NCBI GenBank assembly: GCA_007694945.1
Contig: REER01000080.1
Span: forward strand, 1-55,565
Length of the DNA: 55,565 nucleotides
From: Paracoccaceae bacterium
Lineage (GTDB): Bacteria; Pseudomonadota; Alphaproteobacteria; Rhodobacterales; Rhodobacteraceae
Direction of reading: 5' to 3'
Program-made: the position numbers and the translations under genes
Part shown: in pieces, positions 1 to 55,565 of the stretch
How the letters are laid out: each line of letters opens with the position of its first letter
Numbering within the stretch: position 1 is the first letter of the stretch
Notes under the pieces: generated by a model
What the model was told of the DNA's origin: nothing
What the model saw: the letters and a program-made list of their open reading frames with translations, nothing else
Database searches by the model: none

Positions 1-220
1 GGTCACGGCTCCAGGAGATGAATCCCCCATCCAGAATCGATCCTGGCTTCAAGCGCAAGCGCAGATGATCACACCCTCAGTTCCAAACGCGATTCCCCTG
101 CTTCAACTCGGGCAAGTCAGCGACAAATGCAGACGGTGATGCGCAGAGTCTCTTGTCTTGATCCACGCCCGCGAAACCGGTACTCCAGAAGACCATCGTA
201 TACATATTGCGAGGGTGGGG

Positions 221-481
221 ATGTCTGGCCAGAACAGGGAGAAATTGCCGAGCCTGGTGACGCGCGCGCGTGACAGCGCGATCCTTGTGATCGCGCAATT
301 ATGGCCTGGCGAGGATTTTGCCTCCATCGAAGCAAGGCTTGACCGGCACCCTCTGCGTATTCAGGCCGAGGTCACGCTAAGCGTGCTGGGCTACCTGCTT
401 CTGCTGGCATTTTTTGCGGGGCAATTTGGTCCGCTTGGCCTGATGCTGTATTTTGCAGCAGTGCTTATCACAGTCAGGTGA
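221..481 (+). CDS. Small hypothetical membrane protein (86 aa)
   Basis: I do not recognise this protein. The 86-residue product has a charged N-terminal half followed by two hydrophobic segments (about residues 53-69 and 70-85, around GYLLLLAFFAGQ and GLMLYFAAVL) that could form a membrane hairpin with almost no tail. The ATG at 221 follows a purine-rich GAGGGTGGGG; an upstream in-frame ATG at 158 has no ribosome site and adds a non-hydrophobic leader. Surrounding DNA is somewhat richer in A and T than the rest of the window. No operon partner is evident. Function unknown; it could be a chance reading frame, but the clean hydrophobic C-terminus argues for a gene. Confidence 0.45.
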   Translation: MSGQNREKLPSLVTRARDSAILVIAQLWPGEDFASIEARLDRHPLRIQAEVTLSVLGYLLLLAFFAGQFGPLGLMLYFAAVLITVR

Positions 482-683
482 GCGCATGAGTCCCAACGGT
501 GCCACCCACGGTGAAGCTGCCCGGATCATTGACAAAAATTCGGTCAATAGCGTCTGATCGACGCATCTCTGATTTTTGGTATGCAACTGTATCCAATTGA
601 TAATAATGTATTTTTACGAAAACTGATTGATCTGATGCCGCATTGGCAGCGTAACGCCAACAGTTAACCAATGGAGGCTGACG

Positions 684-869
684 ATGGATATAGCACTTGG
701 ATTTCTGACTTTCGGGACAATGGGCTTTGTAATGGTATTCGGGTATCTGCAATCACGCGCCATGGAAGAACGTATGAGGCGCGGTGGACCAAAATCCAGC
801 CTTTCCAGAGATGGCGCTGCAGAACGGCTGGCGGCGGTGCGCTCTTCTGACAATAACGGCCAGTCTTGA
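684..869 (+). CDS. Small single-pass membrane protein (61 aa)
   Basis: The 61-residue product starts with one hydrophobic segment (residues 2-22, IALGFLTFGTMGFVMVFGYL), followed by a charged tail rich in Arg and Ser. The start at 684 is well supported by a GGAGG six bases upstream. The architecture is that of a small N-in, single-span inner-membrane peptide. I cannot name a family. It stands alone, with about 200 noncoding bases before it and about 740 after it. Confidence 0.55.
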   Translation: MDIALGFLTFGTMGFVMVFGYLQSRAMEERMRRGGPKSSLSRDGAAERLAAVRSSDNNGQS

Positions 870-1611
870 CGCACGCCGGGCGCGCGTGACCAGATCTGAC
901 CAGAGCGCAGAGACGTGCCGAACCAGCAGGGATGTCAATTTAGAATTTCTGGTAGATCAAAGCTACAGGCGCGCGCCCGCAGAATGCCGTTAACCGTGAA
1001 CATTGATGCGGTACGACACCACTTCAGTTTCGGTAGTATATGAATAACTACTGCGCCTCGATCAGGCCTGCATATGTTATTAAAGCTTTATCAGAAAGTA
1101 CTCAGCAAACTTGGTTACCGGACAACATTCTGCCGCACCTTCTCCACGACACAGGTAAAGGGGTATGGCGTTTGGTGGTTCTGAGCAACAGGCACGAGAG
1201 AGGATGGTTCTTCTGGCGTTCACGCTAAGCAGCCTCAGCTTTCCAAGCGCGATTGCTCTGAGAATGAGCGCGCCAAGAGAGGAACACAGGCGCTGCTGAT
1301 TGCTCTTACGCTTGGAATGCTTCTGTTGTCGCTGTCGAGGGTGTGTCCGCGCTTTTTCGGTGTTGACCACATTACCATCTGGCCGGACACTGCCAAGACA
1401 ATTTTGCAACCGATTATTCCCGAGCATAGCCTATGTTAAATCTTGAATCGGTGACCGACAGCTTACGCAAGTTGCTGCGACTGCAACGCCGCGATGTCAC
1501 AGTCGGCTTCCCGCGCTCCACGTCGGTCATGCCGCAACTGCGAAGGGTTGCTGCGCAGGTGCAGCGAATGACCCCAAGGTCCCGCATAGCCGCCCCTCTG
1601 CATCACAGCCC
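870..1611. other. 742-base stretch without a convincing gene
   Basis: Six-frame reading shows only short frames without ribosome sites or recognisable motifs. One plus frame stays open from about 1185 to 1437 and encodes a hydrophobic run (ALLIALTLGMLLLSL), but its only ATG is internal and would leave about 40 residues. No tRNA or strong terminator was seen. It may be gene remnants. Confidence 0.5.
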
Positions 1612-2313
1612 CTACCCCACCCCCAACACCTCCGGCAGATACCCGATATCGGGGATCACGGCGTCGGCATGCGGGGCCAGCACCTCGACCGGGGCGAGCC
1701 CGGTCAGCACCCCTACAGTGACCATGCCAGCCGCCCGCCCGGCGATCAGATCATGCGTGCTGTCGCCCACCATCACGACCGCGCGCGGCGGCAAAGCCAT
1801 CCGCTCGGCAAAACCCAGCAGCATGTCAGGCGCGGGTTTGGGCGTGTAGCCGCTGTCATAGCCCAGCACATGCGCGAAAGACCCCAGCACGCCCGCGCGG
1901 GTCAGATGCGCCCGCGCCGGGGCCTCGCCGTCATTCGTGGCCACCCCGAGCGTCAGCCCGGCGCCCTGCAGCATCCCCAGAAGGGGGCCGAGGGGCACAG
2001 GCGGGACCATCTTCGCCTCGGTCGCGCTCTGGTGCAGCATGGTCCGAATCTCGACCGGGCTCATATCCGGCAGGACGGGGGCCAGCAGGACCACCTGTTC
2101 CTCCAACGTGCCCGCGATCACCGGCGAGGAGGGCTCGAAAACGCCAACCTGCAGATCGTAGCGGAGCACCGCGGCAATGGCGCTGGCGCGCGCCGCATCC
2201 CCTTGAGCCAGATCGAGGATCAGATGCCCCGCCCAGCCAGACCAGCTTGCCGAGAAGTCGAACAGCGTGCCGTCCTTGTCGAACAGCACCGCGCGGATTT
2301 CGTCGAATGCCAT
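1612..2313 (-). CDS. HAD-superfamily hydrolase, phosphoglycolate phosphatase-like
   Basis: This is a 233-residue haloacid dehalogenase-type phosphatase. Motif I is FDKDGTLFDF near residue 10, with the nucleophile and acid aspartates; motif II threonine lies in VATND; the motif III lysine is in GYTPKPAPDM; motif IV is VMVGDSTHDL. A cap domain sits between motifs I and II. The length and the VGDSTHDL context match the Gph/PGP-like subfamily, but substrate specificity is not readable. The chosen ATG at 2313 lies 8 bases after the stop of the upstream aldo/keto reductase, so the two are probably co-transcribed. A phosphoglycolate phosphatase would supply glycolate to the glcDEF enzymes elsewhere in the window, but that link is inference. 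Confidence 0.85.
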   Translation of the reverse strand: MAFDEIRAVLFDKDGTLFDFSASWSGWAGHLILDLAQGDAARASAIAAVLRYDLQVGVFEPSSPVIAGTLEEQVVLLAPVLPDMSPVEIRTMLHQSATEAKMVPPVPLGPLLGMLQGAGLTLGVATNDGEAPARAHLTRAGVLGSFAHVLGYDSGYTPKPAPDMLLGFAERMALPPRAVVMVGDSTHDLIAGRAAGMVTVGVLTGLAPVEVLAPHADAVIPDIGYLPEVLGVG

Positions 2314-2321
2314 AACCTGCC

Positions 2322-3362
2322 TCAGAACACCATCGGCATGGCGCGGTTCATCTGGTCGATGGCGGCCTTGACCTCGTCCGAAATCACCACCTCCGACCCC
2401 GCGATCATATGCGCCAGTTGCTCGGAGGTCGTGGCCCCGATGATCGGCAGCGTGGGCGCGGGGCGCGTCAGGGTCCATTGCACAGCCATATGCACAGGGT
2501 CGAGCCCATGCTCCTGCGCAATGGCCATATAGCCCGAGACCGCCTCGAACACCCGCCCGGTGATTCGGCCACCCAGATCGGGCGTGCGCGCGCGGCGCGA
2601 GTTCTCGGGCGTGACATTGCCGGCGTATTTGCCCGTCAGGATACCAGCGGCGAGGGGGGAATAGGCCAGAAGCGGGACATCCTCAAGCGCGCAGGCCTCG
2701 GCCAGGTCCAGATCGAAGATGCGGCACAGCAGCGAATACTCGTTCTGGATCGTGAGCACGCGCGGCAGGTCCAGCGTCTGCGCCAGATGCAGCCACATCG
2801 CCAGCCCCCAGGCGGATTCGTTCGACAGCGCCAGATAACGGATCTTACCTTCGTTGATGAGTTCCTGCGCGCAGGCGAGGATCTCGGTCATATGCGCGAC
2901 CACCTCGTCGCGGTCCATCTGCGACGGGTCGAAGCCCCAGTATTTGCGGAAATGATACGAGCCGCGATTGGGCCAGTGCAGTTGATAGATCTCGATGCAA
3001 TCGACCTGCAGCCGCGTCAGCGAGGCCTCGACCGCTTCGCGCATCCGCGCAGGTGTGATCGGCGCGCCATCCTTGACTGCGGCAGAACCCTCGCCGGTGA
3101 TCTTGGTCGCGATGACCAGATCCTGCGGGCGTGCCTTGGCGATCCAGCGCCCGATGACGGCCTCTGTCTCGCCGGCAGTTTCCAGCAGGACAGGGGCGAC
3201 CGGATACATCTCGGCCGTGTCGAGGAAATTGATCCCTGCCTCCTGCGCCATATCAAGTTGGCGATGCGCATCGGCCTCGTCCGTGAGGGTGCCATAGGTC
3301 ATGGTGCCGAGACAGTATTCCGAGACCGAGAGGTCCGAGCGACCGAGTGTGATTTTCTTCAT
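2322..3362 (-). CDS. Tas-like NADP(H)-dependent aldo/keto reductase
   Basis: At 346 residues this matches the Tas branch of the aldo/keto reductase superfamily, cytosolic (beta/alpha)8 oxidoreductases using NADPH. The N-terminus (LGTMTYG, then EADAHRQLD) and the catalytic-tetrad region (FLDTAEMYPV with Asp and Tyr, TKITG with Lys, QLHWPNRG with His) follow E. coli Tas closely. The C-terminal cofactor pocket is represented by PIIGATTSEQL. It is the first gene of a probable two-gene unit with the HAD hydrolase (8-base gap). The physiological substrate is unknown. The start ATG at 3362 is the obvious N-terminus of the family. Confidence 0.9.
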   Translation of the reverse strand: MKKITLGRSDLSVSEYCLGTMTYGTLTDEADAHRQLDMAQEAGINFLDTAEMYPVAPVLLETAGETEAVIGRWIAKARPQDLVIATKITGEGSAAVKDGAPITPARMREAVEASLTRLQVDCIEIYQLHWPNRGSYHFRKYWGFDPSQMDRDEVVAHMTEILACAQELINEGKIRYLALSNESAWGLAMWLHLAQTLDLPRVLTIQNEYSLLCRIFDLDLAEACALEDVPLLAYSPLAAGILTGKYAGNVTPENSRRARTPDLGGRITGRVFEAVSGYMAIAQEHGLDPVHMAVQWTLTRPAPTLPIIGATTSEQLAHMIAGSEVVISDEVKAAIDQMNRAMPMVF

Positions 3363-3431
3363 CTGTCTGCCTCTTGTCAGTGCTGTTGTGGCGCAATCTA
3401 ATGTCTTGGTCGCCCGCGAAAACCCATGTCG

Positions 3432-3710
3432 TCAGCCACATGTGATCCGGCGAATGATGCCTTGCGCATCATGCGAGATGTTCAGCCGCTCAGGCCGGTG
3501 ATCAAGCGTTACTGCCATGCCGGGCGCGATGATGCGGTAAGGCTCCGGCAGCGTGCTGATGTCGAGACGGGCCAGTGGCTGGCCGATATAGTGCTGATAC
3601 TCTTCGGCTGCGCAGAGTTCGGGGGTGTCGGGCATGGGCGCGTCCTCTTCGGGTATCTGACACCCTGCCAGCGCAAGCGCGGCAATAGCGGGCAGGACAA
3701 GGCGCAGCAT
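3432..3710 (-). CDS. I78-family peptidase inhibitor lipoprotein
   Basis: The 92-residue protein begins with a lipoprotein signal (hydrophobic run, then lipobox LAGC at residues 14-17), so the mature form should be lipid-anchored and periplasmic. The rest fits the I78 inhibitor fold: Cys and Ala in ELCAAEEYQHYIGQPL, the reactive region around PYRIIAPGMAVTLD, and the terminal PERLNISHDAQGIIRRITCG pattern with paired cysteines. I78 proteins inhibit serine proteases of the subtilisin and elastase types. It is monocistronic: the aldo/keto reductase lies downstream on the same strand 70 bases away, and the ImuA-like gene is divergent. Which protease it restrains is unknown. Confidence 0.85.
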   Translation of the reverse strand: MLRLVLPAIAALALAGCQIPEEDAPMPDTPELCAAEEYQHYIGQPLARLDISTLPEPYRIIAPGMAVTLDHRPERLNISHDAQGIIRRITCG

Positions 3711-3792
3711 GGGAGGGCTCCATCACCTGAGCGAGCGGGTTCGGATCAGAGCACACACGAGCGCAGAGGGAATGTCCAGAGCAGGCAAGTGC

Positions 3793-3837
3793 TTGCCTAT
3801 CTGCATACCTGTGCTAAATTGAAAACAAAACAGGAAC
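3793..3837 (+). promoter_or_regulatory. Promoter with LexA-like direct repeat before the ImuA-like gene
   Basis: A -35 box TTGCCT (3793-3798) and a -10 box TAAATT (3815-3820) are separated by 16 bases. Just downstream, AAAC-N7-GAAC (3823-3837) is one base off the alphaproteobacterial LexA box (GTTC-N7-GTTC on the other strand). It overlaps the likely transcription start and the ribosome site of the gene at 3845, where a repressor would act. The match is 7 of 8 informative bases; binding is inference. Confidence 0.5.
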
Positions 3838-3844
3838 ATTCTGC

Positions 3845-4480
3845 ATGTCCTCTACTGCTACCGTCGAAACACATGCCCTGTCCGTGCCGCTCCGGTCGCT
3901 GCTCGATCTGCCCGCCGGGCGCGCGCATGAGTTCTGCGGGCCTGCCCGTCAGACGCTGGCGGTCTGGATGATGGCGCGCGTGCCCGCAGGCGCACCGGTG
4001 ATCTGGATTCGCCCGCGCTGGGGGGTGGACCGGCTCTGCCCGCTGGGACTGCGCGACTGGGTCGGCCCCGAGGGGTTGATCACTGTCGCGCCCAAGCGCG
4101 CGATCGACTGTCTGGGCTGCGCCGAAGAGACGCTGCGCTCGGGCGCGGTCGCGCTGGTGGTGGTCGAACAACCCGCCCCCCCTGCCCTGACACCGCTGCG
4201 CCGGTTGCATCTGGCCGCCGAGACCGGCCTTGCCCGGCGGCGCAGCAAGGACCGCACGGAGAGCCTGCACGCGCTGGTTCTGACACCGGGCGATGGCGGC
4301 ACGCCGGGCGTTGAAAGCCGCTGGCATCTTGCGGCCTGCCCGGCACGCACGGCGCCCGTTTACGCGCCCGTGCAGCCAGCCTGGCGGCTCAGCCGATTGC
4401 GCGCGCGCATGGCTCCGCCTGCCGCATGGTTGGTAGATGCAGAATTACAGGCCTCACCCTGCCCGTCAGAACTCGCCTGA
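3845..4480 (+). CDS. ImuA-like (RecA-related) SOS protein
   Basis: The 211-residue protein resembles the short ImuA/SulA-like RecA-fold proteins of Rhodobacteraceae. The shared pattern is an N-terminal AHEFCGPARQTLAVW, then PVIWIRPRW, VAPKRAIDCLGCAEETLRSG, LTPLRRLHLAAETG, and near the end PGVESRWHLA and WRLSRLRARMAPPAAW. The usual P-loop position holds GPARQT, so ATP binding is probably lost. ImuA normally partners ImuB and DnaE2 in error-prone lesion bypass, but here neither follows; the next gene is cytochrome b561. The upstream LexA-like site supports DNA-damage control. The ATG at 3845 follows AGGA with a 9-base gap. Confidence 0.65.
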   Translation: MSSTATVETHALSVPLRSLLDLPAGRAHEFCGPARQTLAVWMMARVPAGAPVIWIRPRWGVDRLCPLGLRDWVGPEGLITVAPKRAIDCLGCAEETLRSGAVALVVVEQPAPPALTPLRRLHLAAETGLARRRSKDRTESLHALVLTPGDGGTPGVESRWHLAACPARTAPVYAPVQPAWRLSRLRARMAPPAAWLVDAELQASPCPSELA

Positions 4481-4636
4481 GCGACAAGGCAAGCCCCGGT
4501 GCATGGCCGCACAGGCCGACAAAAGCCGTGGGCATTCGTAAAACCCCCTGGTAATGCAGCCTTCACAATGCGCTTGAACCATTGGCGCAACTTCTGCACG
4601 TTAACACCCCAGTCTGGTACGACACAGGTTTCCGCC

Positions 4637-5161
4637 ATGCCCCGCCGCTATCACCCTGCCCTAATCACGCTCCATTGGCTGCTCGCGCTGTTCCTGATCG
4701 GGGCGCTGATTGCCGGGCGCTTCATCCTGACCCCGCAGGACAATGCCGACCCGGCCAAACTGATCTCCTTCACCCTGCACATGGGGCTGGGGTTGACGAT
4801 CCTCGCACTGATGCTGGTCCGGCTTGGCGTGCGCTTCAGCACGGCGCATCCGCCGCGCGCGCTGACCGGCCAGCCGCTGCCCGACCGGCTGGCCCCGCTG
4901 ACCCATTGGGCGCTTTACGCAGTGGCCATCGCCATGTCGGTCTCGGGGATCGTCATGTCCCGCCAGACCGGGCTGCCCGATGCGGTCTTTGGTGACGGCC
5001 CGATGCCCGCCGATTTCGACGATGTTCCGGCCCGCGCAGTGCATGGGGTACTGTCGATGCTGCTGATGGCGCTGATCGCGCTGCATGTGGCGGCGGCCCT
5101 CTGGCACCAGTTCATTCGACGCGACGGGCTGATGGCGCGGATGTGGTTCGGCCCGCGCTGA
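4637..5161 (+). CDS. Cytochrome b561 family membrane protein
   Basis: This 174-residue integral membrane protein has four hydrophobic segments and the histidines of prokaryotic b561: LHWLLALFLIG near residue 12, LHMGLGL near 48, THWALYAVAIAMSVSGI near 91, and VHGVLSML plus LHVAAALWHQF near 137-155, which would ligate two b-type haems. Such proteins pass electrons between quinol and periplasmic acceptors, and some act as superoxide:quinone oxidoreductases. The ATG at 4637 starts the family-typical RYHPALITLHW; upstream in-frame starts add an implausible basic leader. It appears monocistronic. Confidence 0.9.
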   Translation: MPRRYHPALITLHWLLALFLIGALIAGRFILTPQDNADPAKLISFTLHMGLGLTILALMLVRLGVRFSTAHPPRALTGQPLPDRLAPLTHWALYAVAIAMSVSGIVMSRQTGLPDAVFGDGPMPADFDDVPARAVHGVLSMLLMALIALHVAAALWHQFIRRDGLMARMWFGPR

Positions 5162-5248
5162 AAGCAGGTCAGCAGCGGGTCGATCACGTCCGAAGGTTCA
5201 CGCGCTTCCTGACCAACGGGGCTTTTCGCCGCCGCCGCGCTGGCCTAT

Positions 5249-6634
5249 ATGCCGCCCATGAGTCAGAATCCGCCCGAATTGCGCCCCGATATCGCGCCCC
5301 GCCACCGCCTGAGCGAGCCCGCCCGCCCCGGCCAACCAGCCATCGGCATGGTCTCGCTCGGCTGCCCCAAGGCGCTGGTGGACAGCGAGCGCATCCTGAC
5401 CCGCCTGCGCGCCGAAGGCTATGCGATCAGCCCCGATTACGCGGGGGCGGATGCAGTGATCGTTAATACCTGCGGCTTTCTCGATTCGGCCAAGGCCGAG
5501 AGCCTCGACGCCATCGGCGAGGCGCTGGCCGAGAATGGCCGCGTGATCGTGACCGGCTGTCTGGGCGCCGAGCCCGAGTACATTACCGGCGCGCACCCCA
5601 CGGTGCTGGCGGTTACAGGACCGCATCAATATGAGCAGGTGCTGGATGCCGTGCATGCCGCAGTACCGCCGAGCCCCGACCCGTTTATCGACCTGCTGCC
5701 TGCGAACGGCGTCAGCCTCACCCCGCGGCATTACAGTTATCTTAAAATTTCAGAGGGTTGCAACCACAAGTGCAAGTTCTGCATCATCCCCGACATGCGC
5801 GGGCGGCTGGTGTCGCGCCCCGCCCATGCGGTGCTGCGCGAGGCCGAAAAGCTTGTCGAGGCGGGGGTGAAGGAACTGCTGGTTATCAGCCAGGACACCT
5901 CGGCCTATGGGGTGGATCTTAAACATGCCGAAGAGCGGGGCCACCGCGCCCATATCACCGATCTGGCGCGTGAACTGGGGGGCTTGGGGGCCTGGGTGCG
6001 GCTGCATTACGTCTACCCCTACCCGCATGTGCGCGAGCTGATCCCGCTCATGGCGGACGGGTTGGTGCTGCCGTATCTCGACATCCCCTTCCAGCACTCC
6101 CACCCTGATGTGCTGCGCCGCATGGCCCGCCCTGCGGCGGCTGAAAAGACACTCGACCGTATTGCCGAGTGGCGCGCGATCTGCCCCGAGATCACCCTGC
6201 GCTCGACTTTCATCGTGGGCTATCCGGGCGAGACCGAAGCCGAGTTCCAGACTTTGCTCGACTGGCTGGATGAGGCACAGCTCGACCGGGTGGGGTGTTT
6301 TCAGTATGAAAACGTCGCAGGTGCCCGCTCCAACGCCCTGCCCAACCATGTGCCCGATGAGGTGAAGGCCGAACGCTGGGCGCGCTTCATGGAAAAGGCG
6401 CAGGCGATTTCCGAGGCGAAACTTGCGGCCAAGGTCGGCCTGCGGACGGAGGTGATCGTCGACGAGATCGACACGGACGGCATCGCCACCTGCCGCACCA
6501 AATCCGATGCGCCCGAGATCGACGGCAATCTCTTTATCGACGAAGGCACGGAGGGGGTGCAAGTCGGCGATATCGTCACCGTCGTTGTCGATGAGGCGGG
6601 GGAGTATGATCTGTGGGGGCGGATTGAGGCTTGA
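5249..6634 (+). CDS. rimO: Ribosomal protein S12 methylthiotransferase RimO
   Basis: RimO adds a methylthio group to the conserved aspartate of ribosomal protein uS12. The 461-residue product has the three expected parts: an N-terminal UPF0004 domain with cysteines in [18 protein letters not shown] and VTGCLG; a radical-SAM core with CNHKCKFC (Cys 171, 175, 178) binding a 4Fe-4S cluster; and a C-terminal TRAM domain ending in a DLWGRIEA-type strand. NHKCKFC and IPDMRGRL are typical of RimO rather than MiaB. Start choice is uncertain: ATG codons at 5249 and 5258 both lack a clear ribosome site, and the first 30 residues are a Pro/Arg-rich extension. Confidence 0.95.
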
Positions 6635-6719
6635 GGCTTTTCTCTGTCTGCCTGCCATGCTAAGGCCAGCGCGGCTTGGGCAGTCCCTGCCCCAATGACA
6701 TTTCTGGAGAGACACGACC

Positions 6720-7142
6720 ATGGCCATCGAGCGCACGCTTTCGATCATCAAACCTGATGCCACCGCCCGCAACCTGACTGGCAAGATCAATGCCAAGTTC
6801 GAGGAAGCTGGGCTGCGCATCGTCGCGCAGAAGCGCATCCATCTGACCAAGGCACAGGCCGGCAAGTTCTACGAGGTCCATGCCGAGCGCCCCTTTTATG
6901 ACGAGCTGTGCGAATTCATGGCCTCGGCGCCGGTTGTCGTGCAGGTGCTGGAAGGCGAAGGCGCGATTGCCAAGAACCGTGAAGTGATGGGCGCGACCAA
7001 TCCTGCCGATGCCGCCCCTGGTACAATCCGGGCAGAGTTTGCGCAATCGGTCGGCGAGAATTCGGTCCACGGCTCGGACGCGCCCGAGACAGCGGTGGTC
7101 GAGATCGGCTATTTCTTCTCGGGGCTGGAACTGGTCGGCTGA
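6720..7142 (+). CDS. ndk: Nucleoside diphosphate kinase
   Basis: Ndk transfers the gamma-phosphate of ATP to nucleoside diphosphates through a phosphohistidine. The 140-residue length is standard. The N-terminus [11 protein letters not shown] and the active-site segment [11 protein letters not shown] with catalytic His117 are intact, as are the GPTDP-equivalent loop ([14 protein letters not shown]) and the terminal [16 protein letters not shown] precedes the ATG at 6720. It follows rimO after 85 bases and is closed by a strong intrinsic terminator. Confidence 0.98.
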
Positions 7143-7171
7143 AGCGCAGCTTGGATTTTCGCTTTTCAAAG

Positions 7172-7198
7172 GGGGCCGTGCTGCGCGCGGCCCCTTTT
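7172..7198 (+). terminator. Intrinsic terminator after ndk
   Basis: A 10-bp stem GGGGCCGTGC / GCGCGGCCCC (one G-U pair) with a TGC loop is followed directly by TTTT. It starts 30 bases after the ndk stop. Confidence 0.85.
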
Positions 7199-7283
7199 GT
7201 CTGTCGCACCTCCGGTGTTGTCATCGTGCCGGTTCAGGGGCACTGGGATCACGACACCAAGGGCCTTCATTCAGCAATCGCGA

Positions 7284-7306
7284 TTGAGTATTTTTGACAA
7301 GAAAAT
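7284..7306 (+). repeat. 3'-end motif copy 1 (plus sense)
   Basis: This is the best copy of a motif found five times in the window: TTGAGTATTT, then TTGACAAG, then AAAAT. It lies about 85 bases past the ndk terminator, in the same sense as ndk, in an AT-rich patch before the acyltransferase gene. Confidence 0.6.
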
Positions 7307-7449
7307 ATAAGGGTTGCGCGCGCTTCCTGAGGTATTTTGTGCGATCGGGAGGAAAGCGCAGAAGCAGCCCGGAGGGCTAAAGCCAGCGTCCCCACGCGCG
7401 CAACGCAAGCGGGATTTACCATGCTCCCTTTTCCTGCAAGATTACGCCC

Positions 7450-8874
7450 ATGTTCGAGCCTGTCGAGTTACCCTACTGGGCGCTTCTGCTGATCCTCGGC
7501 TTCGCCGCGGTGACCTTCGCGTCGCATTTCCTGTTTCCCTCGGTGCGATGGTTCTTCCGCCGCCGGATGGAACGCGCCGTTTCCAAGCTCAACACCCGGC
7601 TGCAACGCCCGATCGAGCCCTTCAAGATCATGCGCCGCGAAGATCAGGTCACAAGGCTGATCTATGACCCGCAGGTGATGGAAGCCGTGCGCAATTTTGC
7701 ACGTGACGAAGGCGTGCCGCCCAATGTCGCCTTCGAGAAGGCGCGCTCCTACGCCCGCGAGATCGTACCGGGTTTCTCAACCGCGACCTATTTCGGCCTT
7801 GCCATCAAGCTTGCCCAACGTATCAGCCAGGGGCTCTATCGTGTGCGGCTGGGCGGGGCGGACAATGCGCATCTGGCACAGATCGACTCTCAGGCTTCGG
7901 TGGTCTTCGTGATGAATCACCGCTCGAACATGGATTATGTCCTGATCACATGGCTGGCCTCGAAACACTCGGCGCTGAGCTACGCGGTGGGCGAATGGGC
8001 GCGGGTCTGGCCGCTCAAGGCACTGATCCGTGCGATGGGTGCCTATTTCATCCGCCGTCGCTATTCAAACCCGCTCTATCGCGCTGTGCTTGCGCGCTAT
8101 GTGCAGATGTCAATCCAGCAAGGCACGACGCAGGCGATCTTTCCCGAAGGCGGGTTGAGCCTGAAAGGGACCGTCGGGCCGGGCCGCAAGGGGCTGCTGC
8201 ATTACATCGTGCGCGGCTTCAACCTGCACGAAAGCCATGATGTGGTCTTTGTGCCGGTTGCGCTGAACTATGACCGGGTGCTGGAAGACCGCGTGCTGAT
8301 CAGCGCAGGGCTGCAAGGTATCCGACGCTTCCCGGTGCGCGTCCGCGTGGTGTTGGGGTTTTCCCTGCGTGTCATCTGGCAGAAACTGAGCGGGCGCTTC
8401 ACACGCTTCGGCTATGCGGCGGTGTGCTACGGCGCGCCACTCTCGCTGCGCGAGTTTCTGACCGAGACACCCGATGCCAGCACCGAGACCCTTGCTGATG
8501 CACTTATGGAGCGCATCCGTGCGGCGGTTCCAATCCTGCCAGTGCCGCTGGCGGCCGCGGCGCTGGCGCGCTGCGAGGGGCGGGCAAGCAATGTGGAACT
8601 GGCGCGGGCCGCGGCGCAGTTGCGCGAGGCCTTCTTCGAGCGGCGGGCCTGGATGCATCTTGTCGAGGAGGACGGGCAGGATGCGCTCGAAGCCGGGATT
8701 GCCGCGCTGGAGTTGCGCGGCATCGTCGCGCGCAAGGGTGATATCATCGAGACCAGGCCGGGCCAGGCCGATGTCTTGAGTTTTTACGCGGCATCCGCGC
8801 TCCAGCGGTGCGATTCGCCTATCGGGATTGCCGAAACACAACGGGTTGAACTCGATCTGCCGGAAAAACCCTGA
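7450..8874 (+). CDS. PlsB-like glycerol-3-phosphate / 1-acylglycerol-phosphate acyltransferase
   Basis: The 474-residue protein carries the acyltransferase signature blocks: NHRSNMDYV (the catalytic H-x4-D motif) near residue 156, YFIRRRYSNPLYR as block II, and the substrate-binding FPEGGLSLKG near 235. The N-terminus (residues 6-28) is a membrane anchor. It is shorter than E. coli PlsB (about 800) but has the same block order, as in short Rhodobacteraceae homologues annotated as 1-acyl-sn-glycerol-3-phosphate acyltransferases. It should act in phospholipid synthesis at the inner membrane. ATG 7450 directly precedes the anchor; the gene is followed after 134 bases by ccr on the same strand. 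Confidence 0.85.
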   Translation: MFEPVELPYWALLLILGFAAVTFASHFLFPSVRWFFRRRMERAVSKLNTRLQRPIEPFKIMRREDQVTRLIYDPQVMEAVRNFARDEGVPPNVAFEKARSYAREIVPGFSTATYFGLAIKLAQRISQGLYRVRLGGADNAHLAQIDSQASVVFVMNHRSNMDYVLITWLASKHSALSYAVGEWARVWPLKALIRAMGAYFIRRRYSNPLYRAVLARYVQMSIQQGTTQAIFPEGGLSLKGTVGPGRKGLLHYIVRGFNLHESHDVVFVPVALNYDRVLEDRVLISAGLQGIRRFPVRVRVVLGFSLRVIWQKLSGRFTRFGYAAVCYGAPLSLREFLTETPDASTETLADALMERIRAAVPILPVPLAAAALARCEGRASNVELARAAAQLREAFFERRAWMHLVEEDGQDALEAGIAALELRGIVARKGDIIETRPGQADVLSFYAASALQRCDSPIGIAETQRVELDLPEKP

Positions 8875-8951
8875 AACATACGACATAAAATTACAAATTA
8901 CTGTCTTTACGGGTTGCATTGTTGCGCGGGCATATCTATCCACGCCGTATG

Positions 8952-8970
8952 TTGCTCTGCACTGCAGCAA
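8952..8970 (+). promoter_or_regulatory. PhaR-like box upstream of ccr
   Basis: TTGCT-CTGCACTGC-AGCAA contains CTGC-ACT-GCAG (8957-8967), the CTGC-N3-GCAG form reported for PhaR, the polyhydroxyalkanoate-responsive repressor of Paracoccus and Rhodobacter. It lies 38 bases upstream of the ccr start. The identical 11-mer recurs at 41227-41237. The sequence is direct observation; PhaR as the ligand is inference. Confidence 0.55.
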
Positions 8971-9008
8971 TGACGATGACGACGCGAACCGCAAGCATGG
9001 AGACACAG

Positions 9009-10301
9009 ATGGCTCTGGATACGCAAGACAGCATCGCCCGCTATGAGGCACCCGAGAAAGACCTGTATGAAATCGGCGAAATGCCCCCGTTGGGCTATGT
9101 GCCGAAGCAGATGTATGCATGGGCCATCCGGCGCGAGCGCCACGGCGAGCCCGACACGGCCATGCAGGTGGAGGTGGTCGATGTGCCGGTGCTCGACAGC
9201 CATGAGGTCTTGGTCCTCGTTATGGCAGCAGGGGTGAATTACAATGGCATCTGGGCCGGTCTCGGCCAACCGATCTCGCCTTTCGACGTGCACAAGGCGC
9301 CGTTTCACATCGCAGGCTCGGATGCTTCAGGGATCGTCTGGGCCGTGGGCGACAAGGTCAAGCGCTGGAAGGTTGGCGATGAGGTGGTCATCCACTGCAA
9401 TCAGGATGACGGCGATGACGAGCATTGCAATGGCGGCGACCCGATGTATTCGCCCACCCAGCGTATCTGGGGTTACGAGACCCCCGATGGCAGCTTCGCG
9501 CAGTTCACCAATGTGCAGGCGCAGCAACTCATGCCGCGCCCCAGGCACCTGACCTGGGAAGAAGCCGCCTGCTACACACTGACCCTCGCGACGGCATACC
9601 GGATGCTCTTCGGGCACGAGCCGCATGACCTGAAACCCGGCCAGAACGTGCTGGTCTGGGGCGCCTCGGGCGGGCTTGGCTCTTATGCGATCCAGTTGGC
9701 GAACACGGCCGGCGCCAATGCCATCGGTGTGATCTCGGATGAGAGCAAGCGGCAATTCGTGCTGGATCAGGGCGCGAAAGGCGTCATCAACCGCAAGGAA
9801 TTCAAGTGCTGGGGGCAATTGCCGACGGTCAACACGCCCGAATACAACGCATGGCTGAAAGAGGCCCGCAAATTCGGCAAGGCGATCTGGGACATCACCG
9901 GCAAGGGCGTCAATGTCGACATGGTGTTCGAGCATCCGGGCGAGGCGACCTTTCCGGTCTCGGCGCTGGTGTGCAAGAAGGGCGGCATGGTCGTGATCTG
10001 CGCGGGCACCAGCGGGTTCAACTGCACCTTTGACGTGCGCTACATGTGGATGCACCAGAAGCGCCTGCAGGGCAGCCACTTCGCCCATCTGGCGCAGGCT
10101 TCGGCGGCCAACAAGCTGATGATCGAGCGCCGCCTCGACCCCTGCATGTCGGAAGTGTTCCCTTGGGATGAAATTCCGGCAGCGCATATGAAGATGTATC
10201 GCAACGAGCACAAACCGGGCAATATGGCGGTGCTGGTGCAATCCCCGCGCACGGGGCTGCGCACATTCGAGGATGCGCTCGAGGCCGGTCGCAACCGCTG
10301 A
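9009..10301 (+). CDS. ccr: Crotonyl-CoA carboxylase/reductase
   Basis: Ccr reductively carboxylates crotonyl-CoA to ethylmalonyl-CoA with NADPH, the key step of the ethylmalonyl-CoA pathway for acetate assimilation without glyoxylate shunt enzymes. At 430 residues it equals the Rhodobacter enzyme. It is an MDR-fold protein with the Rossmann motif WGASGGLGSYA, the family insert IHCNQDDGDDEHCNGGDPMYSPTQ (quoted here only as a region, 9388-9456), and the C-terminal GSHFAH region that helps bind CO2 in this family. ATG 9009 follows GGAGA by five bases; in-frame codons further upstream encode an unrelated leader. A PhaR-like box precedes it and a strong terminator follows. The partner ecm lies 42 kb away. 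Confidence 0.97.
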   Translation: MALDTQDSIARYEAPEKDLYEIGEMPPLGYVPKQMYAWAIRRERHGEPDTAMQVEVVDVPVLDSHEVLVLVMAAGVNYNGIWAGLGQPISPFDVHKAPFHIAGSDASGIVWAVGDKVKRWKVGDEVVIHCNQDDGDDEHCNGGDPMYSPTQRIWGYETPDGSFAQFTNVQAQQLMPRPRHLTWEEAACYTLTLATAYRMLFGHEPHDLKPGQNVLVWGASGGLGSYAIQLANTAGANAIGVISDESKRQFVLDQGAKGVINRKEFKCWGQLPTVNTPEYNAWLKEARKFGKAIWDITGKGVNVDMVFEHPGEATFPVSALVCKKGGMVVICAGTSGFNCTFDVRYMWMHQKRLQGSHFAHLAQASAANKLMIERRLDPCMSEVFPWDEIPAAHMKMYRNEHKPGNMAVLVQSPRTGLRTFEDALEAGRNR

Positions 10302-10324
10302 GCGAAAACCCGCTTGCAGAAAGA

Positions 10325-10362
10325 AAGCGCCGCGCGGCTTCTTGCCGAACGGCGCTTTTCTT
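10325..10362 (+). terminator. Intrinsic terminator after ccr
   Basis: A perfect 9-bp stem AAAGCGCCG (10325-10333) / CGGCGCTTT (10351-10359) is followed by a T-rich tail (TCTTT). The flanking A and T tracts extend the pairing. Confidence 0.85.
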
Positions 10363-10444
10363 TAGGCGCTGTAAATGTTTTCGTAAGGCTGGAGCGGGTA
10401 AGCTAAGTCCGTTCGGTCTGCAAGCAGGCAGACCGGGAAGGAGC

Positions 10445-10651
10445 ATGAAGCCCGTGTGTGATGCCTGGTTGATCGAGTCGCTCGCAGAATTGCGAGACCA
10501 TGCAGCCGCGACTGGCCTGACGGAGTTGGCCGAGCATCTGGGGGAGGCGATCGATCTCGCCCATCTGGAAATCGCCGCGCAGCAGGACGCGAACGCATAT
10601 GCACAAAGCTGCCAGAAAGGACCTGAGTATCACGTTGTGAGAGCTGAGTGA
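10445..10651 (+). CDS. Small hypothetical protein (68 aa)
   Basis: I do not recognise a named family. The product is a soluble, helix-prone, acidic peptide (LAELRDHAAATGLTELAEHL, then LAHLEIAAQQ) resembling small regulatory or adaptor peptides of Rhodobacteraceae. AAGGAG lies one base before the ATG at 10445 but ten bases before an in-frame GTG at 10454, so the GTG may be the true start (65 residues). It is preceded by the ccr terminator and forms its own unit. Confidence 0.6.
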   Translation: MKPVCDAWLIESLAELRDHAAATGLTELAEHLGEAIDLAHLEIAAQQDANAYAQSCQKGPEYHVVRAE

Positions 10652-11506
10652 GATGGGACACAAAGCGGCCTATCTGGCGGGTCTCGGATGGTATGATGAA
10701 ATGACTTTGCGGGAAGCGTCGCCTTCGGCGACGGTTCGGCTGACGGTCGACCACCGGAAATTGGCGGCGGGAATGCAAGGAAAATCCATGACTGGCGAGG
10801 GATTATCCTGTCTGACCGATTGTGGTCCTGTGTGGAGCCCCGCAGCCGAAGGACGCGCCACAGAATGCGCACGAGACAGCGTTTGATTTCAACCATGCTC
10901 AGATGCCTATGAGCGAAGTAGCAGATTGTCAGACCCAACTGCCATGGCGCGCAAAGCGGCCCGCCTCGGGGGTTGCTGACGCTGTGATGGTGTGGTCTTT
11001 TTCCGGGGCCGCCGGCGACGGTATGGTAATCCCAATGCCGCCGGGAGATGAGTTGAGCGCCATGAGTACGGCCTGATGTGCTGGGGGATGCTTATCTTGT
11101 TACGGGCAGCGGTGCGCTCAGAAAGGTTCGCAACAGTGGTTCAGTAGAAATTGATTACAGATCGAACATTCACTGCAAATTCCACCTTTTGCCGGAAAGT
11201 TATTGAACAATTGCGCCCTGCCTGCATCGGCACATGACGGCCTCTCAACCATCGCATGATCACAGCAACAACGCGCCGCCGGGAGACAACTCTTCCGCGA
11301 GAACCGTTATCAAGTTTTTGTGCAAGACCTTTCGGAGCCGGGTCCGGCGCCAAAGGCGCCGCCCCCGAAACAAAATAAGATCCGGAGGGGTCCGCGCGCG
11401 CCTCCCCCTCCACTCATCCAGAAAAAGCCAACGCGCCATAGCGTTTCTGCGCGGCTTGCAGCGATTCGCCCTGCCCCTCGCCCACAGGATCGACTAACCT
11501 GCCGCC
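10652..11506. other. 855-base stretch without a convincing gene
   Basis: Only short frames of unnatural composition occur. A 77-residue frame begins one base after the stop of the 68-aa gene but has no family-like features. A GC hairpin with an AAA loop lies at 11345-11361. The region may hold decayed genes or long leader DNA of the helicase gene. Confidence 0.5.
11345..11361. repeat. GC-rich AAA-loop hairpin
   Basis: CGGCGCC-AAA-GGCGCCG is a perfect 7-bp inverted repeat with an AAA loop. It resembles other AAA-loop hairpins at 27163, 37409 and 43348. Confidence 0.6.
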
Positions 11507-13039
11507 ATGTCCGCACCGACCCTTTCCTTTTCCGACGACCAAGCCAGCGCCTGGGACCAGATTGCCGAATTGCTGGCCCAAGCCGGGGTGGACCTGACCG
11601 AAGGGCTCTGCCTGCCCGCCAAGGACGAGCGCCGCGCCACGCTCGCGGTCATGGGCAAGGCGGGCTCGGGCAAGACCATGCTGCTGGCCGGGCTGACGCG
11701 CACACTGCGCGAGGCCGGAGTCGAGATCGTCTCGGGGGAGTATGAAAGCCGCAAGCGGCGTGATCGGCGCAGCCTCGCGGTGCTGGCGCCCACCAACAAG
11801 GCAGCCTCGGTGCTGCGTGCGCGCGGCGTACCGGCGACCACGATCCACCGTATCCTCTACACCCCGGTCTATGACCCGGAATACGAGCGCATTGCCGAAT
11901 GGCTGACCGGCAACCTGCCCCGCCCCACGGTCGAGGGGCTGACCGAGACCGCGCTCGACCGCGCCAAAGCGTTCTATGAGCAAGTCAATTCCATCCCCGG
12001 TGCGCTGGCCGCGGCCGGGCTGCGCGGGGCAGATTTCATCACGGGTTGGAAGCGGCGCGAGGACCCGCTCGATATCGGCTTTGTTGATGAAAGCTCGATG
12101 CTCGATGCGCGCCAGTTCGAGGACCTGCAGGAGCTATTCGCCACATTGGTCCTCTTTGGCGACCCGGCGCAGCTTGCCCCCGTGGGCCAGTCAGGCGAGA
12201 TGGTGTTCGACCGGCTGCCCGACGCGTCGCGGCTGATGCTGTCGCGCATCCACCGTCAGGCTGAGGGCAATCCAATCCTCGATCTCGCCCATGCCCTGAC
12301 CGACCCGGACCTGAGTTTCGAGGATTTCGAGGCGCGCGTGGCCGAGGCCGCTGCCCGCGACAAACGCGTCGTGCTGGCCGAGCGCGTGAACAGCGACCTG
12401 ATGGCGCGCTCGCCGGTGCTGGTGTGGCGCAATGCAACGCGGCTGCGTTTGATCAATGCGTTTCGCCGCGCCCATCACGCGCCCGAAACCGAACTTCTGC
12501 CCGGCGAGCCGCTGATCTGCGACGGGTTGGAGCTGCCGCTGAAACATCGCAAGAAGCGGATCGATCTCGAGGCGCGGGGGCTGATCAAGGGCGCGCAGGT
12601 GGTCTATCTTGGCGCCGGACGCCGGACCGGCTTCTCGCGGCTGCATATCTTCGGCGCCGATGAGCCGCAGATTTCGGTCGCGTCGATCATCAAGATCGAG
12701 ACCGACCCTGAGGAAGAACCCTTCATCCCCTATGCCGCCACCATGGGCGCGGCCTTCGTGCATGGCGCGGCCTGCACCATCCACAAGGCGCAGGGCTCGC
12801 AATGGCCGGAAGTTCAGGTCTTTGCCCCCGATCTCTATGCCGCGGCGCGCTCGGGGCGCAGCGAGGCCGATATCCCGCTCTGGAAGCGACTCGCCTATGT
12901 CGCCATCACCCGCGCCGAGCATCGGCTGCACTGGGTCATCCGCAACCGGCTTGCCCGCCCGCGCGCAGCCCTCACCACGGAAGATCTGGCTGCGCCCGCG
13001 ACACCGCTCACGCTTAGTGCTGCGCCTGACACCGGGTGA
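11507..13039 (+). CDS. SF1 (RecD/Dda-like) ATP-dependent DNA helicase
   Basis: This 510-residue protein has the complete superfamily 1 helicase motif set: Walker A GKAGSGKT (residues 50-57), motif Ia LAPTNKAASVL, Walker B GFVDESSM, motif III FGDPAQLAPVGQSG, motif IV around MLSRIHRQ, motif V with IHKAQGSQW, and motif VI YVAITRAEHRL. It lacks the long N-terminal domain of RecD2, so it is a compact Dda/RecD-like helicase of the type common in Alphaproteobacteria. Motifs and compactness suggest 5'-3' translocation on single-stranded DNA in repair or replication restart. The gene ends 4 bases before the convergent DUF6455 gene. Confidence 0.9.
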   Translation: MSAPTLSFSDDQASAWDQIAELLAQAGVDLTEGLCLPAKDERRATLAVMGKAGSGKTMLLAGLTRTLREAGVEIVSGEYESRKRRDRRSLAVLAPTNKAASVLRARGVPATTIHRILYTPVYDPEYERIAEWLTGNLPRPTVEGLTETALDRAKAFYEQVNSIPGALAAAGLRGADFITGWKRREDPLDIGFVDESSMLDARQFEDLQELFATLVLFGDPAQLAPVGQSGEMVFDRLPDASRLMLSRIHRQAEGNPILDLAHALTDPDLSFEDFEARVAEAAARDKRVVLAERVNSDLMARSPVLVWRNATRLRLINAFRRAHHAPETELLPGEPLICDGLELPLKHRKKRIDLEARGLIKGAQVVYLGAGRRTGFSRLHIFGADEPQISVASIIKIETDPEEEPFIPYAATMGAAFVHGAACTIHKAQGSQWPEVQVFAPDLYAAARSGRSEADIPLWKRLAYVAITRAEHRLHWVIRNRLARPRAALTTEDLAAPATPLTLSAAPDTG

Positions 13040-13043
13040 AGCG

Positions 13044-13400
13044 TCAGTCCTTGGACGCGTGGCGTTCGAAATTGGCTTTGTTCGGGCAGAATTCCGCGGC
13101 CTCGGGTGTGGCGAACTCGCTGACCTGGAGCAAGTGCTGGCAGGCAGGCAGGTGTTGGCACGTGTCGCAAACCTGCAGCATCTCCAGCCACTCGGCACGG
13201 TTGCGCTTCAACTCGTCCTCCGAGACACCGAAGATACGCGCCATCTCGACAACGCGTTCGGTTACATCCTGCGGCAGGGCCACGAGATGCAGCGCCTGCT
13301 CGCGGGTGATCCCGATATCGGCAAGCTGCCGGTCAGACAGCGCGGCCACAGTTTCGAGATCGTCGTGACGGCGGAATATCCGCTGCAATCGTGCAAGCAT
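13044..13400 (-). CDS. DUF1127-like/DUF6455 cysteine-rich protein
   Basis: The 118-residue product has an N-terminal stretch resembling DUF1127 (basic MLARLQRIFRR, then ALSDRQLADIGITREQ) and a C-terminal DUF6455 domain with the cysteine pattern CDTCQHLPACQ and a terminal AEFCPNKANF. Four conserved cysteines suggest metal or cluster binding or redox sensing, but no function is established. Three starts are in frame; AAGGAGGAGG is followed by ATG-ATC-ATG, and the second ATG (13400) has the better 6-9 base spacing. It overlaps no neighbour and is convergent with the helicase gene, with stops 4 bases apart. Confidence 0.75.
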   Translation of the reverse strand: MLARLQRIFRRHDDLETVAALSDRQLADIGITREQALHLVALPQDVTERVVEMARIFGVSEDELKRNRAEWLEMLQVCDTCQHLPACQHLLQVSEFATPEAAEFCPNKANFERHASKD

Positions 13401-13621
13401 GATCATCCTCCTCCTTGATCCGTTGCAAGGCTGCACCATGCCACCTGGCCCATCCGGGTCGCCATGATCTGCGTCAAGCGTCCTGCGCTTTGTCATTGCG
13501 CTGGCGTCGAACGTATTGGCGCGTCTGGCGCGCGTCCTCGCCGCCGCGCGGAACTCGAGACCTCTTGCCGGATCGGCCGCGCAGGCTTAGGCTCCGGGCA
13601 GATCCTCGATCAGGAGCCACC

Positions 13622-13858
13622 ATGCGCTGTGTATTCGTCCAGTTCCGCTGCAAACCTGGCACCACCTATGAAGTCGCCGATGCCATCTATGACCGTGAGG
13701 TCGTGTCGGAGCTTTATTCGACCTCGGGCGATTTCGACCTGATCGCCAAGGTCTACATCCCCGAAGGCGCAGATGTCGGCCATTACCTGACCGAAAAGCT
13801 GTTCGACATTCCCGGGATCAGCCGCACCCTGACGACGATGACCTTCCGCGCGTTCTGA
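13622..13858 (+). CDS. Stand-alone Lrp/AsnC ligand-binding (RAM) domain protein
   Basis: The 78-residue protein is the RAM domain alone: MRCVFVQFRCKPG begins the first strand, EVVSELYSTSGDFDLIAKVYIP is the core effector-binding region (13705-13770), and IPGISRTLTTMTFRAF closes the fold. There is no helix-turn-helix, so it cannot bind DNA itself. Such proteins form oligomers and may sense amino acids or modulate full-length Lrp paralogues. The ATG at 13622 follows AGGAG with a 5-base gap. A GC hairpin follows. Confidence 0.85.
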   Translation: MRCVFVQFRCKPGTTYEVADAIYDREVVSELYSTSGDFDLIAKVYIPEGADVGHYLTEKLFDIPGISRTLTTMTFRAF

Positions 13859-13887
13859 GAGGTCCCAAGCTCAACCATTTAGCCCGA

Positions 13888-13910
13888 CCGGGCCTGCGCA
13901 GCAGGCCCGG
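13888..13910 (+). terminator. Hairpin after the RAM-domain gene
   Basis: A perfect 10-bp stem CCGGGCCTGC / GCAGGCCCGG has a GCA loop, 30 bases after the stop codon. It has no T tract, so termination is plausible but not certain. Confidence 0.5.
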
Positions 13911-13969
13911 CCCCCCTGGAATCGGCCAAGACCATAGCATTCGCACCGCAGAGAATACATATTCAATAC

Positions 13970-13997
13970 TTGCAATGTTTATTGTCAGTCGTATATA
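13970..13997 (+). promoter_or_regulatory. Probable promoter of the SulP transporter gene
   Basis: TTGCAA (13970-13975) and TATATA (13992-13997) have 16-base spacing in an AT-rich patch, about 72 bases upstream of the SulP start. Confidence 0.45.
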
Positions 13998-14068
13998 TGC
14001 TCGTGACCAGACACGCGCCCTGCTCTGATGCAGCATGGCACCATTCATCTTCAACGGGATACGCACCA

Positions 14069-15829
14069 ATGCTCGCCCGCTACCTGCCCATCCTCGCCTG
14101 GGCGCCGCAATACCGGCGCGCCAGTCTTACCAATGACCTGATTGCCGCCATGGTGGTCACGATAATGCTCGTGCCCCAAGGGATGGCTTATGCCATGCTC
14201 GCAGGCCTGCCGCCGCAAGCCGGGCTGTACGGCGCGATGCTGCCGCTCCTGCTCTACGCTGTTTTCGGCACCTCACGGTCGCTCGCCGTGGGGCCTGTCG
14301 CCGTGGTCGCGCTGATGACCGCCGCGGCTGCCGGAACCGTGGCCGAGCTAGGCACGCCAGGCTATCATCTGGCCGCACTCTGGCTTGCGCTGCTGTCGGG
14401 CGGGATGCTCCTGATCATGGGCGTCTTCCGCATGGGATTTATCGCGAGTTTTCTCAGCCACCCGGTGATCTCGGGATTTATCACGGCAGCGGGCATCCTG
14501 ATTGCGGCCAGCCAGTTGCGCCACCTGCTGGGCGCGCCGATCAGCGGCAGGACCCTGCCGGAGGTGATCCCGTCGCTGATCGAGAATATCGGCGGGATTT
14601 CGCTGGTCACGACAGCCGTGTCTGCGGCCGTGCTGGCCTTTCTGTTGTGGTCGCGGACTGGGCTGGCCCTGCTCTTGCAACGCTTTGGTCTCTCGGCCCC
14701 GCTGGCGAAGCTTCTGGGCAAGACGGCGCTGCTTATCGCCGTGCTGGCCTCAATTCTCGCGGCTTGGGGGCTGGGGCTGGACCGTTTCGGCCTTGCGATC
14801 CTGGGCGAAATTCCGCGCGGGTTGCCTGAATTCGGTCTGCCTGACTTCGACCCGGGCCTGATCCAGCTTCTGGCCGCACCCGCGCTGATGATCGCCATCG
14901 TGGGCTATGTCGAATCGATCTCCATCGCGCAGACGCTGGCCGCGAAGAAGCGCGAGTCGATCAATGCCGATAATGAACTGGTGGCGCTCGGGTTGGCCAA
15001 TCTGGGTGCCGGGGTGAGCAATGCCATGCCGGTCACAGGCGGGCTCTCGCGCTCGATCGTGAATTATGACGCCGGAGCCGAGACCCCCGCCGCCGGGGCC
15101 ATGACCGCGGCCATGATCGCACTCGCGGTGATCGCGCTCACCCCGCTGATGTATTACCTGCCGCGCGCGACACTCGCGGTGATCATCCTCGTCGCCGTGC
15201 TTTCGCTGCTGGATTTCCGCGCCCTGCCGCGCACTTGGGCCTATTCGCGCGCCGATGGGGCGGCGATGGCGGCAACGATGGTGGTGACACTACTGATCGG
15301 TGTCGAACAGGGGCTTCTGGCCGGGGTCGGCCTGTCGTTGGTGCTCTATCTCTACCGCACCTCGCGGCCGCATATCGCGGTCGTGGGACAGGTTCCGGGC
15401 ACCGAGCATTTCCGCAATATCGAACGCCACAAGGTCGAATGCGACGCGCGTGTCTTCTCGATCCGCGTGGACGAATCTCTCTATTTCCCCAATGCCCGCG
15501 CACTCGAGGACCGCATCGTGCGGGCCCTGGCCGAGACGCCCGAGCTGGAGCATGTCGTATTGCAGGCCAATGCCGTCAATTACATCGATGCCTCGGCGCT
15601 CGAGAGCCTCGAGGCCATCAATGAGCGACTGACGGCCGCGGGCGTCCGCTTCCACCTCTCCGAAGTGAAAGGCCCGGTGATGGACCAGCTCAAACGCAGC
15701 CATTTCCTCGATGAGTTGAGCGGCGAAGTCTACCTGACCCAGTTCGACGCCATGTCCGCGCTTGCGCCCGAATTGACGCGCGCGAGCGCGAGGGCCGAGC
15801 GCACCGATACGCAGCGCGTGCCTGCCTGA
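14069..15829 (+). CDS. SulP family anion transporter with STAS domain
   Basis: The 586-residue protein is a SLC26/SulP-type anion permease. The N-terminal two-thirds carries about a dozen hydrophobic helices with family landmarks: DLIAAMVVTIMLVPQGMAYAMLAGLPPQAGLYGA, spanning 14123-14230, and LGAGVSNAMPVTGGLSRSIVN near residue 315. The C-terminal STAS domain (about residues 445-560) includes ESLYFPNA and VNYIDASALESLE. Substrates of the family include sulfate, bicarbonate and dicarboxylates; sequence alone does not decide. ATG 14069 directly precedes the first conserved block. A GC hairpin follows the stop; no cysteine-synthesis or carbonic anhydrase gene is adjacent. Confidence 0.92.
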   Translation: MLARYLPILAWAPQYRRASLTNDLIAAMVVTIMLVPQGMAYAMLAGLPPQAGLYGAMLPLLLYAVFGTSRSLAVGPVAVVALMTAAAAGTVAELGTPGYHLAALWLALLSGGMLLIMGVFRMGFIASFLSHPVISGFITAAGILIAASQLRHLLGAPISGRTLPEVIPSLIENIGGISLVTTAVSAAVLAFLLWSRTGLALLLQRFGLSAPLAKLLGKTALLIAVLASILAAWGLGLDRFGLAILGEIPRGLPEFGLPDFDPGLIQLLAAPALMIAIVGYVESISIAQTLAAKKRESINADNELVALGLANLGAGVSNAMPVTGGLSRSIVNYDAGAETPAAGAMTAAMIALAVIALTPLMYYLPRATLAVIILVAVLSLLDFRALPRTWAYSRADGAAMAATMVVTLLIGVEQGLLAGVGLSLVLYLYRTSRPHIAVVGQVPGTEHFRNIERHKVECDARVFSIRVDESLYFPNARALEDRIVRALAETPELEHVVLQANAVNYIDASALESLEAINERLTAAGVRFHLSEVKGPVMDQLKRSHFLDELSGEVYLTQFDAMSALAPELTRASARAERTDTQRVPA

Positions 15830-15843
15830 TCCACATCTCGGGG

Positions 15844-15864
15844 CACGGGGCCTGCGGCCCCGTG
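15844..15864 (+). terminator. Hairpin after the SulP gene
   Basis: A perfect 9-bp stem CACGGGGCC / GGCCCCGTG has a TGC loop, 15 bases past the SulP stop. No T tract follows. Confidence 0.5.
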
Positions 15865-15927
15865 TATCCATTCACGCAATCGCAACCCCTCGCGGTCTAA
15901 GCTGTGCGCGATATCGCCGGGGGCAAG

Positions 15928-16937
15928 ATGCATCACTTCAGAGAACTGGAACCGAGCGAGCCGATGCCGCATTTCAGCGCCACTGGCGGGGATGGCAGTC
16001 TGGTCTCCCAGGTCGGTATGGGCGGGCCGTATCTGCTGCTGTTGTTCCCGGGCAGGCTGGACGCAGAAGCTGTGCAGGCGCTTGCGCAGATCATCTTTTT
16101 TCACGTCCCGGACCACCCCGCGCCAAGCATCAAAACGCCGGGACTGCATATGCTGCGCGACCATGACGGCGGCATCGTACGCCGCTTTGGGGCACTACCT
16201 TCCGAGGGGAAAGGACCGTTTCGCCCGCGCGCCATCCTGATCGACCCAATGCTGCGGGTCATCGCCAATCTGCCCGCCACCACGCCGGCCGAGCGCGCGC
16301 AGGTCTTCGACCTGCTCGCCGCACAACCGCCTGCCGCCCGGTTCGCGGATCTGCCCCTGCACGCACCCGTGCTGGTCCTGCCCCATGTCTTCCCACCCGC
16401 CCTCTGCGCCGCATTGATCGAGCGCTCTGAGGCCGATGGCGGTCAGGCTTCGGGCATCATGCGCGTGATAGATGGCAAGACCGTTGGTGTACATGACCCC
16501 CTAATGAAGGTCCCGCGCAATTACCTGATCGCGGATCACGATCGCATCGCCCGCATCCAGACCCGCATTCGGCGCAGCGTTCTGCCCGAGATTCGCAAGG
16601 TCCACGCGTTCGAGATGACACGGATGGAGCGCTATGTCGTGGGCTGCTACCGGGCCGAGGACAAAGGCCATTTCGCCCCGCACCGCGACAACACCACTCC
16701 TGCCACGGCGTATCGTCGTTTTGCCATTTCGATTGCACTCAATGACGGCTATGAGGGCGGCGAGATCTCCTTCACCTAATACGGCCCGCAGGGCTTCAAG
16801 CCCCCGGCTGGCACGGCAATCGTGTTCAGTCGAGCGCTGCTCCACCGCGTCGCCTCCGTGACGCGCGGCACGCGCTATGTGTGCTGCCCTTCGTCTAAGA
16901 TGAGGCCACGGCGCGATTGAAGCAGGCACCCGCCTGA
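15928..16937 (+). pseudogene. Decayed 2OG-Fe(II) oxygenase (prolyl 4-hydroxylase-like) gene
   Basis: The frame from 15928 (or GTG 15904) encodes a peroxiredoxin-like N-terminal part and a P4H-type oxygenase domain with RMERYVVGCYRAEDKGHF and the iron-binding HRD of APHRDN. It stops at TAA 16777-16779, just after GGEISFT. Downstream codons continue the domain in the same frame (YGPQGFKPPAGTAIVFS, then ALLHRVASVTRGTRYVC), including the second iron His and the 2OG-binding Arg. After TGC at 16882-16884 one base appears missing: only the shifted frame reads LPFV, followed by a second TAA at 16896-16898, then DEATARLKQAPA and TGA at 16937. So one nonsense codon (GAA to TAA likely), one single-base deletion and another nonsense codon (a Tyr codon in relatives) disrupt it. 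The truncated product lacks required ligands and should be inactive. Confidence 0.82.
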
Positions 16938-17015
16938 GCGCAGAGACAAGAGAAGTTGAGCCTCGCGACTGGCACATCGCACGGAAAACGGCAGAGCGGC
17001 GTTTACCGCTGCCCC

Positions 17016-17420
17016 TCAGTCAAGCCGGATTTCCGCGCGCGGAAACTCCTCACTCAACTCCTGCCCGTCGGGAAAGGTGATGCGGATGCTGACCGATTGC
17101 AGCGCATCTGCGGTGAAACCGAGGATCGGCGGCACACGGATCGCATTGGGCGTGCGCAACTCGTGGTGACAGGGCTCCATCAGCACACGAATGATCGGTT
17201 CATTGCCATTCACCCCCATATAGATCGCCTCGAGCCCACAGCGATAGGCCATCAGATGCGTGAAATAGAGCAGATCCTGCCCGCTTTGGGTGCTCAGCCC
17301 GATCCAGTGCGCGCGCGTCATCTCAAGGATAGGCTGCACTTCGGCCTGCGTGGTGAAATTCTGCGCCTGTCCCGGCTGGGAAAGAACCATCGCAACAAGA
17401 CATCCCGTCAGAAACCGCAT
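17016..17420 (-). CDS. Secreted conserved hypothetical protein (134 aa)
   Basis: I do not recognise a named family. The product has a Sec signal peptide (MRFLTGCLVAMVLSQPGQAQ, cleavage after AQA about residue 19) and a small mature domain with two cysteines (YRCGLEAIY and EPCHHELR) that may form a disulfide in the periplasm. The mature C-terminus ends with a beta-rich SVSIRITFPDG...EIRLD. The ATG at 17420 follows GGGGAGGGG; a TTG one codon upstream is unlikely. It lies 11 bases downstream of the GntR regulator gene on the same strand, so the two may be co-transcribed. Confidence 0.65.
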   Translation of the reverse strand: MRFLTGCLVAMVLSQPGQAQNFTTQAEVQPILEMTRAHWIGLSTQSGQDLLYFTHLMAYRCGLEAIYMGVNGNEPIIRVLMEPCHHELRTPNAIRVPPILGFTADALQSVSIRITFPDGQELSEEFPRAEIRLD

Positions 17421-17431
17421 CAACCCCTCCC

Positions 17432-18094
17432 CTAGACCTGCAGATGCCGCAAGCCCTGCGTCACATCGGTGCGCACCGCCAGTCGCAGCGCCGCGTCATC
17501 ACCCGCACGCAGTGCCTCCAAGATCAGCCGATGATGCGGCGGCGCCGTCGTGCGCCTGAGCCGCGTGTAAAGCGCGCGCATGGTTGGCCCTAGCTGGAGC
17601 CAGACCGTCTCGAGCAGGCCCAGCATGGCCGGGCTTTGCGCACGCAGATAAAGCGAGCGGTGAAATTCGAGATTGGTGCGGATATAGGCCACCGGATCCT
17701 GAGTGTGGATGGCCCGTGCATTGGCCTCGTTGATGCTCTCCATCCGGTCGATCAGCGCCAGATGCGCGCGCCGCAGCGCCCGGCTGGCCAGTTCCGGCTC
17801 CAGCAGCGCCCGGATCGAGGCCAGTTCCTCGATCCGCTCGTTGCTGAGTTCGGGCGTCGTGATCCGTCCCGAGGCCGAAAGCGTGAGCGCCCCCTCTGCG
17901 GTCAGCCGCCGCACGGCCTCGCGCGCTGGGGTCATGCTGACACCGAAGCTCGTGCCTATCCCGCGCAGGGTCAGCGCCGTGCCGGGCGCAAGCTCGCCGA
18001 GCATGACCTGCTGGCGAAGCCCGCGATAGACCCGGTCATGCGCCGATTGTACGGGTGCATCAGACAAGGCGGGACGGGCAAGCATTGATTGCAT
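17432..18094 (-). CDS. GntR-family regulator, FCD subfamily (LldR/GlcC-like)
   Basis: The 220-residue protein has an N-terminal winged helix (VYRGLRQQVMLGELAPG, then SFGVSMTPAREAVRRLTAEG, typical GntR recognition helix) and a C-terminal all-helical FCD domain with metal-ligand-like residues in LEFHRSLY and PHHRLILEALRAGD. FCD regulators of this size commonly sense 2- or 3-carbon organic acids, for example lactate (LldR), glycolate (GlcC) or pyruvate (PdhR). It is divergent from the coxG-like gene and lldD, which makes lactate control plausible. It is also the only FCD regulator in the window, so it is a candidate for the operator shared by lldD and glcD. In-frame ATGs at 18094 and 18085 are both possible. 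Confidence 0.88.
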   Translation of the reverse strand: MQSMLARPALSDAPVQSAHDRVYRGLRQQVMLGELAPGTALTLRGIGTSFGVSMTPAREAVRRLTAEGALTLSASGRITTPELSNERIEELASIRALLEPELASRALRRAHLALIDRMESINEANARAIHTQDPVAYIRTNLEFHRSLYLRAQSPAMLGLLETVWLQLGPTMRALYTRLRRTTAPPHHRLILEALRAGDDAALRLAVRTDVTQGLRHLQV

Positions 18095-18101
18095 TCCGAA
18101 A

Positions 18102-18111
18102 TGTGATCACA
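18102..18111. promoter_or_regulatory. Palindrome TGTGATCACA upstream of the GntR gene
   Basis: A perfect 10-bp palindrome lies 8 bases before the GntR start in the divergent intergenic region. It could be an autoregulatory operator. It does not match the lldD/glcD operator, so a different protein or a second site type is possible. Confidence 0.4.
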
Positions 18112-18237
18112 AACCGAGCGCCCGGTCAATCGCTGATCCCGCTTATGCCTTGGCATGCGACCAAAGCCTAGTTTCGCGAGATCGTGTTTTTCCTTATGCT
18201 GTCCCAAATCTTTTGCCGAGCGAAGAGGAGCCGCCCC

Positions 18238-18810
18238 ATGCAGATGACCGACGACCGCACCATCGCCGCCCCGCCTGAGACTGTCTGGAAGGCGCTGTTC
18301 GATCCCGAGGTGCTGAGAGCCTGCGTGCCCGGTTGCCAGTCGCTCACTGGCTCGACCGAAGAGGGCTATGAGGCCGTAGTCACCCAGAAGGTCGGCCCAG
18401 TCAAGGCGACCTTCAAGGGCGAAGTCACTATGGCCGATGTCGTCGAGGGCGAAAGCTGCACCCTGGTCGGTGAAGGCAAGGGCGGGGCCGCTGGCTTTGC
18501 CAAGGGCCAGGCGCGGGTCAAGCTCAGCCCGACCGATGACGGGCAGACGCTCCTGCATTACGAAGTCGATGCCAAGGTCGGCGGCAAGCTCGCGCAACTG
18601 GGTAGCCGGATTGTGGACGGATTCGCGCGACGCATGGCGGGTGAGTTCTTCACACGGTTTCAGGAACAGGTCGAGGGCCCGGCCCCCGAGGCTTCTGAAA
18701 CACCCGAACCGGCAGAGGCCCCGGCAGCGCAGCCAGAGGCCGCGAGCGCATCAGAGCCAGCCGCAGAAGCGCCCGCCAAGAAAAGCTGGTTGAAGCGCCT
18801 GATCTCCTGA
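18238..18810 (+). CDS. CoxG-like SRPBCC family protein
   Basis: The 190-residue product matches CoxG (carbon monoxide dehydrogenase subunit G) family proteins: MQMTDDRTIAAPPETVWKAL opens the START-like fold, followed by CVPGCQSL, GPVKATFKGEV, GEGKGGAAGFAKGQARVKL and the amphipathic helix KLAQLGSRIVDGFARRMAGEF. A flexible Ala/Glu/Pro-rich linker (about residues 145-180) precedes a basic tail, KKSWLKRL, that may contact membrane. CoxG recruits molybdenum hydroxylases to membranes or delivers quinone-like lipids, but no CO dehydrogenase genes are here. It precedes lldD by 69 bases, on the same strand; lldD also has its own promoter. Confidence 0.85.
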   Translation: MQMTDDRTIAAPPETVWKALFDPEVLRACVPGCQSLTGSTEEGYEAVVTQKVGPVKATFKGEVTMADVVEGESCTLVGEGKGGAAGFAKGQARVKLSPTDDGQTLLHYEVDAKVGGKLAQLGSRIVDGFARRMAGEFFTRFQEQVEGPAPEASETPEPAEAPAAQPEAASASEPAAEAPAKKSWLKRLIS

Positions 18811-18823
18811 GCGCGCGAAAGCC

Positions 18824-18864
18824 TTGCGCCAGCGCCCCCGTTTCGGTAACAAATTCTTACCAAT
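18824..18864 (+). promoter_or_regulatory. lldD promoter with operator shared with glcD
   Basis: TTGCGC (18824-18829) and TAACAA (18847-18852) have 17-base spacing. Overlapping the -10 is TTCGGTAA-N7-TTACCAAT (18842-18864): the right half is identical to the glcD operator and the left half matches 6 of 8, with the same 7-base spacer. The site ends 15 bases before the lldD ATG, a repressor position. Confidence 0.6.
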
Positions 18865-18879
18865 TCACAGGGGGAGCAC

Positions 18880-20052
18880 ATGCCGGCGATCACGAATATT
18901 GAGGACCTGCGCCGCGTCTACGAGCGTCGCACTCCGCGCATGTTCTATGACTATGCCGAATCCGGCAGCTGGAGCGAGCAGACCTTTCGCGAGAATGTCT
19001 CGGATTTCAGCCATATCCGCCTGAAACAGCGCGTTGCGGTGGATATGACCGGGCGCAGCACGAAAGCGCAGATGATCGGCGAAGATGTCGCGATGCCGGT
19101 CGGCCTTGCCCCGGTCGGCCTGACTGGCATGCAATCCGCCGATGGCGAGATCAAGGCCGCCCGCGCCGCCGAGAAATTCGGTGTGCCCTTCACCCTCTCG
19201 ACGCTCTCGATCTGTTCGATAGAGGATGTTGCGCAGCACACGAAAAAACCCTTCTGGTTTCAGGTCTACACGCTCAAGGATGACGATTTCATGCGCCGCC
19301 TGTTCGAACGTGCGAAGGCCGCGAACTGCTCGGCCATCGTGGTGACGGTGGATCTGCAGGTACTGGGCCAGCGCCACAAGGACATCAAGAACGGCCTCTC
19401 TGCGCCGCCCAAGCTGACCGTGAAATCCATCCTCAACCTGATGACCAAGATCCCTTGGGGTCTTGAGATGATGGGAACCCACCGCCGCACCTTCCGCAAT
19501 GTCGTGGGCCATGCCAAGGGTGTCACCGACCCCGGCTCACTCTCAGCCTGGACGGCCGAGGCCTTCGATCCGGCGCTCGACTGGAAGCGGATCGCGCAGT
19601 TCAAGGAATGGTGGGGCGGCAAGATGATCGTCAAGGGCATCATGGAGCCCGAAGACGCCCGCCGCGCTGCCGAGATCGGGGCTGATGCCATTGTCGTCTC
19701 CAACCATGGCGGGCGGCAATTGGATGGCGCAGTCTCCTCAATCCGCATGCTGCCCTCGATTGTCGATGCCGTGGGCGACAAGGTCGAAATCCACCTCGAT
19801 TCAGGCATCCGCTCGGGTCAGGACGTGCTCAAGGCTTTGGCGCTCGGTGCCAAGGGCACCTATATCGGCCGCGCCTTCACCTATGGGCTGGGCGCGATGG
19901 GCGAGCAGGGGGTGACAAAGGCGCTCGAGATCATCCACAAGGAACTCGACACCACCATGGCGCTCTGCGGCGAGACTGATGTCGCCCGCCTCGGGCCGCA
20001 CAATCTCTATGTGCCCCAAGGATTCGGCGACCCGACCGTGCTCTTGCCATGA
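18880..20052 (+). CDS. lldD: FMN-dependent L-lactate dehydrogenase (alpha-hydroxy-acid oxidoreductase)
   Basis: The 390-residue protein belongs to the FMN-dependent alpha-hydroxy acid dehydrogenase family, which oxidises L-lactate to pyruvate and feeds electrons to quinone at the inner membrane. Landmarks are the N-terminal RRTPRMFYDYAESGSW, PVGLAPVGLTGM for FMN binding, the WFQVYTLKD strand, KGIMEPEDA with the FMN Lys, the catalytic SNHGGRQLDG (His276 with substrate Arg), and DSGIRSGQDVLKALALGA for phosphate binding. GGGGGAG precedes the ATG. It is flanked by a GntR-FCD regulator and by its own operator-bearing promoter. Mandelate- or glycolate-type activity cannot be excluded from sequence. 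Confidence 0.92.
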   Translation: MPAITNIEDLRRVYERRTPRMFYDYAESGSWSEQTFRENVSDFSHIRLKQRVAVDMTGRSTKAQMIGEDVAMPVGLAPVGLTGMQSADGEIKAARAAEKFGVPFTLSTLSICSIEDVAQHTKKPFWFQVYTLKDDDFMRRLFERAKAANCSAIVVTVDLQVLGQRHKDIKNGLSAPPKLTVKSILNLMTKIPWGLEMMGTHRRTFRNVVGHAKGVTDPGSLSAWTAEAFDPALDWKRIAQFKEWWGGKMIVKGIMEPEDARRAAEIGADAIVVSNHGGRQLDGAVSSIRMLPSIVDAVGDKVEIHLDSGIRSGQDVLKALALGAKGTYIGRAFTYGLGAMGEQGVTKALEIIHKELDTTMALCGETDVARLGPHNLYVPQGFGDPTVLLP

Positions 20053-20100
20053 ACCCGAGGAAAACTCCTTGCCGGGTGCAGGCTTGCTGAGCCTTTCCGG

Positions 20101-20128
20101 TTGACACCCGGCCCCAGACGCGTAGAAG
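20101..20128 (+). promoter_or_regulatory. Probable rpmG promoter
   Basis: A consensus -35 TTGACA (20101-20106) and TAGAAG (20123-20128) have 16-base spacing, 61 bases upstream of rpmG. The -35 also lies in a long inverted repeat (CCGGGTG at 20072 with CACCCGG at 20105) that may serve as the lldD terminator. Confidence 0.5.
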
Positions 20129-20189
20129 GCAGGCTCAGAATTCACGGGCACGGGCGAGACGCGCGCCGCCCGATGCAGGAGAGAAAGCC

Positions 20190-20357
20190 ATGGCGAAGCC
20201 AACCACCATCAAGATCCGCCTGAACTCGACCGCAGGCACCGGGCATTTCTACGTCACCAAGAAAAACGCCCGCACCATGACCGAGAAGATGACCGTGCGC
20301 AAATACGACCCGGTCGTGCGCAAGCATGTCGAATACAAGGAAGGCAAGATCAAGTAA
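20190..20357 (+). CDS. rpmG: 50S ribosomal protein bL33
   Basis: This 55-residue gene encodes bL33, a large-subunit protein near the E site. The sequence is canonical: [34 protein letters not shown], and the C-terminal [18 protein letters not shown]. It is the zinc-free C-minus type, lacking the CxxC pairs. GGAG lies 8 bases before the ATG. A consensus-like promoter and an intrinsic terminator flank it, so it is monocistronic. Confidence 0.97.
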
Positions 20358-20382
20358 TCCTGCCCGCATATCCAGACTGACA

Positions 20383-20410
20383 AACCGCGCCCTTCCGGCG
20401 CGGTTTTCTT
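20383..20410 (+). terminator. Intrinsic terminator after rpmG
   Basis: A 9-bp perfect stem AACCGCGCC / GGCGCGGTT with a 5-base loop is followed by TTCTT, 25 bases after the rpmG stop. Confidence 0.85.
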
Positions 20411-20456
20411 GTGACTGGCCCAGCAGGACCGCGCGCTACACTACGCAAGCCATCCC

Positions 20457-20479
20457 ATTTTCTTGCCAAAAATGCTCAA
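20457..20479 (-). repeat. 3'-end motif copy 2 (minus sense)
   Basis: On the minus strand this reads TTGAGCATTT, TTGGCAAG, AAAAT, two differences from the 7284 copy over 23 bases. It lies 43 bases downstream of the gatB stop and in the same sense as gatB. Confidence 0.6.
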
Positions 20480-20521
20480 ATTCCAAAGCGCGGCACAGGC
20501 CCCGCTGCGCGGCAGACCCCC

Positions 20522-22036
20522 TCAGAGCCCCAGCTTCACCGCCACGATCTCGTTCACCGCTTTGGGATTCGCCTTGCCGCCGGTGGCCTTCATCACCTGC
20601 CCCACGAACCAGCCTGCAAGCTTCGGGTTCTGCTTGGCCTTCTCCACCTGCGCCGGATTGGCCGCGATGATCTCATCCACGGCCTTTTCAATCGCACCCG
20701 TGTCGGTGACCTGCTTCATGCCGCGCACCTCGACAATCTCGGCCGGGTCGCCCCCTTCGGTATAGACGATCTCGAACAGGTCCTTGGCGATCTTGCCCGA
20801 GATATCACCCGCCTTGATCAGCCGGATGACCCCCGCCAACTGCCCTGCCGAAACCGGGCTCTCCGTGATCTCGCGCGCGTCCTTCTTCAAACGCCCGAAC
20901 AACTCGTTGATGACCCAGTTCGCCGCCAGTTTCCCGTCTCCGGCCTCAGCCGCCACCGCTTCGAAGTAGGCCGCATTGGCGACATCCGCGGTCAGCACCG
21001 AGGCATCGTAATCGGTCAGCCCGAAATCGGTCATGAACCGCGCCTTCTTCTCGTCGGGCAGCTCTGGCAGGCTGGCGGCAATGTCATCGACCCAGGCCTG
21101 CTCGATCTCCAGTGGCAACAGATCGGGGCAGGGAAAATAGCGGTAATCATGCGCCTCTTCCTTGGAGCGCATCGAGCGCGTCTCGCCCTTGTCGGGGTCG
21201 AACAGGCGCGTTTCCTGCCCCACCGCGCCACCATCTTCCAGAATGCCGATCTGGCGGCGGGCTTCATACTCGATGGCCGCCTGAATGAAGCGCATCGAGT
21301 TCATGTTCTTGATCTCGCAGCGCGTGCCGAGATGGCTGAAATCCTGGCTGTCCTGATATTTCTCGTACTGGCCCGGGCGGCAGACCGAGACATTCACATC
21401 CGCGCGCAGATTGCCGTTCTGCATGTTGCCGTCGCAGGTGCCCAGGTAGCGCAGGATCTGGCGCAGCTTGCCGACATAGGCCGCCGCTTCTTCGGGGCCG
21501 CGAATGTCGGGGCGCGAGACGATCTCCATCAGGGCAACACCCGTGCGGTTCAGATCCACGAAACTCATGTTCGGATCCATGTCATGGATCGACTTGCCCG
21601 CGTCCTGCTCGACATGGATGCGCTCGATGCGCACCAGACGCGCGACACCGGGGCCCATTTCGACCAGCACTTCGCCCTCGCCCACCAGCGGGTGATAGAG
21701 CTGGCTGATCTGATAGCCCTGCGGCAGGTCGGGGTAGAAGTAATTCTTCCGGTCAAAGGCCGAGACCAGATTGATCTGCGCCTTCAGCCCCAGCCCGGTG
21801 CGCACGGCCTGTTCGATGCAGAATTCGTTGACCACCGGCAGCATCCCCGGCATCGCCGCGTCGACGAAGGAGACGTTGGAGTTGGGCTCGGCGCCGAAGG
21901 CGGTGGAGGCGCCGGAGAACAGCTTGGCCTGGCTGGAAATCTGAGCATGGATCTCCATCCCGATCACCAATTCCCAATCGCCCGTCGCACCCGAGATGCG
22001 TTTCGGTTCGGGGCTCTCGAAACTCAGATCAAGCAT
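20522..22036 (-). CDS. gatB: Asp-tRNA(Asn)/Glu-tRNA(Gln) amidotransferase subunit B
   Basis: GatB is the tRNA-binding and kinase subunit of the GatCAB complex that amidates misacylated Glu-tRNA(Gln) and Asp-tRNA(Asn). The 504-residue length is standard. The cradle domain shows [43 protein letters not shown] (21690-21755), the signature [17 protein letters not shown] and [11 protein letters not shown]. The C-terminal YqeY-like tail domain covers about residues 400-504. The ATG at 22036 precedes [15 protein letters not shown], a normal short extension. gatA and gatC are not adjacent. Confidence 0.97.
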
Positions 22037-22229
22037 GGGGCAGTGCCTCCTGTGGCGCGGATTTGGTGCCGTGTTTAGCCCCGCTGCGGCGGGCCAGCAA
22101 GGGGGCGGATCGGCGAAACCCCGCCCAAATCCACCGTGCGCAGGGTATGTTCATTGCACTTTTACCCGATTCACCGCATATGCCGCGACGCAGCATCACT
22201 CTCGAGCTGCGCCACTTGTCGGACATCGC

Positions 22230-22844
22230 ATGAGACTGTTTTCGCCCCTGCGCATTGCGCTTGCTACTTTCCTGATTCTGTTTGCGGCAGGCTGCACCCT
22301 CGCTGCCCCCGATGCGGGAGCGTCGAAATCCGGGCCCGAAATCGTGACTCGCTGGGACCATCGCCCTGAAGCGGGCCTCTGGACAGCCGCGAAGCTCACC
22401 GCGCTCGAGAATGAGGGGCATGCGCTTGTGGCGACCGTACCGCGCGACATTGACACGTTCTGCCCGGGCTATGAACAAGCCGATACCGAGGGGCGCAAGG
22501 CATTCTGGACGGCCTTCTTCTCGGGTTTGGCAGGCTATGAAAGCACCTGGCGCCCCGAGGCCGCTGGTGCCGGCGGGCGTTATCGCGGGTTGCTGCAGAT
22601 ATGGCCGACCTCTGCGCGCTTCTATGGCTGCGACGTTTCGCATCCCAACGGCCTTTATGACGGGCCGACCAATCTGCGCTGCGCGGCACGGATTGCTGCG
22701 CAGGCCGTCGAACGCGACCAGGTGGTCACTGGATCGCCGGGGCGCTGGGGTGGGGTAGCACGCGACTGGCCGCCACTGCGCAATGCCCGCAAACGTAATG
22801 ACATTGCGAATTTCACCCGCGCGCTGCCCGTCTGTCAGGCCTGA
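22230..22844 (+). CDS. Lytic transglycosylase-like lipoprotein
   Basis: The 204-residue protein has a lipoprotein signal (hydrophobic run, lipobox FAAGC at about residues 17-21), giving an outer- or inner-membrane anchored periplasmic enzyme. The mature part resembles an SLT/lysozyme-like fold: FFSGLAGYESTWRPEA carries the candidate catalytic Glu (ES motif), followed by GGRYRGLLQIWPTSARFYGC and a late GVARDWPPLRNARKRND. The GLLQI motif after the ES motif is typical of family 1 lytic transglycosylases, which cut peptidoglycan to 1,6-anhydromuropeptides. Length is short for the family. The ATG at 22230 starts the signal peptide. Confidence 0.75.
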   Translation: MRLFSPLRIALATFLILFAAGCTLAAPDAGASKSGPEIVTRWDHRPEAGLWTAAKLTALENEGHALVATVPRDIDTFCPGYEQADTEGRKAFWTAFFSGLAGYESTWRPEAAGAGGRYRGLLQIWPTSARFYGCDVSHPNGLYDGPTNLRCAARIAAQAVERDQVVTGSPGRWGGVARDWPPLRNARKRNDIANFTRALPVCQA

Positions 22845-22915
22845 AATCACGCGCATATTCAGCCTTTTCTAACCCTTTTGTGCCAATCTGCGGCGCATAA
22901 CGGGTGGTCAAGGCC

Positions 22916-24019
22916 ATGATGGAAGAGCGCGACGACAACAACGACAAGATCGCGGCAGCAGAGGCGCGGCCATCTGCGCTCGAGCAGATGGCGTCTCGCC
23001 ACCGGGTCGCGGCGGAACAGGAACGCGCGGCATTCGAGGGGGCGCTGCGCGTGGCCTTCGGGCGCATGGCGGCAAATTGTCATGGGCTCGACGGCACTGT
23101 GCAGGAAGTGCACCAGCAGCAGGCGGGCCTTGCCGAAGTGATCGAACAGGCTGAACCCGGCATGTTCCTCGCGCTGCTCGAAGGGCAGCAGGATCGCATG
23201 GGACTGGTCATGATTTGCGCGACCGTACTGGCCGGGATGATCGAGGCGCAGACAACCGGGCGGGTGGACAAGGCCCCGTCCCCCCGTCGCAAACCGACAC
23301 GCACCGACGCCGCCCTGCTCGCCCCCATGATCGAGGCCTTTCTGCGGCTGATCGAAGCGCGCTGCGCCGAGTTGCCACAGGCCGGGCTGGTCAACGGCTT
23401 TAGCTATGGCTCTTTTCTCGCTGACCCGCGCCCGCTGGGCCTGATGCTCGATGATGAACGCTACATGATCCTGCGCCTGCAAGTGAGCCTCGGCGCGGGT
23501 GCCAAGGCAGGCGCGTGGCTGCTGATCCTGCCGGTCGCCGAGCAAGTGCGCGCGGGCGAGAGTGCGGAAAATGAAGCAACTGCTGCCGCGCACGACTGGG
23601 ACGCGCGGCTGGAAGCGACAGTCAATAACAGCCCGGTCCAGCTTGAAGCGGTATTGTGCCGGGTCCAGATGTCGCTGACCGAAGCTCTGCGGCTGCGACC
23701 GGGCGACCTGCTGCGCCTGCCCGATTCCGCGCTCGAATCACTCGCGCTGGAGTCCATCACGCATGAGGCGCTCGGCATCGGGCGGCTGGGACAGGCGCGC
23801 GGCCAGCGCGCCGTGCGGCTGACAGCCGAGCCGGGTATCCTGACGGATGCCACCGGGGTCTCGGTCTCACCCGTCGCCCTGCCCGCCTCGGTTCTGTCCT
23901 TCCACCCAGCAAAAGCCGCCTTCGTGCCCGAGGAGCAAGAAGAGCATCGGCAGCCTGTGGCGCAAAGCGATGAGGGTGCGACAGGGGAGGTTCGCCAAGG
24001 GACCAGCAAAAGACAATGA
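22916..24019 (+). CDS. Orphan FliM/FliN-like (SpoA domain) protein
   Basis: The 367-residue protein ends with a SpoA/FliN-like domain: SPVQLEAVLCRVQMSLTEALRL, then LRPGDLLRLPDSALESLALES, GRLGQARGQRAVRLT (about residues 235-310). The middle (LLAPMIEAFLRLIEARC, then DPRPLGLMLDDERYMILRLQVSLG) resembles the FliM middle domain. It is annotated in relatives as a flagellar motor switch C-terminal domain protein. It is unusual that no flagellar gene is nearby. The N-terminus is charged and lacks an obvious CheY-binding motif, and a Glu/Gln-rich tail follows the SpoA domain. Starts at 22904 (GTG), 22916 or 22919 (ATG) are possible; AAGG favours one of the two ATGs. Confidence 0.75.
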   Translation: MMEERDDNNDKIAAAEARPSALEQMASRHRVAAEQERAAFEGALRVAFGRMAANCHGLDGTVQEVHQQQAGLAEVIEQAEPGMFLALLEGQQDRMGLVMICATVLAGMIEAQTTGRVDKAPSPRRKPTRTDAALLAPMIEAFLRLIEARCAELPQAGLVNGFSYGSFLADPRPLGLMLDDERYMILRLQVSLGAGAKAGAWLLILPVAEQVRAGESAENEATAAAHDWDARLEATVNNSPVQLEAVLCRVQMSLTEALRLRPGDLLRLPDSALESLALESITHEALGIGRLGQARGQRAVRLTAEPGILTDATGVSVSPVALPASVLSFHPAKAAFVPEEQEEHRQPVAQSDEGATGEVRQGTSKRQ

Positions 24020-24835
24020 CAAGGCGACAAGCGGATAAAACGCCTTGGGCTTGGTACGAAAACTCTCATGACGACGCCAATGCCGGGGGAGTGCTGCTGC
24101 CCAGCACCAAGCAAGGCAGCTCTACTGACATTGCCGGGCCGCCTTCGGAGTTCCAGTCGGCAGCGGCGCATGGAATGCGGACGGGCAAAACCAGTACAGG
24201 CAAGTTACGCGAATGACCGTTGGTGCTTTTGGGTAACAAAAGCGGGCACTATGCTCAGCGATCAGCAGCCATCGCGATACCGCATTTTGTTTGAGCCAAG
24301 GCCGTGCACCTTGGGTTCCCAGGCTGGCTGTTCCCAGGAAGATGTACGCGCATGCAAGGACAAACCGGGATTGCTGCACAAATACCTGGGGCGTTTCGTG
24401 CCAAAGATCGCAGCAAGGTGTTCGGCGCTTTGCGGCCAGCACGATATCAACCTGCTGCCTCACGCAAGGCCGGGCCGCCTGCGGCGCCCCGGTCGGCTGT
24501 GATGCGTAGTATGCAAGATGTCGCAAGGGTAAGTGCAAGCAGACTGCGCGGAAGACTGTCCGGGTTTCTCAGCGCCAATGGCCACCACTATGCCCGGCGA
24601 ACTGGAGCCCACGCTAACCCGCCGTCGTTGTTATTCGGTAAAGGCCGGGCACCCTTGGTGCGTCGGTGGCCCTAAACGCACTGCGGGTTGCGGCATCTTC
24701 ATAATGTGCTAACTGCGCACGTCGCGGCCTGATCAAGCCCCCTCACTCTCCGGCCTCTATATTAGATAGCAAGGCCCTGCTGCCTTTGGCGGCAGGGCCT
24801 TGCTTGCAACAACTCCGAAACAGTTAGCCGACCAG
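24020..24835. other. 816-base stretch without a convincing gene
   Basis: No frame shows a recognisable protein; the longest (24068-24502, plus) has no ribosome site and erratic composition rich in Cys and Arg. The distinctive element is a long stem-loop at 24768-24804. TATATT at about 24758 could be a -10 for a short RNA, but no matching -35 is clear. Confidence 0.45.
24768..24804. terminator. Long stem-loop downstream of the sulfur operon
   Basis: A 17-bp stem AGCAAGGCCCTGCTGCC / GGCGGCAGGGCCTTGCT (one G-U) has a TTT loop, 32 bases past the stop of the minus-strand operon. It lacks a T tract on either strand, so it may stabilise or terminate the operon transcript, or belong to a small RNA. 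Confidence 0.5.
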
Positions 24836-25261
24836 TCAGCTCCGAGCCAACTGGTCGATCGTGTGGCGGAAAGGCTCCAGAGCATAGCCGAAGCGCGCCG
24901 GAATCGCGATCAACTCATCCGTCGGTTGCTTGCCGGCCTGCGACAAGGCCCAGACGATGGACGAGCGGTTGCCCGAGGCGCAATAGGCCAGCACCGGGCC
25001 CGCGCTGTCATTCATCGCGCGGGCTTGATCCGACACATTATCGAGCGTGATTGCGCCCCCGACGACCGGATTTTCGACAAAGCGCAGCCCTGCGGCTTCG
25101 ACCGCAGCCCGGATCGCATGCGACTGAACCTCGGGCGGGATTTCACCATCGGGGCGGTTGCAGACAACCGTGGTGTAGCCTGCTTCGGCAATGGCCGCCA
25201 CATCCTCAGGCGTGATCTGGGGTGAAACAGCGTAGCTGTCGGTGAGGGGGCGTATCTCCAT
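24836..25261 (-). CDS. DUF442/TIGR01244 family phosphatase-like sulfur protein
   Basis: The 141-residue protein matches the TIGR01244 (DUF442) family, a cysteine phosphatase-like fold found with persulfide-handling enzymes. The N-terminus is IRPLTDSYAVSPQITPEDVAAIAEAGY and the active loop is YCASGNRSSIVW, a C-x5-R signature. In the Blh proteins of Xylella and Agrobacterium this domain is fused to a metallo-beta-lactamase domain; here the two are separate genes at opposite ends of one operon. It starts 12 bases after the YeeE gene and is the last gene, followed by a long hairpin. A rhodanese-like or phosphatase activity is possible. Confidence 0.88.
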   Translation of the reverse strand: MEIRPLTDSYAVSPQITPEDVAAIAEAGYTTVVCNRPDGEIPPEVQSHAIRAAVEAAGLRFVENPVVGGAITLDNVSDQARAMNDSAGPVLAYCASGNRSSIVWALSQAGKQPTDELIAIPARFGYALEPFRHTIDQLARS

Positions 25262-25273
25262 GTCGGGCTCCGG

Positions 25274-25708
25274 TCAGATGGTGGCAAGGCGGTCGATTTG
25301 CACGCGGATGGGCTGCGCAACCAGCATACCGGCGATCATCGCAAGAAGGAAGGTCACCCCACCCGTTCCACCCCAACTCAGCGAGGCAATCGCCGGTCCC
25401 GGGCAAAGCCCGACCAGCCCCCAGCCCGCGCCGAACAGCACAGAGCCGATCACGAGGTTATGGCCCAGACGCGGGTCGGGTTTGGCTGGGAAGGGCGTGC
25501 CCGCCAGCGACTCGGCGCGCCGCGTGGTCATGTTCCAGGCCAGGAGCATCGGAAGGATGGCACCCCCCAGAACGAAGGCCAGTGTCGGGTCCCAGGCGCC
25601 GAAGATGTCGAGCCAGCCCTGCACCTTGGTGGTGTCGGTCATGCCCGAGACCAGAAGCCCAGCGCCGAACAATCCACCGGAAAGCGCTGCAATGACAATA
25701 CGTCGCAT
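25274..25708 (-). CDS. Half-size YeeE/YedE membrane protein (second half)
   Basis: The 144-residue protein has four hydrophobic segments and a YeeE/YedE (DUF395, sulf_transp) signature: SGGLFGAGLLVSGMTDTTKVQGWLDI near the N-terminus (25625-25702), then GSVLFGAGWGLVGLCPGPAIASL with the conserved cysteine. Proteins of this family carry thiosulfate or other reduced sulfur across the inner membrane (TsuA). Its start ATG overlaps the stop of the preceding half-size paralogue (ATGA), so the two are probably translated together and form one transporter. Confidence 0.9.
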   Translation of the reverse strand: MRRIVIAALSGGLFGAGLLVSGMTDTTKVQGWLDIFGAWDPTLAFVLGGAILPMLLAWNMTTRRAESLAGTPFPAKPDPRLGHNLVIGSVLFGAGWGLVGLCPGPAIASLSWGGTGGVTFLLAMIAGMLVAQPIRVQIDRLATI

Positions 25709-26139
25709 CAGATCACTCCCAGAACGTGGCGGAAGAGCACCATCGCGATGCCACCCGCGAGCAGGTAGAAGACAGTGGCGACAATACCGCGCAGCGAGAA
25801 GCGCGAGATACCGCAGACCCCATGGCCCGAGGTGCAACCATTCGCCAGCCGCGTTCCGATGCCGACCAAGAGCCCGCCCGCGATGACGATGCCAAGGTTC
25901 GACGTGATATTGGTGCTGACCTCAACCGAGAAGAGCGGCAGCATCAGTGCGGGCACAACCACTAGGGCTGCCAGAAACGCCACCCGCTCTTGCCAGTTGC
26001 TCAGGCCGGTGCGGTCCACAAGCCCGCCGATAAGCCCGCTTGCGCCCATGATCCGGCCATTTCCGAGCAGGAAGATGGCCGCCGCCGTGCCGATCATGAG
26101 GCCACCGACAAGGCCCCAAATCCAATCTATAGGAATCAT
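25708..26139 (-). CDS. Half-size YeeE/YedE membrane protein (first half)
   Basis: The 143-residue protein has about four membrane segments and the sulfur-transport signature LANGCTSGHGVCGISRFSLR, with two cysteines expected in the sulfur path. Together with the overlapping next gene it matches the two halves of full-length YeeE/TsuA or PmpA/PmpB. It lies 72 bases downstream of the MBL hydrolase gene on the same strand. The role is import or export of a sulfane-sulfur compound tied to persulfide detoxification. Confidence 0.9.
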   Translation of the reverse strand: MIPIDWIWGLVGGLMIGTAAAIFLLGNGRIMGASGLIGGLVDRTGLSNWQERVAFLAALVVVPALMLPLFSVEVSTNITSNLGIVIAGGLLVGIGTRLANGCTSGHGVCGISRFSLRGIVATVFYLLAGGIAMVLFRHVLGVI

Positions 26140-26211
26140 GTTTTTATCCTGTTCGCATGAAGGACAGGGTCGGCCGAAGCCGACCTCTGTTATCTGTCAT
26201 CTGCACCCGGT

Positions 26212-27075
26212 TCAGAGCGTGTTGACCGGTACTTTCAGATAGACAGTACCATTGTCTTCGGCCTTGGGCATCTGACCTGCGCGCATATTGACCTGCAGCG
26301 AGGGCACAATCAGGCGCGGCATACCCAGTTGCGAGTCGCGCTCGGTGCGGGCCTTGACGAAATCCTCTTTCGTGGCGCCAGCGCCGACATGCTTGTTCGC
26401 GGCCTTCTGTTCTCCCACTGTGGTTTCCCAAGCGTAATGGTCGCGGCCCTCGGCCTTGTAGTCATGGCCCACGAAGATGCGCGTCTCATCCGGCAGCGCG
26501 AGGATCTTCTGCACCGAATCCCACATCATATCGGCCGAGCCACCGGGGAAGTCACAACGCGCAGTGCCGAAATCGGGCATGAACAGCGTATCACCGACAA
26601 AGGCCGCATCACCGATCGCATAGGTCAGACAGGCGGGCGTGTGGCCCGGCGTGTGCAGAACATCGACGCGAAGCTGGCCGATATGGATCGAATCGCCCTC
26701 GCTGAAGAGTTTGTCGAACTGGCTGCCATCGCGCTCGAATTCTGTACCCTCATTGAAGACCTTGCCGAACGTGTCCTGCACGACGGTAATATTCTTGCCG
26801 ATGCCGATCTTGCCGCCGAGCTTTTCCTGCAGATAAGGCGCGGCCGAGAGGTGGTCCGCATGGACGTGGGTCTCGAGCAGCCACTCGACGCGGTAGCCCT
26901 TTTCCTGCACGAAGGCGATGACCTCATCGGCCGATTTGGTCGAGGTATGCCCAGAGGCATAATCGAAGTCGAGCACCGAGTCGATAATCGCACAGGCCGT
27001 GCCATTCGGGTCGCGCACAACGTAGGTGATGGTGAAAGTATCTTCGTCGAAGAAGGCGGTGACTTCGGGTTTCAT
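26212..27075 (-). CDS. MBL-fold hydrolase, persulfide dioxygenase-like (Blh-type)
   Basis: The 287-residue protein is a metallo-beta-lactamase-fold enzyme with THVHADHLSAAPYLQ as the metal motif, LHTPGHTPACLTY, VGDTLFMPDFGTARCDFPGGS and FVGHDYKAEGR. This block order matches ETHE1/Blh persulfide dioxygenases, which oxidise glutathione persulfide to sulfite. It leads an operon with two YeeE halves and a DUF442 protein, the gene set controlled by BigR or SqrR in other proteobacteria; no such regulator gene is in the window. The ATG at 27075 follows GGAGACA; upstream frame is not conserved. A good promoter precedes it. Confidence 0.9.
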   Translation of the reverse strand: MKPEVTAFFDEDTFTITYVVRDPNGTACAIIDSVLDFDYASGHTSTKSADEVIAFVQEKGYRVEWLLETHVHADHLSAAPYLQEKLGGKIGIGKNITVVQDTFGKVFNEGTEFERDGSQFDKLFSEGDSIHIGQLRVDVLHTPGHTPACLTYAIGDAAFVGDTLFMPDFGTARCDFPGGSADMMWDSVQKILALPDETRIFVGHDYKAEGRDHYAWETTVGEQKAANKHVGAGATKEDFVKARTERDSQLGMPRLIVPSLQVNMRAGQMPKAEDNGTVYLKVPVNTL

Positions 27076-27104
27076 GAGTGTCTCCTGTGTCTCGTCTGAC
27101 ACGG

Positions 27105-27132
27105 AATATAGACGTCTTTTCACATATTGCAA
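27105..27132 (-). promoter_or_regulatory. Promoter of the persulfide operon with an AT-rich inverted repeat
   Basis: On the minus strand TTGCAA (27132-27127) and TATATT (27110-27105) have 16-base spacing. AATAT (27124-27128 read on minus) and ATATT bracket the spacer, giving AATAT-N14-ATATT, a layout like AT-rich BigR operators. The promoter call is fair; the operator identity is speculative. Confidence 0.45.
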
Positions 27133-27162
27133 GTTTTGAATGTTAAAATCCTGGACTGCTAC

Positions 27163-27195
27163 GGCAGGGGTGCGCGCAAAGCGCGCGCCCCTGCC
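27163..27195. repeat. GC-rich AAA-loop hairpin
   Basis: GGCAGGGGTGCGCGC-AAA-GCGCGCGCCCCTGCC is a 15-bp stem with one T-G pair. It lies between the sulfur operon promoter and rnpB and shares the core GCGCGC-AAA-GCGCG with hairpins at 37409 and 43348. Confidence 0.7.
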
Positions 27196-27327
27196 CGGAA
27201 AAGTCTGTTTTTCCAATGTAATATCGGAAATCTCCTGCCGCATGTTTGCGCTCTGGGAACAGGGTTCTCTGCTCGACCCTATGGAAACCTGCCCTTGCTA
27301 TCTGTCTGATTCGGGGCGATCCCTCCG

Positions 27328-27356
27328 GGCTAGGGCACGCTTAGCGCGCCCTAGCC
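27328..27356. repeat. Inverted repeat downstream of rnpB
   Basis: GGCTAGGGC and GCCCTAGCC form a 9-bp perfect stem with an 11-base loop, about 60 bases past the rnpB 3' end. It could help termination of rnpB, though there is no T tract. Confidence 0.4.
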
Positions 27357-27417
27357 TGTATAACATTAAGCAAGGCACGCCCGCTCCAGCGCTGCGCCTG
27401 CCGCATAGGGCTTGAAT

Positions 27418-27798
27418 GATGCGGATGGTCTGTAAGCCGGGTTCTGTTCCGGGGCCACAGCCCCGGAGATGGCCATTCATCTGGGCCCGCGCTTGCACGC
27501 GGGCTCGCGCTGCCAACCCGGACCTCGGACCAAGGCGGTCCTGCGCTGCGCGCGCGAGATCCCTATTCGGCATTGCTCCGGGTGGGGCTTGCCGTGCCAG
27601 TCCGGTTGCCCGGCCTGCGGTGGGCTCTTACCCCACCGTTTCACCCTTACCCAGCCGAGACGGCTAGGCGGTCTGTTTTCTGTGGCGCTTTCCCTCGGGT
27701 TGCCCCGGCCGGGCGTTACCCGGCACCCTTGCCTTGTGGAGCCCGGACTTTCCTCACCTGCCTTTCAGGGCAAGCGCGGCCATCCAACCATCCGCATC
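27418..27798 (-). ncRNA. rnpB: RNase P RNA
   Basis: On the minus strand this is a type A RNase P RNA, the catalytic RNA that matures tRNA 5' ends. The 5' side has GAGGAAAGTCCGGGCTCC (about 27755), then the CRI-type GTAACGCCCGG, AGGGAAAGCGCCACAGAAA, GGTAAGGGTGAAACGGTG, and at the 3' end AACCCGGCTTACAGACCATC. The terminal P1 helix is formed by GATGCGGATGG at the 5' end and CCATCCGCATC at the 3' end. Length is about 381 bases, normal for Rhodobacteraceae. Exact ends are estimated from P1. It is divergent from surE. Confidence 0.96.
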
Positions 27799-27921
27799 AC
27801 CGACCGAGATAAGCGCCAGAGGCATAGCACGCAAGCCAGAACAGGTGCTGCCGCGCAGTGTTGCCCTTGTTCCCGGCCAGAGGCTGCTCTAATCAGGGTT
27901 GGAGCAGTAAGCGGAGGCGGA

Positions 27922-28707
27922 ATGCGCATTCTGGTGACCAATGACGACGGGATCAACGCGCCGGGGCTCGCCGTGCTGGAAGAGATCGCGCGCAATGTCG
28001 CGGGCCCGGAGGGCGAAGTCTGGACTGTCGCGCCTGCTTTCGAACAATCTGGCGTCGGCCATTGCATCAGCTACACCCACCCGACGATGATCGCCAAACT
28101 CGGCCCGCGCCGCTATGCCGCCGAGGGCTCGCCCGCCGATTGCGTGCTGGCGGGGCTCTATGACGTGCTGCAGGGCGCGCGGCCCGATCTGGTGCTATCG
28201 GGCGTAAACCGGGGCAACAATTCGGCTGAGAACGTGATGTATTCCGGCACTGTCGGCGGGGCCATGGAGGCCGCCCTGCAGGGCTTGCCCGCTATTGCGC
28301 TCTCGCAATATATGGGACCGCAAAGCGAGGATCTGCCCTCGATCTTTGACGCCGCCATCGGGCATGGGCAGACCGTGATCCAAAAGCTGCTGACAAAGGG
28401 CATCTGGGACACGGGCGATTATCGGCTGTTCTATAATGTGAATTTCCCGCCAGTAGGGAAAGAGGCGGTCAAGGACATCAAGGTCGCCCCACAAGGTTAT
28501 AGAAAAGATACGTTTTTCGGTGTCGAGCCACATATTTCCCCATCAGGACGCAAATTCCTCTGGATCACCGGTGGCCCGCAGCATCTGCCCACGGCGCCGG
28601 GAAGTGATGCAGCCGTCAATCTCGATGGCCATATCTCGGTGACCCCGATGCGCGCTGACCTGACCGCGCATGATGCGCTGGAGAATGTGCGAAAGGCGTT
28701 GGAATGA
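27922..28707 (+). CDS. surE: 5'/3'-nucleotidase SurE
   Basis: SurE is a metal-dependent survival phosphatase acting on nucleoside monophosphates. The 261-residue protein starts [15 protein letters not shown] with metal-binding Asp8 and Asp9, followed by [12 protein letters not shown], the [12 protein letters not shown] segment with metal-binding Asn, [13 protein letters not shown], and the C-terminal [14 protein letters not shown]. The ATG at 27922 follows GGAGGCGGA. Upstream in-frame codons run through rnpB and are not used. Its stop overlaps the pcm start by 4 bases, in the classical surE-pcm-nlpD order. Confidence 0.97.
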
Positions 28708-29345
28708 GCGACGACCTCGCCGAGGCAAGAATGCGCTTCATCTACACGATCCGCTCGCGCGGTGTGACCGATGCGCGCGTACTCTCGGCGATAGAAAAGA
28801 TCGACCGCCGCGCCTTTGTGACCGGCGTCTTTGCCGAGCGCGCCTATGAGGACATGCCGCTGCCCATCGCCTGCGGTCAGACCATCAGCCAGCCTTCGGT
28901 CGTGGCGCTGATGACCGAGGCGCTACAGGTCGGCCCTCGCGACAAGGTGCTCGAAGTGGGCACCGGCTCAGGCTACCAGGCCGCGATCCTCAGCCAGCTT
29001 GCGCGGCGAGTTTATACCGTCGAGCGCTTCAAGACCTTGGCGAAAAGCGCGCAGCGCATCTTCGACGAGTTGGGGCTGACCAACATCACTACTTTCGTCT
29101 CGGATGGCAGTTTCGGGCTGCCTGATCATGCGCCATTTGATCGCATTATCGTGACCGCCGCCGCAGAAGACCCTCCCGGCCCCCTCTTGGCGCAGTTGCG
29201 CGTTGGGGGTATCATGGTAGTGCCGGTTGGACAGTCCGACACAGTGCAGACGCTGATCCGCGTCATCCGGCATGAAGACGGGTATGAGTATGAGGAATTG
29301 CGCGCAGTGCGCTTCGTCCCGCTGGTCGAAGGTCTGGGCCAGTAA
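28704..29345 (+). CDS. pcm: Protein-L-isoaspartate O-methyltransferase
   Basis: Pcm repairs isoaspartyl residues in aged proteins using S-adenosylmethionine. The 213-residue protein has the family order: [25 protein letters not shown], motif [23 protein letters not shown], and [14 protein letters not shown], with the C-terminal [12 protein letters not shown]. Its ATG overlaps the surE stop (ATGA), indicating translational coupling. The NlpD-like gene follows after 66 bases. Confidence 0.95.
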
Positions 29346-29411
29346 TGGCAGGTGCGGCAGAATGGCGGAGAAACCGCTGCAAGTCATGCGCATAGGCAAG
29401 GGGCAGAACCA

Positions 29412-30572
29412 ATGACACCAGGATTACGGCTCACTTTGCTGTGCAGTGCGGCACTCATCGCGCTCAGCGCGTGCAGCGATTTCGATTTCGATCTCCGCCG
29501 CTCCGATAACGGCCTTTCCACCACGGAGGCCGCGCGTCAGGCCACGGCCGCGCGGCCGCGCGCCGATGCGCGCGGGATCATCACCTATCCTGATTATCAG
29601 GTCGTCGTCGCCCGTGCGGGCGATTCCGTGAGCGACGTCGCCCAGCGGATCGGGATGAGCGCGCGCGAACTCGCGAGCTTCAATGCCCTGACGCCAGAGA
29701 CCAGCCTGCGCGCTGGTGAAGTGCTGGCCCTGCCGCGCATGCTGAGCGGCACGGAAGTCGCTGATTCCGGTCAGATCGAGATTTCGACGCTTGCCGACAG
29801 CGCCATCGCGCGGGCCGAAGGCCGTGCGCCTGCACCTGCGCCGCAGGTCACGCAACCCGCCAGCGCGCAGCCGACCCGCCACCGGGTCGAGCGCGGCGAG
29901 ACTGCCTTCCAGATTGCACGGCTCTACAATGTCAGCCCGCGCGCACTGGCCGACTGGAACGGGCTCGACCCCGAGATGCGCGTGCGCGAAGGGCAAGTGC
30001 TGATGATCCCGGTCGCCGCTGAGGCAGCGCAGAGACCTGTGGCCCCCGAGCCCGAACCCGAGCGGGTGCCTGAGCCCGGAACCGGCAGCAGCACACCCAC
30101 CCCGCCCAGCGCCAGTGCCCCCCTGCCCGAGTCTGCAGCGCCGGCCCAGGAGGCTGCAGCCGCCGCCGAAGAGGCCCGTCCGCCATCGCCTGCACTCTCC
30201 GAGAGCCGGACCGAGGCCAGCAGCCCACAATTCGTCATGCCGGTGGATGGCCGGATCATCCGCGCCTATGCGCCGGGCCGCACCGAGGGGATCGGCATCG
30301 CCGCAAGCCCGGGCACGGCAGTGCGCGCAGCGGCAGCGGGTACAGTCGCCGCGATCACCCAAGACACCAACAATGTGCCGATTGTCGTCATTCGCCATGA
30401 TGGAGGACTGATGTCGGTCTATGCCCAGCTTGAAAATCTGACAGTCGAGCGCGGCGCAACTGTCACTCGGGGCCAGACCATCGGGCGCGTTCGTGCAGGC
30501 GATCCGAGCTTTTTGCATTTTGAGATCCGCTCGGGCATGGACAGCGTCGATCCGATGCGATACCTGCAATAG
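29412..30572 (+). CDS. nlpD: NlpD-like lipoprotein with LysM and degenerate LytM/M23 domains
   Basis: The 386-residue lipoprotein (lipobox ALSAC, Cys at about residue 21) carries two LysM repeats (around YQVVVARAGDSVSDVAQRIG and HRVERGETAFQIARLYN), a Pro/Glu/Ala-rich linker, and a C-terminal LytM domain (about residues 270-386). The first zinc motif of active M23 peptidases (HxGxD) is replaced by EGIGIAAS, while FLHFEIR keeps the late HxE-type strand. As in E. coli NlpD, this loss means it should not cut peptidoglycan but activate amidases at the septum. The surE-pcm-nlpD order supports the name. ATG 29412 starts the signal peptide. Confidence 0.88.
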   Translation: MTPGLRLTLLCSAALIALSACSDFDFDLRRSDNGLSTTEAARQATAARPRADARGIITYPDYQVVVARAGDSVSDVAQRIGMSARELASFNALTPETSLRAGEVLALPRMLSGTEVADSGQIEISTLADSAIARAEGRAPAPAPQVTQPASAQPTRHRVERGETAFQIARLYNVSPRALADWNGLDPEMRVREGQVLMIPVAAEAAQRPVAPEPEPERVPEPGTGSSTPTPPSASAPLPESAAPAQEAAAAAEEARPPSPALSESRTEASSPQFVMPVDGRIIRAYAPGRTEGIGIAASPGTAVRAAAAGTVAAITQDTNNVPIVVIRHDGGLMSVYAQLENLTVERGATVTRGQTIGRVRAGDPSFLHFEIRSGMDSVDPMRYLQ

Positions 30573-30585
30573 CCACGCGCGGTGC

Positions 30586-30629
30586 TTGCCAGCGTGCGGG
30601 CGCTCCAGTAGACAGCCGTTAGCGCTAAC
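30586..30629 (+). promoter_or_regulatory. eda promoter with LacI-type (CceR-like) operator
   Basis: TTGCCA (30586-30591) and TAGACA (30609-30614) have 17-base spacing. The perfect palindrome GTTAGCGCTAAC (30618-30629) lies just after the -10, over the expected transcription start, and ends 17 bases before the eda ATG. The same 12-mer occurs at the edd promoter. Confidence 0.75.
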
Positions 30630-30646
30630 CGAAGCATGAGGTTCTC

Positions 30647-31288
30647 ATGACCCCTTCCGAGCAAAGCCAGGCCACGCTGGCACTGTGCCAGCTTGCCCCT
30701 GTCATCCCGGTTCTGGTGGTCAGCGATCTCGCGCAGGCCCGTCCACTGGCCGAGGCGCTGGTGGCTGGTGGCCTGCCTGTGCTGGAAGTCACCCTGCGGA
30801 CGGACTGCGCGCTCGACGCGATTGCGGCCATGGCCGAAGTCGAAGGCGCAGTGGTCGGCGCGGGTACCGTGCTCAGCCCGGCCCAGATGACCGAGGTCCG
30901 CGCCGCCGGTGCAAGCTTTGCGGTCTCGCCCGGAGCGACATCCGCACTGCTCGATGCGTCCCGGATCGAGGCGCTGCCGCTTCTGCCGGGAGCGCAGACC
31001 TGCTCCGAGATCATGTATCTGCTGGAGCAAGGCTATAACGTGCAGAAATTCTTCCCCGCCGAAGCCATCGGCGGTGCAGCAGCGCTCGCCTCGATCGGGG
31101 CGCCGCTGCCGCAGGCGACCTTCTGCCCCACAGGCGGCATTTCCGCCGAACGCGCGCCCGATTATCTCGCCCTGTCCAATGTCGCCTGTGTCGGTGGGAG
31201 CTGGGTTGTACCTAAAGCAGCGCTGGCAGAGGGCGACTGGAGCGCGATCACGGCCCTTGCCCGCGACGCGGCCACGCTCGCGCGTTGA
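30647..31288 (+). CDS. eda: 2-dehydro-3-deoxy-6-phosphogluconate aldolase
   Basis: Eda splits KDPG into pyruvate and glyceraldehyde-3-phosphate, the last step of the Entner-Doudoroff pathway. The 213-residue protein has [16 protein letters not shown] with the catalytic Glu, [11 protein letters not shown], the Schiff-base Lys134 in [10 protein letters not shown], and [18 protein letters not shown] for phosphate binding. The start at 30647 matches the family. It is not in an operon with edd, which lies 8 kb away on the other strand; both share one operator sequence. Confidence 0.96.
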
Positions 31289-31373
31289 GCCGCGCATCGG
31301 CAAGCCTGCATCGCATTGCGCGATGAGACCTCGCACCCCACAGTTCGGCACGCCGCGATAGCAGTGTTGTGCA

Positions 31374-31400
31374 TTGACATGGCTCATGTATTCATAGCTT
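31374..31400 (+). promoter_or_regulatory. Possible promoter of the VanZ gene
   Basis: A consensus TTGACA (31374-31379) is followed after 15 bases by TAGCTT (31395-31400), 32 bases before the VanZ start. The spacing is short, so the -10 assignment is uncertain. Confidence 0.3.
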
Positions 31401-31431
31401 TGACGGTTGTGACCTGTGTGGAGACAAGCCT

Positions 31432-31800
31432 TTGGCGTTTCTGACGAAATACCGCCTTTACATGCTGGGCTTGGCCGTCACGATCATTCTCGGTACTGTC
31501 ATCGCATTCCTGACGCTGGCTCCGATTGACAGCTCAGGCTTTCCCGGCTCTGACAAGCTCCACCATTTCCTCGCCTTCGCCGCTCTCGCCTTCCCCCTGC
31601 CCTTCGCCCGCCCGCGGCTCCTGCTGCCGGTGGTCCTTGGTGTTTCGGCCTATGGCGGGCTGATCGAACTGATTCAGCCGTATTTTGGTCGCCACGCGGA
31701 TTGGGGCGATTTCATAGCCGATGTCCTTGGCGCCATATTCGGTGGCGTGCTCGGCGCACAATGCGGGAAATGGTTTCGCCGGGTATTCGTACAGGCATAG
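31432..31800 (+). CDS. VanZ family membrane protein
   Basis: The 122-residue protein has four membrane segments and VanZ-like motifs: a periplasmic PIDSSGFPGSDKLHHFLAFAALAF after helix 1 (31520-31590) and GLIELIQPYFGRHADWGDFIADVLGAIFGG, with the E-x2-Q and R-x2-D patterns. VanZ-type proteins are linked to envelope and exopolysaccharide loci, with unclear biochemistry. The start is a TTG at 31432 behind GGAGA; the first ATG (31462) would cut helix 1. It opens a run of exopolysaccharide-type genes. Confidence 0.85.
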   Translation: MAFLTKYRLYMLGLAVTIILGTVIAFLTLAPIDSSGFPGSDKLHHFLAFAALAFPLPFARPRLLLPVVLGVSAYGGLIELIQPYFGRHADWGDFIADVLGAIFGGVLGAQCGKWFRRVFVQA

Positions 31801-31898
31801 GTTTGCCTAATTCTGCAGCAATCGGGATCTCCTAGCAGTCTTCACTTGATGCCCGTGGCGGTCACGGGCATGGTTCAGGCTGCAAAGACCGAGATACC

Positions 31899-32411
31899 AT
31901 GTACCCGGAAGACAAAAGCAACTGGTTCCTGGCCCAGCTCAAGCCGAACAGCCACATGATCGCGCAGCGCAATCTTGCGCGCCAGGGCTTCGAGATCTTT
32001 CTGCCCATGCAAGAGGTGACAAGGCGCGCCCATGGTCGCTTTGTCACGCAACTCCGACCGCTCTTCCCAGGGTATATTTTCGTCGCGCTCAACATCGCAC
32101 ATGGAGGTTGGCGTGCCATCAATGCAACGCTTGGGATCACGCGTCTTGTCTGTCTTGGCAACGAGCCGACCCCCGTGCCCTCCGCGTTCGTGACAGAATT
32201 GCAGATGCGCTGTGACAGTAACGGCGCACTGCAACCCCAGGAAACCTATTCCAAAGGCGATCAGGTCACACTGACGAAAGGTCCCTTTGCAGAGATCGTG
32301 GCCACCATCGAAAGCCTCGAGCCCGACCAGCGCGTCTATCTGCTGATGGACATCATGGGAATGCAAACCCGTGTTGCGGTCGATGCGGCCCATCTGCGCC
32401 CCTTGCGTTGA
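31899..32411 (+). CDS. RfaH/NusG-like transcription elongation factor
   Basis: The 170-residue protein is a specialised NusG paralogue. The NGN domain (residues 7-110) begins NWFLAQLKPNSHMIAQRNLARQGFEIFLP (31920-32004) and includes PLFPGYIFVAL; a KOW domain follows with KGDQVTLTKGPFAEIVATIESL. RfaH-type factors bind paused RNA polymerase and prevent termination in long envelope operons. The position, between VanZ and galE with exoX/exoY-like genes beyond, fits a role in exopolysaccharide transcription. No ops-like element was identified. Confidence 0.9.
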   Translation: MYPEDKSNWFLAQLKPNSHMIAQRNLARQGFEIFLPMQEVTRRAHGRFVTQLRPLFPGYIFVALNIAHGGWRAINATLGITRLVCLGNEPTPVPSAFVTELQMRCDSNGALQPQETYSKGDQVTLTKGPFAEIVATIESLEPDQRVYLLMDIMGMQTRVAVDAAHLRPLR

Positions 32412-32464
32412 CCCAAAGCGACCGACATCCTATGCCTTTGGGGCAGGCAGCAGACCGAGGACCG

Positions 32465-33448
32465 ATGACCCATATATTGGTGACGGGGGGCGCGGGCTAT
32501 ATCGGCTCGCATGCCTGCAAACTGCTGGCGCGGGCAGGCCATGTGCCCGTGAGTTTCGACAATTTGTCGACCGGCTGGGCCAGTGCCGTGAAATTCGGCC
32601 CCCTCGTCCAAGGCGATCTGCTGGATCGTGCCGCCCTCGATGCGGCCTTTGCCGAATTCCAGCCCAGTGCCGTGATGCATTTCGGCGCGCTCAGCCAGGT
32701 CGGCGAAGCAACCCGCGATCCGGGGCGCTACTGGCGCAACAATGTCATTGGTTCGCTGAACCTGATCGAAGCCATGTTGCAGGCCGGGTGCCGCGATATG
32801 GTGTTTTCCTCAACCTGCGCGACCTATGGCGATCAGGATGGTGTCATCCTCGATGAAAACAGCGCGCAGATGCCGCTCAATGCCTATGGCGCTACGAAAC
32901 TCGCGGTCGAATCGATGCTGCGTGATTTTGGCGCCAGCCACGGGTTGAACGCGGTGATCTTTCGCTATTTCAATGTCGCCGGCGCTGACCCCGAGGCCGA
33001 GATCGGCGAATGGCACCAGCCCGAGACCCATCTGATCCCTGTCATGATCGAGGCAGCCGCAGGCAAACGGCCCGAACTGGTCATTCACGGAAATGATTAT
33101 CCGACTGCCGATGGCACCTGCATACGCGACTATGTCCACGTCATCGATCTTGTCGATGCGCATATCCGGGGGTTGTACTGGCTTCTTGCCGGGCGGGGGA
33201 GCCGCGTGTTCAATCTGGGCACGGGGGCCGGGTTTTCCGTCAATGAGGTGATCCGTCATTGCCACGAAGCCACGGGCTTGGAGGTGCCGTTCCGCTTCGG
33301 TCCGCGCCGAGACGGTGACGCTGCCGCATTGGTCTCGGGCAGCACGCGGGCATGCGAGGAACTCGGCTGGCAGCCCGAACGCTCTTCGCTGCGACTCATG
33401 ATCGCGGATGCGTGGCGCTGGTATCGCACCGGGGGCTACTCTGGCTGA
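32465..33448 (+). CDS. galE: UDP-glucose 4-epimerase
   Basis: GalE interconverts UDP-glucose and UDP-galactose, supplying galactose for exopolysaccharide. The 327-residue SDR-fold protein has HILVTGGAGYIGSHACKLL for NAD binding, FSSTCATYGDQD with the catalytic Ser/Thr, the YGATKLAVE motif (Y-x3-K), and RYFNVAGADPEAEIGE. CIRDYVHVIDLVDAHI is the usual family strand. The ATG at 32465 starts the Rossmann fold; an upstream in-frame ATG at 32408 would overlap the RfaH-like gene. Confidence 0.94.
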   Translation: MTHILVTGGAGYIGSHACKLLARAGHVPVSFDNLSTGWASAVKFGPLVQGDLLDRAALDAAFAEFQPSAVMHFGALSQVGEATRDPGRYWRNNVIGSLNLIEAMLQAGCRDMVFSSTCATYGDQDGVILDENSAQMPLNAYGATKLAVESMLRDFGASHGLNAVIFRYFNVAGADPEAEIGEWHQPETHLIPVMIEAAAGKRPELVIHGNDYPTADGTCIRDYVHVIDLVDAHIRGLYWLLAGRGSRVFNLGTGAGFSVNEVIRHCHEATGLEVPFRFGPRRDGDAAALVSGSTRACEELGWQPERSSLRLMIADAWRWYRTGGYSG

Positions 33449-33677
33449 GCCGTTGCCCCGGTGCCGCAGCCTCACCGATACCAGTCATGCGCGTAAACCT
33501 GCACAAACCGGCGTCGGTTTGCTCGAATCTGTTGTTTTTATGGCACTCCCCGCCATCGCGTATGCTACGAATACAACTTTAACGGCTTTTTAATGGCAAA
33601 GTAATATCCCTTAAGTCATTCTTTGGCCTCAAACGCGGACTAAGACAGCGGCAGTGACGCGAGAAGCGAGCGGCAAA

Positions 33678-33860
33678 ATGAGTTTCATGGTCTTTCTGAT
33701 GGGCATGATGTCAGCCTGCGTCATAGCAGGGATGAGCACTCTTGTTCGGGGTGGAACATGGGGAGAGGTAGGCCTCGTGGTGTTTGCGACCCTTGTCGCA
33801 ACCCAGATCCTCTATCTCTTGCTGATCTTTGGTCTCGTCGTGGCGCGCACGCGCAAGTAG
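33678..33860 (+). CDS. exoX: ExoX-like exopolysaccharide production repressor
   Basis: The 60-residue protein has two hydrophobic helices and an end, TQILYLLLIFGLVVARTRK, that resembles rhizobial ExoX/PsiB (LQVGYFxxVLFLVxxEA). ExoX post-translationally lowers exopolysaccharide by restraining the ExoY glycosyl-phosphotransferase. Consistent with this, the next gene, convergent, is an ExoY homologue. Two starts are in frame: GTG 33654 and ATG 33678; the ATG gives the family length. Homology is judged by eye, so the symbol is tentative. Confidence 0.65.
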   Translation: MSFMVFLMGMMSACVIAGMSTLVRGGTWGEVGLVVFATLVATQILYLLLIFGLVVARTRK

Positions 33861-33939
33861 CGCAGGTCGTTCCGGACGACGCGATCATAAGCGCCTTTCG
33901 CCCGACACCACTCTGAGCGACATAGCGCACATCGGTCTT

Positions 33940-34668
33940 TCAATAAGAGCCATCACCCCGCAGCACGACCTTGACCGTGCGCAGGATCAATACGCAATCT
34001 CTCAGGAACGACCAGTTCTGCACATAGGCACGATCCAGCGCGACCCGCTTCTCATAAGACAGGGCGCTGCGACCGCTGACTTGCCACAAGCCCGTTAGGC
34101 CAGGGCGGCAGCGCAGGTAATGTGGCTTCGAGCGACCGTAATACTGCAGTTCGGATACTTCGACCGGGCGCGGCCCGACGACACTCATCTCACCACGCAG
34201 GATATTGATGAGCTGCGGCAGTTCATCGAGGCTGTATTTACGCAGATAATATCCAATAGGCGTTATGCGCGGGTCGTTCCTGAGCTTGCCGTAGGTCTGC
34301 CACTCCTTGCGGGCCTCCGCATTATTGGCCAAATGCTGCTCGAATACAGTGGCGGCGTTTTCCACCATCGTGCGAAATTTCAAGCACTGGAACAGCTTGC
34401 CATTATGCCCGACGCGCGGATGGCTGAACAGGATCGGCCCCTTATCGGTCCAACGTATCAAAAGGGCGAGCCCGATGAGAAGCGGGCTCAGCGCGACCAT
34501 CGCCGTGGCCGTGAACAGAATGTCGAAAAGCCGTTTAACCAACCCGCCGCGCGGCCGTGTGGTCGGCCCATACCGAAATATGTCTCCAATCTTTTCCGCC
34601 GGAAACTCGAAGCGGTGATCAACACGCTCTAGGCTCATTTTCAGGTCACTCTCGAAAAAAAGCTGCAT
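33940..34668 (-). CDS. exoY: ExoY-like undecaprenyl-phosphate sugar-1-phosphate transferase
   Basis: This monotopic membrane enzyme starts exopolysaccharide synthesis by moving a sugar phosphate (galactose-1-P in rhizobia) to undecaprenyl phosphate. The 242-residue protein has one hydrophobic segment (KRLFDILFTATAMVALSPLL), then the bacterial sugar-transferase core: GPILFSHPRVGHNGKLFQCLKFRTM, YYLRKYSLDELPQLINILRGEMSVVGPRPVE (34150-34240), and CRPGLTGLWQVSGRS. Start options are TTG 34680, ATG 34668 and ATG 34638; 34668 has the best upstream AAGG. It sits opposite exoX. Confidence 0.9.
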   Translation of the reverse strand: MQLFFESDLKMSLERVDHRFEFPAEKIGDIFRYGPTTRPRGGLVKRLFDILFTATAMVALSPLLIGLALLIRWTDKGPILFSHPRVGHNGKLFQCLKFRTMVENAATVFEQHLANNAEARKEWQTYGKLRNDPRITPIGYYLRKYSLDELPQLINILRGEMSVVGPRPVEVSELQYYGRSKPHYLRCRPGLTGLWQVSGRSALSYEKRVALDRAYVQNWSFLRDCVLILRTVKVVLRGDGSY

Positions 34669-35149
34669 CCTTGAGCCCAACAGCAGGTCAAGCCCAACCC
34701 CTTGAATGGTCTAGCAAAGTTCCGACGAAAAAGAAATGCGGCGTATTTTAGGCGAAGAAATGATAACGCGATGAATAAATTGAGGAAAATCTTACGCTTC
34801 TGGTGGAAACGATATGTTCCAAATTCAGAAACAGAGCATCGAGGTCAGAATACAATCTAGAGTTGCTAAATGCCTTGAATCACACGCGATTTGCCATTTC
34901 ATGCATGAATGCTTTCCCCAGTTCTGCAAGCAGACTTCGATTGCGGATATGTCTCGCCCGATTGAATGATGTCTTTTTCGGGACAGGCTTGCCATAATTT
35001 ACCATTTTTTCGCACGACGTCCGGTCTGCCTTGTCACTCACCAGCCAGTCGCGACGGTGCAGCCGTAGCGGCACCAGCAGCCACCTTTAACCGGACCACA
35101 CGAACATCACCGGTTCACCCTGCGCCAAAGATGCTCTAGCTTTCGTGCC
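34669..35149. other. AT-rich 481-base intergenic region
   Basis: This region is clearly richer in A and T than the rest of the window and contains several short T or A tracts. A 42-residue minus-strand frame (ATG near 35008) is possible but has no family resemblance. It may be the exoY promoter region or acquired DNA. Confidence 0.5.
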
Positions 35150-35797
35150 ATGCCAGCCGAGTATTTCACCGAGATTCGCACCTGGGTCTTTGACCTGGAC
35201 AATACGCTCTACCCGCCCGAGATCCGTCTGTTCGACCAGATCGACCAGCGCATGACGGCCTATGTCATGCAAACCCTCGACGTGAGCGCAGCCGAGGCTG
35301 ATTATCTGCGCAAGAAATACTGGGCGGAATATGGAACCACGCTGGCCGGGCTGATGCGACTGCATGATCTCGACCCGCTGCCCTATCTGGTCGCGGTTCA
35401 TGATATCGATTTCAGCGTTCTGACACCTGACCCCGATCTGCGCGCGCGTATCTCAGCGCTGCCCGGGCGCAAAATCGTCTACACCAATGGCTCTGCCCCC
35501 TATGCCCGCCGCGTGGTCGAGGCGCGCGGGTTTGATGGTCTGTTCGATCAGGTCTATGGGGTCGAGGATGCCGGGTTTCGCCCCAAGCCCGAACGCGCCG
35601 CCTTTGAGGAAATTTTTACCCGTGACGGGTTGGAGACGGACCGCGCCGCCATGTTCGAAGACGACCCGCGCAATCTGGCCGCCCCCCATGCCATGGGTCT
35701 GCGCACCGTCCATGTCGCGCCGAAGCCCGACCCGGCGCCCCATATCCATCACCACACGGATGATCTGGCCGGTTTCCTTGCCCGGTTGCTGCGCTAA
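35150..35797 (+). CDS. HAD-family pyrimidine 5'-nucleotidase
   Basis: The 215-residue protein matches the pyrimidine 5'-nucleotidase/SDT1-like HAD group. Motif I is TWVFDLDNTLYPPEIRLFDQID, followed by the cap region with MTAYVMQTL and YWAEYGTTLAGLM; motif II is VYTNGSAPYARRV, the motif III Lys in GFRPKPERAAF, and motif IV AMFEDDPRNL. It dephosphorylates pyrimidine nucleotides or clears damaged ones. The ATG at 35150 is the family start. The gene is flanked by the AT-rich gap and a small membrane protein gene. Confidence 0.88.
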   Translation: MPAEYFTEIRTWVFDLDNTLYPPEIRLFDQIDQRMTAYVMQTLDVSAAEADYLRKKYWAEYGTTLAGLMRLHDLDPLPYLVAVHDIDFSVLTPDPDLRARISALPGRKIVYTNGSAPYARRVVEARGFDGLFDQVYGVEDAGFRPKPERAAFEEIFTRDGLETDRAAMFEDDPRNLAAPHAMGLRTVHVAPKPDPAPHIHHHTDDLAGFLARLLR

Positions 35798-35881
35798 GAC
35801 GCGCGTGATGCGACACTGTGCCGTGCTGCGACGCAGCATGCATAAAGCTATATCCTCGACAAGTGTTAAGGAGGATAGCCC

Positions 35882-36088
35882 ATGACTGCTACATTCGATG
35901 CGAAACACGCCCATCCAGCCCGCAAGCGCACAGATGACGAGCCCTGGCCGATCTGGGCGGCACTGATGGTGTTTCTCAATATTCTGGTCATTTCCGGCAT
36001 GGTTTGGGGCTTGCCGGGGCTCGTGACTGTCATGGTCGGCGCAGCCATCGCGATGGTGCTTCTGCTCATGCTGATTGTGACTGGATGA
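35882..36088 (+). CDS. Small two-helix membrane protein (68 aa)
   Basis: The 68-residue product has a polar, basic N-terminus (residues 1-22) and two membrane helices (about 24-42 and 46-66), ending almost directly after the second. A near-perfect TAAGGAGG with an 8-base gap precedes the ATG, indicating strong translation. I do not recognise a family. It is followed by the UbiH-type gene 122 bases later. Confidence 0.7.
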   Translation: MTATFDAKHAHPARKRTDDEPWPIWAALMVFLNILVISGMVWGLPGLVTVMVGAAIAMVLLLMLIVTG

Positions 36089-36210
36089 CATCCTTGCACG
36101 AGGGGCGCGATGCGCGCTGCCCATCTTGGTCGATTGCGCGCCTGTGTCCCATTGCACCTGCGATCCTGTGCGATACTGTATGTATTTTCGGGTAAAGATG
36201 CGAGGACATT

Positions 36211-37401
36211 ATGCACGAGCGTTTCGATATTGTCGTCTCCGGTGGCGGGATTGCCGGGCTGACAGCCGCCGCAGCCTTTGGCAGCGCGGGCTATTCCGTC
36301 CTTTGTGTCGATCCAACCCCGCCTGTCGTGCACGAAGCAGACCCCCAGTCGGATCTGCGCACGACCGCATTCCTGCAACCCTCGGTTCATGTGCTCGAGG
36401 CGGCCGGTCTCTGGTCGCGCTTCGAATCCTACGCCATGCCCCTACAGGTCATGCGGATCGTCGATGCGGGCGGCGAGACCCCGGAGCCACGCGTCTCACA
36501 TGATTTCAACGCCGCTGACATCTCGAACCAACCGTTCGGCTGGAACCTGCCCAACTGGCTCTTGCGCCGGGAATGCTTGGCACGTCTGGAAGAGTTGGAG
36601 ACCGTAAGCTTCCGCCCCGGCATCGGAACCCAGCGCCTGACCACGCGCGAGAGCGAAGCGATTGTCGGGCTATCAGACGGCAGCACAACCCGCGCGCGCC
36701 TGCTGGTCGCTGCGGACGGGCGCAACTCGCCGATGCGCGATGTCCTTGGGATCGGGGTCAGGACCACGCGTTTCGGGCAGAAGGCACTGGCCTTTGCCGT
36801 GACCCACACTGTACCGCACGACAATGTCTCGACCGAGATCCACCGCTCTGGTGGGCCATTCACATTCGTTCCCCTGCCTGATCGCGACGGCAAGCCCTGT
36901 TCGGCCATCGTCTGGATGGAGACCGGTCCGGAAGCGATGCGTCTTGCGGAACTGGATGAGGCCACGTTCGAGGCCGAGATGAACCGCCGCTCCTGTGGGC
37001 TCTTTGGTCCATTAAAACTTGCCTCGCGCCGCACGGTCTGGCCGATCATCAGCCAGATCGCCGAGCGCTTCTACGGTGAGCGCACCGCGCTCATGGCCGA
37101 GGCTGCCCATGTCGTACCACCCATTGGGGCACAAGGGCTGAACATGTCACTGGCGGATCTCGCCGCGTTGCTCGATCTCGCGACGCCCGAAGGTCTGGGC
37201 AGTCAGGCGATGCTGGCCGCCTATCAGCGCCGCCGCTACCCTGATGTGGCGATGCGTGTCGCAGGTGTGGGGCTGCTCAACCGCACCTCGATGATCGAGG
37301 CCCGCCCCCTGCGCGATGCCCGCGCGACACTTCTTAATGCGCTCTATTCCGCTGCGCCAGTGCGACGCGCGCTCATGCAGATGGGTGTCGGGGTGCGGTG
37401 A
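36211..37401 (+). CDS. UbiH/UbiL-type FAD-dependent ubiquinone hydroxylase
   Basis: The 396-residue flavoprotein monooxygenase belongs to the UbiH/COQ6 family that hydroxylates the ubiquinone ring. It has the dinucleotide motif FDIVVSGGGIAGLTAA, the mid-protein LVAADGRNSPMRDVLGI (DG motif), and the second FAD motif ALMAEAAHVVPPIGAQGLNMSLAD. In most relatives the last motif reads GDAAH; here it is AEAAH, a mild change at the Asp that contacts FAD ribityl. Alphaproteobacteria use UbiL for two positions; which position applies here is unclear. A ubiK gene lies 6 kb downstream. Confidence 0.9.
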   Translation: MHERFDIVVSGGGIAGLTAAAAFGSAGYSVLCVDPTPPVVHEADPQSDLRTTAFLQPSVHVLEAAGLWSRFESYAMPLQVMRIVDAGGETPEPRVSHDFNAADISNQPFGWNLPNWLLRRECLARLEELETVSFRPGIGTQRLTTRESEAIVGLSDGSTTRARLLVAADGRNSPMRDVLGIGVRTTRFGQKALAFAVTHTVPHDNVSTEIHRSGGPFTFVPLPDRDGKPCSAIVWMETGPEAMRLAELDEATFEAEMNRRSCGLFGPLKLASRRTVWPIISQIAERFYGERTALMAEAAHVVPPIGAQGLNMSLADLAALLDLATPEGLGSQAMLAAYQRRRYPDVAMRVAGVGLLNRTSMIEARPLRDARATLLNALYSAAPVRRALMQMGVGVR

Positions 37402-37408
37402 CGCGACC

Positions 37409-37431
37409 CGGCGCGCGCAAAGCGCGTGTCG
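37409..37431. repeat. GC-rich AAA-loop hairpin
   Basis: CGGCGCGCGC-AAA-GCGCGTGTCG folds into a 10-bp stem with two G-T pairs, 8 bases after the UbiH-type stop. It shares the core GCGCGC-AAA-GCGCG with hairpins at 27163 and 43348. Confidence 0.6.
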
Positions 37432-37541
37432 CTGTCGGGTTTCCGACAAAGAATTCATCGGAGTTTTTCCCGGTCGTTCTCGAAATATCCGCTTTTCTGA
37501 GGTGGGACGCGCGCGCCCCCGCTGACGATTGAAAAAACCTG

Positions 37542-37583
37542 TTGCATCCGCGAATAAATACCATAATTTAGAATTGTTCTAAT
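37542..37583 (+). promoter_or_regulatory. ZIP transporter promoter with Irr (ICE)-like box
   Basis: TTGCAT (37542-37547) and TAATTT (37564-37569) have 16-base spacing. Overlapping the -10 is TTTAGAA-TTG-TTCTAAT (37567-37583), one base from the Irr/ICE consensus TTTAGAA-N3-TTCTAAA. It ends 11 bases before the ATG. Confidence 0.65.
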
Positions 37584-37594
37584 ATTAAAATGCC

Positions 37595-38335
37595 ATGTCA
37601 GATCCAACTCTCTCTCTCGTCTTCATCGCGGCCCTGATCACGGCACTGGCCACTGGTCTGGGCGCCTTGCCGCTGCTTGCCATGCGCAAGGTCTCGCCAC
37701 GCAGCCTGGCATTCGGCAATGCAGTTGCGGCAGGGTTGATGCTGGCGGCCACATTCCAGCTTGTGGTCGAGGGTTTCGAGTTCTCTGCCCCGCGAACGCT
37801 GCTCGGGCTGCTGCTCGGCCTTGGCGGGATCTGGCTGGCGAAACGCTATTTCGATAGCCGCGATGGCGTGACACTGGGCGATATGAACGGCGCGGATGCG
37901 CTCAAGATCCTGCTGATCATGGGGGTGATGACCGTGCATTCGGCGGCCGAAGGCGTGGGGGTCGGCGTGGCCTATGGTGGCGGGCGCGAGTTGGGCGATT
38001 TCATCACCATCGCCATCGCGCTCCATAACGTGCCCGAGGGGCTGGCCATTGCGCTGGTCATGGTCCCGCGCGGCGCCTCGGTCGGCAAGGCGGCCTGGTG
38101 GTCGATCCTGTCCTCGGCGCCGCAGCCCTTGCTCGCGGTTCCGGCCTTTCTCTTCGTGCTGACCTTTGTGCCCTTCCTGCCCATCGGGCTGGGGCTGGCA
38201 GCCGGCGCAATGCTCTGGATGATCTTTTCCGAGCTTCTGCCCGAAGCGGGAGAGTCCGTGGACCATTCGGCCGTCGGCGTTGTCGTGACACTCGCCTTCA
38301 CGCTGATGATGGCCCTCACGCTGGTTTTGGACTGA
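37595..38335 (+). CDS. ZIP family divalent metal transporter
   Basis: The 246-residue protein is a ZIP-type transporter with about eight hydrophobic helices. The signature helices carry metal ligands: VMTVHSAAEGVGVG in helix 4 and ITIAIALHNVPEGLAIALV in helix 5, the HNVPEG motif that distinguishes ZupT/GufA-type ZIPs. The variable loop (residues 85-105) is short. Substrate could be zinc, iron or manganese. The Irr-like box at its promoter points to iron-dependent control. The ATG at 37595 is 11 bases downstream of that box. The M48 protease gene follows after 41 bases. Confidence 0.9.
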   Translation: MSDPTLSLVFIAALITALATGLGALPLLAMRKVSPRSLAFGNAVAAGLMLAATFQLVVEGFEFSAPRTLLGLLLGLGGIWLAKRYFDSRDGVTLGDMNGADALKILLIMGVMTVHSAAEGVGVGVAYGGGRELGDFITIAIALHNVPEGLAIALVMVPRGASVGKAAWWSILSSAPQPLLAVPAFLFVLTFVPFLPIGLGLAAGAMLWMIFSELLPEAGESVDHSAVGVVVTLAFTLMMALTLVLD

Positions 38336-38376
38336 GTACCATTGCCCTGACCCGCTCCGCACCCCATATCTGAGCG

Positions 38377-39069
38377 ATGATGAGACTGCTGCCATTTCTG
38401 TTGCTGTTGGGCTATGGCCTTGTGATGTACTGGTTCTCTGCCTGGCGGATGCGGCAGGAACTGGATCAGAAATCAACCCCGCTGGCCGATGCCCGCCTCA
38501 AGCGCCTGACCGACCGCTTCGCCGAGGCTGTCGGGGTCGAAAAGATCCTCGTGCATATTTACGAGATTGAACCTGTGAACGGGCTGGCGGCCCCTGATGG
38601 GCGTATCTTCATTACGCGCGGGTTTTACAATAAATACCGCACGGGCGAAGTGTCAGCCGAGGAAATGGCCTCGGTCATCGCGCATGAGCTGGGCCATGTT
38701 GCGCTCGGGCATTCGCGCAAACGGTTGATCGATTTCTCGGGGACAAACGCGATCCGGATGGCGCTGGCGACTGTCTTCAACCGGTTCTTGCCCGGGCTTG
38801 GGGTGATTGTTGCGAATTTCATCACGACATTGCTGATGGCACGGCTGAGCCGCGGTGATGAATACGAGGCTGATGCTTATGCTTCCGCGCTCATGGTCAA
38901 GGCCGGGATCGGGACCGAACCGCAGAAATCGATGTTTCGCAAGCTCGACAAGCTGGTCGGCATGGGCGGTGCCGCGCCCGCCTGGATGATGAGCCACCCG
39001 AAGAGCGAAGACCGCATCCGCGCAATCGAGGACAACGAGACGCGCTGGAAGCTTTCGCCCGAGAGCTGA
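38377..39069 (+). CDS. M48 family zinc metalloprotease
   Basis: The 230-residue protein has an N-terminal signal anchor (residues 3-20, LLPFLLLLGYGLVMYWF) and a zinc-binding HELGHVALGHSR motif in SVIAHELGHVALGH near residue 104. The third ligand Glu is likely in SRGDEYEADAYASALM. A second hydrophobic region (GVIVANFITTLLMARL) may re-enter the membrane. Such small M48 (Loi/HtpX-like) proteases take part in envelope quality control. PAWMMSHPKSEDRI is the family end. It may be co-transcribed with the ZIP gene (41-base gap). Confidence 0.88.
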   Translation: MMRLLPFLLLLGYGLVMYWFSAWRMRQELDQKSTPLADARLKRLTDRFAEAVGVEKILVHIYEIEPVNGLAAPDGRIFITRGFYNKYRTGEVSAEEMASVIAHELGHVALGHSRKRLIDFSGTNAIRMALATVFNRFLPGLGVIVANFITTLLMARLSRGDEYEADAYASALMVKAGIGTEPQKSMFRKLDKLVGMGGAAPAWMMSHPKSEDRIRAIEDNETRWKLSPES

Positions 39070-39288
39070 GGTTATGGCCGGCAGGTTAAGCGTCCCTCGC
39101 CCCCATCGAGGGGGCTCGGCCCGCGTCGGGGCTGACGCCCTCCGTCTACCCCCGAAACGATGCGCGCCACATGCGACCGCAACCGGATATCCCGCCGCGT
39201 AGCGGCAAGCGCCCGCGAGTGGGAGTTGGGCGGGCGGGTGGGCTCCCCGAGCCGGCGATTTTCATCCGCTTCAGCTGTTGGGCAACAC

Positions 39289-41094
39289 TCAGACCACCAC
39301 ACCTGCCCCCTGCGTCGAGTCGCCAACATTAGCGCGGAAGGCCGCGAACAACTCGCGACCAATCCCCACACCATTGGCCGACAAATCTGCCTCGACCGGT
39401 GCCCGCATCTCGAAATCCTCGACGAGAGTCTCGATCCGACCCGCCACCGCATCGACCCGCACGACATCACCGTCGCGCAAACACGCTAGCGGACCGCCCT
39501 TCGCCGCTTCGGGTGCCACATGGATCGCCGCGGGCACCTTGCCGCTGGCCCCGGACATCCGCCCATCCGTCACCAGCGCGACCTTCAGCCCGCGATCCTG
39601 CAACACAGCCAGGATCGGTGTCAGCGCGTGTAATTCCGGCATGCCATTGGCCGAGGGCCCCTGAAAACGGACCACGACCACCACATCCTCGGTGAATTCG
39701 CCAGCCTGAAACGCTGCCTTCACCGCCGCCTGATCGTGGAACACCCGCGCCGGGGCCTCAATCACATGGCGCGCGGGGTCCACGGCCGAGACCTTGATCA
39801 CCCCCTGCCCCAGATTGCCCGAGAGTTGCTTGAGCCCACCGACAGGCTGGAACGGATCCCGCGCAGGGCGCAGGATGCGGTCATTCAGGCTCTCGCCCGT
39901 GCTCTCTTCCCAGACGAGTTGCCCGTCGCGCAGCTTGGGCTCCTGTGCATAGCGTGCGAGCCCGTCGCCCGCGACCGTATTGACATCCTCATGCAACAGC
40001 CCTGCCCCCAACAACTCGCCGATCATGAAGCCGAGCCCTCCCGCGGCGTGGAAATGGTTCACATCCGCAAGACCATTGGGATAGACCTTGGCCATCAGCG
40101 GCACCGCATCCGAAATCTCAGCGAAATCCTCCAGCGCGAGTTCGATCCCGGCGGCGCGCGCCATGGCAGGTAGATGCAACACGAGATTGGTCGATCCCCC
40201 GGTGGCCATCAGCCCCACGATCCCATTCACAAACGCACGCTCATCGAGCACATGACCGACAGGGCGGTAATCATTCCCCAGCGCGGTGATCGCCATCGCA
40301 CGCTCGGTCGCGGCCTCGGTCAGCGCCTCGCGCAGTGGCGTGCCCGGGTTGATGAAGGCCGCGCCGGGCATGTGCAGCCCCATGAACTCCATCAGCATCT
40401 GGTTGGTATTCGCGGTGCCATAGAAGGTGCAGGTGCCGGGGCCGTGATAGCTGGCCATCTCGGCCTCCATCAGCTTGTCGCGCCCGATCTGCCCTTGCGC
40501 GAATTGCTGGCGCACCTTGGCCTTCTCGTCATTGGGCAAACCGCTGGTCATCGGCCCCGCAGGCACGAAAACGGCAGGCACATGGCCGAAGGTTGCCGCC
40601 GCGATCACCAGCCCCGGCACGATCTTGTCGCAGACCCCGAGCCAGACCGCAGCATCGAAACAGTTATGCGACATCGCCACCCCCGCCGAGAGCGCGATCA
40701 CATCGCGCGAAAACAGCGATAGCTCCATCCCCGGCTGGCCCTGCGTGACCCCATCGCACATGGCGGGAACCCCACCTGCGACCTGAGCCGTACCGCCCGC
40801 TTTGCGGGCGGCCTCGCGGATCACATCGGGGAAGCCCTCGAAAGGCTGATGCGCCGAGAGCATGTCGTTATAGGCCGTCACGATCCCGAGATTGGGCGCA
40901 CGCCCTTCCGACAACCGGTCCTTGTCCGGCCCCATCGCTGCGTAGGCATGCGCCTGATTGCCACAGGAGAGATGCGCTCGCACCGGGCCGGCATCGGCCG
41001 CAGCCTGCACTTGTGCGAGATAGGCGGTGCGGCGTTCGGCAGAGCGCATGCGGATGCGCTCGGTGACAGCTTCGATGCGGGGATGTAGGGGCAT
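39289..41094 (-). CDS. edd: Phosphogluconate dehydratase
   Basis: Edd dehydrates 6-phosphogluconate to KDPG in the Entner-Doudoroff pathway. At 601 residues it is full length. It belongs to the IlvD/Edd family with a 4Fe-4S cluster: cysteines in [20 protein letters not shown] and [22 protein letters not shown] fit the ligands, and TYMPNEK-equivalent and [17 protein letters not shown] segments are present. GGAGG lies 5 bases before the ATG at 41094. Its partner eda is 8 kb away, and both have the same GTTAGCGCTAAC operator. The stop is followed by about 220 noncoding bases up to the M48 gene. Confidence 0.97.
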
Positions 41095-41135
41095 GACGGC
41101 CTCCGTGGTCTGGGAGCAGATGAATCACTGCACCT

Positions 41136-41164
41136 GATATAGGCAGTTAGCGCTAACGTTTCAA
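41136..41164 (-). promoter_or_regulatory. edd promoter with LacI-type (CceR-like) operator in the spacer
   Basis: On the minus strand TTGAAA (41164-41159) and TATATC (41141-41136) have 17-base spacing, and the spacer holds the perfect palindrome GTTAGCGCTAAC (41146-41157). A bound repressor would block polymerase. The same 12-mer lies at the eda promoter. Confidence 0.78.
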
Positions 41165-41226
41165 TTCACATGCGCGAAGTCATGCATCACGGTCATGACG
41201 GATCTGCAGAAAAACCACTCACATTT

Positions 41227-41237
41227 CTGCACTGCAG
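41227..41237 (+). promoter_or_regulatory. PhaR-like box upstream of the 52-aa gene
   Basis: CTGC-ACT-GCAG, followed by CAA, is identical to the core of the ccr box (8957-8967) including three bases on the right. It lies 39 bases upstream of the small gene at 41277. Confidence 0.5.
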
Positions 41238-41276
41238 CAACTATATCCCTGCTCAAGACCGACAAAGGAAAGACCA

Positions 41277-41435
41277 ATGACCTACGACAGCGACAACACC
41301 ATCCACACCGACACCACTCGCCTCGAACAGGAAGCCCGCCGCATGCGCGCCGAATTCATGGCCGACGCTCTGCACCACGCCTGGAAATGGGCCACCGGAC
41401 TGTTGCCGCTGGGCGGCAGCGCAGCCCGCGGCTGA
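41277..41435 (+). CDS. RSP_7527-like small protein (52 aa)
   Basis: The 52-residue product has a polar N-terminus and the helix LEQEARRMRAEFMADALHHAWKWATG, resembling Rhodobacteraceae short proteins of the RSP_7527 type. These share the EARRMRAE core with DUF1127-like peptides, and their function is unknown. AAAGGA lies 8 bases before the ATG. A PhaR-like box upstream suggests control together with ccr. It is too short for usual gene length cut-offs. The RlmI-like gene follows after 72 bases. Confidence 0.7.
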   Translation: MTYDSDNTIHTDTTRLEQEARRMRAEFMADALHHAWKWATGLLPLGGSAARG

Positions 41436-41507
41436 GGCCTGCGGGGCTTTTCAAAGCCCTGCCCCTCGCATATGGCAAGAGCCAACCCGCAAGAGGATGG
41501 CCCTGCC

Positions 41508-42701
41508 ATGCAAGACCTGCCCGCTATCCGCCTGATGCCCAAAGCCGAGGCGCGTGCCATCCGGCACGGCTTCCCTTGGGTTTTCGCCAATGAGTTGGTC
41601 ACCGACCGGCGCACCCGCGCCCTGCGCCCCGGCAGTTTCGCGCGGCTCGAGGACAATGACCGCCGCCCGCTTGGGGTGGTGACGGTCAACCCAGGCTCCA
41701 AGATCATCGCGCGGATGATGGACCGCAACCCTGCGACGCGGATCGACGGCGACTGGCTGAAAACGCGCATCGCTCGCGCGCTCGAGATGCGCGCGCGGCT
41801 CTACCCCGCCCCCTATTACCGTCTGATCCATGCCGAAGCCGACGGCCTGCCCGGTGTCGTTATCGACCGTTTCGGCGATGCAGCGGTCATCCAGCCCAAT
41901 GCCGCCTGGGCCGAGACCTGTTTCGATATGCTGGCCGAGGCGCTGGCCGAGGTCACCGGCGTTGCGACAATCGTCAAGAATGGCACCGGCCGGGCGCGGG
42001 CGCTGGAAGGCCTCGCCGAGGAAACCGCGCTTGCGCGCGGCATGCTCGATGGCCCGATCCCCGTGCCGATGAATGGCGCGACCTATATGGCCGATCTGAT
42101 GGGCGGGCAGAAGACCGGCCTCTTTTTCGACCAACGCGAGAACCACGCTTTTGCCGCAAGGCTGGCAGCGGACGCGCAGGTGCTCGATGTGTTTTCCCAT
42201 GTCGGCGGCTTTGCGCTGGCAGCCCTCGCTGCCGGGGCTGCGCGCGCCTTGGCCGTGGACAGTTCGGCGCCGGCCCTTGCGCTGGCCGAGGCTGGCGCGC
42301 GTGCCAGCGGAGTGGCTGAGCGTTTCGCCACGCGGCGGGGCGAGGCCTTTGCCACTCTCGAAGCGCTCGCACAAGACGGCGCGCGCTTCGATCTGGTGGT
42401 CTGCGACCCGCCCGCCTTCGCGCCGAACAAGGACGCGCTGGCCGCAGGCCTGCGCGCCTATGAGCGCGTGGCGCGGCTGGCGGCCCCGCTGGTGGCGCCG
42501 GGGGGTTATCTGGGGCTCTGTTCCTGCTCGCACGCAGCCGATCTTGCCGCCTTCCGCGCGGCCTCGGCGCGGGGCATCGGGCGTGCAGGGCGGCGCGCGC
42601 AGCTCATCCACACGGGTTCTGCCGGGCCGGACCATCCGCAATTGCCACAACTGGCCGAGAGCGGCTATCTCAAGGCCGTGTTCTTCCGCCTCGCCCCATG
42701 A
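41508..42701 (+). CDS. RlmI-like 23S rRNA (cytosine-5) methyltransferase
   Basis: The 397-residue protein has an N-terminal PUA domain (AIRHGFPWVFANELVTD, then GSFARLEDNDRRPLGVVTVNP), a central EEHEE domain (YRLIHAEADGLPGVVIDRFGD), and a C-terminal Rossmann methyltransferase domain: GLFFDQRENHAF, DVFSHVGGFALAALAAG (SAM motif), FDLVVCDPPAFAPNK (motif IV), and CSCSH with the catalytic cysteine region. This matches RlmI/YccW, which methylates 23S rRNA C1962. ATG 41508 precedes the PUA domain; an upstream ATG at 41472 lacks a ribosome site. The stop overlaps the start of the PIN gene. Confidence 0.88.
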   Translation: MQDLPAIRLMPKAEARAIRHGFPWVFANELVTDRRTRALRPGSFARLEDNDRRPLGVVTVNPGSKIIARMMDRNPATRIDGDWLKTRIARALEMRARLYPAPYYRLIHAEADGLPGVVIDRFGDAAVIQPNAAWAETCFDMLAEALAEVTGVATIVKNGTGRARALEGLAEETALARGMLDGPIPVPMNGATYMADLMGGQKTGLFFDQRENHAFAARLAADAQVLDVFSHVGGFALAALAAGAARALAVDSSAPALALAEAGARASGVAERFATRRGEAFATLEALAQDGARFDLVVCDPPAFAPNKDALAAGLRAYERVARLAAPLVAPGGYLGLCSCSHAADLAAFRAASARGIGRAGRRAQLIHTGSAGPDHPQLPQLAESGYLKAVFFRLAP

Positions 42702-43237
42702 GGGCCGTGCTCGATGCCTGCGTGCTCTATCCCAGCGTGCTGCGCGAGATACTGCTGGGTGTGGCCGCGCGTGGGGGCCTCACCCCGCTCTGGTCGGCGC
42801 GCCTGCTCGGGGAATGGCAACGCGCGGCCGCGCGCCTCGGGCCCGAGGGGGAAGCCATCGCCAGTGGCGAAATCGCGCGCCTGCGCGCCGATTGGCCCGA
42901 GGCCGAGATCGCCGCAGACCCGAGCGTTGAGGCGCGACTCTGGTTGCCCGACCCGGCGGATGCGCATGTGCTGGCCACGGCGATTGCCGGACAGGCCGCC
43001 TGGATCATCACGCTGAACCTGCGCGATTTCCCTTCCCGCGTGCTCGGCCCCGAGGGCGTGCGGGCGCAAAGCCCCGATGATTTCCTTATGGCGCGATGGC
43101 TGGAAAACGCGAGGCGCGTGGAGAGCGCCGTGCAAGAGGCGCATGAGCGGACAGAGGCGGCTTCGGGGCGCGCGCAGGATCTGCGCGCATTGCTGAAACG
43201 TGCGAGATTGCCGCGCTTGGGCAAGGCACTGGGGTGA
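42698..43237 (+). CDS. RSP_2648-type PIN domain protein
   Basis: The 179-residue protein is a PIN-fold ribonuclease-like protein: VLDACVLYPS with the first acidic residue (Asp6), LGEWQRAA with Glu, DPADAHVLATA with Asp, and TLNLRDFPS with the last Asp, all four acidic positions present. It matches the RSP_2648 family of Rhodobacteraceae. The ATG overlaps the RlmI-like stop by 4 bases, so it is translationally coupled to an rRNA methyltransferase gene, and no antitoxin gene is adjacent. A role in rRNA or tRNA processing is as plausible as a toxin role. Confidence 0.85.
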   Translation: MRAVLDACVLYPSVLREILLGVAARGGLTPLWSARLLGEWQRAAARLGPEGEAIASGEIARLRADWPEAEIAADPSVEARLWLPDPADAHVLATAIAGQAAWIITLNLRDFPSRVLGPEGVRAQSPDDFLMARWLENARRVESAVQEAHERTEAASGRAQDLRALLKRARLPRLGKALG

Positions 43238-43347
43238 AGGTCGGAGCAGCGTTGTTTGCGCCTTGCATGGGGCATTACGATCGAACGAAATGCTTGCTTC
43301 GGTCTCAGATCATGGGGAGTTTGCACTTCGGAACAACGAAACGGAGG

Positions 43348-43373
43348 GGGGGGCGCGCAAAGCGCGCGCCCCC
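43348..43373. repeat. GC-rich AAA-loop hairpin
   Basis: GGGGG-GCGCGC-AAA-GCGCGC-(G)-CCCCC is a stem of 11 pairs with one bulge, between the PIN gene and ubiK. On the plus strand TT follows, so it could terminate the PIN transcript. It shares a core with 27163 and 37409. Confidence 0.65.
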
Positions 43374-43402
43374 TTGCAATCACAATAATCCCTTAAAAAG
43401 GA

Positions 43403-43654
43403 TCAGCCATCCTTTGCGCCCGCCTCCAACGCATCGAGACGCGCCTTCAACGCCTCATTCTCTTCACGCGCCTTCTGGGCCATGGCGCGCACCGCATCGA
43501 ACTCCTCGCGGGTCACGAAATCGCGGTCAGCGAGCCAACGGTCCATCATGCTCTTGACAGCGGTCTCCGCCTCACTCCGTGCGCCCTGCGCGACACCCAT
43601 CGCGTTGGTCATCAATTGCGAGACATCATCCAGAAATCGGTTGCGCGTCTGCAT
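43403..43654 (-). CDS. ubiK: Ubiquinone biosynthesis accessory factor UbiK
   Basis: The 83-residue protein matches UbiK (BMFP/DUF526): an N-terminal amphipathic part (FLDDVSQLMTNAMGVAQGARSEAE), then MMDRWLADRDFVTREEFDAVRAMAQKAREEN and a C-terminal coiled coil NEALKARLDALEAG. UbiK trimerises, binds lipids and scaffolds the aerobic Ubi complex with UbiJ. The 83-residue length is typical. It is convergent with the PIN gene and divergent from lgt. Confidence 0.92.
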   Translation of the reverse strand: MQTRNRFLDDVSQLMTNAMGVAQGARSEAETAVKSMMDRWLADRDFVTREEFDAVRAMAQKAREENEALKARLDALEAGAKDG

Positions 43655-43769
43655 TGGCTCTGCCTTTCGAAAACTTCATCCTCTATATGTGACACGCGCG
43701 CCCAAAACTCAAGGTTGACTTCCCCCGCATCGGCGCGCCAAACAGTCGCGACATCTCAAGCGAAGTGCC

Positions 43770-44669
43770 ATGATGACCCCTCTCGCGATCCTCTTTCCCG
43801 ATATCAGCCCCGAAATCTTCACCATCGATATCGGCAATTTCTCCTTTGCGCTGCGCTGGTATGCACTGGCCTATGTCGTGGGCTTTCTGGCTGGGTGGTG
43901 GATTATCTACCGGCTGATGAAGCGCCCTGAACTCTGGCCCGGGGACAAGGCCCCCATGGAGCCCGGGCGCGTCGAAACGCTGCTTACATATGTCGTGCTG
44001 GGCGTCATTCTTGGCGGGCGGCTGGGCTTTGTGGTCTTCTATCAACCCGCCTATTACCTTGCCAATCCAATGGAAATCCTGCGCGTCTGGGAGGGCGGCA
44101 TGTCCTTTCATGGCGGGTTCGTCGGGGTGCTTCTGGCGGCCGTCCTGTTCTGCCGCCGGCATTCGGTGCCTTTGCTGCAGGTCGCCGATTCCATCACGCT
44201 GGTAGCTCCCATCGGGATCGGGCTGGGGCGCGTTGCGAATTTCATCAATGCCGAGCTCTGGGGGCGGCCCACAACCCAGCCCTGGGGCGTGGTCTTTCCG
44301 GGCCAGCAGGCGCAAACCTGCCCGGCAGACTGGGGTGCCGCACTCTGCGCGCGCCATCCGACACAGCTCTACGAGGCCGCGCTTGAGGGCGCGTTGCTCT
44401 TTGCCGTGCTGGCCTTCATGGTCTGGCGCGGGGGCTGGCTGAAGCGACCCGGCGCGGTCACGGGCGTCTTTGTCGCGGGCTACGGTTTGGGGCGCTTCAT
44501 TGTCGAGTTCTTCCGTCAGGCGGATCCGCAATTCATCACTGCCGAGAACCCGCTTGGCCATGTCATCGCCCTCGGGCCGCTGGGTATGACCATGGGGCAG
44601 GTGCTCTCGGCCCCGATGATTGTTGCGGGACTTCTGGTGCTGCTCTGGCCACGCCGCGCGACGGCATGA
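43770..44669 (+). CDS. lgt: Phosphatidylglycerol-prolipoprotein diacylglyceryl transferase
   Basis: Lgt attaches diacylglycerol to the lipobox cysteine of prolipoproteins, the first step of lipoprotein maturation. The 299-residue protein has seven membrane segments, GGMSFHGGFVGVL with the essential His, and the signature GLGRVANFINAELWGRPT (usually GRIGNFINxE). The C-terminal FRQADPQF and MTMGQVLS are family-like. It starts a three-gene operon: its stop overlaps the midA start, which in turn overlaps pgeF. Confidence 0.96.
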   Translation: MMTPLAILFPDISPEIFTIDIGNFSFALRWYALAYVVGFLAGWWIIYRLMKRPELWPGDKAPMEPGRVETLLTYVVLGVILGGRLGFVVFYQPAYYLANPMEILRVWEGGMSFHGGFVGVLLAAVLFCRRHSVPLLQVADSITLVAPIGIGLGRVANFINAELWGRPTTQPWGVVFPGQQAQTCPADWGAALCARHPTQLYEAALEGALLFAVLAFMVWRGGWLKRPGAVTGVFVAGYGLGRFIVEFFRQADPQFITAENPLGHVIALGPLGMTMGQVLSAPMIVAGLLVLLWPRRATA

Positions 44670-45730
44670 CGGCACTCAAGGCCGCACTTCTTCGCCAGAT
44701 CCGGGCGCAGGGCCCGTTGAGCATCACTGAGTACATGACCCAATGCCTGCTGCACCCGGAGCATGGCTATTACGCAACCCGCGACCCGCTCGGCGAAGCG
44801 GGCGATTTCACCACGGCCCCCGAGGTCAGCCAGATCTTCGGCGAGATGCTCGGGCTGTTGCTGGCGCAGGTCTGGATTGATCAGGGCGCGCCTGCGCCCT
44901 TCACCCTGGCCGAGCTTGGCCCCGGGCGCGGCACGCTCCTGGCCGATGCTCTGCGCGCCACAGCACGCGTGCCGAGGTTTCACGAAAGCCTCGATCTGCA
45001 TCTGGTCGAGGCGTCGGCACCCTTCCGCGCGGCGCAAGCCGCACGCCTCGGCGAATTCTCTCCCATATGGCATGACACCGCCGATAGCCTGCCCGATCAG
45101 CCGCTCTTCCTCATCGCCAATGAATTCTTCGACGCGCTGCCGATCCGGCAATTCCAACGTCAGGGCAATGCTTGGGCCGAGCGGATGGTGGGGGCCTCGG
45201 GCGATGCTCTGGTCATGGGGCTGGCACCTCCTGCGCCCCTTGCCGCGCTCGCGCACAGGCTCGATGATACCGAGGAGGGCCAGATCGTCGAGACCTGCGC
45301 CCCTGCCCGCACGGTGATCGAGGCCCTGCGCGACCGGATCACCGCCCATGGCGGCTTTGCCCTGATCATCGATTATGGCGACTGGCGCAGCCTTGGCGAT
45401 ACACTGCAGGCCCTGCGCGCACATCGCTTCGACGACCCGCTCGCCCATCCAGGCATGGCCGATCTGACCGCGCATGTCGATTTCGAAGCCCTCGCGCAGA
45501 CAGCGCAACCGCTGCGCACGACACAACTCACCCCCCAGGGCTATCTGCTTGAACGGCTGGGCATCACCCAGCGCGCCGAGGCGCTTGCCCGCCGCTTGGG
45601 CGGTGCAGCATTACAAAGCCATATTGCGGCCCATCGACGCTTGACGCACCCCGAGGAAATGGGTCACCTGTTCAAAGCCATGGGGCTTTTCCCCTCATCG
45701 GCCCCGCTCCCGCCCGGTTTTGACCCATGA
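44666..45730 (+). CDS. MidA/NDUFAF7-family SAM-dependent methyltransferase
   Basis: The 354-residue protein matches the COG1565 (MidA/NDUFAF7) methyltransferase family. Features are PLSITEYMTQCLLHPEHGYYATRDP, GDFTTAPEVSQIFGEMLGLL, the SAM-binding LAELGPGRGTLLADALRA, IANEFFDALPIRQF, and HVDFEALAQ. The human homologue symmetrically dimethylates an arginine of complex I NDUFS2 during assembly; the bacterial target is probably NuoD-like, by inference. The start overlaps the lgt stop (ATGA) and the stop overlaps pgeF. Confidence 0.92.
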   Translation: MTALKAALLRQIRAQGPLSITEYMTQCLLHPEHGYYATRDPLGEAGDFTTAPEVSQIFGEMLGLLLAQVWIDQGAPAPFTLAELGPGRGTLLADALRATARVPRFHESLDLHLVEASAPFRAAQAARLGEFSPIWHDTADSLPDQPLFLIANEFFDALPIRQFQRQGNAWAERMVGASGDALVMGLAPPAPLAALAHRLDDTEEGQIVETCAPARTVIEALRDRITAHGGFALIIDYGDWRSLGDTLQALRAHRFDDPLAHPGMADLTAHVDFEALAQTAQPLRTTQLTPQGYLLERLGITQRAEALARRLGGAALQSHIAAHRRLTHPEEMGHLFKAMGLFPSSAPLPPGFDP

Positions 45731-46491
45731 CGCTCGAGATCCTGACCGCCGACACGCTTGCCCCTCTGCGCCACGGGTTCTTTACCCGGCGTGGTGGCGC
45801 CTCGTCGGGGATCTTTGCCGGGCTGAATTGCGGCGCGGGCTCGAGTGATCAGAGCGCCACAGTGCGGATGAACCGCGCCCGCGTGGCCGAAGCCATGGAG
45901 GTCGCTCCCGAGGCGCTTGTCACCATCCATCAGACCCATTCGCCCGATGTTGTTACACTGGACGATCCTCCTGCCCCGGACGCGCCAAACCCCGAGGGCG
46001 ACGCGCTGGTCACGGCCACCCCCGGGCTTGCGTTGGGCATTCTGACCGCTGACTGCCAGCCTGTGCTGTTCGCTGATACCGAAGCCGGGGTCATTGGAGC
46101 GGCCCATGCTGGCTGGCGCGGTGCACTGGATGGCGTGCTGGAGAATACGCTCGAGGCGATGGTGACCCTTGGCGCGGAGCGGGGTCGCATACGCGCCGTG
46201 ATTGGCCCCTGTATCAGCCAGCGGGCCTATGAGGTCGGGCAGGAATTCCTCGAGACATTCATGGACGCGGACCCCGCCCATGCGCGGTTTTTCATCAATG
46301 GGGCCGAGGGGAAGTATCAATTCGATCTTGTGGGTTTCGGCCTGGCACAACTGCGCGACGCTGGCGTGGCCGATGCCCAGTGGCTCGGCCATTGCACTTA
46401 TGAGGACCCCGCGCGATTCTACTCCTATCGCCGCTCGGTGCATGAAGGTCAGGCCGATTATGGGCGGCTGATTTCGGTCATCCGCTTGTAA
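45727..46491 (+). CDS. pgeF: Peptidoglycan editing factor PgeF
   Basis: The 254-residue protein belongs to the YfiH/PgeF laccase-domain family (DUF152). Features are HGFFTRRGGASSGIFAGLNCG, TIHQTHSPDV, ILTADCQPVLFAD, AAHAGWRGALDGVLENTLEAM, IGPCISQRAYEVG and the closing ARFYSYRRS. His and Cys residues in these motifs form the zinc or copper site. PgeF clears aberrant muropeptides carrying L-Ser in place of L-Ala. It ends the lgt-midA-pgeF operon. Confidence 0.95.
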   Translation: MTLEILTADTLAPLRHGFFTRRGGASSGIFAGLNCGAGSSDQSATVRMNRARVAEAMEVAPEALVTIHQTHSPDVVTLDDPPAPDAPNPEGDALVTATPGLALGILTADCQPVLFADTEAGVIGAAHAGWRGALDGVLENTLEAMVTLGAERGRIRAVIGPCISQRAYEVGQEFLETFMDADPAHARFFINGAEGKYQFDLVGFGLAQLRDAGVADAQWLGHCTYEDPARFYSYRRSVHEGQADYGRLISVIRL

Positions 46492-46627
46492 GCCTCCGGC
46501 ACAGTCGCGGCGGCGGCACGAAAACGCCGCGCAATCTTCGCCATACTGCCCCAGTCGCGCCCGAATCCAGCGGCATATTCCAACCTGAGCTAGAAACCAC
46601 GCCCTGTTCAGGCGGAAGGACAACAAC

Positions 46628-46774
46628 ATGGAAAAACAAGCAACACAGCGCTGGATCGCCAATCTCATCGCTGAGTCAGAGCGCCACATGCCTGTTCTGC
46701 CTTGGGCGCGCGCCGCGAAACAAGAGCGCCGTCAGGCACTTGCTGAAGAGCAGGAAAAACGTGCCTGCGGCTAA
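46628..46774 (+). CDS. Small soluble protein (48 aa)
   Basis: The 48-residue product is charged and helical (TQRWIANLIAESERHMPVLPW, then AAKQERRQALAEEQEKRA) with one C-terminal Cys. It lacks membrane segments. GGAAGGA lies about 7 bases before the ATG at 46628. Similar short peptides occur in Rhodobacteraceae, but I cannot name a family. A hairpin terminator shared with hsp20 follows. Confidence 0.6.
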   Translation: MEKQATQRWIANLIAESERHMPVLPWARAAKQERRQALAEEQEKRACG

Positions 46775-46851
46775 ACCCAAACAAGACCTTTCAGGATATT
46801 TCAGAACCAAGCTGTCGTAACGAGTGGCTTTTTTATGGTACCAACTTGGTA

Positions 46852-46877
46852 AAGGGCGCTCTTGTCAGAGCGCCCTT
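46852..46877. terminator. Bidirectional hairpin between the 48-aa gene and hsp20
   Basis: AAGGGCGCTCT-TGTC-AGAGCGCCCTT is a perfect 11-bp stem with a 4-base loop, between convergent genes. Flanking A and T bases are weak on both strands. Confidence 0.75.
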
Positions 46878-46934
46878 GTCTTATCAGCATCTGTGGTGAG
46901 CCCCTTGGTGAAAGGGGCTGCTGGCGCTAATCGC

Positions 46935-47408
46935 TCAGGCTGCTTCAGGCGCTTTTTCGGCCTCGACGAGCCGACCAGAACCGGCATCGGTCTGAATGGC
47001 AATCCTGCGCGGCTTGAGCGCCTCGGGCAATTCGCGAGCCAATTCGACGTGCAGCATGCCATCAATATGCCGGGCACCTGTCACGCGCACATGGTCCGCC
47101 AGATGGAACCGGCGCTCGAACGCTCGGGTGGCAATACCGCGATGCAGGAATTGGCGGTCCGTCTCATCTTCCGAGCTACGCCCGGCGATGATCAGCGCAT
47201 TTTCCTTGACCTCGACACCCAGGTCCTCAGGGGCAAAACCCGCGACGGCTATCGATATCCGATAGGCGTTTTCATCAATTTTCTCGATATTATAGGGCGG
47301 GTAGCTCGGCGCCTGCAGGTCGGTCGCAAGCACACGGTCAAGCATGTCGGCCATGCGGTCGAAACCGATCGTGGCACGATAGAGCGGGGTTGGATCAAAA
47401 CGACGCAT
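46935..47408 (-). CDS. Small heat-shock protein Hsp20
   Basis: The 157-residue protein is an alpha-crystallin-type chaperone that holds unfolded proteins for refolding. The N-terminus RRFDPTPLYRATIGFDRMADMLDR and the crystallin domain (PPYNIEKIDENAYRISIAVAGF to GMLHVELARELPE) match IbpA-like class A proteins; the C-terminal IxI motif is in RRIAIQT. GGAGG abuts the first ATG (47414) but sits 6 bases before the second (47408), so 47408 is the start. An RpoH-like promoter lies upstream. Confidence 0.93.
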   Translation of the reverse strand: MRRFDPTPLYRATIGFDRMADMLDRVLATDLQAPSYPPYNIEKIDENAYRISIAVAGFAPEDLGVEVKENALIIAGRSSEDETDRQFLHRGIATRAFERRFHLADHVRVTGARHIDGMLHVELARELPEALKPRRIAIQTDAGSGRLVEAEKAPEAA

Positions 47409-47511
47409 CAGCATCCTCCATTTGAAGCGATACAGGTTTGGCGCCTTCCATTACGGACAGGCGCGGTTTCGATGGTGCCGGGTCCACTATTCGGCCCCCG
47501 ACCCGAGGCAG

Positions 47512-47540
47512 AGGTGGGGATTGTCTGATGCGCTGTCAAG
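47512..47540 (-). promoter_or_regulatory. RpoH-like promoter of hsp20
   Basis: On the minus strand CTTGACA (47540-47534) and CCCCACCT (47519-47512) have a 14-base spacer, close to the heat-shock consensus CTTGAAA / CCCCATnT. A leader of about 90 bases follows, ending in CTTC-AAAT-GGAG, a small hairpin that covers the ribosome site and could act as an RNA thermometer. Confidence 0.5.
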
Positions 47541-47604
47541 ACCTGAGCGCACAGCCAAAAGTCACTTTAAATATCGCACATAAGTTTTTGTTTTAGCTAT
47601 ATAC

Positions 47605-48435
47605 TTATGGCCGAAGAAAGCGCGCGCCACCACCCGCGCTCATCTCGCGCGGGGTGTTGTCCTGCGCAGAGGGCGCCTGGATGAAGCGCCGGTCGGAGGC
47701 ATCGAGCGCCGCGCGTAGCACGTCCAGCCGCGGCCCCAGCGACACACCGAAAGAAATATCCTGCAACGCACCATCAACCTGACCGCGCCCCATGGCCGAA
47801 ACCACCGAGACGATATGCGCCCGCCCGCCCGAGATCGCAAAGACGGGTGCCCCGCTCGACCCGAAATCGACCGAGCAGGACATCACCAGCACCCCGTTGC
47901 GCTGACGCTCGAGCACCCGGCAGCGTTCCTGCAGCGAGGGCGCCTCGGCCCGGCCGCGCCCATAGGACACAACGCCCACCTGATCGCCGCTGCGCGGCTC
48001 GGTATAGACGGCAAAGGGCGTCACACCGCGATTGCGGATCGGATGCGTCAGCTCCAGAAGCGCCAGATCATGCGAGACATTGCTCGACTCGACCCCGCCA
48101 GCAGGGTCATAGCGCGGATGGACGACCGAACGCAGCACGCGCCCCTCGGCAGCAGCGCGCCCGTTGCGCCAGCCCGCGCGGAAAACGATCTCCGCATCCT
48201 CGTACCGTGCGCCAGTGTCGCTGTCGAAGAGGCAATGCGCCGCTGTCAGCACCAGCCTCTCCGAGATCAGCGCGCCAGTGCAAAAGCCCCTGCGGCCGAT
48301 ATCGATTCGCCCGACGCCTTCCCATCCCTGCACCTGCAAGCCAGTCTCGAGCGATTGCAGGGGCCGGTCCGAACTCTGGCCCAGCGCTGCTGAAGCAAGT
48401 GCGACGAGGAAGGCAAAGGCAAGCGGCAGGCGCAT
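47605..48435 (-). CDS. Secreted trypsin-like serine protease (S1)
   Basis: The 276-residue protein has a signal peptide (residues 1-20, ending ALGQ) and a chymotrypsin fold with the full triad: His in LTAAHCLFD, Asp in SHDLALLELTH, Ser in DFGSSGAPVF. The oxyanion sequence is GSSGAP in place of GDSGGP, the change seen in V8-like and other glutamyl-type S1 enzymes, so specificity is unclear. The C-terminal 40 residues are a low-complexity tail. It is periplasmic or extracellular. The I78-type inhibitor lipoprotein at 3432 could be relevant but is far away. Confidence 0.88.
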   Translation of the reverse strand: MRLPLAFAFLVALASAALGQSSDRPLQSLETGLQVQGWEGVGRIDIGRRGFCTGALISERLVLTAAHCLFDSDTGARYEDAEIVFRAGWRNGRAAAEGRVLRSVVHPRYDPAGGVESSNVSHDLALLELTHPIRNRGVTPFAVYTEPRSGDQVGVVSYGRGRAEAPSLQERCRVLERQRNGVLVMSCSVDFGSSGAPVFAISGGRAHIVSVVSAMGRGQVDGALQDISFGVSLGPRLDVLRAALDASDRRFIQAPSAQDNTPREMSAGGGARFLRP

Positions 48436-48559
48436 GGCGGACTCCGATCAAATTCGGAGCCGGGATTAACGGCCCATCATGGCAGCATCATGTCCGGGTG
48501 ATGACAAAGCAGGGATGCGTCGCTATGCGATGCAGCCCTGCCCGGAATATCTCTGGCTG

Positions 48560-49876
48560 TCACGCCCGCTCGGTCAGCGCGGGCAGTTCCGCCTCGGCCA
48601 GCGCAGGCGGCAGCGGCCCGCCCGTTGCCCAGTCCAGCAACTCGACCGTGTGCACGATCGGCACCTGCGTCCCGCTGCCGATCTGCATCATGCAGCCGAT
48701 ATTGCCTGCCGCGATGATGTCGGGCGATTTCGCCTCGAGCGTCGCCACCTTGCGCGCTTTCAACTCACCGGAAATCTTGGGCTGCATCAGGTTATAGGTG
48801 CCTGCCGAGCCACAGCAGAGATGGCTGTCCTTGGGTTCCACCACTTCGAAACCCGCGCGCTTGAGCAGATCCTTTGGGTAGGTCTTGATCTGCTGGCCAT
48901 GCTGGAGCGAGCAAGCGGCGTGATAAGCTACCCGCAACCCCTTGGACGCACCTTGCGGCAAGTCGAGCTTCATCAGCACTTCGCTGACATCCATCGCGAT
49001 TCCGGCCACGGCCTTGGCTTCTTCGGCCAACACCTCATTGCGGAACATATGCCCGTAATCCTTGACGGTCGTGCCGCATCCGCTGGTATTGATCACCACT
49101 GCATCCAGCCCCTCGCCCTGCATCTCGCGCCACCAGGCCCGGATATTCTTCGCGGCTGTCGCATGGCTCTCGGCGGTCTTGCCCATATGATGCGTCAGCG
49201 CCCCGCAACAGCCCTGCCCTTCGGCAATCACCACCTCGCATCCCAGACGGCGCAAGAGCCGAATGGTCGCGTCATTGATATCGGTATTCAGCGCCCGCTG
49301 CGCGCAGCCCGTCATCAGCGCCAACCGCATCTTGCGCTCGCCAATCGCCGGAAAGACCTGCGGGTCATCATTGCGGCTGACGGGCGGGATCTGCTTCGGC
49401 GCCATCTCCAGCATCGCGCGCAGCCGCGCATCGGGCATCAGCCCCTTCAAAGGCCGCCCGATCTTCGCGCCCAGAAGTGCAAGCCGGAAGCGCGTCGGGT
49501 AAGGCAGGATCTGCGCCAGCGTCCAGCGCAGCACGCGCTCGAACAGGGGCCGCTTGTAAGTCTGTTCGATGTACTCGCGCGCATGATCCACAAGGTGCAT
49601 GTAATGCACGCCAGAAGGGCACGTCGTCATGCAGGCGAGGCAGGAGAGGCAGCGATCGATATGCTTGACCGTCTTCTCATCCGCCGGCCGCCCCTTCTCG
49701 AGCATGTCCTTGATCAGGTAGATACGCCCGCGCGGGCTGTCCAGCTCATCGCCCAGAATGGCATAGGTCGGGCAGGTTGCCGTGCAGAACCCGCAATGCA
49801 CGCAGGTCCGCAGCACCTCGTTCGAGCGCTGGATGGCCGGTTCTTTCAACTGCTCTACGGTGAAATTCGTCTGCAT
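48560..49876 (-). CDS. glcF: Glycolate oxidase iron-sulfur subunit GlcF
   Basis: GlcF is the ferredoxin-like subunit of membrane-bound glycolate oxidase, passing electrons from GlcDE to quinone. The 438-residue protein has two 4Fe-4S motifs near the N-terminus, CVHCGFCTATCPTY and CLSCLACMTTCPSG, and two CCG domains (GCCGALTHHMG and CCGSAGTYN). The start at 49876 is standard. It follows glcE after 6 bases and ends the glcDEF cluster. Confidence 0.95.
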   Translation of the reverse strand: MQTNFTVEQLKEPAIQRSNEVLRTCVHCGFCTATCPTYAILGDELDSPRGRIYLIKDMLEKGRPADEKTVKHIDRCLSCLACMTTCPSGVHYMHLVDHAREYIEQTYKRPLFERVLRWTLAQILPYPTRFRLALLGAKIGRPLKGLMPDARLRAMLEMAPKQIPPVSRNDDPQVFPAIGERKMRLALMTGCAQRALNTDINDATIRLLRRLGCEVVIAEGQGCCGALTHHMGKTAESHATAAKNIRAWWREMQGEGLDAVVINTSGCGTTVKDYGHMFRNEVLAEEAKAVAGIAMDVSEVLMKLDLPQGASKGLRVAYHAACSLQHGQQIKTYPKDLLKRAGFEVVEPKDSHLCCGSAGTYNLMQPKISGELKARKVATLEAKSPDIIAAGNIGCMMQIGSGTQVPIVHTVELLDWATGGPLPPALAEAELPALTERA

Positions 49877-49882
49877 CTTGCC

Positions 49883-50983
49883 TTACCCCATCAGTCCCGG
49901 ATTGAGCACTCCGCGCGGATCGAACCGCGCCCGCAGGCCCTGCGCCAGCGCCGCCACTGGCGCGGCCTCGGGCTGGAACACCGGCACGGCCGCCCGCGTC
50001 GCCTCCGAGCCGCGGATCAGCGTCGCATGGCCCTTGAACGCCCCAAGGCTCGCGCGGAGATCACGCCGCTCGGCCACCAACGCCCAGATCAGCCCGCCGC
50101 CCCAATCCATCACCACCGGGCAGTCCGCCCGCGCCACCAGATCCGGCGCCTCCGAGGGCCGTACCGAGAGCCGCCAGACATCGCCCGCGGCCCTGGCAAA
50201 ACCGCGCACATTGCGGATATCCCGCCACAATTCTGCGCTGGCGTCACTCTCCAGAACCTCCCAATCCCCGCCAAGCGCCGCGCGCAGCGCGGCGCCCCTG
50301 TAACTCACCTGTTCCGCAAACCCCTCGATCCTGAGCGCGACGCGCCCATCCGCCCCCCGCGCCGCGCCATTCACCTCATAGGGCGTGCCCAGCGCCTGCG
50401 ACATCAGCCGCACGGCCTCCGCAGGCGAGACCTCCGCGCTTACCAGCGTCACCTCCGCCGCGGGCACGGGCAAGAGCTTGAAGGAGCACTCGCTCAATAC
50501 CCCCAGCGTGCCCCATGAGCCTGCCATCAGCTTTACCAGATCATAGCCGGTGACATTCTTCATCACCCGCCCGCCATTCTTCACGATCGCCCCGCTGCCG
50601 TCGACAAAACGCAGCCCAATCAGCGAATCCCGACACGCCCCGGTCTGTACGCGCCGCGGCCCCGAGGCATTCGCGGCCACCATGCCCCCAACGGTTGGCT
50701 CACCGTCGCGCCCCAGTAGCGCGCGCATATCCATTGGTTCGAAGGGCAAGCGCTGCCCCTCTTTCGCCAGCGCCGCCTCTACCTCGGCCAGAGGCGTGCC
50801 CGCCTGCACCACCAGCGTCAGCGCGCCAGGCTCGTAGAGCGAGATGCCCGACAGCCCCGCTGTCTCCAGCACCTCGCCCGCCACAGGTCGCCCGATGGCC
50901 CGCGTCCCACCGCCACGCACCACCATGGGCCCCTTGGCAGTTCGCACCATCTCTGACAGCTCTTCCTCACTCGCAGGCCGCAT
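49883..50983 (-). CDS. glcE: Glycolate oxidase subunit GlcE
   Basis: GlcE is the FAD-binding partner subunit of glycolate oxidase. The 366-residue protein has an FAD_binding_4 domain: VVRGGGTRAIGRP, then PTVGGMVAANASGPRRVQTGACRDSLIGLRFV (50600-50700) and NGGRVMKNVTGYDLVKLMAGSWGTLGVLSE. The C-terminal part is shorter than in GlcD. It lies 158 bases downstream of glcD; this gap carries two copies of the 3'-end motif. It is 6 bases upstream of glcF. Confidence 0.94.
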   Translation of the reverse strand: MRPASEEELSEMVRTAKGPMVVRGGGTRAIGRPVAGEVLETAGLSGISLYEPGALTLVVQAGTPLAEVEAALAKEGQRLPFEPMDMRALLGRDGEPTVGGMVAANASGPRRVQTGACRDSLIGLRFVDGSGAIVKNGGRVMKNVTGYDLVKLMAGSWGTLGVLSECSFKLLPVPAAEVTLVSAEVSPAEAVRLMSQALGTPYEVNGAARGADGRVALRIEGFAEQVSYRGAALRAALGGDWEVLESDASAELWRDIRNVRGFARAAGDVWRLSVRPSEAPDLVARADCPVVMDWGGGLIWALVAERRDLRASLGAFKGHATLIRGSEATRAAVPVFQPEAAPVAALAQGLRARFDPRGVLNPGLMG

Positions 50984-51022
50984 GGCACAGGCTCCCCCAT
51001 CTCGTGCCCCAATCGAGGCTTC

Positions 51023-51040
51023 GTCTTGCCAAAAAAACTC
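51023..51040 (-). repeat. 3'-end motif copy 4 (weaker, minus sense)
   Basis: On the minus strand this reads GAGTTTTTTTGGCAAGAC, a diverged copy, between glcD and glcE about 100 bases after the glcD stop. Confidence 0.4.
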
Positions 51041-51098
51041 GAGAAAACATGGATTCCAGGCAGGCCAATCGTCTCAGGACCCAGCCCCGACAAACCGC

Positions 51099-51121
51099 AT
51101 TTTCTTGTCAGGAATACTCAA
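51099..51121 (-). repeat. 3'-end motif copy 3 (minus sense)
   Basis: On the minus strand this reads TTGAGTATTC, CTGACAAG, AAAAT. It begins 20 bases past the glcD stop, in the sense of glcD. Confidence 0.6.
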
Positions 51122-51140
51122 TCTTCAATAGCGGTTGGGC

Positions 51141-52574
51141 TTACGCCGCCCGCCGCGCCGCACTCACCTCCAGCGGAAACACCTTGGCGGGGTTCAATAG
51201 CCACTGCGGATCGAACACATCCTTCACCCGCATCTGCGCCTCCAGATCCTCGGGCGCGAATTGCACCGCCATCAGATCGCGCTTCTCGATCCCCACGCCA
51301 TGCTCGCCGGTCAGACAGCCGCCGGCCTCGACACAGAGCTTCAGGATCTCGGCCCCGAAGGCCTCGCAACGCTCCAGATCGCCCGGCTTGTTTGCATCGA
51401 ACAGGATCAGCGGGTGCATGTTGCCATCCCCGGCATGAAAGACATTTGCCACATCCAGCCCGAACTCCTTCGACATCTCGCCAATGCGGCGCAGCACGAA
51501 AGGCAGCGAGGAGACCGGTATCGTACCATCAAGGCACATGTAGTCATTGATCTGGCCCATCGCGCCAAAGGCCGATTTGCGCCCCAGCCAGATCTTCTTG
51601 CTTTCGTCCTCCGACTGGCTCTCGCGCAATTCAACCGGGTTGTGCCGCCGCGCAATCTGCGTGATCAGGCCGAGTTGCTCGTCAATTTCGGCCTCCGAGC
51701 CTTCGACCTCGACAATCAGCAGCGCCTCGCAATCCGGATAGCCCGCCTTAGCGAAATCTTCGCAGGCGCGGATGCAAGGGCGGTCCATGAACTCGATCGC
51801 AACGGGCAGCACGCCTGCCTTGATAATATCCGACACGCAGGCACCCGCCACTTCGGAACTGTCGAACCCCATCAGCACGGGCCGCGCGCCCTCGGGCCTG
51901 GGCAGGATGCGCAGGGTGGCCTCTGTGACGACGCCAAGCTGACCCTCCGAGCCGCAAATGAGCCCGAGCAGGTCATAACCGGCCGCATCCAGATGCGCGC
52001 CACCAAGCTCAACCACCGTGCCATCCATCTGCACCATGGTGACGCCCAGCAAGTTATTGGTTGTCACCCCGTATTTCAGGCAATGCGCGCCGCCGGAATT
52101 CATCGCAATATTTCCGGCGATGGCACAGGCCAGCTGGCTCGACGGGTCCGGCGCATAGAAGAAACCGTCCGATTCCACCTCACCAGTGACCGCCAGATTG
52201 GTCATCCCTGTCTGCACGCGGATGATCCGGTCGGCATAATCGACCTCCAGCACGTCGCGCAGCCGCGCGACGCCGAGGATGATCGAATCCTCAGTGGGCA
52301 GCGCGCCGCCAGCAAGCGACGTGCCCGAACCGCGCGGCACCACCGGCACTTTCTCGTCATGACAGATCCGCAGGATGCGCGCCACCTCTTCGGTCGTCGA
52401 TGGCAACACCACGGCCATCGGCACACAGCGATAGGCGGTCAGCGCATCGCATTCATAGGCGCGGCGCTCGGCCTCATCGCTGATCAGCGCCTCGGCAGGC
52501 AGGATTTCGGCCAATTGCGTCAGCACGCGGTCACGCTTGGCCAAAATCGCCGGATTGGGGGCGGGCATCTCCAT
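51141..52574 (-). CDS. glcD: Glycolate oxidase catalytic subunit GlcD
   Basis: GlcD is the FAD-linked subunit that oxidises glycolate to glyoxylate. The 477-residue protein has the FAD_binding_4 core (VPVVPRGSGTSLAGGALPTEDSIILGVARL, 52240-52335, and NIAMNSGGAHCLKYGVTTNNLLGVTMV) and the FAD-oxidase C-terminal domain with NVFHAGDGNMHPLILFD and LTGEHGVGIEKRDLM, whose histidines are conserved. GGAGG lies 8 bases before the ATG at 52574. It begins the glcDEF cluster, controlled by the operator at 52595-52617. The regulator gene is not adjacent. Confidence 0.96.
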   Translation of the reverse strand: MEMPAPNPAILAKRDRVLTQLAEILPAEALISDEAERRAYECDALTAYRCVPMAVVLPSTTEEVARILRICHDEKVPVVPRGSGTSLAGGALPTEDSIILGVARLRDVLEVDYADRIIRVQTGMTNLAVTGEVESDGFFYAPDPSSQLACAIAGNIAMNSGGAHCLKYGVTTNNLLGVTMVQMDGTVVELGGAHLDAAGYDLLGLICGSEGQLGVVTEATLRILPRPEGARPVLMGFDSSEVAGACVSDIIKAGVLPVAIEFMDRPCIRACEDFAKAGYPDCEALLIVEVEGSEAEIDEQLGLITQIARRHNPVELRESQSEDESKKIWLGRKSAFGAMGQINDYMCLDGTIPVSSLPFVLRRIGEMSKEFGLDVANVFHAGDGNMHPLILFDANKPGDLERCEAFGAEILKLCVEAGGCLTGEHGVGIEKRDLMAVQFAPEDLEAQMRVKDVFDPQWLLNPAKVFPLEVSAARRAA

Positions 52575-52594
52575 CAATCTTTCCTCCCAGTCAG

Positions 52595-52632
52595 ATTGGT
52601 AAAATAATATTACCAATTTTGGCATTTGGCAA
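52595..52632 (-). promoter_or_regulatory. glcD promoter with perfect operator over the -10
   Basis: On the minus strand TTGCCA (52632-52627) and TATTAT (52609-52604) have 17-base spacing. The perfect inverted repeat ATTGGTAA-N7-TTACCAAT (52595-52617) covers the -10 and ends 20 bases before the glcD ATG. A near-copy lies at the lldD promoter. Confidence 0.78.
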
Positions 52633-52711
52633 GTAAAAGTTCATGCGCGCCCGAGACAGCGCAGACCAAAGCGCAGCCGCCGCCTGTCAAAACCCCGCGT
52701 TCAGGGTTTCA

Positions 52712-52730
52712 GCTTGCCAGAAATACTCAA
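52712..52730 (-). repeat. 3'-end motif copy 5 (minus sense)
   Basis: On the minus strand this reads TTGAGTATTTCTGGCAAGC, about 110 bases downstream of the ecm stop and in the same sense. Confidence 0.5.
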
Positions 52731-52808
52731 CACCCCGCCCGAAGCATTTCTACAGGTGAGCCTCTCCGGCCCACCCACTGCGACACAGCCATGGCAATGC
52801 CGCCCGCA

Positions 52809-52825
52809 GGGGGGTCAATCCCCCC
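52809..52825 (-). terminator. Hairpin after ecm
   Basis: GGGGGG-TCAAT-CCCCCC is a perfect 6-bp stem, 16 bases beyond the ecm stop (minus strand). No T tract follows, so termination is only plausible. Confidence 0.4.
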
Positions 52826-52840
52826 AAGGGCGGCCCCGCC

Positions 52841-54829
52841 TCACTCGGCAGCCATCGAGGCCGGATCGACCAGCGCCACGATATCCATCATGATCCGGTT
52901 GAGCTGGAAATCCTTGGGCGTGTAGACCTGCGCGATCCCCATCGCGCGCAGTCGCTCCGCATCCTCTTCCGGAATGATCCCGCCTACGATCACCGGCACA
53001 TGCCCCAAGCCCTCGGCGCGCATCAGCCGCATGAGCTCTTCCATCAGTGGTATATGTGAGCCTGACAGGATCGACAGCCCCACCACATGGGCGTCATCCT
53101 CGCGCACCGCCGCAACAATCTCGGCCGGGGTCAGCCGGATGCCTTCATAGGAGATATCCATCCCGCAATCACGTGCGCGCGCGGCGATCTGCTCGGCGCC
53201 GTTCGAATGCCCATCGAGCCCCGGCTTGCCGACCACGAACTTGATCCGGCGCCCGAGCTTGGCGCTGACAGCATCCACGGCCTCGCGCACAGGCTCCAGC
53301 CCCTCGGTCCGGTTGGAGGGCGCGCGGTTGACACCGGTCGGCCCGCGATACTGACCAAAGGCCGCGCGCACGGTCTCGCCCCATTCACCCGTCGTCGCGC
53401 CAGCCTTGGCCGCAGCAATCGAGGCGGGCATCACATTTACCCCTGCCCGCGCTGCCTCGCGCAGATCGGCCAGCGCCGCCTTGACGGCCACCTCGTCGCG
53501 CGAGGTGCGCCAGGCATCCAGCCGCGCGATCTGGTCGGCCTCGGCCTCGGGGTCGCAGACCATGATCGTGTCTTCGCCTGTAGTCAGCGGCGAAGGCTCG
53601 GTCGTGGTGTATTTATTCACCCCCACAACCACAGTGTCACCCGACTCGATGCCCGTGATGCGCTCGGCATTCGCCTCGACCAGCCGCGATTTCATATACT
53701 CGATGGCCTTCACTGCTCCGCCCATATCGTCGATCCGCGCCAACTCCTCGCGCGCACCCTCCATCAACTCTGCCACCTTGCGGTCCACCGCCGGATTGTT
53801 GTCGAACAGGTCCTCGAATTCCAGGAGGTCAGTCTCATAGGCCAGCACCTGTTGCAGGCGCAGTGACCATTGCTGATCCCATGGGCGCGGCAGGCCGAGG
53901 GCCTCATTCCACGCGGGCAATTGCAACGCGCGACAGCGCGCCTTTTTCGACAATGTCACCGCCAGCGCCTCGATCAGGATGCGATAGACATTGTTCTCGG
54001 GCTGCTGTTCAGTCAGGCCCAGCGAGTTCACCTGCACGCCGTAGCGGAAGCGTCGATATTTCGCGTCCTCGATGCCATAGCGCTCGCGGCAGATCTCGTC
54101 CCAGAGATCGACAAAGGCGCGCATCTTGCACATCTCGGTGACAAACCGGATACCCGCATTCACGAAAAAGCTGATCCGCCCGACCATCTGCGGGAAATGC
54201 TCCTCAGGCACCTTGCCTTTCAGGTCATCGAGCACCGCGCAGGCCGTGGCCAACGCAAAGGCCAGTTCCTGTTGCGGTGTCGCGCCCGCTTCCTGCAGAT
54301 GATAGGAACACACATTCATCGGGTTCCATTTCGGCAGGTGCTCGCGCGTATAGGCTGCGACATCGGTGATCATGCGCAAAGAGGGCTCGGGCGGGCAGAT
54401 ATAGGTGCCGCGCGAGAGGTATTCCTTGATCAGGTCATTCTGCACTGTCCCGCTCAGCTTCGAGACATCCGCCCCCTGCTCTTCGGCCACCGCGATATAG
54501 AGCGACAGCAGCCAGGGCGCGGTCGCGTTGATCGTCATCGAGGTGTTCATCTGTTCCAGCGGGATCTGGTCGAACAGCATCCGCATGTCGCCCAGGTGGC
54601 AGATCGGCACGCCGACCTTGCCGACCTCGCCCTTCGACAACTCGTGGTCGCTGTCATAGCCCGTCTGCGTGGGCAGGTCGAAGGCCACGGACAGGCCCGT
54701 CTGCCCCTTGGACAGGTTGGTGCGGTAGAGTTCATTCGATGCCTTGGCCGTCGAATGCCCGGCATAGGTGCGGAACAGCCAGGGCTTGTCTTTGCGGGGC
54801 GCGTCTGGAGCGGGAGTCGTTTCGGTCAT
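52841..54829 (-). CDS. ecm: (2R)-ethylmalonyl-CoA mutase
   Basis: Ecm is the B12-dependent mutase that converts ethylmalonyl-CoA to methylsuccinyl-CoA in the ethylmalonyl-CoA pathway. The 662-residue protein has the mutase barrel (FDLPTQTGYDSDHELSKGEVGKVG, and MVGRISFFVNAGIRFVTEMCKMRAF at 54125-54200) and a C-terminal B12-binding domain with GKPGLDGHSNGAEQIA (the DxHxxG-type motif), LSILSGSH and VIVGGIIPEED. It matches MeaA/Ecm better than methylmalonyl-CoA mutase. GGAGG lies 5 bases before the ATG at 54829. It is 42 kb from ccr and next to the glc genes. Confidence 0.96.
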   Translation of the reverse strand: MTETTPAPDAPRKDKPWLFRTYAGHSTAKASNELYRTNLSKGQTGLSVAFDLPTQTGYDSDHELSKGEVGKVGVPICHLGDMRMLFDQIPLEQMNTSMTINATAPWLLSLYIAVAEEQGADVSKLSGTVQNDLIKEYLSRGTYICPPEPSLRMITDVAAYTREHLPKWNPMNVCSYHLQEAGATPQQELAFALATACAVLDDLKGKVPEEHFPQMVGRISFFVNAGIRFVTEMCKMRAFVDLWDEICRERYGIEDAKYRRFRYGVQVNSLGLTEQQPENNVYRILIEALAVTLSKKARCRALQLPAWNEALGLPRPWDQQWSLRLQQVLAYETDLLEFEDLFDNNPAVDRKVAELMEGAREELARIDDMGGAVKAIEYMKSRLVEANAERITGIESGDTVVVGVNKYTTTEPSPLTTGEDTIMVCDPEAEADQIARLDAWRTSRDEVAVKAALADLREAARAGVNVMPASIAAAKAGATTGEWGETVRAAFGQYRGPTGVNRAPSNRTEGLEPVREAVDAVSAKLGRRIKFVVGKPGLDGHSNGAEQIAARARDCGMDISYEGIRLTPAEIVAAVREDDAHVVGLSILSGSHIPLMEELMRLMRAEGLGHVPVIVGGIIPEEDAERLRAMGIAQVYTPKDFQLNRIMMDIVALVDPASMAAE

Positions 54830-55246
54830 AAGGGCCTCCGAGCACAAGGGGGCGGTATCAACTTGCATGCCACCGCGAAATAATGTTGCGCCAGAGACTG
54901 CGCAAGACGCAAGATCATGTCAAGCGCAAAACGCTGCGTTGCAGCAAGGCTGCGGTGGCGCTGTACGCGCGGATCGATGGAGATGCCTTCGGTTTTTCCC
55001 GACAGAGTCTCCGCTTCCGTCGGGTTTCCATCAAACCTCAGCTTTATGTCGTTTGTCCGCTTCATGAGCGCAGAGTAAGCGTTTCCCTGCAACCGGTCGA
55101 GCCAGCAGGGCCATCTTGAGGCACATCAAGGCAGAGCGGAGCCATTTGTGAAACAGCGCTGCATCTTCGAAAGACCCGCATGGTGACAGTGGCAGACGCG
55201 AGTGGCCCGCTGCACGTCCGGTGCCTTCTTGGGGGAGTTTCTGATC
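54830..55246. other. 417-base intergenic region
   Basis: No convincing gene was seen; minus-strand frames here extend into the ecm start and lack family features. The notable element is an FNR-like box at 55116-55129. Confidence 0.5.
55116..55129 (+). promoter_or_regulatory. FNR-like (FnrL/Crp-Fnr family) box
   Basis: TTGAG-GCAC-ATCAA matches the FNR consensus TTGAT-N4-ATCAA at 9 of 10 bases. It lies about 125 bases upstream of the PEP synthase-like gene. No clear -10 was found at class II distance. Confidence 0.45.
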
Positions 55247-55565
55247 ATGCCGTTTGAATCGCGAGCACTGACTGCAAATCTCGAGGCCATCGGCAACGCT
55301 GCTCTGCCGCTGGCCGGCGGCAAGGGGGCGAGCCTTGGGGCGATGCTCGGCGCAGGGCTGCCAGTGCCCGAGGGGTTTGCCGTGCTGACGCAGGCCTATC
55401 GGGATTTCATGGCGGAAAATAACTTTGATGAGTCCGTCCGGCATCTGGTCGAGGATGTCCCCGCCGATGACCCTGAAGCCCTGGCCGAGGTAGCGCAGGC
55501 GCTGAAGGAACGGTTTCTGGCGGGCGCCATCCCGCCGCATGTGGCGGACGCTATCGCGCAAGCCT
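55247..55565 (+). CDS. PEP synthase/pyruvate phosphate dikinase-like protein (5' end only)
   Basis: The window ends after 106 codons. The N-terminus PLAGGKGASLGAMLGAGLPVPEGFAVLTQAYRDFM (55310-55410) is the start of the PEP-synthase/PPDK N-terminal nucleotide-binding domain, with GGKGASLG contacting ATP. Full-length PpsA makes phosphoenolpyruvate from pyruvate for gluconeogenesis; rifampicin phosphotransferases begin similarly, so the exact enzyme is unresolved. GGGGGAG lies 9 bases before the ATG. The FNR-like box upstream suggests oxygen-dependent control. Confidence 0.8.
   Translation, partial: MPFESRALTANLEAIGNAALPLAGGKGASLGAMLGAGLPVPEGFAVLTQAYRDFMAENNFDESVRHLVEDVPADDPEALAEVAQALKERFLAGAIPPHVADAIAQA

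Follow-up and report, generated by a model that had tools for sequence, protein, structure and literature searches.

In many Rhodobacteraceae, one repressor very probably controls glycolate and lactate oxidation, a transporter and its own gene by way of a widely spaced binding site. Comparison of sequences points to this reading, in which the inverted repeats at the glcD and lldD promoters of the window (the whole stretch analysed, 55,565 nt from a Paracoccaceae bacterium) would be operators of a single autoregulated GntR/FCD protein encoded elsewhere in the source genome (3.18 Mb in 145 contigs), on contig C22; we consider this assignment likely and hold it with considerable confidence. The original prediction had proposed one operator common to lldD and glcD, and a site of this kind, with the placement of a repressor site, is indeed kept across the genus and much of the family.

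Both dyads sit at the positions and with the arms that had been predicted, among the following features of the two loci.

52595..52617, no strand: putative operator dyad ATTGGTAA-N7-TTACCAAT over the glcD -10, 0 mismatches
52604..52609, minus strand: putative glcD -10, TATTAT, read from sequence, its register to the dyad fixed in relatives
52627..52632, minus strand: putative glcD -35, TTGCCA, 17 bp from the -10, read from sequence
51141..52574, minus strand: glcD, FAD subunit of glycolate oxidase, with its start moved to 52574
49883..50983, minus strand: glcE, NCBIfam GlcE at 280 bits, slightly under the cut-off of 284
48560..49876, minus strand: glcF, Fe-S subunit, Pfam CCG and Fer4, named by position and domains
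18842..18864, no strand: putative operator dyad TTCGGTAA-N7-TTACCAAT over the lldD -10, 1 mismatch
18824..18829, plus strand: putative lldD -35, TTGCGC, 17 bp from the -10, read from sequence
18847..18852, plus strand: putative lldD -10, TAACAA, a weak hexamer, read from sequence
18880..20052, plus strand: lldD-type FMN L-lactate dehydrogenase, NCBIfam PRK11197 at 422 bits, above cut-off, and Pfam FMN_dh

The glcD product has NCBIfam GlcD as its best match (550 bits, against an equivalog cut-off of 897), together with the Pfam domains FAD_binding_4 and FAD-oxidase_C. Its start was placed by reading at 52574, as against 52625 in the list of open reading frames, on the basis of the ribosome-binding site and of relatives, and the dyad lies 20 bp upstream of this start codon. 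As had been noted, no regulator is seen among the genes flanking glcDEF, some of which were covered by domain searches; downstream of glcF lie a gene for a trypsin-like protease (47605-48435) and an HSP20 gene (46935-47414).

The dyads are confirmed, at a frequency far beyond that expected by chance. With up to three mismatches allowed, TTGGTAA-N7-TTACCAA matches the window four times, at glcD (0 mismatches), at lldD (1) and at two places with 3 mismatches, whereas the same scan on shuffled versions of the window gives a mean of 0.36 and a maximum of 3, with none of 100 shuffles reaching four. The source genome holds a third copy, with 1 mismatch and preceding the TRAP operon dctP-dctQ-dctM of contig C70, and two matches with 2 mismatches on C14 and C54.

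The predicted position of the dyads over the -10 elements also stands, the promoters reading TTGCCA-N17-TATTAT at glcD and TTGCGC-N17-TAACAA at lldD. Among relatives, a TTG occurs at a fixed offset of -16 in 70% of 50 glcD promoters, so that the -10 falls inside the dyad, and the best -10 begins at dyad position +7 in 36 of the 50 glcD promoters and in 21 of 25 promoters of the regulator gene. In 88% of 25 lldD promoters the TTG stands at offset -19, shifted upstream by 3 bp, and the best -10 is more variable in place; the spacing of the dyad is therefore not simply a by-product of the -10.

When relatives were scanned, the site was found with at most one mismatch in all 30 congeneric genomes, the source genome included. 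These genomes give 71 matches, as against 2 for a reversed-pattern control, and 70 of the 71 lie upstream of glcD (27), lldD (22) or the dctP/TRAP operon (21). The remaining match, L091, lies inside sufC. The sites stand 19-26 bp from glcD, 16-21 bp from lldD and 138-147 bp from dctP. The dctP sites lie mostly within a divergent dctP/glnE region, about equally far from glnE as from dctP (~140 bp), and could serve either gene.

The original prediction assigned the dyads to a regulator encoded in the window itself, close to lldD.

17432..18094, minus strand: GntR/FCD regulator proposed by the original prediction, Pfam GntR and FCD
18102..18111, no strand: TGTGATCACA palindrome at the promoter of the 17432-18094 gene, read from sequence

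Its product does carry the GntR and FCD domains that had been claimed (Pfam), and of the 22 genus lldD sites 21 have a gene of this type close to lldD, including 7 where the two genes are directly divergent. However, all 7 divergent genus lldD loci aligned show the TGTGATCACA palindrome just upstream of the start of this gene and apart from the dyad, and from this arrangement the palindrome is probably the regulator's own operator. Moreover, the presence of the regulator does not follow the dyad: of the 23 genomes that lack the C22-type regulator, all without a glcD dyad, 13 have an orthologue (at least 60% identity), whereas G033 has the dyad and no orthologue at an E-value of 1e-30. The helix region of the 17432-18094 type, SMTPAREAV, is likewise unlike the SRPSLR(D/E)A type described below. 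It is extremely unlikely that this protein binds the dyad, and its proposed role as the cognate regulator is not supported. In the window, a CoxG-domain gene (18184-18810) lies between the GntR/FCD gene and lldD; it was not found there at 7 genus lldD sites.

The preferred candidate for the repressor is instead encoded at an unlinked locus.

C22:57945-58709: candidate cognate regulator, GntR/FCD, 255 aa, unlinked to glcDEF and lldD

Among the 14 GntR-domain matches of the source genome, 12 of which are above cut-off, the C22 protein is the nearest to PdhR, LldR and GlcC. Its Pfam GntR (71 bits) and FCD (78 bits) domains both score above cut-off, while its NCBIfam scores all fall below (204 bits against 330 for PdhR, 174.5 against 311 for LldR and 156 against 301 for GlcC); it is a relative of these equivalogs and not a member. 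Among loci that bear a genus name, the nearest are those of Natronohydrobacter, Roseinatronobacter and Roseibaca, where the regulator is 82-84% identical; in Rhodobacteraceae metagenome-assembled genomes the identity rises to 91%. In four annotated genomes whose translations were read, the gene follows that of an OmpA-like lipoprotein and is followed by the ATP-synthase F0 genes, with one gene intervening between regulator and F0 genes in G032. Metal-site FCD proteins use an Asp and three His as ligands, and D150, H154, H202 and H224, invariant in 14 sequences, are candidates for such ligands.

The promoter of the C22 regulator itself bears CGGTCATATCTTTTGACCA, with the same GGT-N11-ACC spacing as the glcD and lldD dyads, and by reading this dyad overlies TATCTT, 17 bp from TTGCGC. 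The spacing recurs at the regulator's own promoter in 25 of the 27 genus loci that hold its start (22 located by a start pattern, and five more read, three with the dyad and two without), in 25 of 28 loci from other genera, with three lacking it, and in 74 of 80 loci from named genome records, some of them of the same genus, with six lacking it. In G021 (L085) and G012 (L086), the regulator and the glcD site are present and the regulator promoter is without the dyad; autoregulation may have been lost in these two genomes.

The distribution of the regulator matches that of the sites. Across 199 genomes of the family, with the regulator counted as present at an E-value of 1e-60 or better, regulator and site occur together in 134, the regulator only in 15, the site only in 7 and neither in 43 (Fisher test, p=1.7e-23, kinship ignored); in one of the seven site-only genomes, G135, the site lies at a PdhR-like gene beside a D-lactate dehydrogenase gene. 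The association was also assessed with glcD and lldD loci fetched by protein, not by pattern, from 100 genomes of the family, the dyad at glcD being taken as GGT-N11-ACC (with a T before or an A after) within 120 bp upstream of the gene. Glycolate oxidase occurs in 96 of the 100 genomes, 73 with the regulator and 23 without. The loci read came from 50 of the 73 regulator-bearing genomes (30 with the glcD closest to that of the window and 20 chosen as less similar) and from all 23 of the others, and the dyad was present at 50/50 loci with the regulator and 0/23 without, giving agreement in all 73 loci read. Four of the 20 less similar genomes (G033, G086, G098 and G128) have no whole-genome match at one mismatch or fewer. 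For lldD, the dyad was found at 25 of 27 loci with the regulator, these being 27 of 71 such genomes, and at none of 18 without; it is missing despite the regulator in G039 and G119. On a tree of glcD DNA, the regulator changes state 13 times and the dyad changes each time, and all 7 supported independent pairs agree (p=0.016); the glcD protein tree offers 3 supported independent pairs only (p=0.25).

Since the case for the C22 type consists of association and conservation, the site could in principle be bound by another unlinked factor whose gains and losses coincided with those of the PdhR-like gene, which it would also regulate. The regulator was found in 27 of the 30 genus genomes, and the three with sites but no regulator match (G005, G008 and G016, 75-93% complete) would fit such a factor. 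However, this account requires an additional protein, and relatives of the C22 regulator encoded beside glcDEF (GlcR) and beside dld have like dyads in their divergent intergenic regions, GlcR being reported to bind its own fragment (PMC11323563). We regard another factor as unlikely and the C22-type regulator as the better reading.

Beyond the genus, malate synthase G joins the putative regulon. Among the 75 family matches listed, 24 lie before glcD, 26 before lldD, 1 before the gene of an lldD-like FMN enzyme, 8 before malate synthase G, 5 before a DctP gene, 2 before the regulator and 1 before a PdhR-like gene, with 8 lacking an assignable gene (L172, L181, L207, L211, L218, L219, L235 and L244). 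For malate synthase G, a family search confirmed two of the eight, and the remaining ones match one of the two confirmed. In the source genome, the TRAP binding protein is nearest to SmoM and to a ketoacid-binding protein, with the Thermus lactate-binding protein more distant. A relaxed pattern gave 9 matches in the source genome against 5 for the reversed control, four of the nine being the regulator, dctP, lldD and glcD. This pattern is not specific, as the control equals or exceeds the matches in 3 of 8 genus genomes (matches to control 6:7 in G010, 5:9 in G021 and 12:13 in G018).

The spacing itself is unusual, as had been remarked, at 11 nt compared with the 3 nt of published PdhR/LldR operators. 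Strict TGGT-Nk-ACCA was sought with k from 0 to 20: of the first 30 glcD promoters, 28 have it with k=11 and none with any other k, and in the promoter sets fetched by protein only k=11 is prominent over the same range, any other k being found in at most 3 promoters per set. The canonical TGGT-N3-ACCA is absent from 30 glcD, 30 lldD and 80 named-record regulator promoters, and is present in one of 28 regulator promoters of other genera, where it overlaps an N11 dyad. Operators of the FadR subfamily are described as TKGT/ACMA, GT and AC standing 2-3 nt apart, with NanR and BioR among the exceptions (PMC4494728). The half-sites of the C22 type fit this rule, but their distance is 11 nt at glcD, at lldD and at the regulator gene, so that the N11 sites need another geometry.

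Formally, TTGGT-N11-ACCAA also fits the T-N11-A rule of LysR-family boxes, and a LysR-type regulator might accordingly be thought to bind the site. An annotated LysR gene does adjoin glcD in S. meliloti, and in Shinella an unannotated open reading frame at this place resembles one when read. Against this, the C22-type GntR/FCD gene bears the same dyad itself and its presence matches that of the glcD dyad, an activator would not be expected to have its site over the -10, and TGGT/ACCA is the half-site of PdhR and LldR (PMC10272880, PMC7660256). A LysR protein is therefore a very unlikely occupant, and the site is better attributed to the PdhR-like C22 type.

Similar dyads occur in other genera, some promoters of Rhizobiales included. 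In three records of Paracoccus and two of Sulfitobacter, GGT-N11-ACC is present in the divergent region adjoining glcD, and two regions that separate an LldR-like gene from dld also have it. TGGT-N11-ACCA precedes glcD in Shinella and S. meliloti, and in A. tumefaciens it precedes an alpha-hydroxy-acid oxidase gene. The S. meliloti (L469, 2419-2439) and Shinella (L464, 2560-2580) sites are those next to the LysR gene, and a PdhR-like gene lies ~2.5 kb away from these glcD promoters. No dyad was found at Haematobacter glcD (L190) and no TGGT-N11-ACCA in Azospirillum; none precedes the lactate genes of Skermanella, where by eye the best spacing is N10, and in Marivivens only a GGT-N11-ACC upstream of a TRAP gene was seen (by eye). 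In the proteins, the recognition-helix region reads SRPSLRDA in the C22 type and SRPSLREA in PdhR, and at the junction of winged helix and FCD domain PdhR aligns without insertion, while E. coli LldR has four extra residues. Even chances may be given to a broader proposal, that the whole alphaproteobacterial branch of the PdhR/LldR/GlcC group uses TGGT/ACCA half-sites set 8 bp wider than in Enterobacteria, with a near-identical recognition helix and no insertion relative to PdhR between winged helix and FCD domain, and that in Rhodobacteraceae one such protein merges the control of glycolate, L-lactate, hydroxy-acid uptake and malate synthase. If true, the largest GntR subfamily would use a second geometry of operator.

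Several known systems resemble the one proposed here. In Paracoccus denitrificans, GlcR (Pden_4400) represses glcDEF, is released by glycolate and binds the glc promoter fragment (PMC11323563). Like the C22 type, it is a GntR/FCD protein and kin of PdhR, LldR and GlcC, and its repression of glcDEF parallels that proposed for the C22 type; a P. denitrificans record likewise shows TGGT/ACCA half-sites at the N11 spacing between glcR and glcD. However, the two proteins are only ~41% identical and lie on opposite sides of a supported branch: in the regulator tree GlcR joins the LldR-like rows of Paracoccus and those of E. coli (100/98), and all 54 C22-type rows fall outside this group. The E. coli rows and those of the window's GntR protein are long-branched in this tree, which makes the E. 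coli placement unsure, and a wrong-frame row (G000_L008) was excluded. Furthermore, GlcR is linked to glcDEF, whereas the C22 type is unlinked and near the F0 genes, and C22-type sites are also found at lldD, the TRAP operon, malate synthase and the regulator's own gene; the part of the GlcR report covered gives no binding site. In E. coli, LldR and PdhR both bind the lld and the glc promoters (PMC10272880, PMC7660256), so that, as for the C22 type, one regulator acts on both operons through TGGT/ACCA half-sites. The E. coli operators (AAnTGGTCnGACCAnTT; AATTGGTnnnACCAATT) have 3 nt between the half-sites, compared with 11 nt at C22-type sites, and E. coli LldR is reported as an activator, whereas the C22 type is proposed as a repressor. 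A comparative study from 2016 describes alphaproteobacterial GlcC motifs that differ in spacer length from those of beta- and gammaproteobacteria, and the available part of its account of these regulons does not mention co-regulation of lldD or TRAP genes (PMC5343134, RegPrecise). Among the titles and abstract openings covered, no account of the C22-type regulator or of a merged regulon was recognised, and the C22-type clade, its merged regulon and the breadth of the N11 spacing are apparently new.

The sites, their positions, their conservation and the association with the regulator were read directly from the DNA, and are consistent with the following mechanism. A dimer of the C22-type regulator, or a pair of dimers, would contact two TTGGT half-sites 11 nt apart (TGGT-N11-ACCA), and as these straddle the -10 of glcD, of lldD and of the regulator gene, direct binding would block RNA polymerase. 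Uptake of a 2-hydroxy acid (glycolate and/or L-lactate) as ligand by the FCD domain would lift the block. The proposed regulon comprises glcDEF, lldD, the TRAP dctPQM operon, which may import hydroxy acids, and the regulator itself, with malate synthase G added in other genera.

Algae produce glycolate abundantly (PMC11323563), and in Ruegeria pomeroyi a mutant in glcE has lower fitness in mixed phycosphere culture (PMC10041152); with a regulator and an operator named, control of this flow of glycolate carbon becomes testable. For lactate, a transposon study of Cereibacter sphaeroides states that the gene for its L-lactate dehydrogenase is not determined (PMC12632250). The operator also matters for its departure from the half-site distance of 2-3 nt in the FadR subfamily, and the same helix and the same half-site at two spacings would make a clean system for asking how a winged-helix dimer measures distance along DNA. 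In the glcR-glcD region of P. denitrificans (L186, 6100-6290), a second dyad, GGT-N10-ACC, lies ~30 bp from the N11 dyad and is also present in P. versutus and P. kondratievae; GlcR may bind two sites at glcR-glcD.
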